DNA of 64,000 nucleotides from Dokdonella koreensis DS-123 (lineage in GTDB: Bacteria > Pseudomonadota > Gammaproteobacteria > Xanthomonadales > Rhodanobacteraceae). Under the pieces are notes generated by a model that was not told the DNA's origin, ran no database searches, and saw only the letters and a list, made by a program, of their open reading frames with translations. The first letter of the stretch is position 1; every line of letters starts with the position of its first letter. Below are positions 1 to 64,000 of this stretch, in pieces. The stretch lies in assembly GCF_001632775.1 (NCBI RefSeq), contig NZ_CP015249.1, forward strand, positions 2,336,686-2,400,685. Reading direction: 5' to 3'. The position numbers and the translations under genes were made by a program.

Positions 1-805
1 TGCGGTAGCGCTGCTCGGGCTGCTTGGCCAATGCGCGGTCGATGAATGCCTGCCAGTGTGCCTTGTCCGGCGGCAGGCGCGGTATCGGGTCCTGCGCGTG
101 CATCAGCGCGAGGCCGAGTGAATCGGCGCAGCGGAACGGCAGCTCGCCGGTCAGGAGCTCGTAGGTCAGCACACCGAGGCTGTAGAGGTCGGCCCGGCCA
201 TCGATGGCACCGCCGCGGGCCTGCTCCGGACTCATGTGCGCACTGCTGCCGAGCGCGAACCCGTCGCTGGTGACACGCGGCGAGCCGCTGCGCTGCGACA
301 GCGCGATGCCGAAATCGGCCAGCTGCGGCCGGTCGGCGTTGTCGAACAGGACGTTCTCGGCCTTGACGTCGCGATGGACGATGCCGCGCGCATGCGCATA
401 GCCGAGCGCGTCGAGCAGCACGCGCAGCAGCTCGATCAGGCCCTCCTCGTCCGCGCGGTAGTCGCGCTCGCCGAGGTCGCCGCGCGCCAGGTACGGCATC
501 ACGTAGTACAGGTCGCCGCTCTGCGTGCGCCCCACCTCGTGGATGCCGACGATGCCCGGATGCTCGAGCTTAGCGATGACGCGCGCCTCGTTCTCGAAGC
601 GCATGGCCTGTGCCTCGTCGAGCGCGCTGGAGGGACGCATCACCTTGATCGCGACTTCGCGATCCAGCGACTCCTGCACCGCCAGGTAGACCACCGCCAT
701 GCCGCCGCGGCCGAGCTGGCGGACCAGCCGGTAGCCGGCAATGCGCGGCGATTCCGCGCGGCGCGGCACTGGATCGGAAGGTGAATCCGTAGTCGAGGTT
801 TGCAT
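1..805 (-). CDS. Serine/threonine protein kinase, 5' part (runs off the left edge)
   Basis: The first 268 residues of a Hanks-type Ser/Thr kinase are present; the rest lies outside the window. A 24-residue disordered leader precedes the kinase fold. Visible motifs are the glycine loop GRGGMAVVY (about 32-40), the ATP-binding Lys in VAIKVM (Lys54), the catalytic loop HRDVKAEN (Asp146), the metal-binding DFG in ADFGIA (Asp164) and an SPEQARG activation-segment end. All catalytic residues are present, so the domain should be active. The start codon at 805 has no good ribosome-binding site but gives the usual short leader. In this family the C-terminal part often holds a transmembrane helix and sensor repeats; that cannot be checked here. 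The substrate is unknown. Confidence 0.93.
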   Translation of the reverse strand, partial: MQTSTTDSPSDPVPRRAESPRIAGYRLVRQLGRGGMAVVYLAVQESLDREVAIKVMRPSSALDEAQAMRFENEARVIAKLEHPGIVGIHEVGRTQSGDLYYVMPYLARGDLGERDYRADEEGLIELLRVLLDALGYAHARGIVHRDVKAENVLFDNADRPQLADFGIALSQRSGSPRVTSDGFALGSSAHMSPEQARGGAIDGRADLYSLGVLTYELLTGELPFRCADSLGLALMHAQDPIPRLPPDKAHWQAFIDRALAKQPEQRYR

Positions 806-922
806 CAGACGCTGCCGGATCGGACCCGACGCCATTGGAAGCGCCGGAACAGTTCCGCCACTCCCTGCCAGCCCAGAGAGTAACCTACTCGGCGCGTCCA
901 GGAGATCCGCAGCCCACCGCTG

Positions 923-1552
923 TCAACGGACCAGCAACCCGGTGGCCTCGACCCGGCGAACGCCCCATACGCCCTGGACCAGTTCTATCGCCAGGTCGCG
1001 GGCAGCGGCCGATCGCTCCGGCCCTTCCAAGGTCACCACACCGGCCCGGCTGCCCACCTGGATGTCGCAGCTGCCGGTCCCGGGAGAGGCGCGCAGGGTG
1101 GTGGCGACGGTATCGGAGATCCACGCATCGGAACGGATCCGGGCGGCTTCGCGCCCCTGCACCCGCGCCTGCGCCTGGTCCCGGGCGATGTCGGTGATCG
1201 GTGCCCAGTCGATGACGTCCAGCCGGTTGTCGACGTCGAGAACACCACGGGTATCGCCGGCGAGGCGGCCGGCCAGTCCTTTCTGCGCCTGGCTGCGGAC
1301 CAGCCCGCGCAGGAGGACCTTTCCGTTCACGGTCAGGACCTGGATTTCGTCGGCGTCGATCCGTGAGTGGCCTGCCAGCTTGAGCAGGATCGACGCGGTG
1401 ACCATCGCGTCGCCGGGCACCTCCTCGCACTCGGCGGAGCCGGCCGTCGGAAGCGATGCCGGCGGCGCAGCGATCGCGGCGCCGCTGAATGACCCGGCCA
1501 GCACCAACAAGGCCAGGCCGAGTCCGCGGTGACGGGTAGCGCAGAGCGTCAT
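923..1552 (-). CDS. Periplasmic protein with two BON domains
   Basis: A 209-residue protein. It starts with an obvious Sec signal peptide (hydrophobic stretch about residues 10-28, ending in an Ala-rich cleavage region). Two BON-type repeats follow, recognisable by the pattern of a small alpha-beta unit with a central Gly in V-x-G-x-V (for example LTVNGKVLLRG and a second unit around GSRAGVVTLEG). BON domains bind phospholipid or envelope surfaces in OsmY-type proteins, so an envelope or osmotic-stress role is likely. The start at 1552 is preceded by a GAGGAA ribosome-binding site. It sits downstream of a terminator (1580-1603), so it should have its own promoter. Confidence 0.85.
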   Translation of the reverse strand: MTLCATRHRGLGLALLVLAGSFSGAAIAAPPASLPTAGSAECEEVPGDAMVTASILLKLAGHSRIDADEIQVLTVNGKVLLRGLVRSQAQKGLAGRLAGDTRGVLDVDNRLDVIDWAPITDIARDQAQARVQGREAARIRSDAWISDTVATTLRASPGTGSCDIQVGSRAGVVTLEGPERSAAARDLAIELVQGVWGVRRVEATGLLVR

Positions 1553-1579
1553 GTCCAGTTCCTCGGGCAACCATCCATG

Positions 1580-1603
1580 AAAAAGCCCGGTCGAAACCGG
1601 GCT
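1580..1603 (-). terminator. Intrinsic terminator with UUCG tetraloop
   Basis: Read on the minus strand, an 8-bp perfect stem (AGCCCGGT / ACCGGGCT) closes a TTCG loop and is followed by five T residues. It lies just after the small gene ending at 1612 and before the BON gene, so it should end the small transcript. Confidence 0.8.
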
Positions 1604-1611
1604 CGTGATGT

Positions 1612-1767
1612 TCAACGTCGATTGATCGGCAGTTCCGTCTTTGCCGGTGCGTGCTTGGGCTCGGGCATCGACGGCGGCGTGTCGGGCGCCACCTTCTTGT
1701 CGATCGGCGTGTTGACGGGACGACGGTCTTGATGGTTGGGCTTGCTGGTGTTTTCGTGCTTGTTCAC
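1612..1767 (-). CDS. Small Lys/Pro-rich hypothetical protein (51 aa)
   Basis: A 51-residue ORF starting with GTG at 1767, preceded by GGAG at a proper distance. Its composition is rich in Lys, Pro, Asn and His and poor in Arg and Gly, quite unlike the Arg/Gly/Ala-rich shadow frames of this GC-rich genome. That argues for real coding. An intrinsic terminator follows its stop codon within 10 bases. There is no signal peptide or membrane segment; the product would be a basic, disordered peptide. No family recognised. It lies between two envelope/adhesion-type genes on the same strand. Confidence 0.5.
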   Translation of the reverse strand: MNKHENTSKPNHQDRRPVNTPIDKKVAPDTPPSMPEPKHAPAKTELPINRR

Positions 1768-1923
1768 GTGATGATCTCCATTCAGGGCCGGTTGCGGCCA
1801 ACGCATCCCTGCAGGCGAGGCGCACCGCGATTCCGCGGCGGCCCCGGGTCCTTGGCGGACGCGGGATCCATCCCATGCCCGTGTGGTTCATGGCGGACGC
1901 CGGACTGCGGCGCCGTCTTGGTC

Positions 1924-2358
1924 TCAATGCCGGATCGGCACGATGACCTTGTCGATCGGGTAGATCACACCGTTGCTCGACGGCAGCTCGGCCAACGAGA
2001 CATTGGCGTCGTTGATGGTGACCCGGCCGTCGGTCATCCTGATCACCGCCGCCTCGCCCTGGACGGTGCGCGCATCGCGCATCCTGCCGACTTCCGAAGT
2101 GGAAACCCGGCCGTGTACGAGGTGGTATTGCAGGACGGATACCAGTTCGGCCTTGTTCTCGGGCTTGAGCCAGTTCTCCAGCGTCCCCTCCGGCAGCCTG
2201 GCGAACGCCGCGTCGGTAGGCGCAAACAAGGTGAAGGGCCCGATCGTCTTGAGGGTATCGGTCAACCCGGCAGCCACGATCGCCCGGTCGAGGCTCGTGA
2301 ACGTGGCGTCGGCCGCAACCGTCTCGGCAACGGTGCGAGAAAACGGGCTACTACTCAT
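1924..2358 (-). CDS. Fasciclin (FAS1) domain protein
   Basis: A 144-residue single-domain protein. The typical FAS1 signatures are present: GPFTLFAPTDAAFARLP near residues 40-56 (the FAPTNxAF box), an H1-type helix, the YHLVHGR segment, and a late NGVIYPIDKVIVP box corresponding to the FAS1 NG-x-IH-x-ID-x-VL motif. FAS1 domains mediate adhesion or protein-protein contact. No signal peptide is visible at the chosen ATG, which is unusual for a cell-surface fold, so the start or the location is uncertain. Confidence 0.85.
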   Translation of the reverse strand: MSSSPFSRTVAETVAADATFTSLDRAIVAAGLTDTLKTIGPFTLFAPTDAAFARLPEGTLENWLKPENKAELVSVLQYHLVHGRVSTSEVGRMRDARTVQGEAAVIRMTDGRVTINDANVSLAELPSSNGVIYPIDKVIVPIRH

Positions 2359-2781
2359 GGGGGGTGCCTTGATGTTCCGCAAGCGCGGAAGGCGAAGCGG
2401 CACGGGCCGCCGGCCCTGACGGAACGCAGGGCGTGACTCAGAGACGAGGATACGAACCGCGAGACCGAGGGCTGGGGACCGAGGAAGGGTTCCAGTGGCG
2501 GTGACTGTATACCTTCCGCTGTTACGCTGGCGTGAATGGCGTTTTCTACCTGCCGCGGCGCATGATGAAGCACGAGAGCGTCCCGAATGGGCCGATTGCA
2601 GCGCCCATGGGAGTGTACCGGCCGTAGCCGCGCGCCACTTTTTATTCCGCCTTGCGTCTGCATCGAGAAACCTGACGGATCGTCGACGCGCAGCGCGCGG
2701 CCGGGACCGTGCAGCACCATTCGCGGTGTCGACATCCGCTGCCGCCCGCCCTGCTCCGGCCGCCACCTTCAGGAACCGCCG
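2359..2781. other. Gene-poor intergenic stretch
   Basis: The region between the divergent FAS1 gene and the nhaA leader holds no convincing gene. Several open frames exist but all have the Arg/Pro/Gly-rich composition of shadows. It presumably carries the promoters for both flanking genes. I could not define them with confidence. Confidence 0.4.
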
Positions 2782-2886
2782 ATGTCATCGAAACCGCTCT
2801 TGCCGCGTCAGCTGCGTCCGCCTCGCCGCCCGAAGCCGCCGCTCCCCGCAGGTGACGCAAGCCGCACCACCCTGCCGGCCGCATGA
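2782..2886 (+). CDS. Possible 34-aa leader ORF translationally coupled to nhaA
   Basis: A short ORF starts at ATG 2782 behind an AGGAA ribosome-binding site six bases upstream. Its stop TGA overlaps the first ATG of the nhaA frame (ATGA, 2883-2886). The nhaA ATG at 2883 has no ribosome-binding site of its own, so coupling would explain its translation. The peptide is Pro/Arg/Leu-rich and resembles no known family. It may also be a chance ORF if nhaA starts at 2919. Confidence 0.3.
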   Translation: MSSKPLLPRQLRPPRRPKPPLPAGDASRTTLPAA

Positions 2887-4226
2887 GCCCGCCGTCGACA
2901 CGGCTTCCCAGGGAACCGATGGACCGGCTCGGCAGGGCCTTCATGCGCTTCTTGCGCATCGAGGCCATGGCCGGTGGCATCTTGTTGATCTGTGCGGCCC
3001 TGGCCCTGGCACTGTCCAACTCGGCGTGGTCCGGACACTATCTGGCGTTCTGGGAACTCCAGCTCGGAATCCAGGTGGATCACGTCACCTACGCGCGGTC
3101 GTTGAAGCATTGGATCAACGACGGCCTGATGACGTTCTTCTTCTTCGTGGTCGCTCTGGAACTCAAGCGCGAGATGGTGCTCGGGGAGCTGCGCAAGCCA
3201 CGCACCGCAGCGCTTTCGCTGGCGGCTGCGCTCGGGGGCATGGCCGTCCCTGCCGCGGTGTACCTGCTGCTGCAGGGCGGCGGGCCGGCGATGCACGGCT
3301 GGGGCACCGTGATGGCGACCGATACCGCCTTCCTGATCGGCTGCCTCGCCGTGCTCGGCCGGCGCATTCCGCAGAGCCTGCGCGTGTTCCTGCTGTCACT
3401 CGCGATCTTCGACGACATCGGCGCGATCCTGGTGGTGGCGATCGGCTACGGCGACGCGCTGAACGGCCAGGCCTTGGCCGCGGCGATGCTCGGCATCCTG
3501 CTGACGGCCGCCCTGGCGAAGGCCGGCATTCGCAGTGTCCCGGTCTACATCGGGATGGGTGCGGCCGTCTGGTTGGCGATGGATCTGTCAGGCGTACACG
3601 CGACGCTGGCGGGTGTCGTCCTCGGACTGATGACGCCCGCGCGCAGCTGGGTGAACGACAGCCGCCTGCGCGCAATCCTGGGGCGCGTCGTGGCGCACCC
3701 GCCGGGCGAACACTGGAGCGGAGATACCCTCAATCGCCAGGACCTGCTCCGCGCCGAGGTCGCCACGCGCGAAGCGCTGTCGCCGGTCGAGCGCTTGGAG
3801 ATCGCCCTGCATCCTTGGGTGGCTTTCGTGGTCATGCCCGTCTTCGCCCTCGCCAATGCCGGAATGACCATTGTTCCCGCGGACATCGTCGCTTCGACCA
3901 CCGTCGCGATCGTCGCCGGCTTCGTCATCGGCAAGCCCCTGGGCATCGTCGCCTTCAGCTACCTGGCGGTGCGCCTGCGTCTGGCGGTGCGTCCGAGCGG
4001 CCTGCCCTGGTCGATGCTGGCGACCGGCAGCCTGCTGGCCGGCATCGGCTTCACGATGGCCCTGTTCATCGCCGAACTGGCGTTCGACACCCACCTGCTG
4101 GCCTCGGCCAAGCTCGGCATTCTGGTGGCGTCGATCGTCTCGGCGACCGTCGGCCTGCTGGCCCTGGCCGGGCTGACGGCCCGACAAGGCCGCACCGGCC
4201 GGTCGCCCCGCACGGCGAGACCATGA
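2883..4226 (+). CDS. nhaA: Na+/H+ antiporter NhaA
   Basis: Inner-membrane secondary transporter that exchanges Na+ (or Li+) for H+ for pH and salt homeostasis. The 447-residue frame has about 12 hydrophobic helices. The motif ATDTAF (Asp147) matches E. coli Asp133 in the unwound helix, and FDDIGA (Asp177-Asp178) matches the Asp163/Asp164 ion-binding pair. The conserved FFFFVVALELKRE segment is present. Two starts are possible: ATG 2883, coupled to a small upstream ORF, or ATG 2919 (MDRLGRAF), which has AGGGA in front of it and matches the usual NhaA length better. The gene is monocistronic and converges on sucD. Confidence 0.96.
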   Translation: MSPPSTRLPREPMDRLGRAFMRFLRIEAMAGGILLICAALALALSNSAWSGHYLAFWELQLGIQVDHVTYARSLKHWINDGLMTFFFFVVALELKREMVLGELRKPRTAALSLAAALGGMAVPAAVYLLLQGGGPAMHGWGTVMATDTAFLIGCLAVLGRRIPQSLRVFLLSLAIFDDIGAILVVAIGYGDALNGQALAAAMLGILLTAALAKAGIRSVPVYIGMGAAVWLAMDLSGVHATLAGVVLGLMTPARSWVNDSRLRAILGRVVAHPPGEHWSGDTLNRQDLLRAEVATREALSPVERLEIALHPWVAFVVMPVFALANAGMTIVPADIVASTTVAIVAGFVIGKPLGIVAFSYLAVRLRLAVRPSGLPWSMLATGSLLAGIGFTMALFIAELAFDTHLLASAKLGILVASIVSATVGLLALAGLTARQGRTGRSPRTARP

Positions 4227-4324
4227 CGGCGGCGCCGGCACTGACCTCGGGTTGCCCGGGTCGTGGCGCGAAAAACGGAAGGGAGGGAAGCGCGACCGCG
4301 CAGCCATGCCGGCCGGTTCGCGCA

Positions 4325-4355
4325 GGAACGACGCGCCGTTGCGACGCGTCGCTCC
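4325..4355 (-). terminator. Hairpin after sucD
   Basis: On the minus strand an 11-bp stem (GGAGCGACGCG paired with CGCGTCGTTCC, one G-T pair) lies ten bases after the sucD stop codon. There is no T-tract, so it is a probable rather than certain terminator. It sits between convergent nhaA and sucD and could serve both. Confidence 0.45.
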
Positions 4356-4364
4356 TCGTCTCGA

Positions 4365-5234
4365 TCAGAGCTTGGTCGCGAGCGTCTTGCCGAGGTCGGC
4401 CGGCGACTTGACGGTGGTCACGCCAGCCTTCTCCAGCGCCTCGAACTTCGCGGCGGCGGTGCCCTTGCCACCGGAGATGATCGCGCCGGCGTGGCCCATG
4501 CGCTTGCCGGCCGGTGCCGAGGCGCCGGCGATGAACGCGACCACCGGCTTGGTGACGTACTCGCTGATGAACTCGGCCGCTTCTTCCTCGGCGCTGCCGC
4601 CGATCTCGCCGACCATGATGATGCCCTCGGTCTGCGGATCGTCCTGGAACAGCTTCAGGCAGTCGATGAAGTTCAGGCCGTTGATCGGGTCGCCGCCGAT
4701 GCCGATGCAGGTGGACTGGCCCAGGCCCTCGTTGGTGGTCTGGAACACCGCCTCGTAGGTCAGCGTGCCGGAGCGCGAGACGATGCCGACCTTGCCGGGC
4801 TTGTGGATGTGGCCGGGCATGATGCCGATCTTGCACTCGCCGGGGGTGATGACGCCCGGGCAGTTCGGCCCGATCAGCACCGTTTCCGGATGGCGCTTGA
4901 GCACGTTCTTGACGCGCAGCATGTCCAGCACCGGAATGCCCTCGGTGATCGCGACGATCACGCGGATGCCGGCGTCGGCGGCCTCGAGGATCGCATCGGC
5001 CGCGAACGGCGGCGGCACGAAGATCATCGTCGCATCGGCGCCGGTCTCGGCGACCGCGTCGGCGACGGTGTCGAACACCGGCAGCTCGATGTGGGTGGTG
5101 CCGCCCTTGCCCGGCGTGACGCCGCCGACCAGCCGCGTGCCGTACTCCAGCGCCTGCACGGAGTGGAACGTACCCTGCTGGCCGGTGAAGCCCTGGGTGA
5201 TGACCTTGGTGTTCTTGTTGATCAAAACGCTCAT
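4365..5234 (-). CDS. sucD: Succinyl-CoA ligase (ADP-forming) subunit alpha
   Basis: Alpha subunit of succinyl-CoA synthetase, which converts succinyl-CoA, ADP and phosphate to succinate, CoA and ATP in the TCA cycle. It is 289 residues, the normal size. The N-terminal CoA-binding Rossmann domain begins with the standard [16 protein letters not shown] box. The active-site phosphohistidine is His248 in KRMGHAGAI. The GPNCPG loop and IGGDP loop are intact. It lies 14 bases downstream of sucC and is clearly cotranscribed with it. Confidence 0.98.
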
Positions 5235-5248
5235 GGATTCGTCCTCGC

Positions 5249-6415
5249 TCAGGCGGCCTTGACCGCAGCAACCGCCTTCTGCGCGGCGTCGTTCAGGTCG
5301 ATGGCCGGCGTGATCTTCAGGCCGGAGTTGGCGAGCAGTTCGCGGCCCTTCTCGACGTTGGTGCCTTCCAGGCGCGCGATCACCGGAATCGTCAGGCCCA
5401 CGTCCTTGACCGCGGCGATGATGCCCTCGGCGATCAGGTCGCAGCGGACGATGCCGCCGAAGATGTTGACGAGGATCGCCTCGACCTTGTCCGAGGACAG
5501 GATCAGCTTGAACGCCTCGGTCACGCGCTCCTTGGTGGCGCCGCCGCCGACGTCGAGGAAGTTCGCCGGCTCGGCACCGGCCAGCTTGATGACGTCCATC
5601 GTCGCCATCGCCAGGCCCGCGCCGTTCACCATGCAGCCGATGTTGCCGTCCATCGTCACGTAGTTGAGGTTGTGCCGGACGGCCGCGGCCTCGGCGGCGT
5701 CCTCCTGGCTCTCGTCGCGCATCGCGGCGAGGTCCGGATGACGGAACTCGGCGTTGTCGTCGGAATTGACCTTGCCGTCGAGCGCGGCCAGCGAGCCGTC
5801 GGACAGGATCGCCAGCGGGTTGAGCTCGACCAGGGCGAGATCCTTCTCGTTGAACAGCGTGTACAGCCCGATCATGATCTTCGTCAGCTGGCCGGCCTGC
5901 TTGGCGTTGAGGCCCATGTCGAACGCCAAGCGGCGCGCATGGTACGGCTGCAGCCCCTCGACGAAGTCGACCTCGATCGTGTGGATGTCCTCCGGGGTTT
6001 CCCGGGCGACCTGCTCGATGTCGACGCCGCCCTGGGCCGAGGCGATGAACGAGACGGTCTTGCTGCCGCGGTCGACCAGCACCGACAGGTACAGCTCCTT
6101 GGCGATATCGCCCGCCTCGGTGACCAGGACCAGGTTCACCGGCAGCGCGCGGCCGCCCGACTGGTAGGTTTCCATCGACGTGCCGAGCATGCCGGCGGCG
6201 GCCGTCTTCACATCGTCGATCGACTTGCAGAACTTGACGCCACCGGCCTTGCCGCGGCCGCCGGCGTGGATCTGCGCCTTGACCATCCAGGGTCCGCTGC
6301 CCAGCGCCTGCGCGGCGGCGACCGCCTCGTCGGGCGTGGACGCGATCCGGCCGGCCGGAACCGGGATGCCGTACTGGGCGAACAGCTCCTTGGCCTGATA
6401 CTCGTGGAAATTCAT
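5249..6415 (-). CDS. sucC: Succinyl-CoA ligase (ADP-forming) subunit beta
   Basis: Beta subunit of succinyl-CoA synthetase, carrying the ATP-grasp nucleotide site. It is 388 residues, identical in length to the E. coli protein. The start [12 protein letters not shown] is the family hallmark. [16 protein letters not shown] forms the nucleotide-binding loop, NPLAILSDG is a metal-binding box, and [14 protein letters not shown] and [10 protein letters not shown] complete the C-terminal CoA-ligase-like domain. The usual neighbours sucAB/sdh are absent; instead sucC is head to head with pilS, an arrangement I associate with Xanthomonas-type genomes. A small 7-bp hairpin (6456-6472) lies in the 5' leader. 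Confidence 0.98.
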
Positions 6416-6595
6416 GGCTTGCACCTTGGGGAGTGGACAACGCGAAAACCGACGCCCCCGCCGCAGGCGGGGATCGAAACGGACGCTCGGGCCGGCAGGC
6501 CGCAGGAAACGGCCGCGGAACGGGCGCGTATTGTGGGCAAACGTCGTTGCGAAATCAAAACGCTCGTTCGATCGCCCGCCGCGGCGCCCGGCGCC

Positions 6596-6601
6596 TATAC
6601 T
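6596..6601 (+). promoter_or_regulatory. Candidate -10 element for pilS
   Basis: TATACT preceded by GCC and followed by a CG-rich start region lies 67 bases before the pilS start. No convincing -35 hexamer is placed 16-18 bases upstream, so it may act as an extended -10 or be chance. Confidence 0.35.
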
Positions 6602-6667
6602 CGCGCCCGGAAGCCCGGCGCTGCGGCCCCGAGGCGACGGGAGCGCCGCACGGCGAGAGGGAGGCAG

Positions 6668-8278
6668 ATGATCTCGATAGGCGAAACGACCCGGCGCGAG
6701 CTGTACTTCTTCAACCTGTACCGGGTGTTCGAGGCCGTGGTGTTCGGCGGCCTGGTGTTCAGCCCGGTGGCCGTGGACTGGGTGCAGGTCGCCCGTCCGC
6801 TGCTGGGCCAGAGCGTGGTCCTGGCCTACATCCCGCTGGCGCTGCTGCTGTTGGCCGCCACCTCGCGCATGCACGCGCGACCGGGCTTCTGGATCGGCGC
6901 GGCACTGTGCCTGGACATCCTCGCCGCCTCGCTGGTGCAGGTCTCCCTGGTCGGCGCCAGCACGGCGGTGCCGATCCTGCTGATCGTCAACGTCGGCGCC
7001 GCGGCGCTGCTGCTGCCGCTGCGCCAGTCGCTGCTGCTCGCCGCGCTGGCCGCGCTCGGCATCATCGTGCCGCCGATCCTGACCGACTACCTCGGCATCA
7101 CGCAGGGGCGGACCGGCCCCGAGGCCGGCCTGTTCGGCGTGGCCTACCTGGCGCTGGCCCTGCTCGGCCACTACCTCGGCCGGCAGATGCGCGAGACCGA
7201 GGCGCTGGCCGAGCAGCGCGGCGCGGATCTGCTCAACCTCGAGCAGGTCAACGACCTCATCATCCAGCGCATGAAGACCGGCGTGCTGCTGGTCGACGAC
7301 GCCAACCGCATCCTGCGCATCAACGAATCCGCCTGGCGCCTGATCGGCACGCCGGCGCCGAACGAGCGCGACCTCGGCAGCGTCGCCGCCGAGCTGTCGC
7401 GGCGGCTCTACCACTGGCGCACCTCCGGCCGCACCGACCAGAGCGCGGTCGCGCTGGCCGCCGACGTGCCCGAGGTGATCCCGCGCTTCACACGGCTGGC
7501 ACCGAACGACGACAGCCACGTGCTGATCTTCCTCGACGACACCTCGCTGCTGTCGCGCCGCGCCGAGGAACTGACGCTGACCTCGCTGGGCCGCCTCTCC
7601 GCCTCGATCGCGCACGAGATCCGCAACCCGCTGGCGGCGATCCGCTATTCGGCCCAGCTGCTGGCCGAGTCGCCCGAACTCAACGACGAGGACACGCGCC
7701 TCGTGGAGATCATCAACAACCACTGCACGCGCGCGAACGACGTCGTCGAGAACATCCTGCAGCTGTCGCGGCGCGAGCGATCGCGCCCGGAGAGCATCGA
7801 CGTCAACGCCTGGGTGCTGGCCTTCGTCGACGACTACCGCCAGGGCAACGACCTCGGCGGCGACCAGCTGCGCGCGATCACGCAGAACCGCCGCATCGAG
7901 GCGATGGTCGACCCGCAGCACCTCCAGCAGGTGGTGTGGAACCTGGTGCAGAACGCCCTGCGCTACGGCCGGCAGCCGAACGAGCCGGCGCGCGTGGCCC
8001 TGGTCGCGCGCCTGGCCACCGACCGCGGCCCGCCGCTGATCGAGGTCATCGACCGCGGCCCCGGCATCCCGCCGCGCGTCGCCGCGCAGATCTTCGAGCC
8101 GTTCTACACGACGCACGAGTTCGGTACCGGACTGGGCCTGTACCTGGCCAAGCAGATGACCGAATCGAGCCAGGCCACGCTCGAGTACGTGCCGGTGGCC
8201 GGTGGCGGCGCCTGCTTCCGGATCACCCTGAGCCCGGTGGCGACGCTGGCGACACGCGCCAGCCCACGCCCGGCGTAG
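6668..8278 (+). CDS. pilS: PilS-type sensor histidine kinase (type IV pilus regulation)
   Basis: Membrane sensor kinase of 536 residues that in this family phosphorylates PilR to control pilin transcription. Six hydrophobic helices occupy about residues 20-175. A PAS-like domain follows ([18 protein letters not shown]), then the HisKA dimerisation domain with the phosphoacceptor His316 in [14 protein letters not shown], and a HATPase_c domain with N-box [11 protein letters not shown]1 DRGPGIP and G2 [10 protein letters not shown]. All catalytic residues are present. GGGAGG precedes the ATG. The head-to-head position with sucC is the layout I associate with Xanthomonadales, but pilR, normally next, is missing; pepQ follows instead. 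Confidence 0.9.
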
Positions 8279-8359
8279 CCTGCGAGGGCCCGCCTTCCGG
8301 ACTGGCACCGGCAGGCGCGGAAGCGGCACAATCGACGCGACCCTAGCCGCTCGACCGCC

Positions 8360-9697
8360 ATGCCGAACCAGTTGACCGATCTGAACCTGCTCTACCCGGA
8401 GCACCTCGCCACCGTCATCGCCCGCAGCGACCGCGCACTGCTGCGCGGCGGCTTCGACCACCTGGTGATGCCTGCCGGCACGGCGCACTACCAGTTCCTT
8501 GACGACCGCGACTACCCGTTCTGCGTCAATCCGCATTTCAAGCACTGGCTGCCGGTGACGCGCGCGCCGGGCTCCTGGCTGGTCCACACGCCGGGGCGCA
8601 GGCCACGGCTGATCTACCTGCAGCCGCACGACTACTGGCACGTGGTGCCCGAGGTGCCGGCCGGCTACTGGGTCGACCATTTCGAGATCACGATCATCCG
8701 CGACGCCCGGGAGGCACTCGCGCACCTGCCGAACGACTCCGCGCGCTGCGCGATCATCGGCGAGCCGGGCGCGGCACTGGGCGACTTCGTGCCGAACAAC
8801 CCGCAGGCCGTCATCGACCTCCTGCACTACCAGCGCGCCTTCAAGACGCCGTACGAACTGGCCATGATGCGCGTGGCCAGCCGGATCGGCGCGCGCGGGC
8901 ATCGCGCGGCCGAGGAGGCCTTTCGCAACGGCGCCTCGGAGTTCGCGATCCACGGTGCCTACCTGGCCGCCACCCAGCTGACCGAGAACGAGCTGCCGTA
9001 CGGCAACATCATCGCGCTGAACGAGCACGGCGCGGTCCTGCACTACACCGATCTCGGCCGCGTTCCGCCGGTCCATCCGCATTCGTTCCTGATCGACGCC
9101 GGCGGCAGCTTCCACGGCTACGCCAGCGACATCACGCGCACCTGGGCCTGGGACCGCGACGGCGAGTTCCAGGACCTGATCGACGCGGTCGAGCAAGCGC
9201 AGCTGGGCTTCTGCGCGCAGGTCCGTGCCGGGCAGAGCTACCCGGATCTGCACCTGCACGCGCACCACGTGCTGGCCGGCGTGCTGCGCGACCACGGCTT
9301 CCTGCGCATGTCGCCGGAGAGCGCGGTCGAATCGGGCGTGTCGTCGGTGTTCTTCCCGCACGGCCTGGGCCACTCGATCGGCCTGCAGGTGCACGACGTG
9401 GCCGGTTTCGCCGCCGACGATGCCGGCACGACGATCCCCAAGCCGCCCGGCCATCCGTACCTGCGCCTGACGCGCCGGCTCGAACCGGGCATGGTCACGA
9501 CGATCGAGCCGGGCCTCTACTTCGTGGACATGCTGCTGGCCGAGCTCAGGACCCGGCCCGAAGCGCGCGACGTCGACTGGGATCGCGTCGACGCGTTCCG
9601 CCGGTACGGCGGCATCCGCATCGAGGACGACGTGGTCTGCACCGGCGGCCAGCCGGAGAACCTCACCCGCGACGCGTTCGCGGCGATCGCCGTATAG
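8360..9697 (+). CDS. pepQ: Xaa-Pro dipeptidase
   Basis: Cytoplasmic metallopeptidase that hydrolyses dipeptides with C-terminal proline; some homologues also hydrolyse organophosphates. It is 445 residues, close to E. coli PepQ (443). An N-terminal creatinase-like domain precedes the pita-bread M24 fold. The dinuclear metal ligands are visible in order: [17 protein letters not shown] (two Asp), [14 protein letters not shown] (His), TTIEPGLYF (Glu) and RIEDDVV (Glu). It follows pilS by 81 bases and converges on cbpA. A CACAAT -10-like element near 8327 suggests its own promoter. Confidence 0.95.
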
Positions 9698-9715
9698 CGG
9701 CGGGCCAGCGCCCGC

Positions 9716-10615
9716 TCAGCCGCGTGGATGGAACGCGAACGCCTCGGCCATCGAGGCGTACAGCGCGCGCTGCTCCTCGCTTTCGGCCGGCGGCACGTGC
9801 ACTTCCAGCACGACGATCTGGTCGCCCGCCGGTTCGCCGGGCCAGCCGCGGCCGCGCAGGCGCAGCTTGCGCCCGGTGTCCGAGCCGGGCGGGATGCGCA
9901 GTTCCACGTCGCCGTCCAGCGTCGGCACCGTGACGGTCGCGCCGAGCGCGGCTTCCCACGGCGCCAGGGCGAGCGTATGGACGACGTTGCGCCCCTCCAG
10001 GCGGAACCGCCCGTCACTGCGCAGGCCCACTTCCAGCAGCAGGTCGCCGGGCGGGCCGCCGTTGAGGCCGGGGCTGCCCTGCTTGCCGAGCCGGATCTGC
10101 TGGCCGGGCTGGATCCGCGCGGGAATCTTCACCTCGAGCGTGCGCTCGCCCTGCAGGCCGTCGCGCAGGGTGATCCGCTCGCGGCCGCCGCGCACGGCGG
10201 TCTCCAGATCGATCGCGATCTGCGCGTGCAGGTCGCGGCCACGCCGCGCCACGCTGCGCGGGCCGCCGGCGCCGCCCATGCGGCCGCCGAACAGCGATTC
10301 GAAGAAATCGCTGAAACCGGCGCCCTCGAAGCCGGCCGGATCGAAGTCGCCGCGCTGCTGCCAGTTCGGCGGCGGCCGGAAGTCGTCGCCGGCACGGTAG
10401 CCGCCGGCACGCAGCTGGTCGTACGCGGCCCGGCGCTCGCCGTCCTTGAGCGCCTCGTAGGCCTCGTTGACCGCCTTGAACTTGTCCTCGGCGCCGTCCT
10501 CCTTGCTGACGTCGGGGTGGTATTTGCGCGCCAGGCGCCGGTACGCCGACTTGATCTCGGCGTCCTTCGCATCGGGCTTGACGCCCAGGATTTCGTAGTA
10601 GTCCTTGAACTGCAT
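9716..10615 (-). CDS. cbpA: CbpA-type DnaJ co-chaperone
   Basis: Hsp40-class co-chaperone that stimulates DnaK ATPase activity and delivers substrates. It is 299 residues. The N-terminal J domain carries the essential HPD triad in ARKYHPDVSKE. A short Gly/Phe-rich linker around residues 90-125 follows. Two beta-barrel substrate-binding domains make up the rest. There is no zinc-finger region, which separates it from DnaJ and matches CbpA (E. coli 306 aa). It lies downstream of hsp20 on the same strand, with a hairpin between them, so expression may be partly independent. No CbpM gene is adjacent. Confidence 0.93.
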   Translation of the reverse strand: MQFKDYYEILGVKPDAKDAEIKSAYRRLARKYHPDVSKEDGAEDKFKAVNEAYEALKDGERRAAYDQLRAGGYRAGDDFRPPPNWQQRGDFDPAGFEGAGFSDFFESLFGGRMGGAGGPRSVARRGRDLHAQIAIDLETAVRGGRERITLRDGLQGERTLEVKIPARIQPGQQIRLGKQGSPGLNGGPPGDLLLEVGLRSDGRFRLEGRNVVHTLALAPWEAALGATVTVPTLDGDVELRIPPGSDTGRKLRLRGRGWPGEPAGDQIVVLEVHVPPAESEEQRALYASMAEAFAFHPRG

Positions 10616-10640
10616 GCGTTCTATCTTGCCCGCAAATGAG

Positions 10641-10672
10641 AAAGCCCGCGACGGAGCGAATCCGTCGCGGGC
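10641..10672 (-). terminator. Strong hairpin between hsp20 and cbpA
   Basis: A perfect 12-bp stem (GCCCGCGACGGA with its complement) closes a 5-base loop and is followed on the minus strand by only three T residues. It lies after the hsp20 stop and 26 bases before the cbpA start. It is likely a partial terminator or an mRNA-stabilising hairpin that sets the hsp20:cbpA ratio. Confidence 0.65.
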
Positions 10673-10699
10673 CGGTTCAGGTCTGCTGCCGCAACGGGA

Positions 10700-11143
10700 T
10701 CAGGCGTTGATGGTAATCCGGCGCGGCGTGGTTTCCGGCTTCTTCGGAATCGAAATCTCCAGCACGCCGTGCTTGCCGTGCGCGGTGACGCCGTCGGCGT
10801 CGGCACTGTCGGGCAGCGCGAAGCGCCGATAGAAGACCCCATGCGAGCGCTCGACGCGCGTGAACTTGGTCCCTTCCTCCTTGGTTTCGGCGGTGCGCTC
10901 GCCGCGCAGCGACAGGATGCCCTTGTCCATGTTGATCTCGATGCTCTGCGGATCGACGCCGGGGACGTCGGCCAGGATGACGAAGCGCTTGTCTTCCTCC
11001 TTGATGTCGACCCGGGGTACCCACTGGCTGGTCACGACGTTGGACTGGTCGCTTTCCTCGCCGTTGAAGAAGCGCTCGAAGACCTGACGGAACTCCTGGA
11101 GATCGTTGCGGGCGGCCCACGGCGAATGACGGATGATGCTCAT
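10700..11143 (-). CDS. Small heat-shock protein, Hsp20/alpha-crystallin family
   Basis: ATP-independent holdase of 147 residues. The alpha-crystallin domain spans roughly residues 40-135 (WVPRVDIKEEDKRFVI to VLEISIPKK), with the conserved GVLEI-type box before the C-terminal extension. The C-terminal RITI matches the I-x-I tail motif used for oligomerisation. It is directly downstream of a sigma-32-like promoter and upstream of cbpA, so the two form a heat-shock unit. Confidence 0.95.
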   Translation of the reverse strand: MSIIRHSPWAARNDLQEFRQVFERFFNGEESDQSNVVTSQWVPRVDIKEEDKRFVILADVPGVDPQSIEINMDKGILSLRGERTAETKEEGTKFTRVERSHGVFYRRFALPDSADADGVTAHGKHGVLEISIPKKPETTPRRITINA

Positions 11144-11191
11144 GACGCGTTCCTCGTGTTCGGGTGCGGCTGCGTGCCGCGATGGCAGGCA

Positions 11192-11219
11192 AAATAGGGA
11201 TGCCGCTCCCTGTTTCAAG
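11192..11219 (-). promoter_or_regulatory. Sigma-32 (RpoH) type heat-shock promoter for hsp20
   Basis: On the minus strand CTTGAA (11219-11214) and CCCTATTT (11199-11192) are separated by 14 bases. The E. coli RpoH consensus is CTTGAA, 11-16 bases, CCCCATnT, so only one core base differs. The hsp20 start codon is about 50 bases downstream. Confidence 0.8.
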
Positions 11220-11300
11220 CAGCCGGACCGGTGCCGGCGCGCTGCGCCAGCCACCCTTCGTTTATCCGGGCACCGGACGCCCGCCCTGCAAGGTCCCGCC

Positions 11301-11780
11301 ATGAGCATCCAGCCCGGTGACGCCATTCCCGCCATCGCCCTCACCCTGATCCGCGACGGCATGCACCCGGTCCGCGCCGACACGCTCTTCGCCGGCCGGC
11401 GCATCGTGCTGTTCTCGGTGCCCGGCGCGTTCACGCCGACCTGCTCCTCGCGCCACCTGCCGGGCTATGTCGCGCACTTCACCGACTTCCAGGCGCGCGG
11501 CATCGAGGTGGCCTGCGTGGCGGTCAACGACGCCTACGTCATGCAGGCCTGGGCGTCGAGCCAGAACGTGCCGGCGCAGATGATGATGCTGGCCGACGGC
11601 AACGGCGACTTCGCGCGCGCACTCGGCCTGGAGCTCGACGCCAGCGCCTACGGCATGGGCCTGCGCAGCCGGCGCTTCGCGCTGCTGGCCGAGGACGGCA
11701 TCGTGCGCCTGCTGCAGGTGGAGGCGCCGGGCGAGTTCAAGGCGTCCAGCGCCGAGGCGATGCTGGCCCTGATCGGCTGA
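11301..11780 (+). CDS. Prx5-type peroxiredoxin
   Basis: Thiol peroxidase of 159 residues that reduces H2O2 and organic hydroperoxides. The peroxidatic Cys48 lies in the Prx5 signature PGAFTPTCSSRHLPGY, and Cys72 in VACVAVND is also typical of this subfamily. There is no fused glutaredoxin domain, so reduction must come from a separate glutaredoxin or glutathione. It is divergent from hsp20 and may share stress regulation. Confidence 0.93.
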   Translation: MSIQPGDAIPAIALTLIRDGMHPVRADTLFAGRRIVLFSVPGAFTPTCSSRHLPGYVAHFTDFQARGIEVACVAVNDAYVMQAWASSQNVPAQMMMLADGNGDFARALGLELDASAYGMGLRSRRFALLAEDGIVRLLQVEAPGEFKASSAEAMLALIG

Positions 11781-11873
11781 GCTTCAGCCGGGGACGCGTA
11801 TACCGATTCCACCGCTCGGGCCGTGTCGCACTTGCGTTCCGGCCAGGGATGAATAGACTACGCCAAATATTGA

Positions 11874-11888
11874 ACTAGACGGTATAGT
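11874..11888. promoter_or_regulatory. Palindromic operator before the tetR-efflux operon
   Basis: ACTAGACGGTATAGT is a 15-base imperfect palindrome in which six of the seven base pairs around the central base match. It ends nine bases before the tetR start and contains a TATAGT that could be the -10 element. Position and symmetry suit autorepression by the TetR protein. Confidence 0.6.
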
Positions 11889-11897
11889 CCAGATTCG

Positions 11898-12533
11898 ATG
11901 GAGCCGATGACGACGCCCCTTGCCGGTGCGCGCCACGAGCGCGTACGCGATGCCGCGCGCGCGTTGTGGCTCGAGCACGGCTACCAGACCAGCATGGACG
12001 CGATCGCCCGCCGTGCCGGCTGCTCGAAGCAGACCGTCTACGCGCACTTCGGCAGCAAGGAAGAGCTGTTCCGCCACGTCGTCGAGGACCTGATGGCGCC
12101 GATCATGGCCTGCCTCGAACCCGGCGAGGGCGACCTGGAAGCGACGCTGACGGCGTTCGCGCGCAGCTACGGCGACACCCTGGCCACCGCCGAGACGCAG
12201 GCGCGCAGGCGCATCGCCTTCACCGAGGCGCCGCGTTATCCGGATCTGGCCAAGGGGCTGTACCGCGGCGGCCTGGGCCATCTGGTCGACCGCCTCGCCG
12301 AGGTACTCGGCGAGGCCATGCGGCGCGGCGCGCTCCGCCGGGACGACCCCGCCCAGGCCGCCGAGCTGTTCCTCGGCCTGTGCTTCGGCGTGGAGTCCGA
12401 ACGCCACCTGCTGGGCGTGGCGCGGCGGCGCACGCTGGCCGAGCGCCATGCCTGGACCGATGCCGCGGTCGCCGCGTTCCTGCGCGCCTACGCCCCCTCT
12501 TTCCCTCTTTCCCTTTCCAGGAAGCAGTCATGA
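11898..12533 (+). CDS. TetR/AcrR family transcriptional regulator of the efflux operon
   Basis: A 211-residue regulator. The N-terminal TetR helix-turn-helix is clear (ALWLEHGYQTSMDAIARRAGCSKQTVYAHFGSKEELF broken here into its parts: recognition helix near SKQTVYAHF). The C-terminal domain resembles the AcrR C-terminal ligand-binding type. Its stop codon overlaps the start of the next gene (ATGA), so it is translationally coupled to the efflux genes rather than divergent from them, an arrangement that favours feedback control. Confidence 0.92.
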   Translation: MEPMTTPLAGARHERVRDAARALWLEHGYQTSMDAIARRAGCSKQTVYAHFGSKEELFRHVVEDLMAPIMACLEPGEGDLEATLTAFARSYGDTLATAETQARRRIAFTEAPRYPDLAKGLYRGGLGHLVDRLAEVLGEAMRRGALRRDDPAQAAELFLGLCFGVESERHLLGVARRRTLAERHAWTDAAVAAFLRAYAPSFPLSLSRKQS

Positions 12534-13678
12534 TCCGCATCCCCCGTACGCTGGCGCTGGCCCTGACCTGCACCGCGCTGATCGCCTGCCAGAAGAGCCA
12601 GCCGCCGGCGGCGCCGCCGCCACCCGAGGTCGGCATCATCCAGGTGCAGCCGCAGGCCGTGCCGCTGACGCGCGACCTGGTCGGACGCCTGTCGCCGTTC
12701 CGCAGTGCCGACGTGCGCGCCCGCGTGGCCGGCGTGCTGGTCAAGCGCGTCTATGCCGAGGGCAGCGACGTCAAGGAGGGCGACGTGTTGTTCGAGATCG
12801 ATCCCGCGCCTCTGAAGGCCACGCTGGCGTCGGCCCAGGCCGGGCTGACGCAGGCGCAGGCCGCCGCCGCCAACGCGAAGGCCGCGGCGAACCGCGCACG
12901 CGAACTGATCGGCAAGAACTACGTGTCGCGTTCGGACCTCGACAATGCCGAGGCCACCGAGCGCACCACCGCGGCCCAGGTACAGCAGGCACGCGCCGAG
13001 GTGCAGACCGCGCAGATCAACCTCGGCTACGCCACCGTGCGCGCACCGATCTCCGGCCGTGCCGGCCAGCAACAGGTGACCGAAGGCGCCCTGGTCGGCC
13101 AGGGCACGGCGACGCTGCTGACGACGATCGACCAGCTCGATCCGGTCTACGCCAACTTCACGCTGAGCGTCAGCGACCTGGACCAGCTGCGCGAAGCCGC
13201 CTCGCACGGCGCCATCACGCTGCTGGAGCCGAACAAGGCCGAGGTGGCGCTGACGCGCCAGGACGGCACGCCGACCGGCAGGAACGGGGTGCTGGACTTC
13301 TCCGACGTCACCGTCGACCCGGCCACCGGCAGCGTCGCGCTGCGCGCGCAGATCGCCAACCCGGACCGCACGCTGCTGCCGGGCATGTACGTCACCGGCA
13401 GCCTGTCGCTGGGCCAGATCAACCAGGCGTTCCTGATTCCGCAGTCGGTCCTGCAGCGCGATGCGCAGGGTGCCTACGTGCTGGTCGTCGGCGAGGGCGA
13501 CAAGGTCGAGCGGCGGCCGGTCAAGGCCGACACCCTGCGCAAGGACGCCTGGATCGTCACCGACGGCATCAAGGCCGGCGAGCGGCTGGTCGCCGACGGC
13601 ATCCAGAAGGCGCGCCCGGGGCAGCCGGTCAAGCCGGTCGCCACCGCGGACGCCGGCGCCAAGCCGGCCCAGGGCTGA
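12530..13678 (+). CDS. RND efflux periplasmic adaptor (membrane fusion protein)
   Basis: Adaptor lipoprotein of 382 residues linking the RND pump to an outer-membrane channel. The signal peptide ends in a lipobox (LIAC, Cys about residue 20). A lipoyl half-motif, an alpha-helical hairpin rich in Ala/Gln (about 95-160), the second lipoyl half (YATVRAPISGRAG), a beta-barrel and a membrane-proximal domain follow in the AcrA/MexA order. It starts inside the tetR stop codon and is nine bases upstream of the RND gene. Confidence 0.95.
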   Translation: MIRIPRTLALALTCTALIACQKSQPPAAPPPPEVGIIQVQPQAVPLTRDLVGRLSPFRSADVRARVAGVLVKRVYAEGSDVKEGDVLFEIDPAPLKATLASAQAGLTQAQAAAANAKAAANRARELIGKNYVSRSDLDNAEATERTTAAQVQQARAEVQTAQINLGYATVRAPISGRAGQQQVTEGALVGQGTATLLTTIDQLDPVYANFTLSVSDLDQLREAASHGAITLLEPNKAEVALTRQDGTPTGRNGVLDFSDVTVDPATGSVALRAQIANPDRTLLPGMYVTGSLSLGQINQAFLIPQSVLQRDAQGAYVLVVGEGDKVERRPVKADTLRKDAWIVTDGIKAGERLVADGIQKARPGQPVKPVATADAGAKPAQG

Positions 13679-13687
13679 GGACACGCC

Positions 13688-16600
13688 ATGGCACAGTTCT
13701 TCATCAACCGCCCGGTCTTCGCCTGGGTGGTCGCGATCCTGATCTCGCTCGCCGGCGTGCTGTCGATCTACAGCCTCGGCGTCGAGTCCTACCCCACCAT
13801 CGCGCCGCCGCAGGTCACGATCACCGCCAACTACGCCGGCGCCAGCGCCGACACGGTCGAGAAGACCGTCACCCAGGTGATCGAGCAGCAGCTGACCGGC
13901 ATCGACAACCTGCTCTATTTCAGCTCGCAGTCCAGCTCCAACGGCCGCGTCCAGATCACCGTGACGTTCCAGACCGGCACCGACCCGGATACCGCCCAGG
14001 TCCAGGTGCAGAACAAGGTCGCCCAGGCCGAGCCGCGCCTGCCCTCGGAGGTCACCCAGCAGGGCGTGGTCGTCGCCAAGGCGGCGGCCGGGTTCCTGAT
14101 GGTGATCGGCCTGCGCGCCGATGACGGCGGCATCGACCGCAACGGCCTCAACGACATCGTCGCCTCGCGCGTGCTCGACCAGATCTCGCGCATCAACGGC
14201 GTCGGCGCGACCCAGCAGTTCGGTTCCGAGTACGCGATGCGCATCTGGGTCGACCCGGTCAAGCTGCAGGGCTACGGCCTCTCGGCCAGCCAGCTGACGG
14301 CGGCCATCCGTGCGCAGAACGTGCAGTTCGCCGCCGGCGCGATCGGCTCGCAGCCGACGCTGCCGGGCCAGGAGTTCATGGCGACGATCTCGGCCGACAG
14401 CCGCTTCACCGAACCGGAGCAGTTCGAGAACATCATCGTGCGCGCCAACAGCGACGGCACGACCGTGCGCCTGCGCGACGTCGCCCACGTCGAGTTCGGC
14501 GCGTTCACGTTCGGCTTCGACACCCAGTACAACGGCAAGGCACTGGCGGCCTTCGCGATCCAGCTGTTGCCCGGTGCCAACGCGCTCGACGTCGCCGGTG
14601 CGGTCCGCAAGCGCATGGACGAGCTGTCGGCGAGCTTCCCGGCCGGCGTGGTGTGGTTCTCGCCGTACGACTCGACCACCTTCGTCAACATCTCGATCAA
14701 CGAAGTGGTGCACACGCTGATCGAGGCGATCGTGCTCGTGTTCCTGGTGATGCTGATCTTCCTGCAGAACTTCCGCGCGACGATCATCCCGACGCTGGTG
14801 ATTCCGGTCGCCCTGCTCGGCACCTTCGTCGGCATGCTCGCGCTCGGCTTCACGATCAACCAGCTCAGCCTGTTCGGCATGGTGCTGGCGATCGGCATCA
14901 TCGTCGACGACGCGATCGTCGTGATCGAGAACGTCGAGCGCATCATGAGCGAGGAAGGCCTGTCGCCCAAGGAGGCCACGCGCAAGGCGATGGGGCAGAT
15001 CTCCGGCGCGATCGTCGCGATCACCGTGGTGCTCGCCGCCGTGTTCATTCCCTCGGCGATGCAGTCCGGCGCCGCCGGCGAGATCTACCGCCAGTTCGCA
15101 CTGACGATCGCGGTCTCGATGGGCTTCTCGGCCCTGCTGGCGCTCTCGCTGACGCCGGCGCTCTGCGCCAGCTTCCTCAAGTCCTCGCACGCCCAGAAGC
15201 AGAACGTCGTCTTCCGCACGTTCAACCGCTTCTTCGACTGGATGACCAAGACCTACGTCGGCCACATCGCCAGCGCCGTGCGCCACGCGCCCCGCTGGAT
15301 GGTGCTGTTCGTGGCCCTCAGCGTCGCCGCCGGATACCTGTTCACGCGGCTGCCGACCGGCTTCCTGCCGGAAGAGGACCAGGGCTACGCGCTGGCGATC
15401 GTGCAACTGCCGCCGGGCTCGACCATGGCGCGCAACCAGGCGGTGATGGGGCAGATCTACGAGCGGCTGCAGAAGAACCCGGCGTTCGAGGGCTTCATGC
15501 AGATCTCCGGCTTCAGCTTCCTGGGCCTCGGCGAGAACGTCGGCATGGGCTTCATCCGGCTCAAGGACTGGAGCCAGCGCGACATCACCGCGACCGAGTT
15601 CATCGCCCAGACCAACGGCGCCCTGGCCGACATCAAGGACGCGCAGATCTTCGTGGTCAACCTGCCCACGGTGCAGGGCCTGGGCCAGTTCGGTGGCTTC
15701 GACCTGTTCCTGCAGGACCGCGGCGGCGTCGGCTACGACAAGCTGGTCGAGGCGCGCAACCAGCTGCTCGGCAAGGCCAATGCCGCCGACTCGGGCCTGG
15801 TCGCCGTGCGCCCGAACGGCCTGGAGGACGCGCCGCAGCTGAAGATGACGGTCGACCGCACGCAGGCCGAGGCGCTGGGCCTGTCGGTCAGCGACGTCTA
15901 TGCCTCGATCCAGACGTTCCTGGCGCCCAATTACGTCAACGACTTCTTCTACCAGGGCCGCGTCAAGCGCGTCGTGGTGCAGGCCGACGCACCATTCCGC
16001 GCCACGCCCGACGCCCTCAAGCAGTTCTATACGCCCTCGACACTGGCATCCAGCAGCCTCGGCACGACCTCCTCGAACGGCCAGCTGATGATCCCATTGT
16101 CGAGCGTGGTCACCACCGAGTGGACGAGCTCCTCGCCGTCGCTGATCCGCTTCAACGGCTACTCGGCGATCGAGATCGTCGGCAACCCGGCACCGGGCAG
16201 CAGCTCGGGCGACGCGATGAGCACGATGCAGAACCTGATCGCGGAGCTGCCGGCCGGCTTCGGCTTCGACTGGGCCGGCATGTCCTACCAGGAGATCCTG
16301 TCCGGCAACCAGCAGGCGATGCTCTACATCCTGTCGCTGGTCGTGGTGTTCCTGTGCCTGGCCGCGCTGTACGAGAGCTGGTCGATCCCGACCTCGGTGC
16401 TGCTGGTGGTGCCGCTCGGCGTGCTCGGCTGCATCGCGGCGACGCTGCTGCGCGGGCTGCCCAACGACATCTACTTCAAGATCGGCCTGATCACCGTCGT
16501 CGGCCTGGCCGCGAAGAACGCGATCCTGATCGTCGAGTTCGCGGTCGAGCAGCAGCAGGCCGGCAAGACGCTGCGCGACGGCGTGATCGAAGCAGCGCGC

Positions 16601-16849
16601 CTGCGCCTGCGGCCGATCCTGATGACCTCGATGGCGTTCATCCTGGGCGTGCTGCCGCTGGCGCTCTCCAGCGGTGCCGGCGCCAACTCGCGCCACTCGA
16701 TCGGTACCGGCGTCATCGGCGGCATGCTGTTCGCCACCTTCCTCGGCGTGCTGCTGATCCCGATCTTCTACGTGATCGTCCGCCGCCTGCTGGGCGACCG
16801 TCTCGACGGCAACGGCAAGCCGCCGGCGCGGATCGAAACGGCCCACTGA
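13688..16849 (+). CDS. RND multidrug efflux permease (HAE1, AcrB/MexB type)
   Basis: Inner-membrane proton-driven drug exporter of 1053 residues, the normal size for AcrB homologues. The first helix starts FFINRPVFAWVVAI; the proton-relay Asp pair is in GIIVDDAIVVIENVER of helix 4; the second half repeats the architecture, with GLAAKNAILIVEFA in helix 10. Two large periplasmic loops are present. No outer-membrane factor (OprM/TolC type) gene follows; the operon ends at a strong hairpin. The pump must therefore use a channel encoded elsewhere. The substrate range cannot be told from sequence. Confidence 0.96.
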   Translation: MAQFFINRPVFAWVVAILISLAGVLSIYSLGVESYPTIAPPQVTITANYAGASADTVEKTVTQVIEQQLTGIDNLLYFSSQSSSNGRVQITVTFQTGTDPDTAQVQVQNKVAQAEPRLPSEVTQQGVVVAKAAAGFLMVIGLRADDGGIDRNGLNDIVASRVLDQISRINGVGATQQFGSEYAMRIWVDPVKLQGYGLSASQLTAAIRAQNVQFAAGAIGSQPTLPGQEFMATISADSRFTEPEQFENIIVRANSDGTTVRLRDVAHVEFGAFTFGFDTQYNGKALAAFAIQLLPGANALDVAGAVRKRMDELSASFPAGVVWFSPYDSTTFVNISINEVVHTLIEAIVLVFLVMLIFLQNFRATIIPTLVIPVALLGTFVGMLALGFTINQLSLFGMVLAIGIIVDDAIVVIENVERIMSEEGLSPKEATRKAMGQISGAIVAITVVLAAVFIPSAMQSGAAGEIYRQFALTIAVSMGFSALLALSLTPALCASFLKSSHAQKQNVVFRTFNRFFDWMTKTYVGHIASAVRHAPRWMVLFVALSVAAGYLFTRLPTGFLPEEDQGYALAIVQLPPGSTMARNQAVMGQIYERLQKNPAFEGFMQISGFSFLGLGENVGMGFIRLKDWSQRDITATEFIAQTNGALADIKDAQIFVVNLPTVQGLGQFGGFDLFLQDRGGVGYDKLVEARNQLLGKANAADSGLVAVRPNGLEDAPQLKMTVDRTQAEALGLSVSDVYASIQTFLAPNYVNDFFYQGRVKRVVVQADAPFRATPDALKQFYTPSTLASSSLGTTSSNGQLMIPLSSVVTTEWTSSSPSLIRFNGYSAIEIVGNPAPGSSSGDAMSTMQNLIAELPAGFGFDWAGMSYQEILSGNQQAMLYILSLVVVFLCLAALYESWSIPTSVLLVVPLGVLGCIAATLLRGLPNDIYFKIGLITVVGLAAKNAILIVEFAVEQQQAGKTLRDGVIEAARLRLRPILMTSMAFILGVLPLALSSGAGANSRHSIGTGVIGGMLFATFLGVLLIPIFYVIVRRLLGDRLDGNGKPPARIETAH

Positions 16850-16860
16850 GCGCTGTGCCC

Positions 16861-16887
16861 GCCTCCGGGGTCAGCCCCGGAGGCTTT
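16861..16887 (+). terminator. Terminator of the efflux operon
   Basis: A perfect 10-bp stem (GCCTCCGGGG and its complement) with a 4-base loop starts 12 bases after the RND stop codon and is followed by TTT-GCT. The stem is strong and the T-tract is short. Confidence 0.7.
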
Positions 16888-16981
16888 GCTCGGGTTCTTC
16901 GCCTCTGCGGGCCCATTCCGCTCCGGCTCCGCTCCGGCTCTGTCTCCTGTTTTCGGCTCCGGCTCTGGTTTTTTCGCCCTA

Positions 16982-17137
16982 AAGCAAGCCGAGCATCGGA
17001 GGGCAACGAGGCCGAAGAGGCGCCCCAACTCGCCTCGCTCGGACACGGGGCAGCTCTGCGGCCTGGCCGGCCTGCGATGCTCGACTCGCTTCAGGCGCCA
17101 ACGGCGAGGGCGAGAACGAGGGCGAGGGCGAGGGCCG
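16982..17137. repeat. Dispersed intergenic repeat, copy 1, with hexamer tail
   Basis: This fills most of the 395-base gap between the efflux operon and the convergent RMD1 gene. The core (17022-17103) matches 33215-33297 at about 75 of 83 positions in the same orientation. The left flank (16982-17020) is an imperfect inverted copy of the core's right half, so the unit can fold into one long hairpin around the GCCCC...GGGGC inner pair. The core is followed by five to six degenerate GGCGAG hexamers. Upstream (16915-16975) is a CTCCGG-rich low-complexity run. No credible ORF covers the gap. Confidence 0.75.
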
Positions 17138-17244
17138 ATCGAGTTCCGCAGAGGGGCAAAGAACCTTTGTTTCGCGCCCGGCGGGGTTGCGGGGCGCCCA
17201 CGCATCGGGTCCCGCATGGCCGGACACGGGCGCGGCAAGAGACG

Positions 17245-18360
17245 TCAGTGCCGGAACACGACGATCCCGATCTCCAGTGCGATCAGCAGGGTGATCGCGA
17301 TCTCGAGCACCTCGGCGCGACGGCTCGAGGCTTCCTCGTACAACGCCGAATAGGTGTCGCGGATGATCGCGAGCTTGCGGTCCACGGCGGCGCTGACGTT
17401 CGGCACGCGGAACAGGTCCAGCGCCGCGCTGTAGACGCGTGCCAGGTAGACGTCCTCGGTCACCTGCAGGGCATTGTCGACCTTCTCGGTCAGCTCGGTG
17501 ACTTCCGCGACCATCGTGTAGAGGCGTCGCGCCAGGTGCGCGAAGCGGCGCGAGGCGAGCAGCGACGTCGCGCCGCGGGCCTTCTCGACGCGGTCGTACA
17601 TCAGCGGCAGCTCGTCGTCGAGCAGTTCGTCGTAGTAGCGGAACTCGACGAGCTGCGCGTTCGCGATCTCGATGACGTCGATGACGTCCGAGTCGCCGCG
17701 CGGCTCGTAGATAAAGGCGCGATCCCAGGTCAGCACGACCAGGTCGTCGGCATAGTAGGAAAAGCTGCGGCGCAGGATGTCCCGCGAGGCGTCCTCCGAC
17801 AGCGGCCGCGATTCCCCCGACAGCAGCGCGGCCAGATCCACACTGTCGCGCAGCTGCGCGCCGGTGAGCGGCTGCGCGAGCGTGTGCACCACGCAGAGCA
17901 GGTAGTCCTCCTGCAGCGACGAAGGACCGGGGCGTTCGAGCGCGGAAGCGATGACCGCGCGAACCCGGTCGAGCAGGTCGGTCCACAGCGCGGTGTCCGA
18001 GGCCGGGCCGATGGCCTGGTCGAGCGCGTTGAAGCGGTCCGAGAACTGCGCCCAGTCCAGGTCGCCGACCGGGACGCGCGCCGACAGGGCGACGACGCCG
18101 AAGTCGTGCAGCCTCGCGCCGAGCACCATGCGCGCGCTGCCGCCGCCCAGCTCGATCGTCGACTCGCCCAGCGACAGCTCCAGCGGCGGCACGTTGAACG
18201 CCACCGCCTTGGGTGCCGCCGTGTTCAGGCGGCCGCGGCTGGCGCCCGCGCCGGCCCGGCTGGCCCACAGCGCCTCGGCCCGGCCGAGGTCGATGGCATA
18301 GGCGACGTCGAACAGCCGCATCGCGACGATCTCGCCGGTTCGTACGGTTACGGTGGACAT
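17245..18360 (-). CDS. RMD1/DUF155 family protein with C-terminal membrane anchor
   Basis: A 371-residue protein. The middle (about 195-265) and the C-terminal helices resemble the RMD1/YagE (DUF155) family: an FSYYADDLVVLTWDRAFIYEP strand region, then a long helical stretch with LYEEASSRRAEVLE immediately before one hydrophobic helix (about 350-368) at the very end. Yeast and organellar members sit on mitochondrial inner membranes and assist translation or complex assembly; the bacterial role is unknown. AGGAGAT precedes the ATG at 18360. The fit is by pattern, not alignment, so the family call is moderate. Confidence 0.65.
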   Translation of the reverse strand: MSTVTVRTGEIVAMRLFDVAYAIDLGRAEALWASRAGAGASRGRLNTAAPKAVAFNVPPLELSLGESTIELGGGSARMVLGARLHDFGVVALSARVPVGDLDWAQFSDRFNALDQAIGPASDTALWTDLLDRVRAVIASALERPGPSSLQEDYLLCVVHTLAQPLTGAQLRDSVDLAALLSGESRPLSEDASRDILRRSFSYYADDLVVLTWDRAFIYEPRGDSDVIDVIEIANAQLVEFRYYDELLDDELPLMYDRVEKARGATSLLASRRFAHLARRLYTMVAEVTELTEKVDNALQVTEDVYLARVYSAALDLFRVPNVSAAVDRKLAIIRDTYSALYEEASSRRAEVLEIAITLLIALEIGIVVFRH

Positions 18361-18578
18361 GCCGATCTCCTGTCGCGTGCCCGCCACGAAGCACGGCGGG
18401 CGCATCGGCATCATCGTCCCCGACGTGTTTCAGTACGTCGAGCGGCACCGAAGGCGGAGGCCCGGCATCGCCGGCCGGCGGCGGGAGCCGGTCGCGAGAA
18501 CCGTACCGGCGCCGACCATCGATGCCTTGCCGCGCCTGCCATCCGCCACGCAGCGAGCGGCCCGCCAGCGCACTCGAT

Positions 18579-18791
18579 CTATTCGCGCCAGAAGAAGACC
18601 TCGCCGATTGGCCTGTCGAACGCCTGCGCAATGCGGAACGCGAGTTCCAGCGACGGCGCGTAGCGTCCCGCTTCCAGCGCGATCACCGTCTGGCGCGTGA
18701 TGCCGACCCGTTCGGCCAGCGCGCCCTGCGTCATCTCGCCGGCATCGAAACGCAGGCGCCGGATGTGATTGCCGACCGGCGTCGCCTTCAT
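18579..18791 (-). CDS. Small XRE-family transcriptional regulator
   Basis: A 70-residue protein that is almost entirely a Cro/CI-type helix-turn-helix. MTQGALAERVGITRQTVIALE covers the scaffold and recognition helices, followed by YAPSLELAFRIAQAF and the ending GEVFFWRE, a tail seen in the YgzD/YozG-like small regulators. Its ATG overlaps the stop of the membrane-protein gene upstream (ATGA), so the two are translationally coupled. It most likely binds the paired palindromes in front of the operon. Confidence 0.9.
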   Translation of the reverse strand: MKATPVGNHIRRLRFDAGEMTQGALAERVGITRQTVIALEAGRYAPSLELAFRIAQAFDRPIGEVFFWRE

Positions 18792-19408
18792 GCGCGATCG
18801 CGCCGGTAGCGCCGGAGGGCCACGACATGGCCGACGAAGCCGGCGAACACGAGCGCGAACATCAGCAGGTTCGCGATCGCGATCGGACTGGCCCAGGCCA
18901 GGCGGGCGGGCGGCGTCAGTCCCAGCGTGACCGCGACCGCGATGACCGCCAGGTACAGCGCGACCTGCGAGGCATCGTCGGCGGCACGGACGACCTCCGT
19001 ATCGCGCTCGTCCTCCTGTACCGCCGATCCGAAGCGCTGGCGCAGCACCGAGCCGAAGATCAGCCAGCCGACCAGCAGCATCGCGATCGGCCGCCCGATG
19101 TTCTCGAGCTCGGCCATCGTGCGCGCGCCGGCGAAGATGCCGGCGTTGAACAGCATCAGGCCGCCGATCAGGCCGGTGAACGCGAGCGCGACCCACCGCT
19201 TCTGCTCACCCGGGGACAGCGTCGAGGCGCCGTCGTCGGGGATGCGGCTGGCGAACCACAGACCGGCCGCCGCCACCGCCAGCAGCACGCCGGCGCCGAG
19301 CGCGCCGGTATCGATGCCGTGCCAGCGCGAGGGAATGGCGACGAGCAGCCACAGGCCGAGCGCGGCCGGGGCGATCAGCCAGAACAGTGACGAGGGTAAT
19401 CGGGTCAT
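18788..19408 (-). CDS. Multi-pass membrane protein paired with XRE regulator
   Basis: A 206-residue integral membrane protein with about six hydrophobic helices (near 8-26, 36-53, 72-90, 104-120, 147-163, 172-192), separated by short charged loops. No catalytic motif is seen. It resembles in layout the DUF2178-type membrane proteins that often precede a tiny XRE regulator; this is a resemblance, not a firm assignment. The ribosome-binding site is a near-perfect GGAGGTGAT, so translation should be strong once the promoter is open. Confidence 0.75.
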   Translation of the reverse strand: MTRLPSSLFWLIAPAALGLWLLVAIPSRWHGIDTGALGAGVLLAVAAAGLWFASRIPDDGASTLSPGEQKRWVALAFTGLIGGLMLFNAGIFAGARTMAELENIGRPIAMLLVGWLIFGSVLRQRFGSAVQEDERDTEVVRAADDASQVALYLAVIAVAVTLGLTPPARLAWASPIAIANLLMFALVFAGFVGHVVALRRYRRDRA

Positions 19409-19422
19409 ACGTAATCACCTCC

Positions 19423-19470
19423 GGACATAATGTAATCTACACATTACATAATGTCCGCTTCGGAAGTCAA
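19423..19470 (-). promoter_or_regulatory. Promoter with twin palindromic operators (ACATAATGT)
   Basis: Two identical 9-base palindromes ACATAATGT lie at 19425-19433 and 19446-19454, centres exactly 21 bases (two helical turns) apart. They nest inside a larger 34-base dyad (19423-19456). On the minus strand a TTGACT (19470-19465) and TGTAAT (19448-19443) spaced by 16 bases form the likely promoter, so one operator lies over the -10 region and the other just downstream. The AT-rich stretch stands out in this GC-rich genome. Confidence 0.75.
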
Positions 19471-19580
19471 TCCGTGCCACTCCGGCGAGGCTTGATATGC
19501 TTCCCGGCGTCCCGAATTCTTGCCCCTCTCCCTACATGCGCGGCCGTCGTCACCGGGCTGCGCCGAATCAGGAATACGCC

Positions 19581-20459
19581 GTGTCCGCATTGCCCCAACC
19601 CCCTTCCCCGCACGTCTTCGACGCGACCACCGAAACCTTCGAGAACGACGTCCTGCAGGCCTCGCTCGACCAGCCGGTCCTGGTCGATTTCTGGGCCGAG
19701 TGGTGCGGTCCGTGCAAGTCGCTCGGGCCGCTGCTGGAAAAGGTCGTCGACAGCTACCACGGCGCGGTCCGGCTGGCCAAGGTCGACGTCGACAAGGAGC
19801 AGCAGCTGGCCGGCATGTTCGGCGTGCGCAGCATCCCGACCGTGGTGCTGGTCGCGCAGGGCCAGATCGTCGACGGTTTCACCGGCGCCCTGCCCGAAAG
19901 CGCCTTGCGCGAGTTCCTGTCGCGGCACGTCCAGCCGGCCGAACCGGCCAACGAAGACGATGCCAGCGCCGATGCGCTGCCGCCGGAATCGGCCGATGCC
20001 GCCGTGGCGCGGCTGCGCGCGGAGATCGCCGCCGACCCGGACAAGGACGAGCTCAAGCTCGATCTGGCGGTCGCGCTGATGCGCCAGGGCGATGCCGCCG
20101 CGGCCGAGAGCCAGCTCGATGCCCTGCCGGCCAACCTCGCCACCGACGAGCGCGCGCGCCGCCTGCGCGGCCAGCTCGAGTTCGCGCGCCTGCTGGCCGA
20201 CGCGCCGCCGACCGCTGAGCTGCAGGCGCAGCTGGCGCGCGATGCCGGCGACCATGCCGCCCGCGAACAGCTCGGCATCCGCCTGCTCGCCGAGGGCCAG
20301 GCCGCTGAGGGCCTGGAGCAGTTCCTGGCGATCCTGAAGGCCGACCGCGACTGGAACGAGGGCGGTGCCAGGAAGCGCCTGATCGCGGCGTTCTCGATCC
20401 TCGACGACGAGGAACTGGTCGGCACCTACCGGCGCCGGATGTCCTCGCTGCTGTTCTGA
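19581..20459 (+). CDS. Thioredoxin with TPR domain (CnoX/YbbN family)
   Basis: A 292-residue two-domain protein. The N-terminal thioredoxin fold has an intact WCGPCK active site (Cys42, Cys45), and a helical TPR-like region spans about 145-290. This is the architecture of CnoX/YbbN, a chaperone-redox factor that protects proteins from chlorine stress and hands them to GroEL or DnaK. E. coli CnoX has lost the first Cys of its CXXC; this one keeps both, so it can act as a real disulfide reductase. The GTG at 19581 with AGGAA in front is the best start; the frame is open further upstream. Confidence 0.9.
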   Translation: MSALPQPPSPHVFDATTETFENDVLQASLDQPVLVDFWAEWCGPCKSLGPLLEKVVDSYHGAVRLAKVDVDKEQQLAGMFGVRSIPTVVLVAQGQIVDGFTGALPESALREFLSRHVQPAEPANEDDASADALPPESADAAVARLRAEIAADPDKDELKLDLAVALMRQGDAAAAESQLDALPANLATDERARRLRGQLEFARLLADAPPTAELQAQLARDAGDHAAREQLGIRLLAEGQAAEGLEQFLAILKADRDWNEGGARKRLIAAFSILDDEELVGTYRRRMSSLLF

Positions 20460-20586
20460 ACCCGCGGATACGGACGGCGGATGGCCGCGCTGCGGCCGCC
20501 CGCCGATGCGCGCAGCGGATGCGCTTTTCCCGCCGTCGCTTTCCGGCGATAGTCCCGAGGCCCGCCGACCTGCTGCCGCGACATCG

Positions 20587-21042
20587 ATGAAGCCTGCCCG
20601 CCTGCGCCGGATCATGAACCTTTGGCCGCCGTTCCTGTTCGCCGGCATCCGGGTGCTCGAGCTGGGCGCGGACTGGCGCAGCGCGCGCGTGGCGCTGAAG
20701 CGGCACTGGTACAACGGCAACTATGTCGGCGTGCACTTCGGCGGCAGCCTGTTCGCGATGACCGACCCGTTCTGGATGCTGCTGCTGATGCACTGCCTCG
20801 GCCGCGACTACTACGTCTGGGACAAGGCCGCCGAGATCGAGTTCGTCGCGCCCGGCCGCGAGGCCGTGTACGCGGACTTCCGCATCGACGACGCCCTGCT
20901 CGAGGCGATCCGCACGGCCACCGCCGGTGGCGAGAAGTACCTGCACTGGCTGCCGGTCGAGGTGAAGACGGCCGGCGGCGAGGTGATCGCCCGCGTGCGC
21001 AAGCAGGTCTACGTCAAGCGCAAGCGGCTACCGCCGGCCTGA
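20587..21042 (+). CDS. DUF4442 hot-dog-fold protein
   Basis: A 151-residue protein with the DUF4442 pattern: an N-terminal helix, KRHWYNGNYVGVHFGGSLFAMTDPF, then a strand-rich C-terminal half ending VRKQVYVKRK. The fold is that of acyl-CoA thioesterases. Whether it is catalytic is unknown. The start at 20587 removes an Arg/Ala-rich extension that looks like upstream sequence. It follows the thioredoxin gene by 127 bases and converges on the P-loop kinase. Confidence 0.8.
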   Translation: MKPARLRRIMNLWPPFLFAGIRVLELGADWRSARVALKRHWYNGNYVGVHFGGSLFAMTDPFWMLLLMHCLGRDYYVWDKAAEIEFVAPGREAVYADFRIDDALLEAIRTATAGGEKYLHWLPVEVKTAGGEVIARVRKQVYVKRKRLPPA

Positions 21043-21048
21043 TCCGGC

Positions 21049-21639
21049 CTAGCCGGCGGGACCGGCCTGCAGCCGCGCCGCGACCAGCCGGACCGCTTCG
21101 CGGCACATCGCCGAAGCCGGCAGCTCGGCGTCGATCCGCACCGCGCCGTCCGGCGGCGGCACGGCCCGGCGCCGCACTTCGTCGACCCGTTCCGGCGTGC
21201 GGTCGAGCGCAAGGTGGCGGTTGGCGTCCAGATCGTCCTGCACGCGCGCACGCGCGCGCTCCGGCGGGCAGTCCACCCACAGCGGCATCAGCGTGAAGTC
21301 GAACGCGGCGACCGTTTCGGCGATCCTGTCGTAGTCGTCGCGGGCGGAGAACGTCATGCCGTCGAGCACGCTGGAGATGCCGAGCATGCAGTTGATCTCC
21401 AGCGCCTGCACGACACCGCGGAAGGCGGCCCGCTTCTCCAGGAAGCTGTAGCTGCAGCGGGGGAACATCGCCGCGCGGATGGCGTCGCGGCAGATCCTGC
21501 GCAGGCGCAGGTGGTCTTCCAGGGCCCGTGCGATCGTGCTCTTGCCGGCGCCGGGGAGGCCGATCAGGGCGACCACGATCCGCCCCGGCACGGAGGGGTC
21601 CGCCGGCGGATCGGCAGGGCTGGCGGTCGGCACGGTCAC
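21049..21639 (-). CDS. P-loop ATPase/kinase of the AAA_33 (zeta-like) group
   Basis: A 196-residue predicted small-molecule or RNA kinase. The Walker A motif is GLPGAGKST (about residues 27-35). The segment ICRDAIRAAMFPR has the RD-x-IR layout that binds substrate in predicted kinases of this group, and VLDGMTFSARDDYDRI supplies the acidic and arginine-bearing region. No toxin-antitoxin partner is next to it. Substrate unknown. Confidence 0.8.
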   Translation of the reverse strand: MTVPTASPADPPADPSVPGRIVVALIGLPGAGKSTIARALEDHLRLRRICRDAIRAAMFPRCSYSFLEKRAAFRGVVQALEINCMLGISSVLDGMTFSARDDYDRIAETVAAFDFTLMPLWVDCPPERARARVQDDLDANRHLALDRTPERVDEVRRRAVPPPDGAVRIDAELPASAMCREAVRLVAARLQAGPAG

Positions 21640-21691
21640 GGCGCGAGCCTAGCGGTTCCCGCGGCCGGCGTCAGCAGGCCGCGGCCGCCCC

Positions 21692-21697
21692 TATACT
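21692..21697 (+). promoter_or_regulatory. Candidate -10 element for the queuosine precursor transporter
   Basis: TATACT in the context CCCTATACTGCGCC, about 67 bases before the ATG. The same context occurs before pilS (6596). No clear -35 is present. Confidence 0.35.
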
Positions 21698-21763
21698 GCG
21701 CCGTCGCCGCCGAGCCGCGGCAGATCGATCGCTCTCCGCCACCCGCTGCCGCCAGGAGCCCCG

Positions 21764-22552
21764 ATGTTCCCATCCGCCCGATCGGCCAGCCCCGACGACC
21801 GGCGCGCCGGCCTGCTGTTCCTGGTGCTGTCCGGCTTCTTCGTGGCCAATGCGCTGATCGCCGAGTTCGTCGGCGTCAAGATCTTCGCGCTGGAGGACAC
21901 GCTCGGCCTGGCGCCGCTGGACTGGAACCTGTTCGGCCAGAGCGGCTCGCTGAACTTCACGGCCGGCGTGCTGCTGTGGCCGATCGTCTTCGTGATGACG
22001 GACATCATCAACGAGTACTTCGGGCGGCGCGGCGTGCGCCTGATCTCGTGGCTGGCGGTGGTGCTGATCGTCTATGCATTCGCCTTCGCCTACGCGGCGA
22101 TCCACCTGGCGCCGGCCGGATGGTGGGTCGGCGCCGGCCGCAACCAGGGCGTGGACGATCTCCAGGCCGCCTTCGCGGCGATCTTCGGGCAGGGCCTGTG
22201 GACGATCGGCGGCTCGGTGACGGCGTTCCTCGTCGGCCAGCTGATCGACGTGTCGATCTTCCATGCGATCCGCAAGCGCACCGGCGATCGCCACATCTGG
22301 CTGCGCGCCACCGGATCGACCCTGGTCTCGCAATTCATCGACAGCTTCGTGGTGCTCTACATCGCCTTCGTCCTGGGACCGCAGCAGTGGCCGATCGGCC
22401 TGTTCCTGGCGGTCGGCACGGTCAACTACGTCTACAAGTTCGTGGCCGCGATCGCGCTGACGCCGCTGATCTACGCGGCACGCCGCGGCCTGGATGGCTG
22501 GCTGGGCCGCGACCTGTCCGAGCGGCTGAAGCGGCAGGCCGCCGAGGAGTAG
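21764..22552 (+). CDS. yhhQ: Queuosine precursor transporter (YhhQ/QPTR family)
   Basis: An inner-membrane transporter of 262 residues with about six hydrophobic helices. The family signatures are present: VMTDIINEYFGRRGVR after the second helix and the ATGSTLVSQFIDS box, with the late YKFVAAIALTPLIY helix. E. coli YhhQ imports the 7-cyano-7-deazaguanine precursor for queuosine in tRNA. An insertion of roughly 25 residues between helices 3 and 4 makes it slightly longer than YhhQ (221 aa). Confidence 0.9.
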   Translation: MFPSARSASPDDRRAGLLFLVLSGFFVANALIAEFVGVKIFALEDTLGLAPLDWNLFGQSGSLNFTAGVLLWPIVFVMTDIINEYFGRRGVRLISWLAVVLIVYAFAFAYAAIHLAPAGWWVGAGRNQGVDDLQAAFAAIFGQGLWTIGGSVTAFLVGQLIDVSIFHAIRKRTGDRHIWLRATGSTLVSQFIDSFVVLYIAFVLGPQQWPIGLFLAVGTVNYVYKFVAAIALTPLIYAARRGLDGWLGRDLSERLKRQAAEE

Positions 22553-22877
22553 GCCCTTTCGTCCACCGGGGGCCGATCCGGCCTGGCAGGGATGGCGCAC
22601 CTCGCACCTGCCTCCCACGGATCCCGGCCCTGCCGTCCCGCCGCGGGCCGCTCCGGGCGGCATCCGGCCCCGCGGCGCCCCGGGCGGCGTGACCGCTTCG
22701 GGCGCCGGACTGCGTTTTCTGGACCACGCGTTCCCTGCCTGTTCCCCTGGACGCGGTCGCGCGGCCCTTTTCCGAGCCGCTGCGGGCCGGCAGGCGCGTC
22801 CCGTCAAGTGACCTTTGACACTGATTCCTCTCGACCGCGCCCACTAACGTGCGCGCCCTCACCTCGGAAGACCGCTC
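22553..22877. other. Intergenic stretch upstream of the M13 peptidase
   Basis: No convincing gene. A TTGACA hexamer near 22815 lies about 60 bases before the peptidase start, but no -10 sits at the right distance. The rest is GC-rich sequence with no long hairpin. Confidence 0.35.
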
Positions 22878-24992
22878 ATGCACGCGAGACCGCGCAAGAC
22901 CCTGCCGCTGGCCATCGGCCTGGCGTTGATCCTTTCCAGCTGCACGCAGCAGCCCGACACCGCGGCACCGGCCCAACCGGCCGCACCTGCCCCCTCGCCC
23001 GCTCCCGCACCGTCGACGCCGGCGGCGGACACGCACGTCGCGTTCGACATCGGCGAGATCGACCCGGCGATCGGCGCCTGCACCGACTTCAACGGCCACG
23101 TCAACGCCAAGTGGGTCGCCGCCAATCCGGTACCGGGCGACCGTACGCGCTGGGGTGCGTTCGACAAGCTGCGCGAGGAGAGCCTCAACACGCAGCGCGG
23201 CCTGGTCGAGGAAGCCGACCGCGGCGCCGATGCGGCAGCCGCAGGATCGGTCGACCAGAAGATCGGCTGGTTCTGGCGGTCGGGCATGGACGACGCCGCG
23301 ATCGAGAAGGCCGGTTACGACCCGATCAAGCCGGAACTGGCGCGCATCGACGCGCTGGCCACGCGCGCGGACCTCACCGCCTACCTCGTCGACGCCTTCA
23401 GCCGCGGCGTAGCCGGCGTGTTCTCGTTCGGCGCCGAGACCGATTTCAAGAACTCCTCGCGCCGCATCGCCTACGCCTTCCAGGGCGGCCTGGGCCTGCC
23501 CACGCGCGAGTACTACGAGAAGGACGACTATGCCCAACTGCGCGACGCCTACCGCGCCTACGTGGCCAAGCTGCTCGAGCTGACCGGCACGCCGGCCGCT
23601 GATGCCGCCAAGCAGGCGCAGTGGGTGCTCGATTTCGAGTCGACGCTGGCCAAGGCCTCCTTCGCGCCGGTCGAGCTGCGCAAGCCGGAGCACCAGTACC
23701 ACTTCGTCAGCGTGGCCGAGGCCAACAAGATCACGCCGCACTTCGACTGGAACGTCTTCTTTAAGGCACAGCAGGCCAACGTCACCGACGGGTTCTCGCT
23801 GTCGCAGCCGAAGTTCTTCGCCGCCTTCGACCAGGCGCTGGCCAAGACCCCGATCGAGCAGTGGCAGGCCTACCTGCGCTTCCACGCGATCGACGCGGCC
23901 GCGCCGTACCTGTCGCAGGCGTTCCAGCAGGAGAGCTACGCCTTCAACGGCAAGACGCTCAACGGGCAGAAGGAGATCGAGCCACGCTGGAAGCGCGTGC
24001 TGGCCACGATCAACGACGACATGGGCATGGCGCTCGGCCAGCTCTACGTCGCCCGTGCGTTCCCGCCCGAGTCCAAGGCGCGCGCGCAGGAGCTGATCGA
24101 CAACATGCAGGCCGCGCTGAAGGCCCGCATCGAGAAGCTCGACTGGATGAGCGACGAGACCAAGCAAAAGGCGCTGGAGAAGTGGAGCACCTTCCTGCCC
24201 AAGATCGGCTATCCGGAGAAGTGGCGCGACTGGTCGGGCCTGGAGATCGTGCCCGGCGACTACTTCGCCAACGTCCTGGCGGCGACCCGCTTCAACCACC
24301 AGTACGACGTCTCGCGCATCGGCACGCCGACCGACCGCCTGGAATGGGGCATGACGCCGCAGACCGTCAATGCCTACTACAACCCGACCGACAACACGAT
24401 CAACTTCCCGGCCGCGATCCTGCAGCCGCCGTTCTTCGACGCCAAGGCCGACGACGCCATCAACTACGGCGGCATCGGCGCCGTGATCGGCCACGAGGCC
24501 ACGCACGGCTTCGACGACCAGGGCAGCCAGTTCGACGCGCAGGGCAACAACGCCAACTGGTGGACCGACGCCGACCGCAAGGCCTTCGACGCGCGCACCG
24601 ACGTGCTGGTCAAGCAGTTCGACGCGTACCAGCCGCTGCCCGGCAAGCACATCAACGGCCAGCTGACGCTGGGCGAGAACATCGCCGACCTGGGCGGCCT
24701 CAGCATCGCCTACGACGCGCTCCAGAACGCCCTCCGGCAGCATCCGGACCGCACCGCCGCCATCGACGGCTACACGCCCGAGCAGCGTTTCTTCCTCAGC
24801 TGGGCACGCGTATGGCGCGGCAGCATCCTGCCGCAGCGCCTGGAAGTGCTGCTGAACACCGACTCGCACTCGCCGGCCAGCTATCGCGCGATCGGCGCAC
24901 CGTCGAATCTCGACGCCTTCGCCAAGGCGTTCGACTGCAAGCAGGGCGATGCAATGGTGCGCAGCGGCGATGCGCAGGTGAAGATCTGGTGA
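22878..24992 (+). CDS. M13 family zinc endopeptidase, lipoprotein (PepO/neprilysin type)
   Basis: A 704-residue metallopeptidase cleaving short peptides. The signal peptide ends in a lipobox LSSC (Cys about 22), followed by a Pro/Ala-rich tether, so the enzyme is probably anchored to the outer membrane. The zinc site is HEATH (His539, Glu540, His543) with the third ligand in GENIADLGGL. The substrate-binding NFPAAILQPPFF segment is intact, and the end (MVRSGDAQVKIW) has the terminal aromatic typical of the family. Monocistronic, with a strong hairpin 8 bases downstream. Confidence 0.96.
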   Translation: MHARPRKTLPLAIGLALILSSCTQQPDTAAPAQPAAPAPSPAPAPSTPAADTHVAFDIGEIDPAIGACTDFNGHVNAKWVAANPVPGDRTRWGAFDKLREESLNTQRGLVEEADRGADAAAAGSVDQKIGWFWRSGMDDAAIEKAGYDPIKPELARIDALATRADLTAYLVDAFSRGVAGVFSFGAETDFKNSSRRIAYAFQGGLGLPTREYYEKDDYAQLRDAYRAYVAKLLELTGTPAADAAKQAQWVLDFESTLAKASFAPVELRKPEHQYHFVSVAEANKITPHFDWNVFFKAQQANVTDGFSLSQPKFFAAFDQALAKTPIEQWQAYLRFHAIDAAAPYLSQAFQQESYAFNGKTLNGQKEIEPRWKRVLATINDDMGMALGQLYVARAFPPESKARAQELIDNMQAALKARIEKLDWMSDETKQKALEKWSTFLPKIGYPEKWRDWSGLEIVPGDYFANVLAATRFNHQYDVSRIGTPTDRLEWGMTPQTVNAYYNPTDNTINFPAAILQPPFFDAKADDAINYGGIGAVIGHEATHGFDDQGSQFDAQGNNANWWTDADRKAFDARTDVLVKQFDAYQPLPGKHINGQLTLGENIADLGGLSIAYDALQNALRQHPDRTAAIDGYTPEQRFFLSWARVWRGSILPQRLEVLLNTDSHSPASYRAIGAPSNLDAFAKAFDCKQGDAMVRSGDAQVKIW

Positions 24993-24999
24993 GCCACCG

Positions 25000-25039
25000 G
25001 CCGCGGCCACGACCGGCGCGATGCCGGCGTGGCCGCGGC
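25000..25039 (+). terminator. Two-tier hairpin after the M13 peptidase gene
   Basis: An outer 11-bp perfect stem (GCCGCGGCCAC with its complement) encloses an inner CCGGC/GCCGG stem. It begins 8 bases after the stop codon. There is no T-tract, so it may protect the 3' end or act with Rho rather than terminate alone. Confidence 0.5.
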
Positions 25040-25213
25040 GTCTCAGGCGTGCCGGCGCGCAAGGCCGGAGCCGGGGCACACGCGGGTGGTTGCGGCGCTG
25101 CAGCGCGGTGCGCGCACGAACCGGCGTTGCCTCGTACCGCATGAAGTCGTAGGGTGGGGATCCGCCGCCGTGCGGGAGCGCGGCGCGGACATCCTCCGAG
25201 ACCGAGACGAATC

Positions 25214-26481
25214 ATGCGCAAGACCACGCTCGCCGGCTGCTTCGCCGCAGCCCTCGTTTCCTTTTCCGCCCCCTCCTCGCCGCCCTGCCCGTCTACACCG
25301 ACGCCCAGCTGCAGGCACGCACCAACCTGATCGTCAACGACAACAGCTGGAACCTGCCACCCGGCTCGTCGTTCAACAGCATCACCGCATCGATCAACAA
25401 CGCCGGCGTCGTCGCGTTCCCGGTGCAGGTCGTACCGATCGACGGCAACCTGTCCAACACCGGCGTCGGCATCTGGTCCGGTTCCGACGGCGTCGGCGGC
25501 ATCGTGCAGACGCACCAGGCACCGGCCGAGTTCATCTCGGACCGCGCGGGCATCAACGGCGACGGCAAGATCGTCTACTACACGCACGGCGACGCGTACC
25601 GGCTGTGGATCTACGATCCGGTCGCCGGCGTCTCCGCTCCGGTCAACACGCTGCCGCTGACGCCGAGCTCGTTCAACGGCCAGACCATCGACGACGACGG
25701 CGTGGTCGGCTACCGCGCCGGCCTGCCCGGCGGCTCGGGCCTTGCGTCGACCGGCGCCGGCAGCTCGGTGCTGCACATCGTCGACAACGGCATCGACCCG
25801 GGCAGCCCGTACTCGTACATCTACACGCCGTCGATGAACGCCTCGCGCCGGATCGCCGCCAAGGTCAGCGTCGGCCCGCCCGGCAACTTCACCAAGGACG
25901 AGATCCGCGTGTTCGACACCACCGGCGCCTACGAGATGCTGGCGGTCGACGTCGACACCGACCCGTCCTCGCCGTTCGTCGCGTTCGACAACTCCGTGTC
26001 GCTGAACGTGATCGGCGAAGTCGCCGTCGTCGTGCGCCTGGCCGCCGGCAACCAGCGCGCGGTCTACCGCTTGACGCCGACCGGCACCGGCGTGCAGGCG
26101 ACCCAGATCGCGCGCGTCGATCCGTCCGGCCCGATCCTCGAGCTCGATGCGTTCTCGCCGGTCATCAACGACCAGGGCCTGGTCGCGTTCCGCGCGCGCG
26201 ACGCGCAGGGTCAGGCGATCTACGTCGGCGACGGCGAGACGCTGCTGCGCGTCGCCGGCAAGGGCGATCGCGTCCAGACCGACCTCGGCACCGGCCAGCT
26301 CGGCCAGCACGACACCAGCCCGGTCTTCAGCGGCGCGCCCGGCATCAACGCCCGCGGCGACATCGTCTTCGTCGCCGGCCTGCATCCGGACGGCAACAAC
26401 CAGGTCGAATGGGGCAGCGGCGTCTTCGTCGCGCGCGTCGCTTCCGGCGACCTGATCTTCGCGGACGATTTCGAGCAGTGA
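25214..26481 (+). pseudogene. Secreted beta-structure protein, interrupted by a frameshift in a C5 run
   Basis: ATG 25214 opens a signal peptide (MRKTTLAGCFAAALVSFSAP) but this frame stops at 25328-25330 after 38 codons. The mature sequence continues in the +2 frame from about 25275 to 26481 with no start of its own before a GTG at 25423. Inserting one C in the CCCCC run at 25269-25273 restores SFSAPLLAALPVYTDAQ, a perfect signal-peptide end running into the mature protein (about 422 aa in all). The mature part is rich in Gly, Asp, Asn and Val, with repeated blocks such as NNAGVVAFPV, GINGDGKIVYY and VINDQGLVAFRAR (about every 50 residues), resembling a beta-propeller-like repeat. It ends GDLIFADDFEQ. 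Either a recent loss-of-function mutation or a sequencing error in the homopolymer. Function unknown. Confidence 0.75.
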
Positions 26482-26488
26482 GCTCCCG

Positions 26489-26516
26489 CACCGGGGCGCC
26501 CGTGCGCGCCCCGGTG
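26489..26516 (+). terminator. Hairpin after the frameshifted secreted-protein gene
   Basis: A perfect 11-bp stem (CACCGGGGCGC and its complement) with a 6-base loop begins 8 bases after the stop codon. No T-tract follows; instead a tandem repeat begins. Confidence 0.55.
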
Positions 26517-26553
26517 GGCACGTGGTACCCCGGCGGGCACGTGGTACCCCGGC
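26516..26553. repeat. Perfect 19-bp tandem duplication
   Basis: The unit GGGCACGTGGTACCCCGGC occurs twice head to tail (26516-26534 and 26535-26553). Each unit contains the palindromes CACGTG and GGTACC. It lies between convergent genes and directly follows a hairpin. Confidence 0.85.
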
Positions 26554-26565
26554 AAGCCGGCACGC

Positions 26566-27513
26566 TCAGGCGCCGGCGGCGGCCTTCTGCCGATCCAGCC
26601 AGACTTCCAGGCCCTGGGCATTGAGCTCCAGGTCCATCGCCAGCAGCGCGCGCATCGGGCCTTCCGCCAGCGGACTGCCGTGGGCGACTGCTCGCGACAG
26701 GTACAACGCCGCCAGGTCCTCGACGATGCGCGCATGACGATCGGCCGCATTGGCATGCCTGCCGGCGATCGCGACCATGGCGTCGATCTGCTCGATCAGG
26801 TCGCGCCCGAGCCGCTCGATGTCCTCGACGCGGCTGTAGTGCGTCAGGTACATCGCCGCGGGCCGATAGGCCAGCAGGCGCCGGATCGAGGCCTTGAGCG
26901 CTTCCGGGTCGAACTGCACCGGCGTGGTCGTCGGCACGATCAAGGCACCGCGCGGGCTGTCGAACTCGCGGTACGAGAGCCCGAAGGTATCGCCGGTGAA
27001 GAACGCCCGGCTGCGCGCGTCCCACACGCACAGGTGGTGGTAGGCGTGCCCGGGCGTGTCCAGGCACAGCAGCGGCCGGCCGGCCAGATCGACCTGGTGG
27101 CCGTCGCCGGCCTCGACGACGCGTTCGGGCGGCACCGGGACGAGGTCGCCGTAGGTGCGCCGCACCTCGTCCTCGCCGTAGACCGCCGCTGCGCCGGCGA
27201 CGAGCTTGGCCGGATCGATCATGTGCCGCGCGCCGCGCGGGTGCACGGCCAGGCGCGCACCCGGCAGCCGCTCGAGCAAGGCGCCGGCACCGCCGGCATG
27301 GTCCAGATGCACGTGGGTCAGGATCACCCAGTCCACGTCGGCCGGCGTCAGGCCTTTCGCCGCGAGCGCGTCGAGCAGCGCCGGCACCGAAGCGTTGGTG
27401 CCGGTGTCGACGAAGGCCGCGCGCCCGGCCTCGACGATCAGGTGGCTGGCGTCGAAACGCGGCCGGCAGAAGCCGGTATCGATCGCGCTGATGCCGTGGT
27501 CGAAGTCCGTCAC
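26566..27513 (-). CDS. Metallo-beta-lactamase-fold hydrolase
   Basis: A 315-residue enzyme of the MBL superfamily. The metal-binding motif is HVHLDHAGG (about residues 66-74), with a further His in DTPGHAYHH, an Asp in FFTGDTFGLSY and a His in YLTHYSR. These supply all ligands for a dinuclear site. A C-terminal helical domain of about 100 residues follows. Substrate unknown; the layout is that of glyoxalase II-like or lactonase-like hydrolases. It begins four bases after the M20 peptidase stop, so the two form an operon. Confidence 0.88.
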   Translation of the reverse strand: MTDFDHGISAIDTGFCRPRFDASHLIVEAGRAAFVDTGTNASVPALLDALAAKGLTPADVDWVILTHVHLDHAGGAGALLERLPGARLAVHPRGARHMIDPAKLVAGAAAVYGEDEVRRTYGDLVPVPPERVVEAGDGHQVDLAGRPLLCLDTPGHAYHHLCVWDARSRAFFTGDTFGLSYREFDSPRGALIVPTTTPVQFDPEALKASIRRLLAYRPAAMYLTHYSRVEDIERLGRDLIEQIDAMVAIAGRHANAADRHARIVEDLAALYLSRAVAHGSPLAEGPMRALLAMDLELNAQGLEVWLDRQKAAAGA

Positions 27514-27517
27514 GGCT

Positions 27518-28996
27518 TCAGCAGCAGCCGTCGCCGCCCTTGACCGTGTGCGCGCCGCTCGCGGCGACGCCGCGGGTCAGCCCCTGCTCGCTGGCGCGGT
27601 AGTGATCGGCGATCACCTGCGCCACCGCCGCGCTGACGCGCTTGCCGGTCGGGATGTGCAGGAACTCGTTCGGCCCGTGCGCGTTGGAGTGCGGGCCGAG
27701 CACGCCGGTGATCAGGAACTGCGCGCCAGGGAACTTCTCGCCGAGCATGCCCATGAACGGAATCGAGCCGCCCTCGCCCATGTAGGCCGGCGGTGGGCCG
27801 AAGTAGGTGCGCGAGGCCGCGTCGACCGACTGCTCCAGCCACGGCGCGAGGGCCGGCGCGTTCCAGCCGCTGCCGGCCTTTTCCAGGTCGAACGTGACCT
27901 TGGCACCGTACGGCGGATCGTTCTCCAGCAGGTTCTTGAGGAACTCGCCGGCCTTCACCGCGTCGAGCGTCGGCGGCAGGCGCAGCGACAGCTTGACCGA
28001 CGTGAACGGCCGCAGCACGTTGCCGGCCGAGTCCAGCGGCGGGATGCCGCCGACGCCGGTCACCGACAACGCCGGCCGCCAGGTCCGGTTGAGCACCAGC
28101 TCGCCGATGTCCGCGTTCATCGGCACCATGCCCTCGACGAACGGGAACTTCGAGTACACGTCCGTGCCGAGCACCTGGGCGGCGTCGGCCGCCTGCGCGA
28201 GGCGCTGTGCCGGGATCTCCACGTAGAGGTCCTTCGGACGGATCGCGCCGGTCGTCTCGTCCTCCAGGCGCGAGAGCACCTGGCGCAGGATGCGGAAGCT
28301 GGAGGCGACCACGCCGGAGGCATCGCCCGAATGCACGCCTTCCTCCAGCACCTTCACCGTCAGGTTGCCGCCGGTCATGCCGCGCAGCGACGTGGTCAGC
28401 CACATCTGCTCGTAGTTGCCGCAGCCCGAATCCAGGCAGACGATCAGCGACGGCTTGCCGATGCGCTCGGCCAGGTGGTCCACGTAGTACGGCAGGTCGT
28501 AGCTGCCGGACTCCTCGCAGGCTTCGATCATGACCACGCAGCGGCTGTGCGGCAGCTGCTGTGCCTGCAGCGCCAGGATCGCCGCGAGCGAGCCGAAGAT
28601 CGCATAGCCGTCGTCGGCGCCGCCGCGCCCGTAGAGCTTGTCGCCCTCGATGACCGGGGTCCAGGGGCCCAGGTGCTCGGCCCAGCCGGTCATCTCCGGC
28701 TGCTTGTCCAGGTGGCCGTAGAGCAGCACGCAGTCCTCGCCCTGGCCGGGGATCTCGATGAAGATCAGCGGCGTGCGGCCCGGCAGCCGCACCACGTCCA
28801 GCTGCATGCCGGGAATCGGCTGCGCGCGCGCCCACGCCTCCATCAGCGCCACCGCCCGGTCCATGTGACCGTGCTCGGCCCATTGCGCGTCGAACATCGG
28901 CGACTTGTTCGGGATCTTGATGTACTCGACCAACTGCGGAACGATCTGCTCGTCCCACAGGGTCCCGACGTAGCGGCTGATTTCGCGCGTATCCAT
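27518..28996 (-). CDS. M20 family metallopeptidase (dipeptidase)
   Basis: A 492-residue cytosolic zinc dipeptidase of the M20 family. Metal and catalytic residues: LLYGHLDKQPE (His and catalytic Asp), GRGGADDGY (bridging Asp), EACEESGSYD (catalytic and metal Glu), LDSGCGNY and a late GPHSNAHGPNE His. A dimerisation domain is inserted in the middle. The C-terminus ends in GGDGCC, an unusual vicinal Cys pair. No signal peptide. It is followed directly by the MBL hydrolase gene. Confidence 0.93.
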   Translation of the reverse strand: MDTREISRYVGTLWDEQIVPQLVEYIKIPNKSPMFDAQWAEHGHMDRAVALMEAWARAQPIPGMQLDVVRLPGRTPLIFIEIPGQGEDCVLLYGHLDKQPEMTGWAEHLGPWTPVIEGDKLYGRGGADDGYAIFGSLAAILALQAQQLPHSRCVVMIEACEESGSYDLPYYVDHLAERIGKPSLIVCLDSGCGNYEQMWLTTSLRGMTGGNLTVKVLEEGVHSGDASGVVASSFRILRQVLSRLEDETTGAIRPKDLYVEIPAQRLAQAADAAQVLGTDVYSKFPFVEGMVPMNADIGELVLNRTWRPALSVTGVGGIPPLDSAGNVLRPFTSVKLSLRLPPTLDAVKAGEFLKNLLENDPPYGAKVTFDLEKAGSGWNAPALAPWLEQSVDAASRTYFGPPPAYMGEGGSIPFMGMLGEKFPGAQFLITGVLGPHSNAHGPNEFLHIPTGKRVSAAVAQVIADHYRASEQGLTRGVAASGAHTVKGGDGCC

Positions 28997-29243
28997 GGGA
29001 GCTCCGAAACGGATGAAACGGTCATTCTATCGCGCCATCCGCACCGGGTAGGAAATCTCCTACCGGGGCCAGGAAATGTCGCACCACGCGCACCGGCAAC
29101 GACGCACGCCCTGCAGGGCCATCGGGCCGACGTGCACGGATCGGCGGATCGATAGGCTTTCCGTTACCGCGCCACCGGCCCATCGCCGACGCGGCAACCC
29201 CGACGCCGCCATCCGGCGGCACCCAACGGAAAAGGAGCATCCC

Positions 29244-29552
29244 ATGAACATGATTCGTCATTCCCTCGCGGCACTGGCTCTCGGTTTCGCCCTGGCCCTG
29301 CCCGGCACCGTCGGCGCGGTGGACATCAACAGCGCCGATGCCCAGACGCTGGCCGAGGAGCTGCACGGCATCGGCCTGGCGAAGGCCGAGGCGATCGTCG
29401 CCTACCGCGAGGCCAACGGCCCGTTCACCAGCGCCGAGGACCTGGCCAAGGTCAAGGGCGTCGGCGCGGCCACCGTCGAGAAGAACCGCGATGCGATCCA
29501 GGTCGGCGGCGGCAAGCCGAAGGCCGGTCGCACCGTCGCCCGGAACGACTGA
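29244..29552 (+). CDS. comEA: ComEA-like helix-hairpin-helix DNA-binding protein
   Basis: A 102-residue secreted protein. A Sec signal peptide covers about residues 1-25 (ending VGAVD). The mature part is a tandem HhH unit: VDINSADAQTLAEELHGIGLAKAEAI and then FTSAEDLAKVKGVGAATVEKN. This matches ComEA, the periplasmic DNA receptor that pulls DNA in during natural transformation. AAAGGAG precedes the ATG. Other competence genes are not adjacent. Confidence 0.92.
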   Translation: MNMIRHSLAALALGFALALPGTVGAVDINSADAQTLAEELHGIGLAKAEAIVAYREANGPFTSAEDLAKVKGVGAATVEKNRDAIQVGGGKPKAGRTVARND

Positions 29553-29565
29553 ACCGGCATCGCCC

Positions 29566-29604
29566 GGCCCGCTCCACGCGCCCGCGCAGCGCGTGGAGCG
29601 GGCC
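29566..29604 (+). terminator. Long perfect hairpin after comEA
   Basis: A 16-bp perfect stem (starting GGCCCGCTCCACGCGC) encloses a 7-base loop and begins 13 bases after the stop codon. No T-tract. It is very stable. Confidence 0.65.
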
Positions 29605-29662
29605 CCGGGAGACCGCCCCGCGGAACGTCCCGGCCACCGGCCGCCTCCGGGATCGAGCGTGC

Positions 29663-29668
29663 TAAACT
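29663..29668 (+). promoter_or_regulatory. Candidate -10 element for the SET/GNAT operon
   Basis: TAAACT in the context GTGCTAAACTCC, 31 bases before the first start codon. No clear -35; weak evidence. Confidence 0.35.
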
Positions 29669-29698
29669 CCGCGCCCGCCGAGCGGCGGTGGTGCACGC

Positions 29699-30160
29699 AT
29701 GATTCTCCCCAGCTATCACATCGGCCCGTCGTCTATCGCGGGCGCGGGCCAGGGCTTGTTCATCGATGAACCGGTGGCACGCGGGCGCCTGCTCGTCGCG
29801 CCTGACGCGATCGACCGCGTCTATCGCTTCGACGAGATCGCCGGCCGGCCCGATGCGGCCCGCCTGCTGCCGGCGACCGTGCGCTGGTTCGAGGACCGCT
29901 ACACGGTCTCGCTCGACTGGCCGGACGAGTGCTACGTCAACCACGCCTTCGAACCGACCGGCCTGTGGCATCTGGGCTTCGTCTTCGCCGCGGCCGACCT
30001 GGCCGCCGGCACTGAAATCACCGTCGACTACCGGCACCTGCTCGCCCCGGGGCAGGAAGAGGACTTCCGCGACACGCGGACCGGTCAGTCGATCATCGGC
30101 TACACCTGGCAGGAAAGCCTGGCCCACTCGACACGCGAACTCGCCGCGTTGCTCGCCTGA
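29699..30160 (+). CDS. Small SET-domain protein (putative protein-lysine methyltransferase)
   Basis: A 153-residue protein made of one SET domain. Recognisable parts: GPSSIAGAGQGLFIDEPVARG (the G-x-G SAM-binding start), CYVNHAFEPTG (the NH-S/x-x-x-P knot) and AAGTEITVDY (the GEEI-x-x-DY motif with the catalytic Tyr). SET domains transfer methyl groups from S-adenosylmethionine to lysine. The target is unknown. First gene of a compact plus-strand operon with the next start 13 bases downstream. Confidence 0.88.
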   Translation: MILPSYHIGPSSIAGAGQGLFIDEPVARGRLLVAPDAIDRVYRFDEIAGRPDAARLLPATVRWFEDRYTVSLDWPDECYVNHAFEPTGLWHLGFVFAAADLAAGTEITVDYRHLLAPGQEEDFRDTRTGQSIIGYTWQESLAHSTRELAALLA

Positions 30161-30173
30161 TCGGCTGCCACTC

Positions 30174-30698
30174 ATGATCGCGATACCCGTCCTCGAAACC
30201 GAACGCCTGCGCCTGACCCAGCTCGGTGAACACCATTTCGAAACCTATGCCGCGATGCTCGCCGACGAGTCGAGCACGCGCTTCATCGGCGACGGGCTTC
30301 CGCTCGACCGCATGAATGCCTGGCGCTCGATGGCGATGCTGCTCGGCCACTGGGTGCTGCGCGGCTACGGCATGTGGGCGGTGGAGCTGCGCGAGACCGG
30401 CCAGTTCGTCGGCCGCGTCGGGCTGCACAATCCCGACGGCTGGCCGGACGTGGAACTGGGCTGGATGCTCGCGCCCGCCCACCGCCACCACGGCTATGCC
30501 ACCGAGGCGGCGGCCGGCGTGCTGCGCCACGCGTTCGATACGCTGGGCTTTGCGCGCGTCATCAGCCTGATCCGCGTCGAGAACAGTGCCTCCGAGCGTG
30601 TCGCGCGGCGCCTGGGCGGCCGGCAGAACACGACGGTCGATTTCCTCGGCAAGGCGACCCTCGTCTATACCTACTATCCGTCGGAAACCGACGGCTGA
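30174..30698 (+). CDS. GNAT-family N-acetyltransferase (RimJ/RimL-like)
   Basis: A 174-residue acetyltransferase. The opening VLETERLRLTQL is typical of the RimJ/RimL branch. The acetyl-CoA loop is seen around APAHRHHGYATEAA (the R/Q-x-x-G-x-G/A motif), followed by the N-x-x-S-x-RVARRLGG helix that binds CoA. Members acetylate protein N termini or small amines. It lies between SET and HutD genes with very short spacers. Confidence 0.92.
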   Translation: MIAIPVLETERLRLTQLGEHHFETYAAMLADESSTRFIGDGLPLDRMNAWRSMAMLLGHWVLRGYGMWAVELRETGQFVGRVGLHNPDGWPDVELGWMLAPAHRHHGYATEAAAGVLRHAFDTLGFARVISLIRVENSASERVARRLGGRQNTTVDFLGKATLVYTYYPSETDG

Positions 30699-30706
30699 GC
30701 GCGCCG

Positions 30707-31348
30707 ATGCCGCCCGGTCCCGCGCCCGCAATGGTACGTCTGCGTGCAGCGGACTATCACCGCGTGCGCTGGAAGAACGATGGCGGCTGGACCACCGAGA
30801 TCGCGCTGCGCGATGCGCCCGGCGGCTTCCTCTGGCGCGTCAGCATCGCCGACATCGAGCGCGACGGCCCGTTCTCGCACTTTCCCGGCGTCGACCGCAT
30901 CCTGGTCCTGCTCGAAGGCAACGGCATCGAGCTGGACACCGACGCCGCGCTGCTGCAGCGCCTGGACCGGCGCTTCGCGCAGGTCGCCTTCCCGGGCGAG
31001 GCGCGCATCGACTGCCGGCTGCTGGCCGGCCCGACCCGCGACTTCAACGTGATGACCCGGCGCGGCGCCGTCGAGGCCGCCGTCGTCGCGCGCCCGCTGG
31101 TCGACTCGATGCTGCTGCACGGCCACCCCGGGGACGAATGGCTGGTCCACGTCCATGCCGGCACGGTCCTCGCCCAGCGCGGCGGCGAGCGCCTGGACGC
31201 GGCGACCGGCGACACGCTGCGGTTCGGCTTCGAGGACGACGCCGACAACCGCGTGGTACTGACCGGCAGCGGCGAGGTGATCCTGGTGCACCTGATGCCG
31301 CAGACCGGCCACGCCTCACATCCGACACCGGAGATCCGTGCGCGATGA
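30707..31348 (+). CDS. HutD/Ves family protein
   Basis: A 213-residue cupin-like protein of the HutD (Ves) family. Typical parts: RVRWKNDGGWTTEIAL near the N terminus, FLWRVSIADIERDGPFSHFPGVDRI, and DFNVMTRRG in the middle. HutD is linked to histidine utilisation in pseudomonads, where it tunes hut expression; no hut genes are nearby. Its ATG could also be 30731 (MVRLRAADYH). The stop overlaps the next start (ATGA). Confidence 0.88.
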   Translation: MPPGPAPAMVRLRAADYHRVRWKNDGGWTTEIALRDAPGGFLWRVSIADIERDGPFSHFPGVDRILVLLEGNGIELDTDAALLQRLDRRFAQVAFPGEARIDCRLLAGPTRDFNVMTRRGAVEAAVVARPLVDSMLLHGHPGDEWLVHVHAGTVLAQRGGERLDAATGDTLRFGFEDDADNRVVLTGSGEVILVHLMPQTGHASHPTPEIRAR

Positions 31349-32289
31349 ACCTTGCAGCCAGCGACCTGGTCGCCCCGCACGTGCCGGCCGACGCCGACCG
31401 GCTGGCTGCCGCCTTCGCACACCGGGAGCCGTTCCGCCACGTCGTCATCGACGATTTCCTCGCCGAAGCCTACGCGCGACGGCTGCTCGAGCAGTTCCCC
31501 GCGTTCGAGCGCGGCAACGCGCGCAACGAAGCCGGCGAACTCGGCGCCAAGTCCACGGTCGAGCGGATCCGCGGACTCGGCCCCGCCTATGCCGCACTCG
31601 ACGACCTGATCCAGACGCAGCCGTTCCTCGACCTGATCGGCCGCATCACCGGCATCGACGACCTGCTCTACGATCCCTGGTACTTCGGCGGCGGCACCCA
31701 CGAGAACCGCAGCGGCCAGGACCTGGACGCCCACATCGACTTCAACCGCCATCCGGTCGAATCCTGGCATCGGCGGCTCAACCTGATCGTCTATCTCAAC
31801 CCGGCCTGGCACGACGCCTGGGGCGGCTCGCTGGAACTGCATTCGGACCCGCGTTCGGACCGGGACCGCGTCACGACGATCACGCCGTTGTTCAATCGCT
31901 GCGTGATCTTCGAGACCACCGAATGGAGCTGGCACGGTTTCCCGCGCATCCGAATACCGGCCGAACACGCCGACGTCAGCCGTCGTTCGGTGGCGCTGTA
32001 CTTCTACACCCGCGATCGCCCGGCCGAGGAACAGGCCGCGACGCATTCGACGATCTACGTCGACCGGCCGCTGCCCGACCACATCCGCGCCGGCCGGACA
32101 CTCGACGAAGACGACGTGCAGACCCTGCGTGCCCTGCTCGGGCGGCGCGACCAGCACAACCAGCGCCTCTACCGCGACATCGCCACCCTCACCGAACAGC
32201 TGGAGCAGGCCAAGACCGCCATCCAGAACGGCCGGATGGGGCGCTGGGCCTATCTCGCACGACGCGTGCTGGCCCGGCTGAAGTCCTGA
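31345..32289 (+). CDS. 2-oxoglutarate/Fe(II) oxygenase with C-terminal coiled coil
   Basis: A 314-residue putative dioxygenase. The iron triad is seen as DAHIDFN (His-x-Asp) and EWSWHGF (distal His), with the 2-oxoglutarate-binding Arg in RRSVALYFYTRD. The double-stranded beta-helix region is about residues 110-225 and resembles prolyl-hydroxylase-like proteins (PF13640 type). The C-terminal 60 residues (RRDQHNQRLYRDIATLTEQLEQ in part) are helical and probably coiled coil, then basic. It is translationally coupled to hutD. The substrate is unknown. Confidence 0.85.
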   Translation: MNLAASDLVAPHVPADADRLAAAFAHREPFRHVVIDDFLAEAYARRLLEQFPAFERGNARNEAGELGAKSTVERIRGLGPAYAALDDLIQTQPFLDLIGRITGIDDLLYDPWYFGGGTHENRSGQDLDAHIDFNRHPVESWHRRLNLIVYLNPAWHDAWGGSLELHSDPRSDRDRVTTITPLFNRCVIFETTEWSWHGFPRIRIPAEHADVSRRSVALYFYTRDRPAEEQAATHSTIYVDRPLPDHIRAGRTLDEDDVQTLRALLGRRDQHNQRLYRDIATLTEQLEQAKTAIQNGRMGRWAYLARRVLARLKS

Positions 32290-32507
32290 CGCGCGGCGGG
32301 CGGCAACCGGGCGGCGCCGACGCACGCCGGCCCGGTGGTCGGCCTGCGGCTCCCGCATCCGGTGCGATCACGCACCTGGCCGAACGGTTCGCGTCCTCGT
32401 GCGGCTGCCCCGTACTCGCGGTTCCGACCGGAAGCTTGTGCGGCGCGTCTTTATCGCCGGCGTACGCCGACGTACAGTCGCGTCCCTTGCCGCTTGCGGA
32501 GACAGTC

Positions 32508-32972
32508 GTGCGCACGGTCAACGAATGGTTCGGCAACTACAGCCGCGACCACCAGAACCCGACCAACCGTTTCATCCATTGGATCTGCGTACCGGCGATC
32601 CTCTGGGCGGTCATTGCGGCGCTCTGGGTCATACCGGTTCCGGCCGCGATCGGCCGGCCGGGTTTCTGGGCGGGAATGGCGATGGTGCTGGCGTTCGCGT
32701 TCTACTGGCGGATGTCGCGGCCGGTCGCGCTGGCGATGCTGGTGGTGTTCGTCGTCATCGGCCTCGTGAACGAGGCGCTCTACCGCACATGGGGACCCAC
32801 CGACCTGCTTTGGCTGGCCGGCGGCGTCTTCGTGGTGGCCTGGATCGGCCAGTTCATCGGCCACCTGATCGAAGGCGCCCGGCCCTCGTTCTTCACCGAC
32901 CTGGCCTACCTGCTGATCGGCCCGGCCTGGCTGGCCGGCAAGGTCATGCGGCGGTTGCATATCGGCTATTGA
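32508..32972 (+). CDS. Mpo1-like (DUF962) membrane protein
   Basis: A 154-residue membrane protein of the Mpo1/YGL010w family, with about four hydrophobic helices. Conserved histidines are seen in NRFIHWICVP and GQFIGHLIEGARPSF, the pattern required for iron-dependent 2-hydroxy fatty acid dioxygenation in yeast Mpo1. The start is GTG 32508 with GGAGA in front; the open frame continues far upstream but with shadow-like composition. It may shorten hydroxylated fatty acids from sphingoid or LPS lipids. Confidence 0.85.
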   Translation: MRTVNEWFGNYSRDHQNPTNRFIHWICVPAILWAVIAALWVIPVPAAIGRPGFWAGMAMVLAFAFYWRMSRPVALAMLVVFVVIGLVNEALYRTWGPTDLLWLAGGVFVVAWIGQFIGHLIEGARPSFFTDLAYLLIGPAWLAGKVMRRLHIGY

Positions 32973-33090
32973 CTGGCCGCGGTCCGTTCATTGCGTCCTG
33001 TCGGCAGGCTCAGCACCACGTCGTGAGCGGCAGTGATCGCCGATACTATTCGACGTCTCTTCAACTGCGGAAGATCAATATAAAGAGCTT

Positions 33091-33329
33091 CCGCTCGCTG
33101 CGCGAGCGGGTGACTTTTTTCTTGGAAAAAGTCACCAAAACCGCCTGCGCTGACGCGAGCCGACGCGGCTGCGCCGCGCCGGTTCCCCGCGCTTCTCGGT
33201 CGATCAGGCACGCTGCCCCAACTCGCTTCGCTCAGACACGGGGCAGCTCTTCGGCCTGACCGACCTGCGATGCGCGGCTCGCTTCAGGCGCACAACGTCA
33301 AAAGCTGAGAGCAACAGCAACGGCAACAG
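33091..33329. repeat. Dispersed intergenic repeat, copy 2, with hairpins and hexamer tail
   Basis: This occupies most of the 388-base gap between the Mpo1 gene and the convergent RND gene. From left: an 8-bp hairpin CCGCTCGC/GCGAGCGG (33091-33109); an 11-bp palindrome GGTGACTTTTT/AAAAAGTCACC (33109-33136); a GC-rich linker; the core (33215-33297) that matches copy 1 at about 75 of 83 positions; and an AGCAAC-type hexamer tail (33310-33329). The palindrome could also act as a bidirectional terminator. Copies of this type are known to me from other Xanthomonadales, but I cannot verify that here. Confidence 0.75.
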
Positions 33330-33360
33330 AAAAAGAGGCGATGCCTCCGAACCTGGCGGC

Positions 33361-35868
33361 TCAAGCGGCGAGTTCACGCGGCCGCAGCAGCCAGCGGCAC
33401 AGGGCCGGCAGGAATACGATCGCGGCGACCATGTTGACGACGAACATGAAGGTCAGCATCACGCCCATGTCGGCCTGGAACTTCAGGTCCGAGAAGACCC
33501 AGGTGAACACGCCGACCGCCAGCGTCAGCGCGGTGTAGAAGATCGCGATGCCGGTGGTCTTGAGCGCAGAGAAGTACGATTCGGTCAGCGACTTGCCGGC
33601 CAGCATCGCCTCGCGCATCCGCGCGAAGATGTAGATCGCGTAGTCCACGCCGATGCCGACGCCGAGCGCGATCACGGTCAGCGTATTGACCTTCATCCCG
33701 ATATCCAGCTCGACCATCAGCGCATGGCCCAGCTCGGTCACCAGCACCAGCGGCAGCACGATGCACAGCGCCGCCAGCGGGTTGCGGAAGCTGACCAGGC
33801 ACATCACGAACACCGCCGCGTAGAGCAGCAGCAGCATCGTGCGCTTGACGGCCCGGACCTCGTCGTTGGTCGCGGCCATCACGCCGACGTTGCCGGTCGC
33901 CAGGCGCAGGTTGAGCCGGTGGCTCGAGAACGTCTCGCCGCGTGCCTGGGCGGCGGCGGCCTCCGCGGCGAGCTGCTCGCGCAGGTTGACGTCGGGCCCG
34001 GCGAACAGGCCGTTGCTGTCGCGGAACGCCTTCACCGCGGCGACCACACGGTCGATCGTCGTCGCCCGGTGGTCGGTCAGGAACATCATGACCGGCATCG
34101 CGCTGCAGTCGCCGTTGAGGAGACCCGTATCGGTCTCGAAGCCCTGCGTGTCCTGGCGCAGCGTGTCCGAATCACGCGGCAGCGCGCGGTAGCGGACGTT
34201 GCCTTCGTTCCAGCCGGCGTGCACCAGCTTGGCCGCGCTCGGCAGCGTCATGACCTGGGCCACGCCCTCGACGTTGCGCATGTGCCAGGCGAAGCGGTCG
34301 AGCGTCTCCATCACCGGAAAGCTGGCGATGCAGGCCGAAGGTGCCGCCTCGGCGATGACGTTGAGGATGTCGACGCCGAGCGCGAACTTGTCGCTGATCA
34401 GCCGCGCGTCCTGGTTGTAGCGCGCCTCGGGCCGCAGCTCGGCGACGCCTTCCTGCGCGTCGCCGATCATCACGCGGCTGCCGTAGTGGGCGGCGACCAG
34501 CCAGATCGCCGCGCCGACCACGATGATCACGGCCGCCGGCAGCGGCCGCGCGAAGCGGGCCAGCACCGCCCAGAGCTTGTCGAACTGCGTCAGCTGCCGC
34601 AGCCGGTACTCGCGCTTGCGCGGCAGGTTGCGCAGGCGGGTGTAGGACAGCAGGACCGGCAGCAGCACCAGGTCGGTCAGGATCGTGAGGCCGACGCCGA
34701 TCGTCGCGGTGATCGCCAGCTCGAAGATGATCCGCACCGGGATGATGAGGATCGTCGCGAAGCCGATGCAGCCGGCGACCAGCGCGACCGAGCCGGGCAC
34801 CAGCAGCATGCGGAACGCGAGGCGCGCCGCGGTGACCGGATCGACGCCTTCGCGCCGGCGCAGCTCCTCGACGCTGCCGTCCTCCAGGCCGCCGAAGAAC
34901 AGCTCGCCGCGGAAGCGGTTGATCATCTGCTCGCCGTGGCTGACCGCGATCGCGAAGATCAGGAACGGCGTCAGCATGTTCATCGGGTCAATGCCGAAGC
35001 CGAGCAGCCGCAGCGCGCCGAGCATCCACAGCACCGAGATCAGCGCGCAGAACACCGTCAGCGAGGCCAGCTTGACCGACGAGGAATAGGCGAACAGCAA
35101 CAGCCAGGTGAAGGCGATCGTCACGAAGAAGAAACCGATCACCGAGCGCGCGCCGTCGGTGATGTCGCCGACCATCTTGGCGAAGCCGATCACGTGGACG
35201 CCGATCCGCTCGTTCTCGTACTTCTGCCGCAACGCCTCGAGCTGCCCGGCGATGCGGTTGTAGTCGACGTGGATGCCGTGCTCGGGGTCTTCCGGCACCA
35301 GGTCGACCCAGACCATCGCACCGGAGAAATCCTTGGCGACCAGCCGCCCGACGATGCCGGCCTTGACGATGTTGTCGCGCACCGCCGCGAACTGCTCGGG
35401 CGTCGGCGCGAAGCCTTCCAGGTTCGGTGCGAAGCCGTTCGGGATCACGTTGCCGGCGTCCAGCCCGTCCTCGACCACCTCGATGTAGCGCACGTTCGGC
35501 GTGAAGATCGAGCGCAGGCGCGCCTCGTCGACGTTGTCGATGCTCTTGGCGTCGAGCGTGATGTTCTCGATCGCCTGCATGAACGGCAGGTTGAACATGT
35601 CGCCGCCCTTGTCGACCACGGCGATCAGGATGCGGTTGGCGCCACCGAAATCGCGCTCGTAGTCGAGGAAGGTCTGCATGTACTCGTGCTGCAGCGGCAC
35701 CTGCTTCTTGAAGCCGGCGTCCACGCGCAGCTGCGCGGCGAAGAACGCCATCGCCAGCGTGACCAGCGCGAAGAGGATCAGCACGGCCGGCCGGTTGCCG
35801 AAGACCAGCCGCTCGGCGAAGCGGTGGAACGCGCCCGGATCGGTCGCGCTTGCGGGGTTGTGGTTCAT
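33361..35868 (-). CDS. MMPL/RND-superfamily permease of the DUF1302/DUF1329 cluster
   Basis: An 835-residue inner-membrane protein with the RND layout: helix 1 near residue 25-48, a large periplasmic domain (about 49-240), five or six clustered helices, a second periplasmic domain (about 470-640) and the final helix group. The second half contains IALGVGIGVDYAIYIFARMREA, the GxxxDY motif conserved in MMPL/SSD transporters. Such permeases move hydrophobic molecules such as lipids or sterols. Its start overlaps the stop of the propeller gene (ATGA), so the two are made in a fixed ratio. Confidence 0.9.
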   Translation of the reverse strand: MNHNPASATDPGAFHRFAERLVFGNRPAVLILFALVTLAMAFFAAQLRVDAGFKKQVPLQHEYMQTFLDYERDFGGANRILIAVVDKGGDMFNLPFMQAIENITLDAKSIDNVDEARLRSIFTPNVRYIEVVEDGLDAGNVIPNGFAPNLEGFAPTPEQFAAVRDNIVKAGIVGRLVAKDFSGAMVWVDLVPEDPEHGIHVDYNRIAGQLEALRQKYENERIGVHVIGFAKMVGDITDGARSVIGFFFVTIAFTWLLLFAYSSSVKLASLTVFCALISVLWMLGALRLLGFGIDPMNMLTPFLIFAIAVSHGEQMINRFRGELFFGGLEDGSVEELRRREGVDPVTAARLAFRMLLVPGSVALVAGCIGFATILIIPVRIIFELAITATIGVGLTILTDLVLLPVLLSYTRLRNLPRKREYRLRQLTQFDKLWAVLARFARPLPAAVIIVVGAAIWLVAAHYGSRVMIGDAQEGVAELRPEARYNQDARLISDKFALGVDILNVIAEAAPSACIASFPVMETLDRFAWHMRNVEGVAQVMTLPSAAKLVHAGWNEGNVRYRALPRDSDTLRQDTQGFETDTGLLNGDCSAMPVMMFLTDHRATTIDRVVAAVKAFRDSNGLFAGPDVNLREQLAAEAAAAQARGETFSSHRLNLRLATGNVGVMAATNDEVRAVKRTMLLLLYAAVFVMCLVSFRNPLAALCIVLPLVLVTELGHALMVELDIGMKVNTLTVIALGVGIGVDYAIYIFARMREAMLAGKSLTESYFSALKTTGIAIFYTALTLAVGVFTWVFSDLKFQADMGVMLTFMFVVNMVAAIVFLPALCRWLLRPRELAA

Positions 35869-36989
35869 GGCAGCTCGACCTCGCCGATGCCGTTCTCGCC
35901 GACCAGCAGCAGGCGCTTGCCGTCGAGCGCGAGCGCACCGGCGATCACGCCGGCCGCCGGCTGGACCATCGGCCTGAATGCCTCCTCTCCGCCGCGGCGC
36001 GCCAGCACCACGCCGTTGGCGCCGACCAGCACCGCGCCTTCGCCGTCCAGGGCGCTGCCGCCCATCAGTCCCTGCTCGGTGCCGCTGGCGCGTTCGGTCC
36101 AGTGGTCGCCGAGGTCGGTGGTCTCGAAGACGTGGCCGCGCAGGCCGTAGGCCAGCACGCGATCGCCTTCGTAGCCGATCGCGCCGAACATCGAGCCGTC
36201 GTACGGGAGGCGTATCCGCTGCCAGGTGGCGCCGTCATCGCGCGAACGGAACGCGCTGCCGCGCTCGGCGAGGATCATCAGGCTGCCGTTGCCGGTGCGG
36301 GCGATCGCGTTGAGGTGCGGGTCGGACTCCTCGCCCAGCGCGAGCTCGTCCTTGCTGAAGACCATCGACTCTTCGCCCGTCGCCTCGCCCACTGCCTCGC
36401 CCGCTCCAGGGGCCGCCGCGGCGCCGGCCGGTGGTGCCGGCGCCACCGCCAGCGTCTCGGCATTCCAGGTGACGCCGCCGTCACGCGTCACCAGCAGGCG
36501 GCTGTAGGAACCCACCGCGATGCCGTGCCGGTCGTCGGTGAACAGCACGTCGAGCAGGGGCGCGCCGTGCCGCGGGTCATCGCTGGCCGCCGTCCCTTTC
36601 GCATCGTAGGTGTCGCGGTGCTGGACGACCCAGTGCCTCCCGCCGTCGCTGCTGTGCACGATCACGCCTTCGTGCCCGACCGCCCAGAGCGCATCGCCGC
36701 GGGCGGCGACGGCGGTCAGCATGACCCGCACGGGCACGTCGGCCGACTGCGTCCAGCTGCGCCCGTCGGTGGACAGCAACACGTGGCCGCGATCACCGAC
36801 GGCGACGTAGCCCTGTGCGGTACGTGCGGCGTCGAGCAGCAGCGAGCGCGTCGCCAGCGGCATTGCCTCGGCCGGCGAGGAAACCGGGTCGGGCCACTCC
36901 ACGGTCGCGGCGGCGGCGGGTGCGGCGATCGCCGTGGCGCAGAGCGCCGCGAACATCCCGCGGCAGCGGGAAAGCTGGGGTCGGTTCAT
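35865..36989 (-). CDS. YCF48-like beta-propeller protein (secreted)
   Basis: A 374-residue periplasmic protein with a signal peptide (hydrophobic stretch 12-28, Ala-rich cleavage site). Repeated blades with the Asp-box-like pattern S-x-D-x-G-x-x-W appear: LLSTDGRSWTQ, VHSSDGGRHWVV, VTRDGGVTWNAE, RSRDDGATWQR and ETTDLGDHWTE. That is the YCF48/BNR-type seven-bladed propeller. An Ala/Gly-rich insert (about 185-205) is low complexity. YCF48 homologues act as assembly factors; here translational coupling to an RND permease suggests a periplasmic partner of the pump. Confidence 0.88.
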   Translation of the reverse strand: MNRPQLSRCRGMFAALCATAIAAPAAAATVEWPDPVSSPAEAMPLATRSLLLDAARTAQGYVAVGDRGHVLLSTDGRSWTQSADVPVRVMLTAVAARGDALWAVGHEGVIVHSSDGGRHWVVQHRDTYDAKGTAASDDPRHGAPLLDVLFTDDRHGIAVGSYSRLLVTRDGGVTWNAETLAVAPAPPAGAAAAPGAGEAVGEATGEESMVFSKDELALGEESDPHLNAIARTGNGSLMILAERGSAFRSRDDGATWQRIRLPYDGSMFGAIGYEGDRVLAYGLRGHVFETTDLGDHWTERASGTEQGLMGGSALDGEGAVLVGANGVVLARRGGEEAFRPMVQPAAGVIAGALALDGKRLLLVGENGIGEVELP

Positions 36990-37147
36990 GGCAGCGCGTG
37001 ACTCGGCAGGCCGTTCGTTTCGGAGGCACCGGCGGCGTGCCGGCATGGGCGCGGTTGCGTCCCGGAGGATATCGGATGCGGCCGGGTCCCGTCGCGCGCG
37101 GCGCCGCGACGTCCCGCGCAGACGGCACAGGACGCCGCCCGGGGCAT

Positions 37148-37177
37148 CCCCAGGCCGGCGCCTAAACGGGCCTGGGG
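37148..37177 (-). terminator. Hairpin between DUF1329 and propeller genes
   Basis: On the minus strand a 9-bp perfect stem (CCCCAGGCC/GGCCTGGGG) with a 12-base loop lies 31 bases after the DUF1329 stop, in a 218-base gap. There is no T-tract. It may reduce read-through from the lipase-DUF1302-DUF1329 part to the propeller-RND part, or cap the mRNA. Confidence 0.45.
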
Positions 37178-37207
37178 ACGAAGCTCCGGACCGCATGCGC
37201 GGCCGGT

Positions 37208-38584
37208 CTACTGGATGCCGCGCTGGCGCAGCGAGTTGGGCGAGAACGCGTCGGGCGTGAGCTGGATCGAGAAGTTGTAGCCCGACTCCTCGTTGTCGAG
37301 GCCGCCGACGATGTAGCGCCCGTTCTTGAGGTCGTGGTGGGTCTCCAGCGTCGACCAGAACGTCGGCAGGTCGTAGTAGGTGATGCTGGGTGCCTCGGAG
37401 TAGCGCCACAGCTTGCCGTCGGTGTCGTAGTGGTCGGTCAGCAGGATCTGCCAGCTGTCCTCGTCGAGGTAGAACGTGCGGCGGGGATTGATGTGGCTCA
37501 TGCCGGGCTTGAGCGTCGCCTCCACCACGTAGGCACGGTGCAGCTCGTAGCGCAGCAGCTCCGGGTTGATGTAGCCGGGCTTGATCAGCTCGGCGATCTT
37601 CGCGGTGTGCGCCTTGTAGGAGTTGTACGGCACGTACATCTCGCGCTTCTCGACCAGCTTCCAGTCGTAGCGGTCGAGCGCGCCGTTGAACATGTCGAGC
37701 ATGTCCGAGGTGCGCAGGTTGTCCGACGCGGTTCCCGGGTTGTCGTAGGCGACCTGCGGCGCACGCCGCACGCGGCGCTGGCCGGGATTGTAGACCCAGG
37801 CCTGGCGCGGCGAGGCCTTGGCGTTGAGCGTCTCGTGCACGAGCAGGATCTGGCCGGCGTAGCGCGGCGGCGAGGTCACTTCCTGGTAGAAGTAGATCAG
37901 GATGTTGTTGATGTTCTCGACCGTGGCGCCCGGGCGGAAGTACGGCGACAGCGTCTGCTCCTTGATCCGCACCAGCGTGTACTGGCCGCTGGCGGTCGGC
38001 ATCGCCTGGTTGTACCAGTGGTCGAGCGTGATGCCCTTGAACTTGAGCTTGTGGTTCCAGATCGCCTCGGCACCGGCGGCGGCCGGATCGGCGCTCAGGA
38101 TCGGGAACGGCAGGCCCTGCGAGACATTGGCGACACCGTCGCTGCCGCTGACCAGCTCGCCGGTGGCGGCGTTCTTGATCGTCGCCTCGTAGATCGCCTG
38201 CGGGAAGGCGGCGCTGCGGCGGGTCGGGTAGACCACCATCTTCCAGTTCGGGTACTTCTCGAACATCGCGATCTGGCCGGCCGACAGCTTGTTGCCGTAG
38301 GTCTTGTAGTTCTGCGCGGTGATCTCCAGCGTCGGCTTGTCGTCCGGATACGGGTCGACCTGCTGGGTACCGGGCTTGAAGCCGGCCGGCGCCTGGGTGA
38401 TGCCGCCGTCCCAGGCCGGGATCGTCCCGTCCGCGCTGCCGGCGCGCAGCGCACCGGTCGGCGTGAGCGGCGTGCCGCTGATGCCGAGCTTGGCGACCTC
38501 GCCGGCCGGCGCCTTGGCCGCCGCCGTCGAGACGCAGGCCGCCGACACCGCGAGCGCGAGGAGTGTTTGCTTGAGAATCGTCAT
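37208..38584 (-). CDS. DUF1329 family secreted protein
   Basis: A 458-residue protein with a clear Sec signal peptide (cleavage after about Ala22). The rest has DUF1329 hallmarks: LTPTGALRAGSADGTIPAWDGG, NPGQRRVRRAPQVAYDNP and RRTFYLDEDSWQILLTDHYD. It is probably periplasmic, with a LolA/LolB-like beta fold as suggested for the family, so it may carry lipid between membranes. It starts 17 bases after the DUF1302 stop. Confidence 0.9.
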   Translation of the reverse strand: MTILKQTLLALAVSAACVSTAAAKAPAGEVAKLGISGTPLTPTGALRAGSADGTIPAWDGGITQAPAGFKPGTQQVDPYPDDKPTLEITAQNYKTYGNKLSAGQIAMFEKYPNWKMVVYPTRRSAAFPQAIYEATIKNAATGELVSGSDGVANVSQGLPFPILSADPAAAGAEAIWNHKLKFKGITLDHWYNQAMPTASGQYTLVRIKEQTLSPYFRPGATVENINNILIYFYQEVTSPPRYAGQILLVHETLNAKASPRQAWVYNPGQRRVRRAPQVAYDNPGTASDNLRTSDMLDMFNGALDRYDWKLVEKREMYVPYNSYKAHTAKIAELIKPGYINPELLRYELHRAYVVEATLKPGMSHINPRRTFYLDEDSWQILLTDHYDTDGKLWRYSEAPSITYYDLPTFWSTLETHHDLKNGRYIVGGLDNEESGYNFSIQLTPDAFSPNSLRQRGIQ

Positions 38585-38601
38585 CGTCTTGGCTCTCCTC
38601 G

Positions 38602-40500
38602 TCAGAACGAATACTTGGCCGTCAGCGCGACGAAGTCGCGATCGTTGATCAGGTTGAAGCTGCCGCCACCGAAGAAGTTGGTGTAGCTGGCGTCGAACAC
38701 CCACTGGTTCATGTAGCTCAGTTCCGCGCCGAGCGTGACCGACTTGCGCCCTTCGAGGAAGTTGCCGCCCGGTCCCGGCGAGGTGCCGTTGACGTCGTGG
38801 TTGAACGCGATGCGCGGCGACAGGTTCATCGCCTTGCCGAAGACGTTGTTGTAGTCGGCACGCGCGGCGACGCGGTAGCCCCACGAGAAGTCGGTCGGGA
38901 AGCCGCCGACCTGGGTGATCGGGTTGCGCAGGCCGCCGCTGTTGACGTCCGGGCCGCCGCCGGTGTCGGTGCCGTCGCCGTTGAAGCGCATGTCGTGCGG
39001 CAGGCTGACCTGGGTGAAGCCCACCTCGCCGACCAGCGAGATCTGGTCCGAGCCGAGGATGTTGCCCGGCCCGAACACCTTGGTGCCGGTCAGCTGCAGC
39101 TGCCACTGCTTGGCGCGCTGGTAGCCGGTGATCTCCTCGCCCGGGCGGAAGTTGCCGAGCTGGCTCTGGAACCGCATCGCCGGCTGCGGGATCACCGCGT
39201 TGAGCGGCGACAGGCCGGCGAACAGGATTTCCACGTCGTCGATCTGGAACGGCATGTTCGGGCGATAGCTGACCTCGCCCTGCAGCGCCACGCCGCTGCG
39301 CTCGAGCAGCGTGTTGAAGCTCAGGCCGAACAGGCGGATGCCTTCCGGATACTCGGTGAAGAAGCTGCCGGAATTGGGCGCGGTCGTCCTAACCGCGTAG
39401 CCGCTGATCAGCGGCACGCGGCTGTGGTACCGCATCGCGTAGAAGCCGAACTCGGTGTTGTTGAGCCAGTCGGCGAAGTAGCGCAGCGCGATGCCGCCCT
39501 GCCCGTCGTCCTGCGGCTTGCGGGTCGGGCTGCGCGGGAACGCCGCGGAGCAGCCGGCCGCGACGAGGTTGGCCGGCAGGCCGGTGTCGCTGGCACCGTA
39601 GTTGCCGTTGACGCAGACCGTATCGAACAGGTTCGGGTTGATCACCGGCTGCGGCACCGTGCCGAAGTTCAGCATCACGTAACGGCCGCCGATCACCGCG
39701 AAGTCGTTGGTCGAGAAGTACGTGCCGACCGGATCGGCATCGGTCTCGTCGTAGTCGAGCTGGTAGAACGCCTCGATCGAGAAGCGGTCCGACAGGTTCA
39801 GCGAGCCCCAGACCATGTTGACCGGCAGGAACGCCTGCTTGAGCTCGGCGCCGGCGACGCGCAGCTTCGACACGTCGACCGGGTTGATCGCGTTGATGCC
39901 GTTCTGGATGAACGTGCTCTCGCCCCAGCTGACCACCTGCTTGCCGACGCGCCAGCTGCCGGTCTGGTCGCCGGCCGTGAAGTTGTTGAACAGGAACGCG
40001 TCGTAGATGCGGGTCTGCGTGCCGACGCGGTTCTTGGCTGCATGCGAGAGGTTGTCGCGGTCCTTGTTCTCGAAGTCGTAGAAGCCGTAGGCACGGATGA
40101 ACGCACCCCAGTTGGCGCCGTAGTTGAGGCTGAGCTCGACGTTGGCGCCGACCGCATTGGAGAACGGATCCCACTGGTCGTAGGCGAGGTTGCCGTCGTC
40201 GCCGTTGACCGAATAGCGGCCGCGCGCCGCGCGCTGGGCTTCGCTGCCGAGACCGAGCGCGCTGACGGTGGGGTCGTAGAAGGCCTTGCCGATCAGGTCC
40301 GAGTCACGGTCCTGGACGCGTACCGAAATGCCGTACGACAGCGTCGTGTTGAGCGTGCCGTGGAAACCGTCGTCGCTGCCGAAGCTGATCGCGGCGGCCG
40401 GCCCGGCCAGGCCCGCCAGCGCCAGCACCGTCGCTGCCGCCAGCGCATTGGGCGTGAGGCCGATTACGCGCGATCCGCGTTGGATGTTCGTCTTGTTCAT
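38602..40500 (-). CDS. DUF1302 family outer-membrane protein
   Basis: A 632-residue protein with a signal peptide (cleavage after about Ala37) followed by sequence with the alternating hydrophobic/polar strands of an outer-membrane beta-barrel. DUF1302 signatures include the start GFHGTLNTTLSYGISVRVQDRD, RVGKQVVSWGESTFIQNGIN and the ending FVALTAKYSF, whose terminal Phe is the usual BAM recognition residue. Partners in the operon suggest it forms the outer-membrane port for a hydrophobic substrate. Confidence 0.92.
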   Translation of the reverse strand: MNKTNIQRGSRVIGLTPNALAAATVLALAGLAGPAAAISFGSDDGFHGTLNTTLSYGISVRVQDRDSDLIGKAFYDPTVSALGLGSEAQRAARGRYSVNGDDGNLAYDQWDPFSNAVGANVELSLNYGANWGAFIRAYGFYDFENKDRDNLSHAAKNRVGTQTRIYDAFLFNNFTAGDQTGSWRVGKQVVSWGESTFIQNGINAINPVDVSKLRVAGAELKQAFLPVNMVWGSLNLSDRFSIEAFYQLDYDETDADPVGTYFSTNDFAVIGGRYVMLNFGTVPQPVINPNLFDTVCVNGNYGASDTGLPANLVAAGCSAAFPRSPTRKPQDDGQGGIALRYFADWLNNTEFGFYAMRYHSRVPLISGYAVRTTAPNSGSFFTEYPEGIRLFGLSFNTLLERSGVALQGEVSYRPNMPFQIDDVEILFAGLSPLNAVIPQPAMRFQSQLGNFRPGEEITGYQRAKQWQLQLTGTKVFGPGNILGSDQISLVGEVGFTQVSLPHDMRFNGDGTDTGGGPDVNSGGLRNPITQVGGFPTDFSWGYRVAARADYNNVFGKAMNLSPRIAFNHDVNGTSPGPGGNFLEGRKSVTLGAELSYMNQWVFDASYTNFFGGGSFNLINDRDFVALTAKYSF

Positions 40501-40528
40501 AGCGTGGACTCCCCAGGATCCCGGTCGG

Positions 40529-42685
40529 TTACTGCGTGCGGATGACGGAAGGATTGGCGACCTGCACCGCGGTGCCGCCGCTGACCAGCAGGCTGGCCAT
40601 CTCGCCCTGCATTTCCGCCGTGGCCGCAGCCGAGGCTGCCGGGCTCAACAGCGAGCCGTGATCGCCCTGGGTGAAGCGCACCGCGCCGCGGATGCCGGCC
40701 GCGTTCTGCGTCGTCGCGGTGATCGAGGCCAGGCCGAGCGCGCGGATCAGCGGCTCGGTGCCGGACAGCGGGGCCCCGGCCACGCTGTTGGGAATCACCT
40801 GGTCGGGCAGCACGTCGCCGCCGCCGACCACTTCCTGCAGCAGCAGCCGCTTGCCGGCGGTCGCGAACGCGAAGTTGACCGGGTCGGCCGAATCGATGAC
40901 GGTCTGGGCCGCGCCGAAGAACGCATCGTAGTCCGGCGTGCCCGGCTGCAGGCCGGCCGAGGCGGCGAGCCCGGCGCGGATGCGCGGCCCGAACGTCGGC
41001 GAGGCTTCGAGCAGGCGCGCGATGCCGCCGCCCGGCACGTTGAGCAGCGCCGTCTGCACGCCCGGTTCGACCGCCATGAAGACGGTGCCGATGATGCCGC
41101 CGAGCGACTGGCCGACGAAGCTGATCCGCGCGCCGTCGAAGTCGGTGCCGGCGCCGCTGGAGATGCGCAGCGACGGCACCGCCTTGGCCAGCGCGATCAG
41201 GTCGGCGGCCGCCTGGCGGATGTTGTCGCGCGAGGTCAGCAGGCTGGTCAGGTTGATGAAGTGCGTGCCCGACGAATCGATCGCGCCGTCGGGACCGGCG
41301 GCGCCGCTGGTGTTGTTGACGTAGTCGACGTTGAACGTGCGCTCGCGCGCGCCGAGCGCCGCGAACGGCGTGTTGCCGACATAGAGCGGGCTGGTGGTGT
41401 CGGTGATGCCGTGCAGCGGCGCATCGATCGCGATCACCGCGAATCCCTGGGCGGCGAGCGTCGCCGCCACCGCGAACGCATCGGTGCGGTTGCGGGTGAT
41501 GCCGTGCTGGTAGATCACGATCGGCCAGCCGGCCGCGGGGCGCGTGCGGCCGGAAGCGGCATTGGGCACCGTCAGCACCAGCGGCACGGTCTGGGTCGAG
41601 GTCGCCACCGGCAGCGGATTGGCGAACGTCAGGTTGGTGGACGTCGGGTCGAGCCCGGCCGCGTTGAATGGCGGCACGTACGCGCCCGGCGCCGCGCGCC
41701 AGAAGCGGTTGAGCGGCGCGGTGGGATTGTCGGCGCTCGGGGCGCTGAGGTAGTACGCCAGGTCGATCACGCCGATGTGGACGTCGGCCACCGGCGGCAG
41801 CGCCGGGTTGATCCCGGCCAGGGTCAGGCCGGTCGGCGCGGTCCGCGTGACCGGTGCCGGCGCCGCGGCGGCGCGCGCACGCACCGCCTGCATGACCGGG
41901 GTGACGCTCTGCGTGGTCGCGACCCAGGACAGCACGATGCGATCACGCGGCACGCCGGCGCCGGCGGCGGCCGCCTCCTGCGCATTGGTCAAGCGGCGTA
42001 CCGGCTCGAGCGCGCACGCGGTGGCGTTGGGCAGCAGCGGTTCGGTGGAAACCCCGTCCACGCACAGCGGGCTGGTGCGCTGGCTCAGGAAATAGGTCTG
42101 GTCCGGCGTCGCGTCATTGCCGCGGGTGTCGGTGATGCCATCGGTCAGCACCGCCATGTACGAGGTCAGCTGCGCGAGCGGGCGGGTCGGCACGATCGCC
42201 AGCGTGCGGCCGGCGGCGTCCGACGTGGGCAATGCCACGACGAAATCGGTGCCCGACTGCAGCTCGCGGGTGACGCCGGTGACCGCGCCGCCAGGGCCGG
42301 TCAGCGTCACCTGGAACACGCGCACGCTCTGCCCGGCGACCACGCTGGCCGGTGCCGGCGCGGCCGAGAAGGTCGTGGTCCAGGGGGTCGCCGTGCTCCA
42401 GCCGTCGAGCGCGTTGATCGCCACGCGCGGATTGGAGTAGTCGTTGGGATTGGGGACGGGGATGTTGAGCGTCAGGTCGGTGGTGCCCGACAGCAGCAGA
42501 TTGGTCGGCGACGGCACGACGCTGTTGCTGGGATCGAAGCGCGCCGTGATGATGCCGGTGATGGGCGATCCGTTGTTGTTGGTCGGTGGATTGACCGGAT
42601 TGCCGCGGGAACTGTTGCTGCCGCCGCTGCACGCGGACAGCACCGCGGTCGCCAATGCGACCGCAAAAATCGATCGGGCCTGCAT
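40529..42685 (-). CDS. Lipoprotein lipase (VolA / Pla-1/cef family)
   Basis: A 718-residue alpha/beta-hydrolase on the cell surface or in the outer membrane. The signal peptide ends in a lipobox LSAC (Cys about 19), then an Asn/Pro/Ser-rich tether. An N-terminal domain like the bacterial virulence-factor lipase N-terminal region covers about 40-330. The hydrolase domain has the oxyanion region PIVIYQHGITRNR, the nucleophile elbow ISFVGQSLGGIIG (G-x-S-x-G) and a late His in FTQGDHGSLLSP; an Asp completes the triad. Relatives release fatty acids from lysophospholipids. GGGGAGGGGATTC precedes the ATG. It is 28 bases from the DUF1302 gene, so it heads the operon. Confidence 0.88.
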   Translation of the reverse strand: MQARSIFAVALATAVLSACSGGSNSSRGNPVNPPTNNNGSPITGIITARFDPSNSVVPSPTNLLLSGTTDLTLNIPVPNPNDYSNPRVAINALDGWSTATPWTTTFSAAPAPASVVAGQSVRVFQVTLTGPGGAVTGVTRELQSGTDFVVALPTSDAAGRTLAIVPTRPLAQLTSYMAVLTDGITDTRGNDATPDQTYFLSQRTSPLCVDGVSTEPLLPNATACALEPVRRLTNAQEAAAAGAGVPRDRIVLSWVATTQSVTPVMQAVRARAAAAPAPVTRTAPTGLTLAGINPALPPVADVHIGVIDLAYYLSAPSADNPTAPLNRFWRAAPGAYVPPFNAAGLDPTSTNLTFANPLPVATSTQTVPLVLTVPNAASGRTRPAAGWPIVIYQHGITRNRTDAFAVAATLAAQGFAVIAIDAPLHGITDTTSPLYVGNTPFAALGARERTFNVDYVNNTSGAAGPDGAIDSSGTHFINLTSLLTSRDNIRQAAADLIALAKAVPSLRISSGAGTDFDGARISFVGQSLGGIIGTVFMAVEPGVQTALLNVPGGGIARLLEASPTFGPRIRAGLAASAGLQPGTPDYDAFFGAAQTVIDSADPVNFAFATAGKRLLLQEVVGGGDVLPDQVIPNSVAGAPLSGTEPLIRALGLASITATTQNAAGIRGAVRFTQGDHGSLLSPAASAAATAEMQGEMASLLVSGGTAVQVANPSVIRTQ

Positions 42686-42826
42686 GAATCCCCTCCCCTT
42701 CGTGTTCTGTAGGCGACGTGTCGGCTGTCGCATCTTAGGCGCTGGCGACTTTGATTTGCAATGCGCCTTCTCAAAAAAAATGTTGCTGCTTCAATATGTT
42801 GCGTCGCACCATACGCAATGGCATGG

Positions 42827-43714
42827 TCACCCCCTCAACACCTCCCCGGCCGGCCGCCAGCACGCCGCGTCAGGCCGGAACGCGCGGGGCGACCAGCCCA
42901 GTTCGGCCACCGCCGCGGCATTGTCGGCGACCAGGTCCTCGGCCAGCCGCTCGACCGCCGCCGCCAGTCGATAGGCACCGTCGCGGCCGCGCCGTAGGCG
43001 CGCCGCCTGCCGCAGCAGTGGTACCGGCAGCGGCAGCGGCACGGTGCGTACGCCGAGGCCCTCGCGCATGCGTTCGAGCATCGCCGCGAACGGCAGGCGC
43101 TCGCCGCCGCCGAGCGGATAGATCCGTCGGTCGCTTTGCCGGCTGCGGGCCGCGGCCAGGCAGGCGGTCGCGAGGTCCTCGGCATGGACCGGCTGGCGCA
43201 GCCCGCGGCCACCGCCGACCAGGCGCGGGAACAACCGGCTGCGCTGCGCGAAGCGCGCGATCGGCGTCAGGCTGCGATCGATGCCGGCACCGTAGATCAG
43301 CGTCGGCCGCAACACGGTCCAGGCCGCGCCGCGCCGCGCGGCCTCGGCCGCCAGCGCGGCTTCGGCGGCCAGCAGGCGCGCGGCCAGCCGGCGTTCCGAC
43401 GCGTCGGTCGATGCGCGCTTGCTGACCGCGCTCATCGAGCCGAACGCAACGACCCGGCCGATGCCGGCACAGCGCGCGGCCGGCAGCCAGCCGGCCAGCC
43501 CGTCGAGCGGCCCCAGGCCGAACACCGCGTCCACCGCCGGCAGCTCCGGCATCGTGCCGTAGAGATCGCCGACCACCCAGCTCACGCGCGGGTGCGTCGA
43601 CGGAGGCCGTGCCTGCCGGCTCAACGCGAGCACCTGCCACCCCGCGTCGAGCAGGCGCGGCAACAGGAAGCGGCCGATCTGGCCGCCGGCGCCCACGACG
43701 AAGGCGACCGGCAT
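42827..43714 (-). CDS. NAD-dependent epimerase/dehydratase (SDR-extended)
   Basis: A 295-residue oxidoreductase of the extended SDR group. The Rossmann dinucleotide loop is FVVGAGGQIGRFLL (G-x-x-G-x-x-G). An RPTLIYGAGID segment matches the family's substrate-binding strand. The active-site Tyr of the usual YxxxK is not obvious; the corresponding region reads VAFGSMSAVSKRASTDASERR, so catalysis may be altered or it may act as an NAD(P)-binding protein. The start overlaps the stop of the receiver-domain gene by one base (TGATG). Confidence 0.8.
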   Translation of the reverse strand: MPVAFVVGAGGQIGRFLLPRLLDAGWQVLALSRQARPPSTHPRVSWVVGDLYGTMPELPAVDAVFGLGPLDGLAGWLPAARCAGIGRVVAFGSMSAVSKRASTDASERRLAARLLAAEAALAAEAARRGAAWTVLRPTLIYGAGIDRSLTPIARFAQRSRLFPRLVGGGRGLRQPVHAEDLATACLAAARSRQSDRRIYPLGGGERLPFAAMLERMREGLGVRTVPLPLPVPLLRQAARLRRGRDGAYRLAAAVERLAEDLVADNAAAVAELGWSPRAFRPDAACWRPAGEVLRG

Positions 43715-44652
43715 CAGTGCACGGCAGCCTGTCGCGCCAGCCGCGCCGGCAGTGCCCGGATTCGCGCCAGCAACGTGGCGGACGGCAACTGCAGCACCGG
43801 CTGGCTGCCGGCGACCGCGCCCAGGGCATGGCGCGGCAGGGCATCCGGACTGCGCTTGATCTGCAGGTAGCGCTCGAGCGCGCTGCCGATCGCCTGCTCG
43901 CAAACACGAAGGTCCAGGGGACGCGCCAGCAGGCGGAACACGCGGGCCTCGTTGACCAGGGCCATCGCGCGTACCGGATCGGGGCGCGTGCAGGCCGCGA
44001 TCGCGAGAATCTGCGGCTGATGCGCCTTGATCGCCTGCAGCCAGCCGCCGAGGTCGCCTTGGCGCGAATCGACCTCGACGAACAGCACGCCGGTCTCGTA
44101 CTGCTCGATCGCGTGGATCGCACGTTCGGCGGAATTGGCGAAACGCACCTGGTAGCGCGCCTGCAATTGCTCGCGCAGGCGCTGCTGCAGCGTCGGATCG
44201 TCCTCGACCACGAGCACGCCGACCTGGTTGCGCGCCCAGGCCTGCTCCTGCGCGCCGGCATGGTCCGGTGCCAGTGCCGGGGCCGCGCGGGCGACCGCAC
44301 CGGCTTCGGCGACCACCGCCTGCAGGACATCGTTGCTGGGCCAGGGCACCGGCGCGACATGCCAGACCTCGCCCTCGTTCACGCCGGCGGCGACGGCGGC
44401 GAAGCTCTCGCGCTCGATCAGCATGATGCGTTCGGCCCGCGGCTGTGCCAGCCGCAGCTCGGCCAGCAGGCGCGAGGCATCGCCGGCCGGGAAGCGCCCG
44501 CAGCACACGACGACGTCGACGTCGTGGTCACGGGCCGTCGCGACCGCGGCATCGGCGCCGTCCACGATCACCTGATGGGCACGCAGCAGCGCCTTGAGCG
44601 TCCGCGCGACCGGCGCCTCGCTGGCGACGACCAGTATCCGCAACGGCTCCAT
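43714..44652 (-). CDS. Tandem receiver-domain protein lacking both phospho-Asp sites
   Basis: A 312-residue protein with two CheY-like receiver domains (about 1-115 and 140-265) and no DNA-binding or enzymatic output domain. In REC1 the acidic pocket reads VVASEAP, without the usual Asp pair, and the acceptor position aligns to Cys51 in VVVCCGRFP. REC2 keeps the acidic pocket (VVEDDP, Glu150-Asp152), but the acceptor aligns to Glu193 in VLFVEVDS, and the conserved Lys is Ala243 in LLARP. Neither domain should be phosphorylated normally. The C-terminal 45 residues are basic and helical. It lies between the degenerate kinase gene and the epimerase gene in one operon. Confidence 0.85.
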   Translation of the reverse strand: MEPLRILVVASEAPVARTLKALLRAHQVIVDGADAAVATARDHDVDVVVCCGRFPAGDASRLLAELRLAQPRAERIMLIERESFAAVAAGVNEGEVWHVAPVPWPSNDVLQAVVAEAGAVARAAPALAPDHAGAQEQAWARNQVGVLVVEDDPTLQQRLREQLQARYQVRFANSAERAIHAIEQYETGVLFVEVDSRQGDLGGWLQAIKAHQPQILAIAACTRPDPVRAMALVNEARVFRLLARPLDLRVCEQAIGSALERYLQIKRSPDALPRHALGAVAGSQPVLQLPSATLLARIRALPARLARQAAVH

Positions 44653-44667
44653 CGAAGCCCTCCCCGG

Positions 44668-45720
44668 TCAGGCCGCAGCCGCCGGCTCGGCCGGCTGCAC
44701 CTCGGAATTGGGGGCGGCCTCCACCGGCAGACTGACCACGAAACGCGAACCCGCGGCCGAGCTGTGCACCCGGACCGACCCGCCATGCCGCTTGACCACA
44801 CGGTGGACGACGGCCAGGCCGATGCCCAGCCCCTGTCCCACCGCGCGCGTCGTGAAGAACGGTTCGAAGATCCGCGCCAGCACGTCGTCGTCGATACCGT
44901 GGCCGCTGTCGGCGACCTCGATCTCGACGGCGCCCGCCTCGCCGCGCCGCGTGACCACCTGCAGCTGGCCGCTGGCCGGCATCGCCTGCACCGCGTTGGT
45001 GACCAGGTTCATCAGCATCTGGCTGAGCTGGGTCGGCACCGCGCGCAGGCGCGGCAGGTCGCCGGCCTGGCGGCGCAGCTCGATCCGGTCGGCGCGCAGA
45101 TGGCCGGTCGCGTTCAGCACCGCGTCGACCAGGGCGTTGAGGTCGATCCACTCGGCGTCCTCCCGCTCGCTGCGGGCATGCGCGCCGAGCCCGCGCGCGA
45201 TGCCGTCCAGGCGCGCCAGGCCGGTGTCGGCGTCTTCCAGCAGGTCGCGGGCGTCGTCCAGGAACGCGCTGCGCTCGAGGCTCTGGCGCGCCTGGAACAG
45301 CTTGCTGCGCGCACCTTCGACGTGCCGGATGACGTTCTCCAGGCTCGCCGGATCGGCGCCGAGGATCAGCTCGACCGGCTGCAGGCAGTACTGCACGGCA
45401 GCGTCGTAGGCCTTGACCAGCTTGCGGTAGTCGGCGATCTGGCCGCTCGCCAGCTGCACGTTGTTGCGCGCGAAGCCGAGCGGGCGCGCCATCTCGCGGC
45501 AGACGCCGGCGGCCAGCTGGCCGAGTCCGGCATAGCCACCGACCTGGGCCACCTGGCCCTGCCGCGCCTCCAGTTCGGCCAGCTCGGCGGCCAGCGCCTG
45601 CTTGCCGCGCTCCAGGCTTTCGCGGCGCGCGACCTCGCGGCGCAGGGCGAGCCGCTGGGCCACCGCCACCACGAGCGCGATCGCCGCCGCCAGCCAGCCG
45701 GCCCAGGCGAGCAGGCTCAT
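44668..45720 (-). CDS. Sensor histidine kinase with Arg in place of the phosphoacceptor His
   Basis: A 350-residue protein with one N-terminal transmembrane helix (about 4-21), a coiled-coil linker (25-58), a HisKA-like helix pair and a HATPase_c domain. The H-box, normally HEI-x-x-PL, reads CREMARPLGFARNN, with Arg75 where the His should be. The ATPase part is intact: N-box NLVTNAVQA (Asn242), G1 DSGHGID (Asp271), F-box FEPFFTTR and G2 GQGLGIGLAVV. It probably still binds ATP but cannot autophosphorylate in the usual place. It precedes the tandem-receiver gene by 15 bases. Confidence 0.87.
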   Translation of the reverse strand: MSLLAWAGWLAAAIALVVAVAQRLALRREVARRESLERGKQALAAELAELEARQGQVAQVGGYAGLGQLAAGVCREMARPLGFARNNVQLASGQIADYRKLVKAYDAAVQYCLQPVELILGADPASLENVIRHVEGARSKLFQARQSLERSAFLDDARDLLEDADTGLARLDGIARGLGAHARSEREDAEWIDLNALVDAVLNATGHLRADRIELRRQAGDLPRLRAVPTQLSQMLMNLVTNAVQAMPASGQLQVVTRRGEAGAVEIEVADSGHGIDDDVLARIFEPFFTTRAVGQGLGIGLAVVHRVVKRHGGSVRVHSSAAGSRFVVSLPVEAAPNSEVQPAEPAAAA

Positions 45721-45754
45721 GCCGCCACCCTCCGCGGCACGGCGCGGCGCGTAC

Positions 45755-46714
45755 TCACGACCAGGCTCCGATCAGGAACGTCTCGCCGACCACGAACAGC
45801 GCGAACACGGCGACCAGCACCCAGCCCTCGCGGCCGGACAGCTCGCTGTCGCTGCGCATCATCGGATAAAGCGCCACGGCCAGCGCGAACAGCACCGGAA
45901 TCTCGATCCGCTGCAGCGAGCGCGCGACGTCCAGCGGCTGCCAGGCAGCCAGCCCGCCCACCAGCAGCAGGACGTTGCCCAGTCCCGCCACCAGCGCATG
46001 CGCGACCACGAAATCACCCTGCCCGCGGCGTGCCGCTACCAGTGCGGCCGGCAGGCTGGCGAGCGCCGCCGCGATGCCGAGCAGCAGCAAGCCGGCGACC
46101 ACCGGCGCCAGGCCCCAGCCGACGGCCAGCGCCGCGGTGGACCGCACCAGCCACACGGCCGCGAACGGCAGCATCACCACGCCGACGACGACGCGCAGCG
46201 AGTCGCGCCAGACCAGCATCGAGGTGCCGGTCGCGGCCGCCAGCTCGTTGCGGATCGAGGCATCCTCGCGCCGCGCGGAGACGATGGTCGCGATCATCAC
46301 CGCCAGCCAACCGGCGAGCAGGACGATGCCGTCGATCCGGCCGAGCGTCCCGTCGAACGCGAGCAGCCCCAGGAGCACGATGGCGGCCATCAAGGCCGGA
46401 TTGGCCCAGCGGAACAGCTTCAGGCGCACCACCAGCGGTGCCGCCACCGCCGCCAGGCCGAGGATCAGGGCCAGTTGCGCGATGCCGCCGCCGATCAGGC
46501 TGCCCAGCGCGAGTTCCGGCTGGTCGTCGAATGCGGCAGCCAGGATCACCGCCAGCGCCGGCAGCAGCACCCCGAGCGCCGTCGCCGCCAGCGCGACGCC
46601 GTAGCTCCTGGCGCCGCTCCTCAGCAACAGGCCGGAGGCGCCACGGACGAAGGCGTCGTTGCCGAGCGCCAGCAACACCGTGGCCAGTACGAAGATACCG
46701 AGCTGACTGAGCAT
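45755..46714 (-). CDS. Degenerate Na+/Ca2+ exchanger family (CaCA) membrane protein
   Basis: A 319-residue membrane protein with about ten helices in two inverted halves, as in YrbG-type cation/Ca2+ exchangers. The alpha repeats can be traced (ALGVLLPALAVIL at about 47-58 and AALASLPAALVAARR at about 216-230), but the conserved acidic residue of GTS-x-PE is Ala in both (Ala53, Ala223), and the downstream G-N-x-x-GSN boxes read GSLIGGGIAQ and VAGLGNVLL. Classical Ca2+ coordination seems lost. The start at 46714 has GGAGG in front. The gene lies 34 bases upstream of the kinase gene and may be cotranscribed with it. Confidence 0.72.
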   Translation of the reverse strand: MLSQLGIFVLATVLLALGNDAFVRGASGLLLRSGARSYGVALAATALGVLLPALAVILAAAFDDQPELALGSLIGGGIAQLALILGLAAVAAPLVVRLKLFRWANPALMAAIVLLGLLAFDGTLGRIDGIVLLAGWLAVMIATIVSARREDASIRNELAAATGTSMLVWRDSLRVVVGVVMLPFAAVWLVRSTAALAVGWGLAPVVAGLLLLGIAAALASLPAALVAARRGQGDFVVAHALVAGLGNVLLLVGGLAAWQPLDVARSLQRIEIPVLFALAVALYPMMRSDSELSGREGWVLVAVFALFVVGETFLIGAWS

Positions 46715-46771
46715 GACGTCCCTCCCGGGAGGCAGTGTATCGGCTGGCGGTGGCGCCGATGATGCGGCGCT

Positions 46772-46803
46772 GCTCGATTTCAAGCCAGCTCGATTTCAAG
46801 CCA
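46772..46803. repeat. Perfect 16-bp tandem duplication
   Basis: The unit GCTCGATTTCAAGCCA occurs twice without a gap (46772-46787 and 46788-46803), in the 246-base region between the divergent CaCA and ABM genes. It lies 58 bases upstream of the CaCA start, where it could be part of a promoter or a binding site. Confidence 0.85.
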
Positions 46804-46960
46804 GAACGATCGCCTGCGCAAGCCCGCGCGTTGCGCCCGTGTGGCCGTTCACGCAGCGGCCGCCACGGCCGGGCCCTGCCCGCATGCTGCGCGCGGTCTG
46901 GACATCGGGCGGCCGCTGTGGATAGATCGAGCTTCCTTGGCGTCCCGTGGAGACGTTACG

Positions 46961-47275
46961 ATGATCGCCCGGATCTGGCGCGGCATCACGCCGGTCGACA
47001 AGGCCGATGCCTACCTGGCCTACCTGCGCGAGACGGGCCTGAAGGCCTATGCCGGCATTCCCGGGAGCCGCGGCGTCACGGTCCTGCGCCGCAACCAGGG
47101 CGAGCATTGCGAGATCATGCTGGTCTCGCTGTGGGATTCGATGGATGCGGTGCGCCGCTTCGCCGGCGAGAATCCCGAACGCTCGGTCTACTATCCCAAC
47201 GATCCGGACTACCTGCTCGACATGGAACCGCTGGTGCGGCTCTACGAGGTTGCCGACCAGCTCCACTTCGACTGA
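46961..47275 (+). CDS. Small ABM (antibiotic biosynthesis monooxygenase-like) domain protein
   Basis: A 104-residue dimeric alpha-beta barrel protein. It starts IARIWRGITPVDKADAYLAYL, with a central EIMLVSLWDSMDAVRRFAG segment, typical of the ABM/DUF4936-like ferredoxin fold. Members may be haem- or quinol-linked monooxygenases, but many are of unknown role. GGAG sits eight bases before the ATG. Cotranscribed with the next genes is possible (12-base gap). Confidence 0.75.
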   Translation: MIARIWRGITPVDKADAYLAYLRETGLKAYAGIPGSRGVTVLRRNQGEHCEIMLVSLWDSMDAVRRFAGENPERSVYYPNDPDYLLDMEPLVRLYEVADQLHFD

Positions 47276-47287
47276 ACCCACGCGCTC

Positions 47288-47998
47288 GTGACACCTCCCC
47301 CCGCTACGCCGGCGCCATCCGGTGCCCGCTTTCCTGGCCGGCGCAAGATCCGCTGGCTGCTCGCCGCCGTCCTGCTCGCCGCCGTCGCCGGCGCCATCGG
47401 CTATGCCGCGCGGCCGGCGATCGTCACGCGGGTGCTCGTCGACCAGATCCGCAGCCGGCTGGGGCTGGACCTGGTGCTGGAGCGCAGCGTCGGCTACGGC
47501 CTGGTGCCGACCCTCGAGCTGCGGCTGGCTGCGCCGGACCTCCGGCCGGCTGGTGGCGACGCACCACTGTTCACCGCCGAGCGCCTGGAGCTGGCCCTGC
47601 CCTGGCGCAGCCTGTGGCAGCGCCCGCCGGCGATCGAGCGGCTCGTCGTCGACCGGCCGCGGGTGGATCTGGACGTGCTCGAGTCCTGGCTGGCCACGCG
47701 CCCGGCGGAGGCCGCAACGGGCGGCACGCCGGCATTCCGCCTGCAGATCCGCGACGGCAGCCTGAAGCGCGGCGAGACGCTGCTGGCCACCGGGATCGAC
47801 CTGGACCTGGAGCATGCCGGCGAACTGGACGCCTGGCTCGCGCAATGGCGGCGGGAGGGTGGCCGGATCGAGGCGATTCCGCCGCTGTCCGGCAAGGCCG
47901 GCGTCCGCGCGATCGAAATCGACGGCACCCGCATCGAAGGCCTGCGCCTGGAAGTGCAGCCCGATCCGGACACGTCCGGACCGAAGAGCGACCATTGA
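47288..47998 (+). CDS. Short AsmA-like membrane-anchored protein
   Basis: A 236-residue protein with one N-terminal transmembrane helix (about 21-40) and a periplasmic domain that resembles the start of AsmA-family proteins ([20 protein letters not shown], then [13 protein letters not shown] and [15 protein letters not shown]). It is much shorter than AsmA itself (about 600 aa). AsmA-type proteins are chorein-like phospholipid carriers; this would be a truncated version. GTG start at 47288. Its stop overlaps the TTG start of mutY. Confidence 0.65.
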
Positions 47999-49047
47999 AC
48001 GCGATCGCCCCGCGCCTGCTGGCCTGGTTCGAGCACCACGGCCGCCACGACCTGCCCTGGCAGGACCCGCGCACGCCGTACCGGGTCTGGCTGAGCGAGA
48101 TCATGCTGCAGCAGACCCAGGTACGTACGGTCATCCCGTACTTCGAGCGTTTCGTCGCCGCCCTGCCGACGCTGCCGGACCTGGCCGCCGCGCCGCTGGA
48201 TGCGGTCCTCGGCCTCTGGTCGGGACTGGGCTACTACAGCCGCGCGCGCAACCTGCATCGCGCCGCAGGACTGTGCGTGGAACACCACGGCGGCGACCTG
48301 CCGCGCGACGCCGATGCCCTGGCCGCCCTGCCGGGGATTGGCCGCTCGACCGCCGCGGCGATCCTCGCCCAGGCCTGGGGCGACCGCCACGCGATCCTCG
48401 ACGGCAACGTCAAGCGCGTGCTGGCCCGCTTCCACGGTGTCGACGGCTGGCCGGGCAGCACGGCGGTACAGGCCCTGCTCTGGCGGCACGCCGAGGCGCA
48501 GACACCGGACCGGCGCGTCGCCGACTACACACAGGCGATCATGGACCTGGGCGCCACCGTGTGCACGCGTGCGCGTCCGACCTGCCTGACCTGCCCGCTC
48601 GCCGAGGACTGCGTCGCCCGCCGCGAAGACCGCACGCGCGAACTGCCGGCCGCGAAGCCGGCGCGGACGCTGCCGCTGCGTCACACGACGATGCTGATCG
48701 CCCGTGCCGGCGACCGGCGTGTCCTGCTGGAACGCCGTCCGCCGACCGGTGTGTGGGCGCAGCTGTGGAGCCTGCCGGAAACCGACGATCCGTCCGCCGC
48801 CGCCGAGACCCTGCGCCGGCGCACCGGCGGCGTCCGCGAGGCGCAGGTACGGCTGCCGCCGTTCGAGCACGTCTTCAGCCATTTCCGGCTGAACGTCACG
48901 CCGCTGGTGTTCGACGCCGACGCGACGACGGCGGCGGTCGCCGACGCGCCCGAGCACGGCTGGTTCGATGCGGCCGAATGGGCGACACTCGGCCTTCCTG
49001 CGCCCGTGCGCAGATTGCTCGAGAAACTGGAAACATGCCCCGAATGA
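47995..49047 (+). CDS. mutY: Adenine DNA glycosylase MutY (TTG start)
   Basis: DNA repair glycosylase that removes adenine opposite 8-oxoguanine. It is 350 residues, like E. coli MutY. The catalytic Glu is in [10 protein letters not shown]; the HhH and catalytic Asp are in [13 protein letters not shown] and [13 protein letters not shown]; the iron-sulfur ligands form a C-x6-C-x2-C-x5-C pattern in [17 protein letters not shown]. The C-terminal NUDIX-like domain ends with [11 protein letters not shown]. No ATG is available at the right place; the TTG at 47995 sits inside the stop of the AsmA-like gene (TTGA overlap), so translation depends on coupling. Confidence 0.95.
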
Positions 49048-49301
49048 TCCATTGCGTGAAGCTCGGCCGCGAGGCCGAGGGCCTGGATTTCGCCCCCTGG
49101 CCGGGCGAGCTGGGCCGGCGCGTCTTCGAACAGGTGTCCAAGCCGGCCTGGGCCGAGTGGCTGGCGCACCAGACGATGCTGATCAACGAGAACCGCCTGA
49201 ACCCGCTCGATCCCAAGACCCGTACCTTCCTGGCCGGCGAGATGGAGAAGTACTTCTTCGGCGGCGGCGCCGAGAAGCCGGCCGGCTACGTCCCCGAGTG
49301 A
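49035..49301 (+). CDS. yggX: Probable Fe(2+)-trafficking protein YggX
   Basis: An 88-residue cytosolic protein that protects iron-sulfur clusters from oxidative damage. It begins [19 protein letters not shown], with the conserved Cys at residue 7, and keeps the [15 protein letters not shown] box. The start overlaps the mutY stop region by 13 bases. The mutY-yggX pairing is widely conserved and links repair of oxidised DNA to iron protection. Confidence 0.97.
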
Positions 49302-49323
49302 ACGCGGCGAAGCGCGGCCCGGC

Positions 49324-49860
49324 ATGATCCATCCGATCCTCAAGATGGGCGATCCGCGGCTGCTGCGTATCGCCCAGCCGGTGCCCGAAGCCTTGTTCGG
49401 CGGCGGACTCGACACGCTGATCGCCGACCTCTTCGACACCATGCATGCGGCCGGCGGCGTCGGCTTGGCGGCGCCGCAGATCGGTGTCGACCTGCAGTTG
49501 GTGATCTTCGGCTTCGAGCGGTCCGAGCGCTATCCGGATGCGCCGGCGGTGCCGCGGACGATCCTCGCCAATCCCGTCATCACCCCGCTTTCGCCCGAGA
49601 CCGAGGAAGGCTGGGAGGGCTGCCTGTCGGTGCCGGGGCTGCGCGGCGCGGTGGACCGCTACCGCGCCATCCGTTACACCGGCCGCGACCCGCAGGGCGA
49701 TCCGATCGAGCGCATCGCCGAAGGCTTCCACGCCCGCGTGGTCCAGCACGAATGCGACCACCTGATCGGCCGGCTCTATCCGTCGCGGATCAGCGACTGG
49801 ACCAAGTTCGGCTATACCGAGGTGCTGTTCCCGGGGCTCGACCCGGGCGCCGACGACTGA
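49324..49860 (+). CDS. def: Peptide deformylase
   Basis: Fe/Zn hydrolase that removes the formyl group from nascent proteins. It is 178 residues. The three motifs are [17 protein letters not shown] (metal-ligand Cys) and QHECDHLIG (two His ligands and the catalytic Glu). It is not next to fmt, so it may be a second or relocated deformylase. It follows yggX by 22 bases and probably belongs to the same transcript. Confidence 0.96.
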
Positions 49861-49864
49861 CCGC

Positions 49865-50278
49865 TCAGCCGCCGCGCGCGCCGGCCATCTCGTCCTTGCG
49901 CAGGCGCTTGTAGTCGATCGGCCGGATCTCCTCGATCCGGCAGCGCTCGCCGGACGCGAGGACCGAATCGAAACGGCGGTTGACCGTATTGGCCGAGGAC
50001 GTCACGCCGATCGCCTTGGCCCATTCCAGTTCGCGGCACGGCGGATCGACGGTCAGCAGGTACGCTTCGCTGACCCGGGTCCAGACCACCACCTGGTAGC
50101 GCCCGACGCGCTCCCACTGGTCGAGCTTGAAGAACTGGAACGAGTCGACGGGCGGGCCGGCATAGGCCAGGTACTTGTCGAGGTTGCGCTGGAGGATTTC
50201 GTCGCTCTGCGCCTGGGCGCCGCCGGACAGGGCGGCCATGAGGAAAACGGATGACGCGAACAGCGTGCGGGAGAACAT
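49865..50278 (-). CDS. DUF6491 family secreted protein
   Basis: A 137-residue protein with a signal peptide (about 1-23, ending GGAQAQ). The mature part carries the DUF6491 pattern: VDSFQFFKLDQWERVGRYQVVVWTR, a pair of Cys (in VDPPCRELEWA and GERCRIEEIRPID) likely forming a disulfide, and a C-terminal RIEEIRPIDYKRL. I associate this family mainly with Xanthomonadaceae. Function unknown. It converges on def with a four-base gap. Confidence 0.8.
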   Translation of the reverse strand: MFSRTLFASSVFLMAALSGGAQAQSDEILQRNLDKYLAYAGPPVDSFQFFKLDQWERVGRYQVVVWTRVSEAYLLTVDPPCRELEWAKAIGVTSSANTVNRRFDSVLASGERCRIEEIRPIDYKRLRKDEMAGARGG

Positions 50279-50482
50279 GGCGGTTTTCCGTTGAGGGGCG
50301 AGCCTTCGCGGCCGGCTGCAAGGCCACATCGGCCATTGTCTCAGACTGGCGGGAGCGCGGTTTCGTTGCAGCGCAGCGAGCGCACGGTCACGCCCCGTTG
50401 CCGGCCCGGGCATGGCTTTCGGCCCACTGCCACCCGGCGGGCTGCGACTACAATCGCCGGCTCGTTCGTCCTGGAGCCACCG

Positions 50483-53400
50483 ATGCGCCGTCTTGCCGTC
50501 CCGATCGTTCTCGCCCTCGCCGCCGCGCCCACCGTCCAGGCGGTCCCTCCCGGCACCACGGGGCTGCTGCGCTTCCCGGACATCTGCGGCGAGACGGTGG
50601 CCTTCGTCCATGCCGGCGACATCTACACGGCCGCCGCGACCGGCGGGACCGCCCTGCGCCTGACCTCGCACGAGGGACGCGAGCTGTATCCGAAGTTCTC
50701 GCCGGACTGCCGCTGGATCGCGTTCTCGGCCGAGTACGACGGCACGCGGCAGGTCTACGTGATCCCGACCGCCGGCGGCGCGCCGCGGCAGCTGACCTGG
50801 TACAACGACGTCGGCGCGCAGCCCCCGCGCGGCGGCACCGACTACCGCGTGCTCGACTGGACGCCTGACGGCGCCAACATCCTCGTCCGCGCCAACCGCG
50901 TACCCACCGACGACCGCGGTGGGCGGCCGTACCTGGTGCCGTTCGCGGGCGGCATGGAACGCCCGCTGGCGGTGCCGGAAACCGGCGGCGGCATGCTGTC
51001 ACCGGACGGCAACCACTTCGTCTACACGCCGATCGACCGCGAGTTCCGCAGCTGGAAGCGCTATCGCGGCGGCCGCGCGCAGGACGTGTGGACCTATGAC
51101 CTGGTCAACAACACCTCCCAGCGCCTGACCGACGACCCGGCCAGCGACAACCAGCCGATGTGGATCGGCGACACGATCTACTTCACCTCCGACCGCAACT
51201 ACACGGTCAACCTGTTCCAGATGCCGGCCGGCGGCGGCGAGCCGCGGCAGCTGACCCACTTCACCGACTTCGACGTGCTCTGGCCGAGCGCCGGCCGCGA
51301 CGCGATCGTGTTCGAGAAGGGCGGCGGCCTCTGGCATTTCGACCCGGCCAGCGGCCAGGCGCGCGAGATCCCGATCCGCGTGGCCGGCGACTTCCCGCAG
51401 ACCGTGCCGGCCTGGAAGAACGTCGCCGGCCAGGTCGACTCCTACGACCTGACCGCGGACGGCGGCACGCTGCTGTTCGCGGCCCGTGGCGAGGTGTTCC
51501 GGGTCAGCGGCAAGAACCGCGACGTGACCAACCTCTCGCAGACGCCCGACGCGCGCGAGATCGGCGTCACGCTGGCGCCGGACGGCCGCAGCTTCGCCTA
51601 CCTGTCCGACGCCACCGGCGAGTACGAGCTGTACCTGCAGCCGACCGACGGCGGCGCACCCAAGCAGCTGACGCGCGACGGTGGCATCTGGCGCTTCGCG
51701 CCGCTGTTCTCGCCGGACGGCAGGCACATCGCCTATGCCGACAAGCAGCAGCGGCTGCGCATCGTCGACGTCGCCAGCGGCAAGACCACCGACGTGGACA
51801 CCAGCCGCAACGACGACATCACCGAGTACACCTGGTCGCCCGACGGCCGCTGGCTCGCCTACACGCTGGAAGCGGACAACAACCTGACGCGGATCTGGCT
51901 CTACTCGCTCAAGGACGGCACGCGCCATCCGGCGACCTCGGCCGCGTCCAGCGCCAACAGCCCCGCGTTCGACCCGCAGGGCCGCCGGCTCTACTTCCTG
52001 TCCAACCGCGACTACAACCTCACCTTCAGCGCCTACGAGCAGAACTATCTCTACACCAATGCCACGCGCATCTACGCGGTGAGCCTGGCCGCCGACGGCC
52101 CGGCGCTGTATCGCGACGACGCAAAGGCGGCCGCGGCCCCGTCGCCCAAGGACGAAAAGAAGAAGGACGGCGCCAAGACGCCGCCGGCCGTGCGCATCGA
52201 TGTGGACGGCCTGATCGGCCGCGAGCAGGCGCTGAAGGCGCCGGCCGGCAACTACCGCGGCCTGTCGGCCACGTCCGAGGCGGTGTTCTACATCGCCGCC
52301 GGCAGTGACCGCGGCGGCAGCGCGATCGATCTGCGCATGCTGCCGCTGGAGGCCGACAAGGACAGCACGGTAGTGCGCGGCGCCGGAAACTACCGCCTGA
52401 GCGGCGACGGCAAGCTGCTGCTGGTCCAGCAGCGCGACAAGTTCGCGCTGATCGAGCCCAAGCCGGACCAGGATTTCGCCAAGGGAACGGTGGACCTGGC
52501 GCGCATGCAGCTGCTGGTCGATCCGCGGCGCGAGTGGCGGCAGCAGTTCGTCGACGGCTGGCGCATCCTGCGCGACTGGTTCTACGACCCCGGCGTGCAC
52601 GGCGGCATCGAGCGCTGGAACGCGATCCGCGCCAAGTACGCGCCGCTGGTCGACCACGTCGCCTCGCGGCAGGACCTGGACTACCTGCTGCAGGAGATCG
52701 CCGGCGAGGCCAACGCCGGCCATGTCTACGTCCAGCAGGGCGACGAGCCGAAGATCGAGCGGCGCGCCGGCGGCCTGCTCGGCGCCGAGTTCGAGGCCGA
52801 CGCCTCCGGCTACTTCCGCATCGCCCGTATCTACCCGGGCGAGAACTGGAACCCGTATTCGCGCTCGCCGCTGGCCGAGCCGGGTGTCGCGGTCAAGCCG
52901 GGCGAGTTCCTGATCGCGGTCGACGGCGTCGACGCGCGCAGCGTCAAGAACGTCTACCAGCTGCTGCAGAACAAGGGCGAGGTGGACGTGGTGCTGCGGA
53001 TCAACGGCAAGCCCGCCGCCGCCGGCAGCCGCGAGGTGCGTGTGCGCACGATCACCTCCGAGCTCGGCCTTCGCTATCTGGACTGGGTCGCCTCGCGCCG
53101 CGCGCTGGTCGATCGCCTCTCCGGCGGCCGCATCGGCTACATCCACGTGCCCAACACCGCGGTCGAAGGCAACCGCGAGCTGTTCAAGGGCATGCTGGCC
53201 TATGCCGACAAGGACGCGCTGATCATCGACGACCGCTACAACGGCGGCGGCTTCATCCCCGACCGCATGATCGAGCTGGTCGCGCGCCAGCCGCTGAACT
53301 ACTGGAAGCGGCGCGGGCTCGACCCGCAGGCGACGCCGCTGCTGTCGCACACCGGCCCGAAGGCGATGCTGACCAACGGCCTGTCCAGCTCCGGCGGCGA

Positions 53401-53755
53401 TGCCTTCCCGTACTACTTCAAGAAGCTCGGCCTCGGCAAGGTCATCGGCACGCGCACCTGGGGCGGCCTGATCGGCATCTCCGGCAATCCGTCGCTGGCC
53501 GACGGCGGCTCGATCCTGGCGGCGACGTTCCGCTTCCTCGGCACGGATGGCCGCTGGGCGGTCGAGAACGAGGGCGTCAGCCCGGACATCGAGGTCATCG
53601 ACCGGCCGGAGGCAATCGCCGCCGGCCGCGACCCGAGCATCGAGAAGGCGGTGGAGGTGCTGCTGGCCGAGCTCGAGCGCCAGCCGGCGCAGCGGGTGAC
53701 GGCACCGCCGCCACCGACCGATTTCGGCGAGCCGCAGGCCTCAGCCAAGCGCTAG
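50483..53755 (+). CDS. Tricorn protease homologue (S41 family), exported
   Basis: A 1090-residue protein with a signal peptide (about 1-20). The N-terminal half is two beta-propellers built from TolB/WD40-like blades with repeated F/YSPDGR-x-I-A/AY motifs. Next comes a tricorn C1 helical region (about 680-760), a PDZ-like domain (about 765-855) and the S41-type catalytic core. The nucleophile region is NGLSSSGGD (Ser968-Ser970). The signal peptide puts it in the periplasm, unlike archaeal tricorn. It should degrade small peptides left by other proteases. Confidence 0.92.
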   Translation: MRRLAVPIVLALAAAPTVQAVPPGTTGLLRFPDICGETVAFVHAGDIYTAAATGGTALRLTSHEGRELYPKFSPDCRWIAFSAEYDGTRQVYVIPTAGGAPRQLTWYNDVGAQPPRGGTDYRVLDWTPDGANILVRANRVPTDDRGGRPYLVPFAGGMERPLAVPETGGGMLSPDGNHFVYTPIDREFRSWKRYRGGRAQDVWTYDLVNNTSQRLTDDPASDNQPMWIGDTIYFTSDRNYTVNLFQMPAGGGEPRQLTHFTDFDVLWPSAGRDAIVFEKGGGLWHFDPASGQAREIPIRVAGDFPQTVPAWKNVAGQVDSYDLTADGGTLLFAARGEVFRVSGKNRDVTNLSQTPDAREIGVTLAPDGRSFAYLSDATGEYELYLQPTDGGAPKQLTRDGGIWRFAPLFSPDGRHIAYADKQQRLRIVDVASGKTTDVDTSRNDDITEYTWSPDGRWLAYTLEADNNLTRIWLYSLKDGTRHPATSAASSANSPAFDPQGRRLYFLSNRDYNLTFSAYEQNYLYTNATRIYAVSLAADGPALYRDDAKAAAAPSPKDEKKKDGAKTPPAVRIDVDGLIGREQALKAPAGNYRGLSATSEAVFYIAAGSDRGGSAIDLRMLPLEADKDSTVVRGAGNYRLSGDGKLLLVQQRDKFALIEPKPDQDFAKGTVDLARMQLLVDPRREWRQQFVDGWRILRDWFYDPGVHGGIERWNAIRAKYAPLVDHVASRQDLDYLLQEIAGEANAGHVYVQQGDEPKIERRAGGLLGAEFEADASGYFRIARIYPGENWNPYSRSPLAEPGVAVKPGEFLIAVDGVDARSVKNVYQLLQNKGEVDVVLRINGKPAAAGSREVRVRTITSELGLRYLDWVASRRALVDRLSGGRIGYIHVPNTAVEGNRELFKGMLAYADKDALIIDDRYNGGGFIPDRMIELVARQPLNYWKRRGLDPQATPLLSHTGPKAMLTNGLSSSGGDAFPYYFKKLGLGKVIGTRTWGGLIGISGNPSLADGGSILAATFRFLGTDGRWAVENEGVSPDIEVIDRPEAIAAGRDPSIEKAVEVLLAELERQPAQRVTAPPPPTDFGEPQASAKR

Positions 53756-53763
53756 CTGGTCCG

Positions 53764-53793
53764 ACCGGGCGTGCCGGCAACGGCGCGCCCGGT
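53764..53793 (+). terminator. Terminator after the tricorn gene
   Basis: ACCGGGCG pairs with CGCCCGGT (8 bp, with additional partial pairing inside) starting eight bases after the stop codon. No strong T-tract. Confidence 0.5.
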
Positions 53794-53925
53794 CCTGCCC
53801 GAACGTCGCCGTCGCCGCGGCAGGCACCTGCGAGGCGACACAACGGCGAGTGCAGGGCGCATGGCCGCGGCCGATCCTGGATTACCGCGGCGCCGATCGC
53901 CGCGCGACGGCGCCGCGCGCAGCCG

Positions 53926-53942
53926 CTGAGCCGTCGGCTCAG
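53926..53942 (-). terminator. Short hairpin overlapping the folP stop codon
   Basis: A 7-bp stem CTGAGCC/GGCTCAG with a 3-base loop overlaps the folP stop codon. It is short and lacks a T-tract; it may only be a local structure. Confidence 0.3.
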
Positions 53943-54835
53943 TCCTCGTCCCAGGGCGTGCGCGGCGTACCCGCCGCGGCGCGGGCCGCGGACGGCTTCT
54001 CGCCGGCCGCCACGCCCTGCCAGACCGCCAGCGCATCGCGCGTGATCGCCACGTCGTGCACGCGCACGATCGCCGCGCCGCGCTGCACGGCGATCAATGC
54101 CGCCGCCGCGGAGCCGGCAGCGCGCGCTTCGACCTCGGCATGGCCGGTCAGCGTGCCGATCATCGCCTTGCGCGAAAGCCCGGCGAAGACCGGCCCGAGT
54201 TCGGCGAAGCGGCGCAGCTCGCGCAGCAGCGCAAGATTGTGTTCGAGGTTCTTGCCGAAGCCGAAGCCCGGATCGACGAGGATCTTCTTCTTGTCGATGC
54301 CGGCCATCTGGCAGGCGAACAGCCGCTCGGCCAGGAACCGGTGGACCTCGGCGACGACATCGGCGTACTCGGGCGCCGCCTGCATCGTGCGCGGCTCGCC
54401 CTGCATGTGCATCAGGCACACCGGCACGCCGAGCGCGGCGACGGCCTCCAGCGCACCGTCCAGGCGCAGCGCGTAGACGTCGTTGACCAGCCCGGCACCG
54501 GCGGCGACCGCCGCGCGCATCACCTCGGGCTTGGAGGTATCGATCGAGATCGGCACCGCCGATTGCCGCGCCAGCGCCTCGATCACCGGCACCACGCGCG
54601 CGATCTCGGCGGCGGCGTCGACCGGCTCGGCTCCCGGACGCGTCGATTCGCCGCCGACGTCGATCAGGTCGGCCCCTTCGGCCGCCAGGCGCAGGCCCTG
54701 CTCGACCGCTCGCCCCACGTCCGGCCAGCGGCCACCGTCGGAGAACGAATCAGGCGTCACGTTGAGGATGCCCGCGATGCGCGGGCGATCGAGGACCAGC
54801 GGGCGGCCGTTGCAGTCGAGCGAGATGGCGAACAT
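53939..54835 (-). CDS. folP: Dihydropteroate synthase
   Basis: Folate biosynthesis enzyme that joins 6-hydroxymethyl-7,8-dihydropterin pyrophosphate to p-aminobenzoate; the sulfonamide target. It is 298 residues, a normal size. Key segments are GILNVTPDSFSDGG (loop 1), IDVGGESTRPGA (loop 2), PISIDTSKPEV, VNDVYAL, and PGFGFGKNLEHN, with the C-terminal RVHDVA. It is downstream of ftsH, as in E. coli, but separated by a hairpin. glmM is not adjacent. Confidence 0.97.
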   Translation of the reverse strand: MFAISLDCNGRPLVLDRPRIAGILNVTPDSFSDGGRWPDVGRAVEQGLRLAAEGADLIDVGGESTRPGAEPVDAAAEIARVVPVIEALARQSAVPISIDTSKPEVMRAAVAAGAGLVNDVYALRLDGALEAVAALGVPVCLMHMQGEPRTMQAAPEYADVVAEVHRFLAERLFACQMAGIDKKKILVDPGFGFGKNLEHNLALLRELRRFAELGPVFAGLSRKAMIGTLTGHAEVEARAAGSAAAALIAVQRGAAIVRVHDVAITRDALAVWQGVAAGEKPSAARAAAGTPRTPWDED

Positions 54836-54849
54836 CGTGACTCCCCCGG

Positions 54850-54877
54850 AAAAGACGCGGGCCGCACAAGGCGGCCC
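54850..54877 (-). terminator. Terminator-like hairpin between ftsH and folP
   Basis: On the minus strand GGGCCGC pairs with GCGGCCC around a 5-base loop and is followed by GCGTCTTTT. It ends only 15 bases before the folP start, immediately in front of its ribosome-binding site, so it may attenuate read-through from ftsH. Confidence 0.55.
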
Positions 54878-54946
54878 GTCGGATGGCAGGTCCGTCGGCC
54901 GCGCGGCCGCGGCCGCGAAGGCCACGCCGCACGGCGAGGACGTTGG

Positions 54947-56875
<1,929 letters not shown>

Positions 56876-56980
56876 GCTTGCTGTTCCCGCCTCTTGCCGT
56901 TCTGGTGCGCGCCGCTCCGGCCGAACCGTGATATCACCCAAACCACCTTCCGCGGCATCCGGCGCCGCCCTTCCCGCTGC

Positions 56981-57598
56981 CTAGCGCTTGCCGGTGGCCA
57001 GCGCGTAGACCTCGGGACTGCGCGCCCGCGAGGCTTTCGGCTTACGGATGCTGACGCGCTGGTAGGCCGCGCGCAAGCGCCTGACGTAATCGTCGAAACC
57101 CGGGCCGTGGAACAACTTGGTCAGATAGGCCCCGCCCGGCCGCAGGTGCTCCGCCGCGAACGCCTCGGCCAGTTCGGCCAGGTGCATCGCCCGGGGCTGG
57201 TCCACCGCGGTCATGCCGCTCATGTTGGGGGCCATGTCCGAAAGCACAAGATCGACCGGCGTGCCGTCCAGGGTCTGCTCCAGCGTGGCCAGCACGCTCT
57301 CCTCGCGAAAATCGCCCTCGATGAAATCGACCCCCGCGATGCCCTGCATCGGCAGGATGTCCAGTCCGATCACGCGGCCGCGGTCGCCGAGCCGGTCGCG
57401 CACCATCTGCGACCATCCGCCCGGCGCGGCACCCAGATCCACGACGGTCATGCCCGGCTGGAGCAGGTCGTCGCGCTCGATCAGTTCCTCGAGCTTGAAT
57501 ACCGCCCGCGAGCGCCAGCCCTCGGCCTGGGCGCGCTTGACGTACGGGTCGGCGAAATGTTCCTTGAGCCAACGATGGCTGGATTTGCTGCGCGCCAT
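56981..57598 (-). CDS. rlmE: 23S rRNA 2'-O-methyltransferase RlmE (FtsJ)
   Basis: Methylates U2552 of 23S rRNA at the 2'-O position during late 50S assembly. It is 205 residues. The SAM-binding motif is [13 protein letters not shown]. The catalytic K-D-K-E tetrad is contained in [28 protein letters not shown] and the late PEVYAL (SRARSPEVY). A heat-shock gene in E. coli. It is divergent from yhbY and precedes ftsH. Confidence 0.97.
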
Positions 57599-57685
57599 GG
57601 GAAACAGAGGTTCGACACGGCTTGCATGATACCCTGAAAGGCTTCCCGGCCCCCGTTGCCGCCTTCTCACCATCCGAATCCGTTC

Positions 57686-57979
57686 ATGTCGTTGAACCCG
57701 AACCAGAAACGCTACCTGCGCGGGCTCGCGCATCCCCTGCATCCGCTGGTCCAGGTCGGCCAGCGCGGTATCAGCGACGCGCTGCTGGCCGAACTGGACC
57801 TGGCCCTGACGCATCACGAGCTGGTCAAGGTCCGCCTGGCGGGCGATCGCGACCAGCGCCAGGACCAGATCGCGGCGATCCTGGCCGCCAGCCGCGCCGA
57901 GCTGGTGCAGGCGATCGGCGGCATCATCTGCCTGTACCGCCGCAACCCCGACCAGCCGGCGATCAGCCTGCCCAAGTAG
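57686..57979 (+). CDS. yhbY: YhbY-family RNA-binding (CRM) protein
   Basis: A 97-residue ribosome assembly factor of the CRS1-YhbY domain family, associated with pre-50S particles. The domain is complete: [23 protein letters not shown] (with the GxxG RNA-binding loop), [11 protein letters not shown] and [12 protein letters not shown]. It is head to head with rlmE, a widely conserved arrangement, suggesting shared control of ribosome assembly factors. Confidence 0.96.
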
Positions 57980-58004
57980 GGCCGGCGTCCGGAACCAACG
58001 CCCC

Positions 58005-58379
58005 GTGCAACTGATCCACGACCGCCCCGAAGGCTACTTCTTCATTCGAGGCTGCACGCCGGAAGCGGTCACCGTGATCGACCGCGAGCTGCGCGCCAGC
58101 TTCCTGCTCGCGCCGGACGCCATCGTCGAGGCGTGGCCGGTCCGCGAGGCCGCGGCGATCGGCGCGGACGCCGTCGCCGCACTGCTGGCGCTGCAGCCGG
58201 AACTGGTCCTGATCGGTACCGGCGTGCGCCAGGTGTTCCCGCCACGCGAGCACCTGGTGACGCTGATGCGCCGGGGCATCGGCGTGGAGGTCATGGACAA
58301 TGCCGCGGCGGGGCGCACCTACAACCTGCTGGCCGCCGAAGGCCGGCGTGTCGTGGCCGCCTTCGTCCTGCCCGGATAG
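58005..58379 (+). CDS. Mth938-like (DUF498) domain protein
   Basis: A 124-residue protein with the Mth938/NDUFAF3-like beta-alpha-beta fold: it starts with [26 protein letters not shown] and ends in [21 protein letters not shown]; the central block is [14 protein letters not shown]. Mitochondrial relatives help assemble complex I. The bacterial role is unknown. GTG start at 58005, 25 bases after yhbY, so it may be cotranscribed. Confidence 0.85.
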
Positions 58380-58526
58380 CCGATCCGCCCCACCGGCGCG
58401 CCGCTGGCGGCGCACTCGCCTTTCGTCCGGTGCCGCCGATTCCGTCCGCCGGTGCCGCGACGGCACACGGAGAAGGCCCCGCCCGATCCGTCTCCCGACC
58501 TGGCAGGCCCGTCGCCCGCAGGCTCG

Positions 58527-59408
58527 CTACTGCATCAGGCGGCGCAGCTTGCGCAGCGCATCCTCCTGGATCTGGCGGACGCGTTCGCGCGTGACGCCGA
58601 GGTCGCGGGCGATCTCGGCCAGCGACTGGACCGGCTGCTCCTGCAGGCCGAAGCGCCGCTCGACGACCAGACGCTGGCGCGGATTGAGATGGTCCAGCCA
58701 CTGCGGCAACTGCAGGCCGGCCGGATCGGCCGCGGCCGGGCTCGCGGCCGCGCGGTCGTCCTCGTCGGCAATTTGCTCGATCAGCGCACGGCTGTCGTCC
58801 TCGGAAAGCGGCGCATCGAGCGAGCTGATGCCTTCGCTGATCCGGAACAGGTCGGACAGGTCCGCCGGCGCCTTGCCGGTCGCCTGCGCCAGCTCATCCA
58901 GCGTCGGCGAACGGCCCAGATGGGTGGTCAGTTCGCGGTCGGCGCGCAGCGCCTGGGCCAGCCCGCGCAATACGTGCACCGGCAGCCGCACCGTCCGGCC
59001 CTGGTGCATGACCGCCTGCTGGACCGCGTGGCGAATCCACCAGACCGCATAGGTCGAGAAGCGCAGCCGCCGCTCCGGGCGGAATCGTTCGACCGCGCGG
59101 ATCAGGCCGAGATTGCCCTCGGCGATCAGGTCGATCAGCAGCAGGCCGCGCCCGACGTAGGCGCGCGCGACGGTGACGACCAGGCGCAGGTTCGACTCGA
59201 TCATGCGCCGGCGCGCTTCGACGTCGCCGCGGTGCACGCGCTCGGCCAGCGCCCATTCCTGCTCGGCGTTCAGCAGGGGGATCAGGCCGATCTCGTTGAG
59301 GTAGACGCCGGTCGACGAGCGCGCCTCGTCGTCCTGAGGCTCGATCGCGTCGAGCAGCTCGAGGATGTCGTCTTCCGTTGCGGGATCCCGGGACGGTGGT
59401 CCTGCCAT
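58527..59408 (-). CDS. rpoS: RNA polymerase sigma factor RpoS, with His at the -12 reader position
   Basis: Stationary-phase/general-stress sigma factor. It is 293 residues, shorter than E. coli RpoS (330) at both ends. Region 1.2/2.1 is [10 protein letters not shown]..., region 2.2-2.3 [14 protein letters not shown] and [14 protein letters not shown], region 2.4 [17 protein letters not shown], and region 4.2 [19 protein letters not shown]. In region 2.4 the E. coli sigma-38 and sigma-70 proteins have WWIRQ; here it is WWIRH (His127), and the next contact position is Gln130 rather than Glu or Thr. The gene lies 10 bases downstream of nlpD, the standard rpoS location. ATG 59408 is preferred; a GTG one codon earlier is possible. 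Confidence 0.93.
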
Positions 59409-59417
59409 CACGCAAGC

Positions 59418-60338
59418 TTAGCGCGAAGGCAGGTATTCGAGCGGGTTGATCGGCTTGCCGTTCCTGCGGATCTCGAAATGCAGGACCGGCCGGCTGCTGG
59501 CCAGCTCGGCGATCGGCTGGCCGGCCTTGACCTGTGCGCGCTCCTCCACCAGACGGCGACCGTTGCGGGCATAGGCCGACAGCAGCGACGGGCTGTGCTT
59601 GATGATGACCAGCTCGCCGTAGCCGACCAGCCCGTTGCCGCTGTAGACGACTTCGCCGTCGGCGGCGGCGACCACCTGCCCACCCGCCTTGCCGGCGATG
59701 TCGACACCCGAGCGCGCCGGATCGCCGGCCACGTAGCCGGCCAGCACGGAACCCGAAAGCGGCCAGCGCCAGGCGACCGCCCCCGCCGGTGCGGAGGCCA
59801 CCGGGGCCGGGGCCGGAGGCGGCGTCGCGGCGGGCGTGGACGCCGGCGGGGGCGGCGATGCCGGACGCGGTGCCGACGGCGACGACGAAGGGGGCGGCGC
59901 AGGCGCGGCGACCACGGCGGGCGCCGGCGCGGCCGGTGACACAGGGGCCGGCTTTGCTGCCGTCGGTGGCGGGACCGGCGGCCGCGACGGTGCCGCCGTC
60001 GCCGCCCGCCGGGACGGATCGGTCAGGCGCAGCTGCTCGCCGACGCGGATCGTGTAGGGCGCATCGATGCCGTTCCAGCGCGCCAGGTCACGGTAGTCCA
60101 GGCCGTTGCGGAACGCGATGCCGTACAAGGTATCGCCCCGGGCCACCCGGTGGGTGGCACCGTCGGGCACCGGCGCGGTGGCCCGCGCCGGTGCGGCGGC
60201 GCTGCGCGGCGCGCGGCCGCTGCGGTCCTCGACCGGCGCCGGGCCGGTGGAGGCACAGCCGGCCAGCAGCGCCAGCACCAGCAGTAGCCCGGCCTGGCAG
60301 CACCCTACGCAGCGTTCGCGGAAAAGCATTCCTGCCAT
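59418..60338 (-). CDS. nlpD: Murein hydrolase activator NlpD (LysM-M23 lipoprotein)
   Basis: Envelope lipoprotein of 306 residues that activates the cell-division amidase AmiC. It has a lipobox LAGC (Cys about 28), a LysM domain (HRVARGDTLYGIAFRNGLDY, about 63-107), a long Pro/Ala linker (about 110-190) and a C-terminal M23 (LytM) domain. The M23 metal site is degenerate (RSGVDIAG instead of H-x-G-x-D, and VLHFEIRRNG keeps one HFE), as expected for an activator and not an enzyme. In other bacteria the rpoS promoter lies inside nlpD. Confidence 0.95.
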   Translation of the reverse strand: MAGMLFRERCVGCCQAGLLLVLALLAGCASTGPAPVEDRSGRAPRSAAAPARATAPVPDGATHRVARGDTLYGIAFRNGLDYRDLARWNGIDAPYTIRVGEQLRLTDPSRRAATAAPSRPPVPPPTAAKPAPVSPAAPAPAVVAAPAPPPSSSPSAPRPASPPPPASTPAATPPPAPAPVASAPAGAVAWRWPLSGSVLAGYVAGDPARSGVDIAGKAGGQVVAAADGEVVYSGNGLVGYGELVIIKHSPSLLSAYARNGRRLVEERAQVKAGQPIAELASSRPVLHFEIRRNGKPINPLEYLPSR

Positions 60339-60347
60339 GTCAGCCAG

Positions 60348-60953
60348 TTAGTGCCAGAACTTAAAGTAGATTACCAGCAGGACGATCAAGCCGATGACCC
60401 CCCAGCCGATCACCTCGATCCAGCGGTGCAGCGCCTGTTCAGCCCGCTTGCCCCCAAGCCGGATCAGGCCGCACAGCAGATAGACGCGCTTGCCGCGGCC
60501 GACCAGCATGCTGGCGAGGAACGGCACGATCGGCACGCCGACGATGCCGGCGGCCCAGGTGAAGATCTTCAGCGGTATCGGCGTGAAGCCGGCCAGCACC
60601 AGCAGCCAGAACGCCTGCCACGGCGATTGCGCGACGACCTCGCGCAGGTGCGCCACGTGCGCGTCGATCGCCGGCCCCCAGCCGAGCCACTGGATCACCG
60701 GCTGCAGTGCCGCGAACGCGAAGTGGCCGAGCGCATAGCCGACGACGGCACCGGTCAGCGAGCCGATCAGGCTGATCGTCGCATAGCGGAACCAGTGCTT
60801 GGGTCGCGCCAGTGTCATCGGCGCCAGCATGACCTCGGGCATCACCGGGAAGATGATCGCCTCGACGAAACTCAGGCCCGCCAGCAGCGACACCGCGCGC
60901 GGATGCGCCGCCCAGCGCATCGCGCGTTCGTACAACGGTCCGAACAGCTTCAT
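60348..60953 (-). CDS. YqaA/DedA-like (VTT/SNARE-associated) membrane protein
   Basis: A 201-residue inner-membrane protein with four or five hydrophobic helices. The VTT/DedA pattern is seen in [22 protein letters not shown], then [16 protein letters not shown] (G-x-x-x-G) and a re-entrant loop with [16 protein letters not shown]. Relatives are lipid scramblases or carriers for undecaprenyl phosphate or phospholipid. It starts in the pcm stop codon (ATGA overlap), so it belongs to the stress operon. Confidence 0.87.
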
Positions 60954-61627
60954 CCGGTGCCTCCCAGCAGCGGCACGAAGCTCACCGGCCCGAGTGCCTC
61001 GCGCAGCCAGCCGTCCTCGCCGGCGCGGATCCGCGTCAGCACCTGGCGTCCCGGCGGCCCGACCGGCGCGACCAGGCACCCTTGCGGCGCGAGCTGCTGC
61101 AGCAGGGCGACCTGCAGCTCGGCATCGGCAGCGGTGACGAGGATCGCGTCGAACGGCGCTTCCTCCGGCCAGCCCAGCCGCCCATCGTCGTGCTTGGAGC
61201 GGATGTTGGCGATGCCCAGCGCCCTGAAGCGCCGCCGCGCCGAGCGCAGCAGTTCCTCGATGCGCTCGACCGTGTAGACGGTGGCGACCAGGCCGGCCAG
61301 CACGGCCGCCTGATAGCCCGACCCGGTACCGATCTCCAGCACGCGTCCGGGCAGGCCGTGCTCGATCAGCGCCTCGGTCATGCGGGCGACCACCCACGGC
61401 TGCGAGATGGTCTGGCCGCGGCCGATCGGCAGGGCGGTGTCCTCGTAGGCGCGCGAGGCCAGCGCCTCGTCGATGAACTGGTGGCGCGGAAGATGGCGGA
61501 TCACGTCGAGCACGCGCCGGTCGCGGATGCCGTCGGCCTGCAGGCGCTCGACCATGCGGTCGCGCGCGCGCTGCGACGTCATGCCCACGCCCTGCGCCTG
61601 CGGGTTGCGATGCGAGAACAGGCTCAC
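60950..61627 (-). CDS. pcm: Protein-L-isoaspartate O-methyltransferase
   Basis: Repairs isoaspartyl residues in aged proteins with S-adenosylmethionine. It is 225 residues. The conserved substrate segment is [13 protein letters not shown], the SAM-binding motif [16 protein letters not shown] and the post-motif DAILVTAAD. The GTG at 61627 gives an N-terminal extension that also occurs in Xanthomonas proteins ([11 protein letters not shown]); ATG 61582 is an alternative. It is 10 bases from surE. Confidence 0.96.
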
Positions 61628-61637
61628 CGGGGCGGGC

Positions 61638-62414
61638 TCACGCGGACGCTCCGTTGCGCGTGTGCAGCGACTGCACCCAGCCGCCGACCTTCTCCAGCGC
61701 CTGGTAGCGCGTCAGGTCCACGTGGATCGGCGTGATCGACACCTTACCTTCGCGCACCGCATGGAAATCGGTGCCCGGTCCGTCGTCCTCGGCGGCACCG
61801 GCCGGCCCGATCCACCAGATCGGCTGGCCGCGCGGGTCGGTCTGCGGCACGCAGGGCGCGGAACGGTGACGCCGGCCCAGGCGCGTGACCGCGAAGCCCT
61901 CGATGCTGTCCCACGGCCGGTCCGGCACGTTGACGTTGAGTATCGTGTCGGCCGGCAGCGGATCGCGCAGCAGCTTGTTGATCAGCAGCAGCACCGCGTT
62001 GGCGGCGCTGTCGTAGTGGATGCCCTTGTGGTCGACCGTGACCAGCGACACGGCGATCGCCGGCAGGCCCAGGAAGCGCCCTTCCATCGCCGCCGAGACG
62101 GTGCCCGAATAGATCACGTCGTCGCCGAGGTTGGCGGCGTTGTTGATGCCCGAGACGACGATGTCGGGTTCTTGCTCGAGCAGGCCCGACAAGGCGAGAT
62201 GGACGCAGTCGGTCGGCGTGCCGGCCACGCGGTAGCGCCCGTCGCCCAGGTGCGCGACCCGGATCGGCTGATCGAGCGTGAGCGAGTTGCTGGCGCCGGA
62301 CCGGTCGCGATCGGGAGCCACCACGGTGACCTCGCCCACTTCGCGCAGGCGATGCGCGAGCACGCCGATCCCCGGAGCGTCCACGCCGTCATCGTTGCTG
62401 ACAAGAACCCGCAT
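61638..62414 (-). CDS. surE: 5'/3'-nucleotidase SurE
   Basis: Survival protein with nucleotide and polyphosphate phosphatase activity, 258 residues. The N-terminal metal site is [14 protein letters not shown] (Asp-Asp pair), with [11 protein letters not shown] and [27 protein letters not shown] following. It heads the surE-pcm-yqaA-nlpD-rpoS operon. GAGGGG precedes the ATG at 62414. Confidence 0.97.
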
Positions 62415-62678
62415 CGCACCCCTCGACGAAAACCCGTTGCGCACCGGCACCGTGGCGCTGCAGCCAGCACCTGCCGAGGCATCGGAGGAAAGTGTGGATG
62501 ATACCGGATTCGTCCCCCGCTCTTAACCCGGCTGCGGTACGACCGGTGCCGTCGCCTCGGCCAGCGGCCGGATCGTCGAGGGCCGGCGCGGTCGCTCGCG
62601 GCGATCGCATCCGGCCCGGTGCGGCAGCCGTGGCGTCGCACGCGGGAAAAAAGCGCGTTTTCCGCGTAGGCTGGCACG

Positions 62679-63224
62679 ATGAAGCCGGCACCACCGCCCG
62701 ACGACGAAGACCGCCAGCTGTTCCGCGACGCGATCGGCCCGGTGCGTCCGCTCGAACGCGGCGGCACCACTGCCCCGCCGCGGCCACGGCCGCCGGCCGA
62801 GCCGCTGCAGTTCCTGCGTGACGAAGCGGCGGTCCGCCACGAGTTGCTCGACCATCCGTTCGATCCGGCGGCGATCGAGGTCGGCGAGGAACTGGTCTGG
62901 CTGCAGGCGGGTCAGTCGCCGCGCCTGCTGCGGCGCCTGCGGCGCGGCCAGTTCAGTGTCAGTGCCGAGATCGACCTGCACCAGATGACCGTGCCGGTCG
63001 CGCGCGAGGCGATCGGCCAGTTCATCGACGCGTGCCGGCGCGAGCGTGCCTTGTGCGTGCGCATCGTCCACGGCAAGGGACTGCGGTCCAAGGCCGACGG
63101 CCCGGTGCTGAAGAAGCTGACCGACCAGCTGCTGCGCCGGCGTGCCGACGTGCTCGCGTTCGCTTCGGCGCGCCCCGCACAAGGCGGCACCGGCGCGGTG
63201 ATCGTCCTGCTCCGGCCGCTCTGA
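62679..63224 (+). CDS. Smr-domain DNA/RNA endonuclease-like protein
   Basis: A 181-residue protein with a C-terminal Smr domain. The signature EIDLHQMTVPVAREAI (DLHG/Q box) and VRIVHGKGLRSK (HGKG box) are both present, and the end FASARPAQGGTGAVIVLL closes the fold. The N-terminal 85 residues are Pro/Arg-rich and disordered. Smr proteins cut branched DNA or RNA; some E. coli members (SmrB) act in ribosome rescue. It is divergent from surE. Confidence 0.9.
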   Translation: MKPAPPPDDEDRQLFRDAIGPVRPLERGGTTAPPRPRPPAEPLQFLRDEAAVRHELLDHPFDPAAIEVGEELVWLQAGQSPRLLRRLRRGQFSVSAEIDLHQMTVPVAREAIGQFIDACRRERALCVRIVHGKGLRSKADGPVLKKLTDQLLRRRADVLAFASARPAQGGTGAVIVLLRPL

Positions 63225-63232
63225 CGCTGCGC

Positions 63233-64000
63233 ATGGTGCCCGTCCGCTCGCCGCTCGGCCGCCCGGCGATCGCCTGCCTCGCCGCCGCCGCGGCCTATCT
63301 CGTCGCGGGCGCCGCGGCGATGCTCGTTCTGGCACCGCGCACGCCGTACGCGGACCAATGGCGCCTCTACGCCAAGCTGCTCGAGCAGCCGTTCCTCGCG
63401 GGCGTGGTGTCGGCCGACAACGGGCACCGCGAAGTGCTGCCGAACCTGGTGCGCTGGATCACGCTGCACGGCCTGGACGGCCAGGCCGCGGCGGCGATCG
63501 TGCTCGGACTGGTGCTCGCGCTGGCGGCCGCCGGCATCTGGCTGCGCTCGATCGCCGGTGCCCGGATCGACGCCGGCCGGCGCGCGGCGGCGGCGCTGAT
63601 CGCGGTGCTCGGCCTGTTCTGGCTCGGCAACGAACGGGCGCTCGCGCACGACCACGAGTCGGTGCGCGTCTACCTGATCGTGCTGTGCCTGTTCGGCGCC
63701 CTCGTCCAGGTCGCCAGACCGCAGCCGACGCTGCGGGCGACCGTGGCGGCGACCCTGCTGGCCCTGCTGGCGACGCTGTCGTTCGGCAGCGGGATCGCCA
63801 GCTTCGCCGCGCTGGCCGTCGTCCTCGCACTCGGGCGTGCGAGGTCCGCGGCCTGGGTGGTCCTGCTGGCGGGCCTGGCGACGGCGCTGGCGCTTTACCT
63901 GGGCGGTGCGACGGCGAGCGTCACCGGAACGCTGGTGATCGATCCTGCCGCACAGGCGATCGTGCTGCTGCGCTGGCTGGCCACGCCATTCGTCTACGTC
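63233..64000 (+). CDS. Multi-pass membrane protein, 5' part (runs off the right edge)
   Basis: The first 256 residues of a large integral membrane protein are visible. Hydrophobic helices lie near 12-33, 82-101, 111-128, 140-152, 158-183 and 189-206. Between the first two is a periplasmic loop, RTPYADQWRLYAKLLEQPF, with a D-x-W and a following DNGHREVLPNL segment; this DN-x-H-R layout resembles lipid-linked sugar transferases of the GT-C type, but the rest is missing, so the function stays open. It starts 8 bases after the Smr stop and is probably cotranscribed. Confidence 0.75.
   Translation, partial: MVPVRSPLGRPAIACLAAAAAYLVAGAAAMLVLAPRTPYADQWRLYAKLLEQPFLAGVVSADNGHREVLPNLVRWITLHGLDGQAAAAIVLGLVLALAAAGIWLRSIAGARIDAGRRAAAALIAVLGLFWLGNERALAHDHESVRVYLIVLCLFGALVQVARPQPTLRATVAATLLALLATLSFGSGIASFAALAVVLALGRARSAAWVVLLAGLATALALYLGGATASVTGTLVIDPAAQAIVLLRWLATPFVYV

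Follow-up and report, generated by a model that had tools for sequence, protein, structure and literature searches.

Pseudo-histidine kinases and pseudo-receivers are, as such, already known. The phospho-acceptor His was reported missing in 0.9% of HisKA domains (722 of 76,471), and the activation of bacterial pseudo-receivers was called a mystery in the same 2025 review (PMC12632262). In Caulobacter, DivL is a pseudo-histidine kinase which carries Tyr550 at the His position (PMC4211667). In the window analysed here (the whole stretch of 64,000 nucleotides from Dokdonella koreensis DS-123), an initial annotation had placed a two-component pair said to have lost all its canonical phosphorylation sites, with an SDR epimerase and a degenerate cation exchanger beside it. 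Both open reading frames of the pair were recovered at their places, and the locus reads as follows:

44668..45720, minus strand: predicted pseudo-histidine kinase, 350 aa, with an N-terminal membrane helix (by eye), a DHp without His and HATPase_c
45496..45498, minus strand: Arg75 codon at the phospho-acceptor His position (CREMARPL)
45283..45432, minus strand: DHp tip hairpin, kinase residues 97-146, the element kept through erosion
44719..45039, minus strand: HATPase_c, kinase residues 228-334, ATP motifs kept in the window species and in G086
43714..44652, minus strand: dual pseudo-receiver regulator, 312 aa, REC1-REC2 and a C-terminal tail
44293..44652, minus strand: REC1, regulator residues 1-120, 5/5 catalytic residues lost (A10, S11, C51, I79, V102)
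43867..44223, minus strand: REC2, regulator residues 144-262, acidic pocket present, Glu193 ancestral, Thr replaced by Cys221 and Lys by Arg244
42827..43714, minus strand: NAD-dependent epimerase/SDR, overlapping the stop of the regulator
40529..42733, minus strand: lipase-type protein (Lipase_bact_N), syntenic neighbour
33361..40500, minus strand: DUF1302, DUF1329, YCF48-like and MMPL/RND genes, an AmeABCD-like exporter operon by gene composition
45755..46783, minus strand: degenerate Na/Ca exchanger homologue, upstream of the kinase

The kinase gene is a predicted pseudo-histidine kinase: homology to histidine kinases is given by HATPase_c (Pfam, 90.6 bits) and by likeness to orthologues (79% to the kinase of G086, 36-48% to canonical orthologues), the catalytic His is absent, and HisKA was not listed for it in the Pfam scan (E 0.1). 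Arg75 does sit at the H-box His, as annotated, leaving the H-box without a phospho-acceptor. The His is present in 26/26 canonical orthologues, taken from kinase/dual-receiver pairs of other members of the order, and in 0/8 Dokdonella genomes with the locus, where it is replaced by Arg (five times), Ser, Thr or Gly and in no case by the Tyr of DivL. Arg75 is likewise aligned with the H-box of ZraS (9jfj) in a phmmer stretch of very low score (3.8 bits); the phmmer match to DivL (4q20) spans residues 220-339 only. The ATP-binding site is intact in the window kinase, as had been stated, with motifs N, G1, F and G2 all present.

In the regulator, the D, D, D, T and K of REC1 are found in 25/25 orthologues and are absent from both Dokdonella regulators. 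The annotated Cys51 at the acceptor and the missing acidic pocket (A10, S11) are thereby borne out, and two losses beyond those annotated were seen, T to I79 and K to V102. REC1 still matches 3hv2 (phmmer, E 5.7e-8) with C51 in place, consistent with a pseudo-receiver. REC2 matches Pfam Response_reg and would be a pseudo-receiver as well, with Glu193 at the acceptor or, in the alignment to 3kcn, Asp195. The placement of Asp195 at the acceptor had been named in advance as evidence against a loss: the phmmer alignment to 3kcn opens a one-residue gap and produces it, and that to 3hv2, ungapped near the site, puts Glu193 there. Among the orthologues, Asp at position 195 is confined to the two Dokdonella regulators (the rest have A 12, E 11, Q 1 and V 1), and we prefer Glu193 as the probable acceptor residue. 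The annotated position of Glu193 is accordingly kept, yet not its inclusion in the loss; Glu is found in 25/25 orthologues and is therefore an old trait, and since it is ancestral the proposal that REC2 is locked on by Glu is no part of the loss either. Ala243, assigned to the conserved Lys, was a one-residue slip: Arg244 stands there (Lys in 25/25 orthologues), and the Thr position is Cys221. Neither receiver combines an acceptor Asp with DD, T and K, REC1 keeping 0/5 and REC2 only DD, and REC2 would be without T and K even if Asp195 were taken as the acceptor. What stands of the loss of all canonical sites is thus the kinase His and the REC1 site, but not the REC2 Glu. Misalignment as the cause of the His, REC1 and REC2-Lys calls was ruled out by the 25-26 orthologues. 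Pfam revealed neither a GGDEF nor any other output domain in the regulator. For the regulator count L047 was dropped, its match covering only 146 residues; duplicates (L010, L039, L040, L056, L057) were removed, and partial or distant sequences (L028, L031-L033, L036, L038, L064, L068) and entries without a kinase (L034, L035, L037) were kept out of the regulator alignment, so that its ten paralogous regulators represent a chosen subset.

Close homologues keep His and Asp outside Dokdonella and lack them within it; the loss is therefore clade-wide rather than a recent decay. The system described as conserved is so within Dokdonella, but not outside, where orthologues keep the His and the REC1 site. 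Eight of ten Dokdonella genomes were informative. G110 and G131 were set aside: G110 holds the lipase and its contig ends 265 bases upstream, so absence there is no loss, and G131 (85% complete) gave no lipase, SDR or tip match at the cut-offs used. The regulator is present in 2/8 genomes and absent from 6/8, and those six gave no regulator match genome-wide either (E 1e-5). The gene order kinase-regulator-SDR-lipase-DUF1302-DUF1329 was observed in 3/3 g14 loci and 3/5 f4 loci read, and kinase-SDR-lipase without the regulator in the six Dokdonella; this synteny supports orthology.

Erosion has gone further in genus g26, where 10/10 sampled genomes encode proteins of 173-211 aa with a membrane helix, a DHp remnant and the tip. 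Five of these ten proteins were scanned with Pfam, along with five of the six Dokdonella kinases that have no regulator, and none of the five g26 proteins had a HATPase_c or HisKA match. The SDR shares its gene run with the tip gene in 17/18 eroded genomes, directly after it in 15 and after the regulator in 2; the DUF1302 and DUF1329 exporter genes were not found in the g26 loci. Across 147 genomes tip and lipase were both present in 27, the tip only in 2, the lipase only in 10 and neither in 108, a co-occurrence confounded by kinship. The SDR was found in 144/147 genomes, and its presence is therefore uninformative on the tip. In g8 the kinase/regulator pair lies away from the lipase, in G091 of g14 the two are more than 300 kb apart on one contig, and in G140 of g26 the tip has no adjoining SDR and no lipase match.

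The tip, a helical hairpin placed between DHp helices 1 and 2, has 14 columns identical in 29/29 proteins, 10 of them from g26. Mean column conservation in Dokdonella (8 proteins) and in canonical g14 plus g8 (11 proteins) is respectively 0.40 and 0.98 for DHp helix 1, 0.81 and 0.87 for the tip, 0.43 and 0.83 for helix 2, and 0.51 and 0.81 for HATPase. The tip differs from helix 1 at p 3e-10 and from helix 2 at p 1e-6, columns being treated as independent; gap columns leave the Mann-Whitney p against HATPase undefined. In fact, the 50-residue window best conserved among Dokdonella kinases begins at residue 96. These observations suggest that constraint has shifted onto the tip in Dokdonella. 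Its synonymous sites vary, therefore the constraint acts on the protein, and the same variation speaks against an RNA or DNA element beneath it. A tip profile, A3, run across the order, matched 29 of 398 genomes at E <=0.01, among them 19 true tips (5 in g1, 5 in g14, 9 in g26). Six of the ten weak matches (G005, G030, G046, G060, G206, G360) were other proteins or, by look, wrong frames, and those in G149 and G157 fall in the f4 and f12 kinases; G007 and G009, like the second weak matches of G043 and G085, lie outside this assessment. The four g8 genomes with the tip are not among the A3 matches and were taken as absent from the 398-genome sample. AlphaFold models of A1 and A2 (two sequences each) had pLDDT 53.5 and 47.4, too low for fold searches or for structural support of docking. 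The conservation suggests that the tip may have a job of its own independent of phosphotransfer, although it could reflect folding and not binding.

Reading frames are unbroken in the 18/18 eroded genomes read. Between the two regulator-keeping Dokdonella species the kinase has an omega of 0.31 and the regulator one of 0.25 (REC1 0.30, REC2 0.17), and in three g26 pairs omega is 0.13-0.39 over the gene and 0.05-0.12 over the tip; NG86 dS was saturated or undefined in distant pairs, and close pairs were used, except for G057/G026. The frames and the omega values in Dokdonella uphold one part of the proposed phospho-independent system, namely a protein retained without phosphotransfer. They also weigh, with omega below 1 in close pairs and the near invariance of the tip, against the view that both genes are relics decaying after loss of function and awaiting deletion, which we hold to be very improbable despite the relaxed DHp helix 1 and HATPase of Dokdonella, the long branches and the regulator already lost from six species.

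The other part of that proposal, signalling by ATP-driven conformational change, fares less well. Here the kinase would bind and perhaps hydrolyse ATP, passing its conformation to the pseudo-receivers by contact, in keeping with residues 270-302 (G1 to G2 boxes), which are identical in the window kinase and that of G086, with N238 and N242 kept in both, and with purifying selection on both genes, strongest in REC2. Such signalling is possible in the two species with an intact ATP site. However, six of the eight Dokdonella kinases have no regulator to signal to, the same six have an ATP lid 2 residues shorter with N238 replaced in 5/6, and the g26 proteins scanned are without the ATPase domain. 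The tip is kept in g26 all the same, therefore ATP-driven signalling is not supported as the shared function, and we judge an ATP-driven pair unlikely. Perhaps the protein is instead an accessory pseudokinase which forms dimers with another, active kinase of the cell or modulates it, as known pseudo-histidine kinases such as DivL, RocA and ChrS do (PMC4211667, PMC7028121, PMC9491836). A paralogous canonical pair does exist in the window genome (G000:C1:2835524-2837268), but in 6/8 of the tip-bearing Dokdonella no paralogous regulator could be detected, and of the four regions compared conservation is lowest in DHp helices 1 and 2, which serve dimerisation and regulator docking. An accessory role thus seems unlikely.

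The explanation we favour, with some confidence, is that the pseudo-histidine kinase, usually encoded in a locus with an SDR and a lipase, is kept for a tip that would dock a partner without phosphate. The ancestor would have been a normal membrane-anchored kinase, presumably phosphorylating REC1 of the adjoining dual-receiver regulator. In the Dokdonella lineage the His and the REC1 active site were lost, probably in that order, and the regulator would then have persisted as a double pseudo-receiver in two species and been deleted in six. The kinase may have been kept owing to a second module, the hairpin between the DHp helices, which would work without phosphate. Membrane helix and DHp would hold the tip at the membrane, probably as a dimer, where it may bind a conserved partner, perhaps a product of the SDR or lipase locus; the regulator of the window species would now act without phosphate, if at all. 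Against a pure scaffold, the two regulator-keeping species retain the full ATP site, which a scaffold would not need.

Two independent losses, as first read from the lipase tree, were dropped as a claim. That tree sets Dokdonella apart from g26, with a starred branch grouping g8 and g26 and p-AU 0.017 against a single Dokdonella plus g26 clade. The SDR tree unites Dokdonella and g26 (98/96), and so does the tree of kinase residues 1-152 (98/97), where shared relaxation may draw them together. Residue 117 is Glu in 18/18 eroded and Asp in 11/11 canonical proteins. The lipase, SDR and full kinase trees each recover Dokdonella as a single clade, which the short tree of residues 1-152 does not resolve. 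Should Dokdonella be a single clade and g26 stem from an ancestor with both genes, at least 2 losses of the regulator would be needed.

More broadly, and at slightly less than an even chance in our estimation, some histidine kinases may carry in the DHp tip a second function independent of phosphate, regulator and ATP; in the Dokdonella family the tip would have outlived the rest, the His, then the regulator and then the ATPase domain being lost, until a small membrane protein displays the tip alone. If this is true, canonical kinases of the same family would be two-function proteins. A natural erosion series, largely within one synteny block, begins with a normal pair, passes through a dead pair and a solitary kinase, and ends in a membrane helix bearing the tip. 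It allows the parts that serve a kinase for phosphate to be told apart from those that serve another task; the roughly 50 residues of the tip, of which 14 do not vary among 29 proteins, are a place to look for the partner. Neither such a series nor the tip was described in the titles and abstract openings among the matches listed, from a partly exact-phrase search that covered subscription literature thinly.

Compared with known systems, as far as the cited texts go, REC folds without catalytic residues and Glu at the Asp site are familiar, e.g. in Rim15p (PMC12632262, PMC4395418). Here, in contrast, the REC1 site and the His of the linked kinase were lost in one and the same clade, and the REC2 Glu is ancestral in the family. 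The canonical orthologues, in which a canonical REC precedes a pseudo-receiver, recall PleD (REC-PsR-GGDEF; PMC12632262), although PleD has a GGDEF output and the regulator here none found by Pfam. The neighbouring operon, with adjoining DUF1302, DUF1329, periplasmic and RND genes, resembles the cassette of the tetrapartite RND exporter AmeABCD (DUF1302, DUF1329, a further periplasmic protein and an RND protein; PMC6394551) and is a candidate exporter of that type; the likeness is confined to this operon beside the pair, a kinase link being no part of the cassette as described there. RocA of Streptococcus and evolved ChrS of Corynebacterium with a broken CA domain are likewise pseudokinases working without the His or the CA domain (PMC7028121, PMC9491836). 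Yet these act on a partner kinase or regulator, and the ChrS variant arose in a laboratory strain, whereas here natural lineages have eroded to DHp and tip. DivL shares with the Dokdonella kinase its homology to histidine kinases, another residue at the acceptor, a kept ATPase fold and, by prediction, a function without kinase activity (PMC4211667). DivL, however, binds an intact phosphorylated regulator via its DHp, while Dokdonella has either a dead regulator or none, shows relaxed DHp helices and keeps an extra DHp tip.

The kinase-like gene is separated from the gene of its two-receiver regulator by 15 bases in the window; past the regulator the order is SDR, lipase-type protein, DUF1302, DUF1329, YCF48-like protein and MMPL/RND protein, and an exchanger homologue precedes the kinase:

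44668-45720, minus strand: kinase-like protein, 350 aa
43714-44652, minus strand: two-receiver protein (the regulator), 312 aa
33361-42733, minus strand: AmeABCD-like exporter cassette with the lipase in front (lipase-type, DUF1302, DUF1329, YCF48-like and RND genes)
45755-46783, minus strand: Na/Ca exchanger homologue adjoining the pseudokinase

The host genome measures 4.45 Mb, and its closest named relative among the genomes compared is a Dokdonella MAG with 76-79% identity in kinase and regulator; "Dokdonella", a label taken from the name of this MAG, here means the genus grouping the window genome and nine other genomes. The exchanger homologue lacks motif residues of its family in both alpha repeats: Glu in the first and Pro-Glu in the second are missing in 7/7 Dokdonella sequences aligned there (L084, L101-L106), and both motifs are intact in the sole homologue compared from f4, another family of the order (L093, adjoining a canonical kinase). 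Judged by its sequence, the homologue is a pseudo-exchanger beside a pseudokinase. The lipase gene of the Dokdonella genome G086 (L084; G086:C1:1021402-1023458) gave two match pieces joining at query residue 508, a pattern that a frameshift or an assembly error would leave.

Searches of the family (147 genomes), the order (200) and the genus (all 10) found orthologous kinase/regulator pairs in two other genera of the family (g14 and g8) and in two other families (f4 and f12); all counts refer to species-level genomes drawn from larger groups, in which related genomes are not independent. Orthology of part of the pairs is confirmed by gene order, as kinase-regulator-SDR-lipase-DUF1302-DUF1329 was found in 3/3 g14 loci read (G014, G050, G103) and in 3/5 f4 loci read (G207, G183, G160), the remaining two f4 loci having the pair and the SDR, one of them also a lipase at the stretch end. 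Around the pairs of g8 (three loci read) and f12 (five), the SDR, lipase and exporter genes of the window were not found.

The initial annotation had claimed a loss of the kinase His and of the REC1 sites, and the comparison bears it out. The H-box His is kept in 26/26 orthologous kinases outside Dokdonella and in 0/8 Dokdonella kinases, being replaced by Arg (five), Ser, Thr and Gly. Similarly, all five catalytic REC1 residues (two pocket Asp, acceptor Asp, Thr, Lys) are present in 25/25 orthologous regulators, and none of the five in either Dokdonella regulator (A/V, S/A, C/S, I/F, V/V). One clade has thus lost the sites of both the kinase and the receiver presumed to be its target, consistent with the loss of one pathway. 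In the standard histidine kinase mechanism, with its DHp geometry and its H, N, G1, F and G2 boxes, phosphotransfer needs both His and Asp; on these sequences, phosphate flow from the window kinase to its own regulator is therefore very unlikely. The same annotation had counted Glu193 of REC2 as part of the linked loss, but Glu already occupies the acceptor position in 25/25 orthologues, all of which also keep Thr and Lys, and its Ala243 at the conserved REC2 Lys was one residue off. In REC2, Dokdonella has changed only the Thr (now Cys) and the Lys (now Arg). Among ten selected paralogous regulators, REC1 is canonical in 10/10 and the REC2 acceptor column has no Asp in 8/10, so second receivers are usually decayed in the wider family. 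Paralogous pairs with canonical His, canonical REC1 and a longer, presumably CBS-like kinase N-terminus lie elsewhere in the window genome (G000:C1:2835524-2837268, L082) and in the genomes G086 (L083) and G131 (L107); the REC2 acceptor residue varied in the pairs of relatives.

Erosion is graded within Dokdonella. The regulator gene is absent in 6/8 genomes, where the SDR directly follows the kinase, and no regulator match was found in those six at E 1e-5. HATPase_c is still matched by Pfam in the five regulator-less kinases scanned (66-79 bits versus 90.6 in the window); 6/6 have an ATP lid shorter by two residues, and N238 is replaced in 5/6. Constraint extends to the ATP site and the pseudo-regulator in the species of the window (omega: REC1 0.30, REC2 0.17, kinase 0.31), and residues 270-302, from G1 to G2 box, are identical between the window and G086. 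An added ATP- or regulator-dependent role may thus exist in that species.

What is best retained is the tip, the helical hairpin between the two DHp helices (residues 97-146). Column conservation within canonical g14/g8 kinases (11) and within Dokdonella (8), respectively, was 0.98 and 0.40 for DHp helix 1, 0.83 and 0.43 for helix 2, and 0.81 and 0.51 for the ATPase domain; the tip dropped only from 0.87 to 0.81. Among 50-residue windows, conservation peaks in canonical kinases at those starting at 271-273 (ATP site) and in Dokdonella at the one starting at 96; silent sites vary among the tip codons. At the same DHp place, f4 and f12 kinases (L041-L055) are shorter by about 5 to 14 residues and give at best weak tip-profile matches, hence within our sample only four genera of the family have the full tip.

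A tip search matched 30/147 genomes; the match in genome G030 was rejected as chance, leaving 29 (8 Dokdonella, 7 g14, 4 g8 and 10/10 sampled genomes of g26, a further genus of the family). Fourteen columns are the same in 29/29 proteins: Y98, R99, D106, A108, Q110, C112, Q114, P115, A122, D123, R138, L141, F142 and R145. The g26 product (173-211 aa) consists of a membrane helix, a DHp remnant, at times with H-box traces (P, L), the tip and a short tail; Pfam found no kinase domain in the 5 of 10 proteins scanned. Omega for gene and tip was 0.13 and 0.09 (genomes G057/G072), 0.21 and 0.05 (G120/G109), and 0.39 and 0.12 in the more distant pair G057/G026. Trees disagree on one shared loss for Dokdonella and g26. 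The SDR directly follows the tip gene in 9/10 g26 genomes, with the lipase slightly further on (exception G140); no DUF1302 or DUF1329 was found in the g26 loci. About 1 kb, absent from the window, separates SDR from lipase in g26 and f4 loci (L154 10511-11501, L156, L093 6600-8100); inspected by eye, this interval contains in two g26 loci an ORF whose start resembles a signal peptide and, in one f4 locus, an ORF resembling a glycosyltransferase.

What is kept is neither the His region nor the ATP site but the distal end of the helix bundle, and the simplest inference is that the tip serves as a contact site. Held close to the membrane by the membrane helix and the coiled DHp, it would bind a partner common to these species. 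Perhaps the invariant Cys112 has a ligand or redox role. AlphaFold models (two sequences each) were too poor in quality to use. The tip gene usually has SDR and lipase as neighbours, both being present in its gene run in 17/18 eroded genomes (Dokdonella and g26), with the SDR directly following the tip gene in 15 and the regulator in 2.

The operon adjoining the kinase locus resembles in gene composition AmeABCD, described as a monoterpene exporter of Castellaniella (PMC6394551); by this analogy, an AmeABCD-like operon may be the setting of the pseudokinase locus. By sequence, the window kinase and regulator belong to the pseudo-histidine kinases and pseudo-receivers. Working examples of the former are DivL (PMC4211667), RocA (PMC7028121) and evolved ChrS (PMC9491836), and pseudo-receivers are likewise described as common (PMC12632262, PMC4395418). 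What sets the Dokdonella case apart from these is that the loss affects both linked partners, that erosion is graded among species and that the tip is retained.
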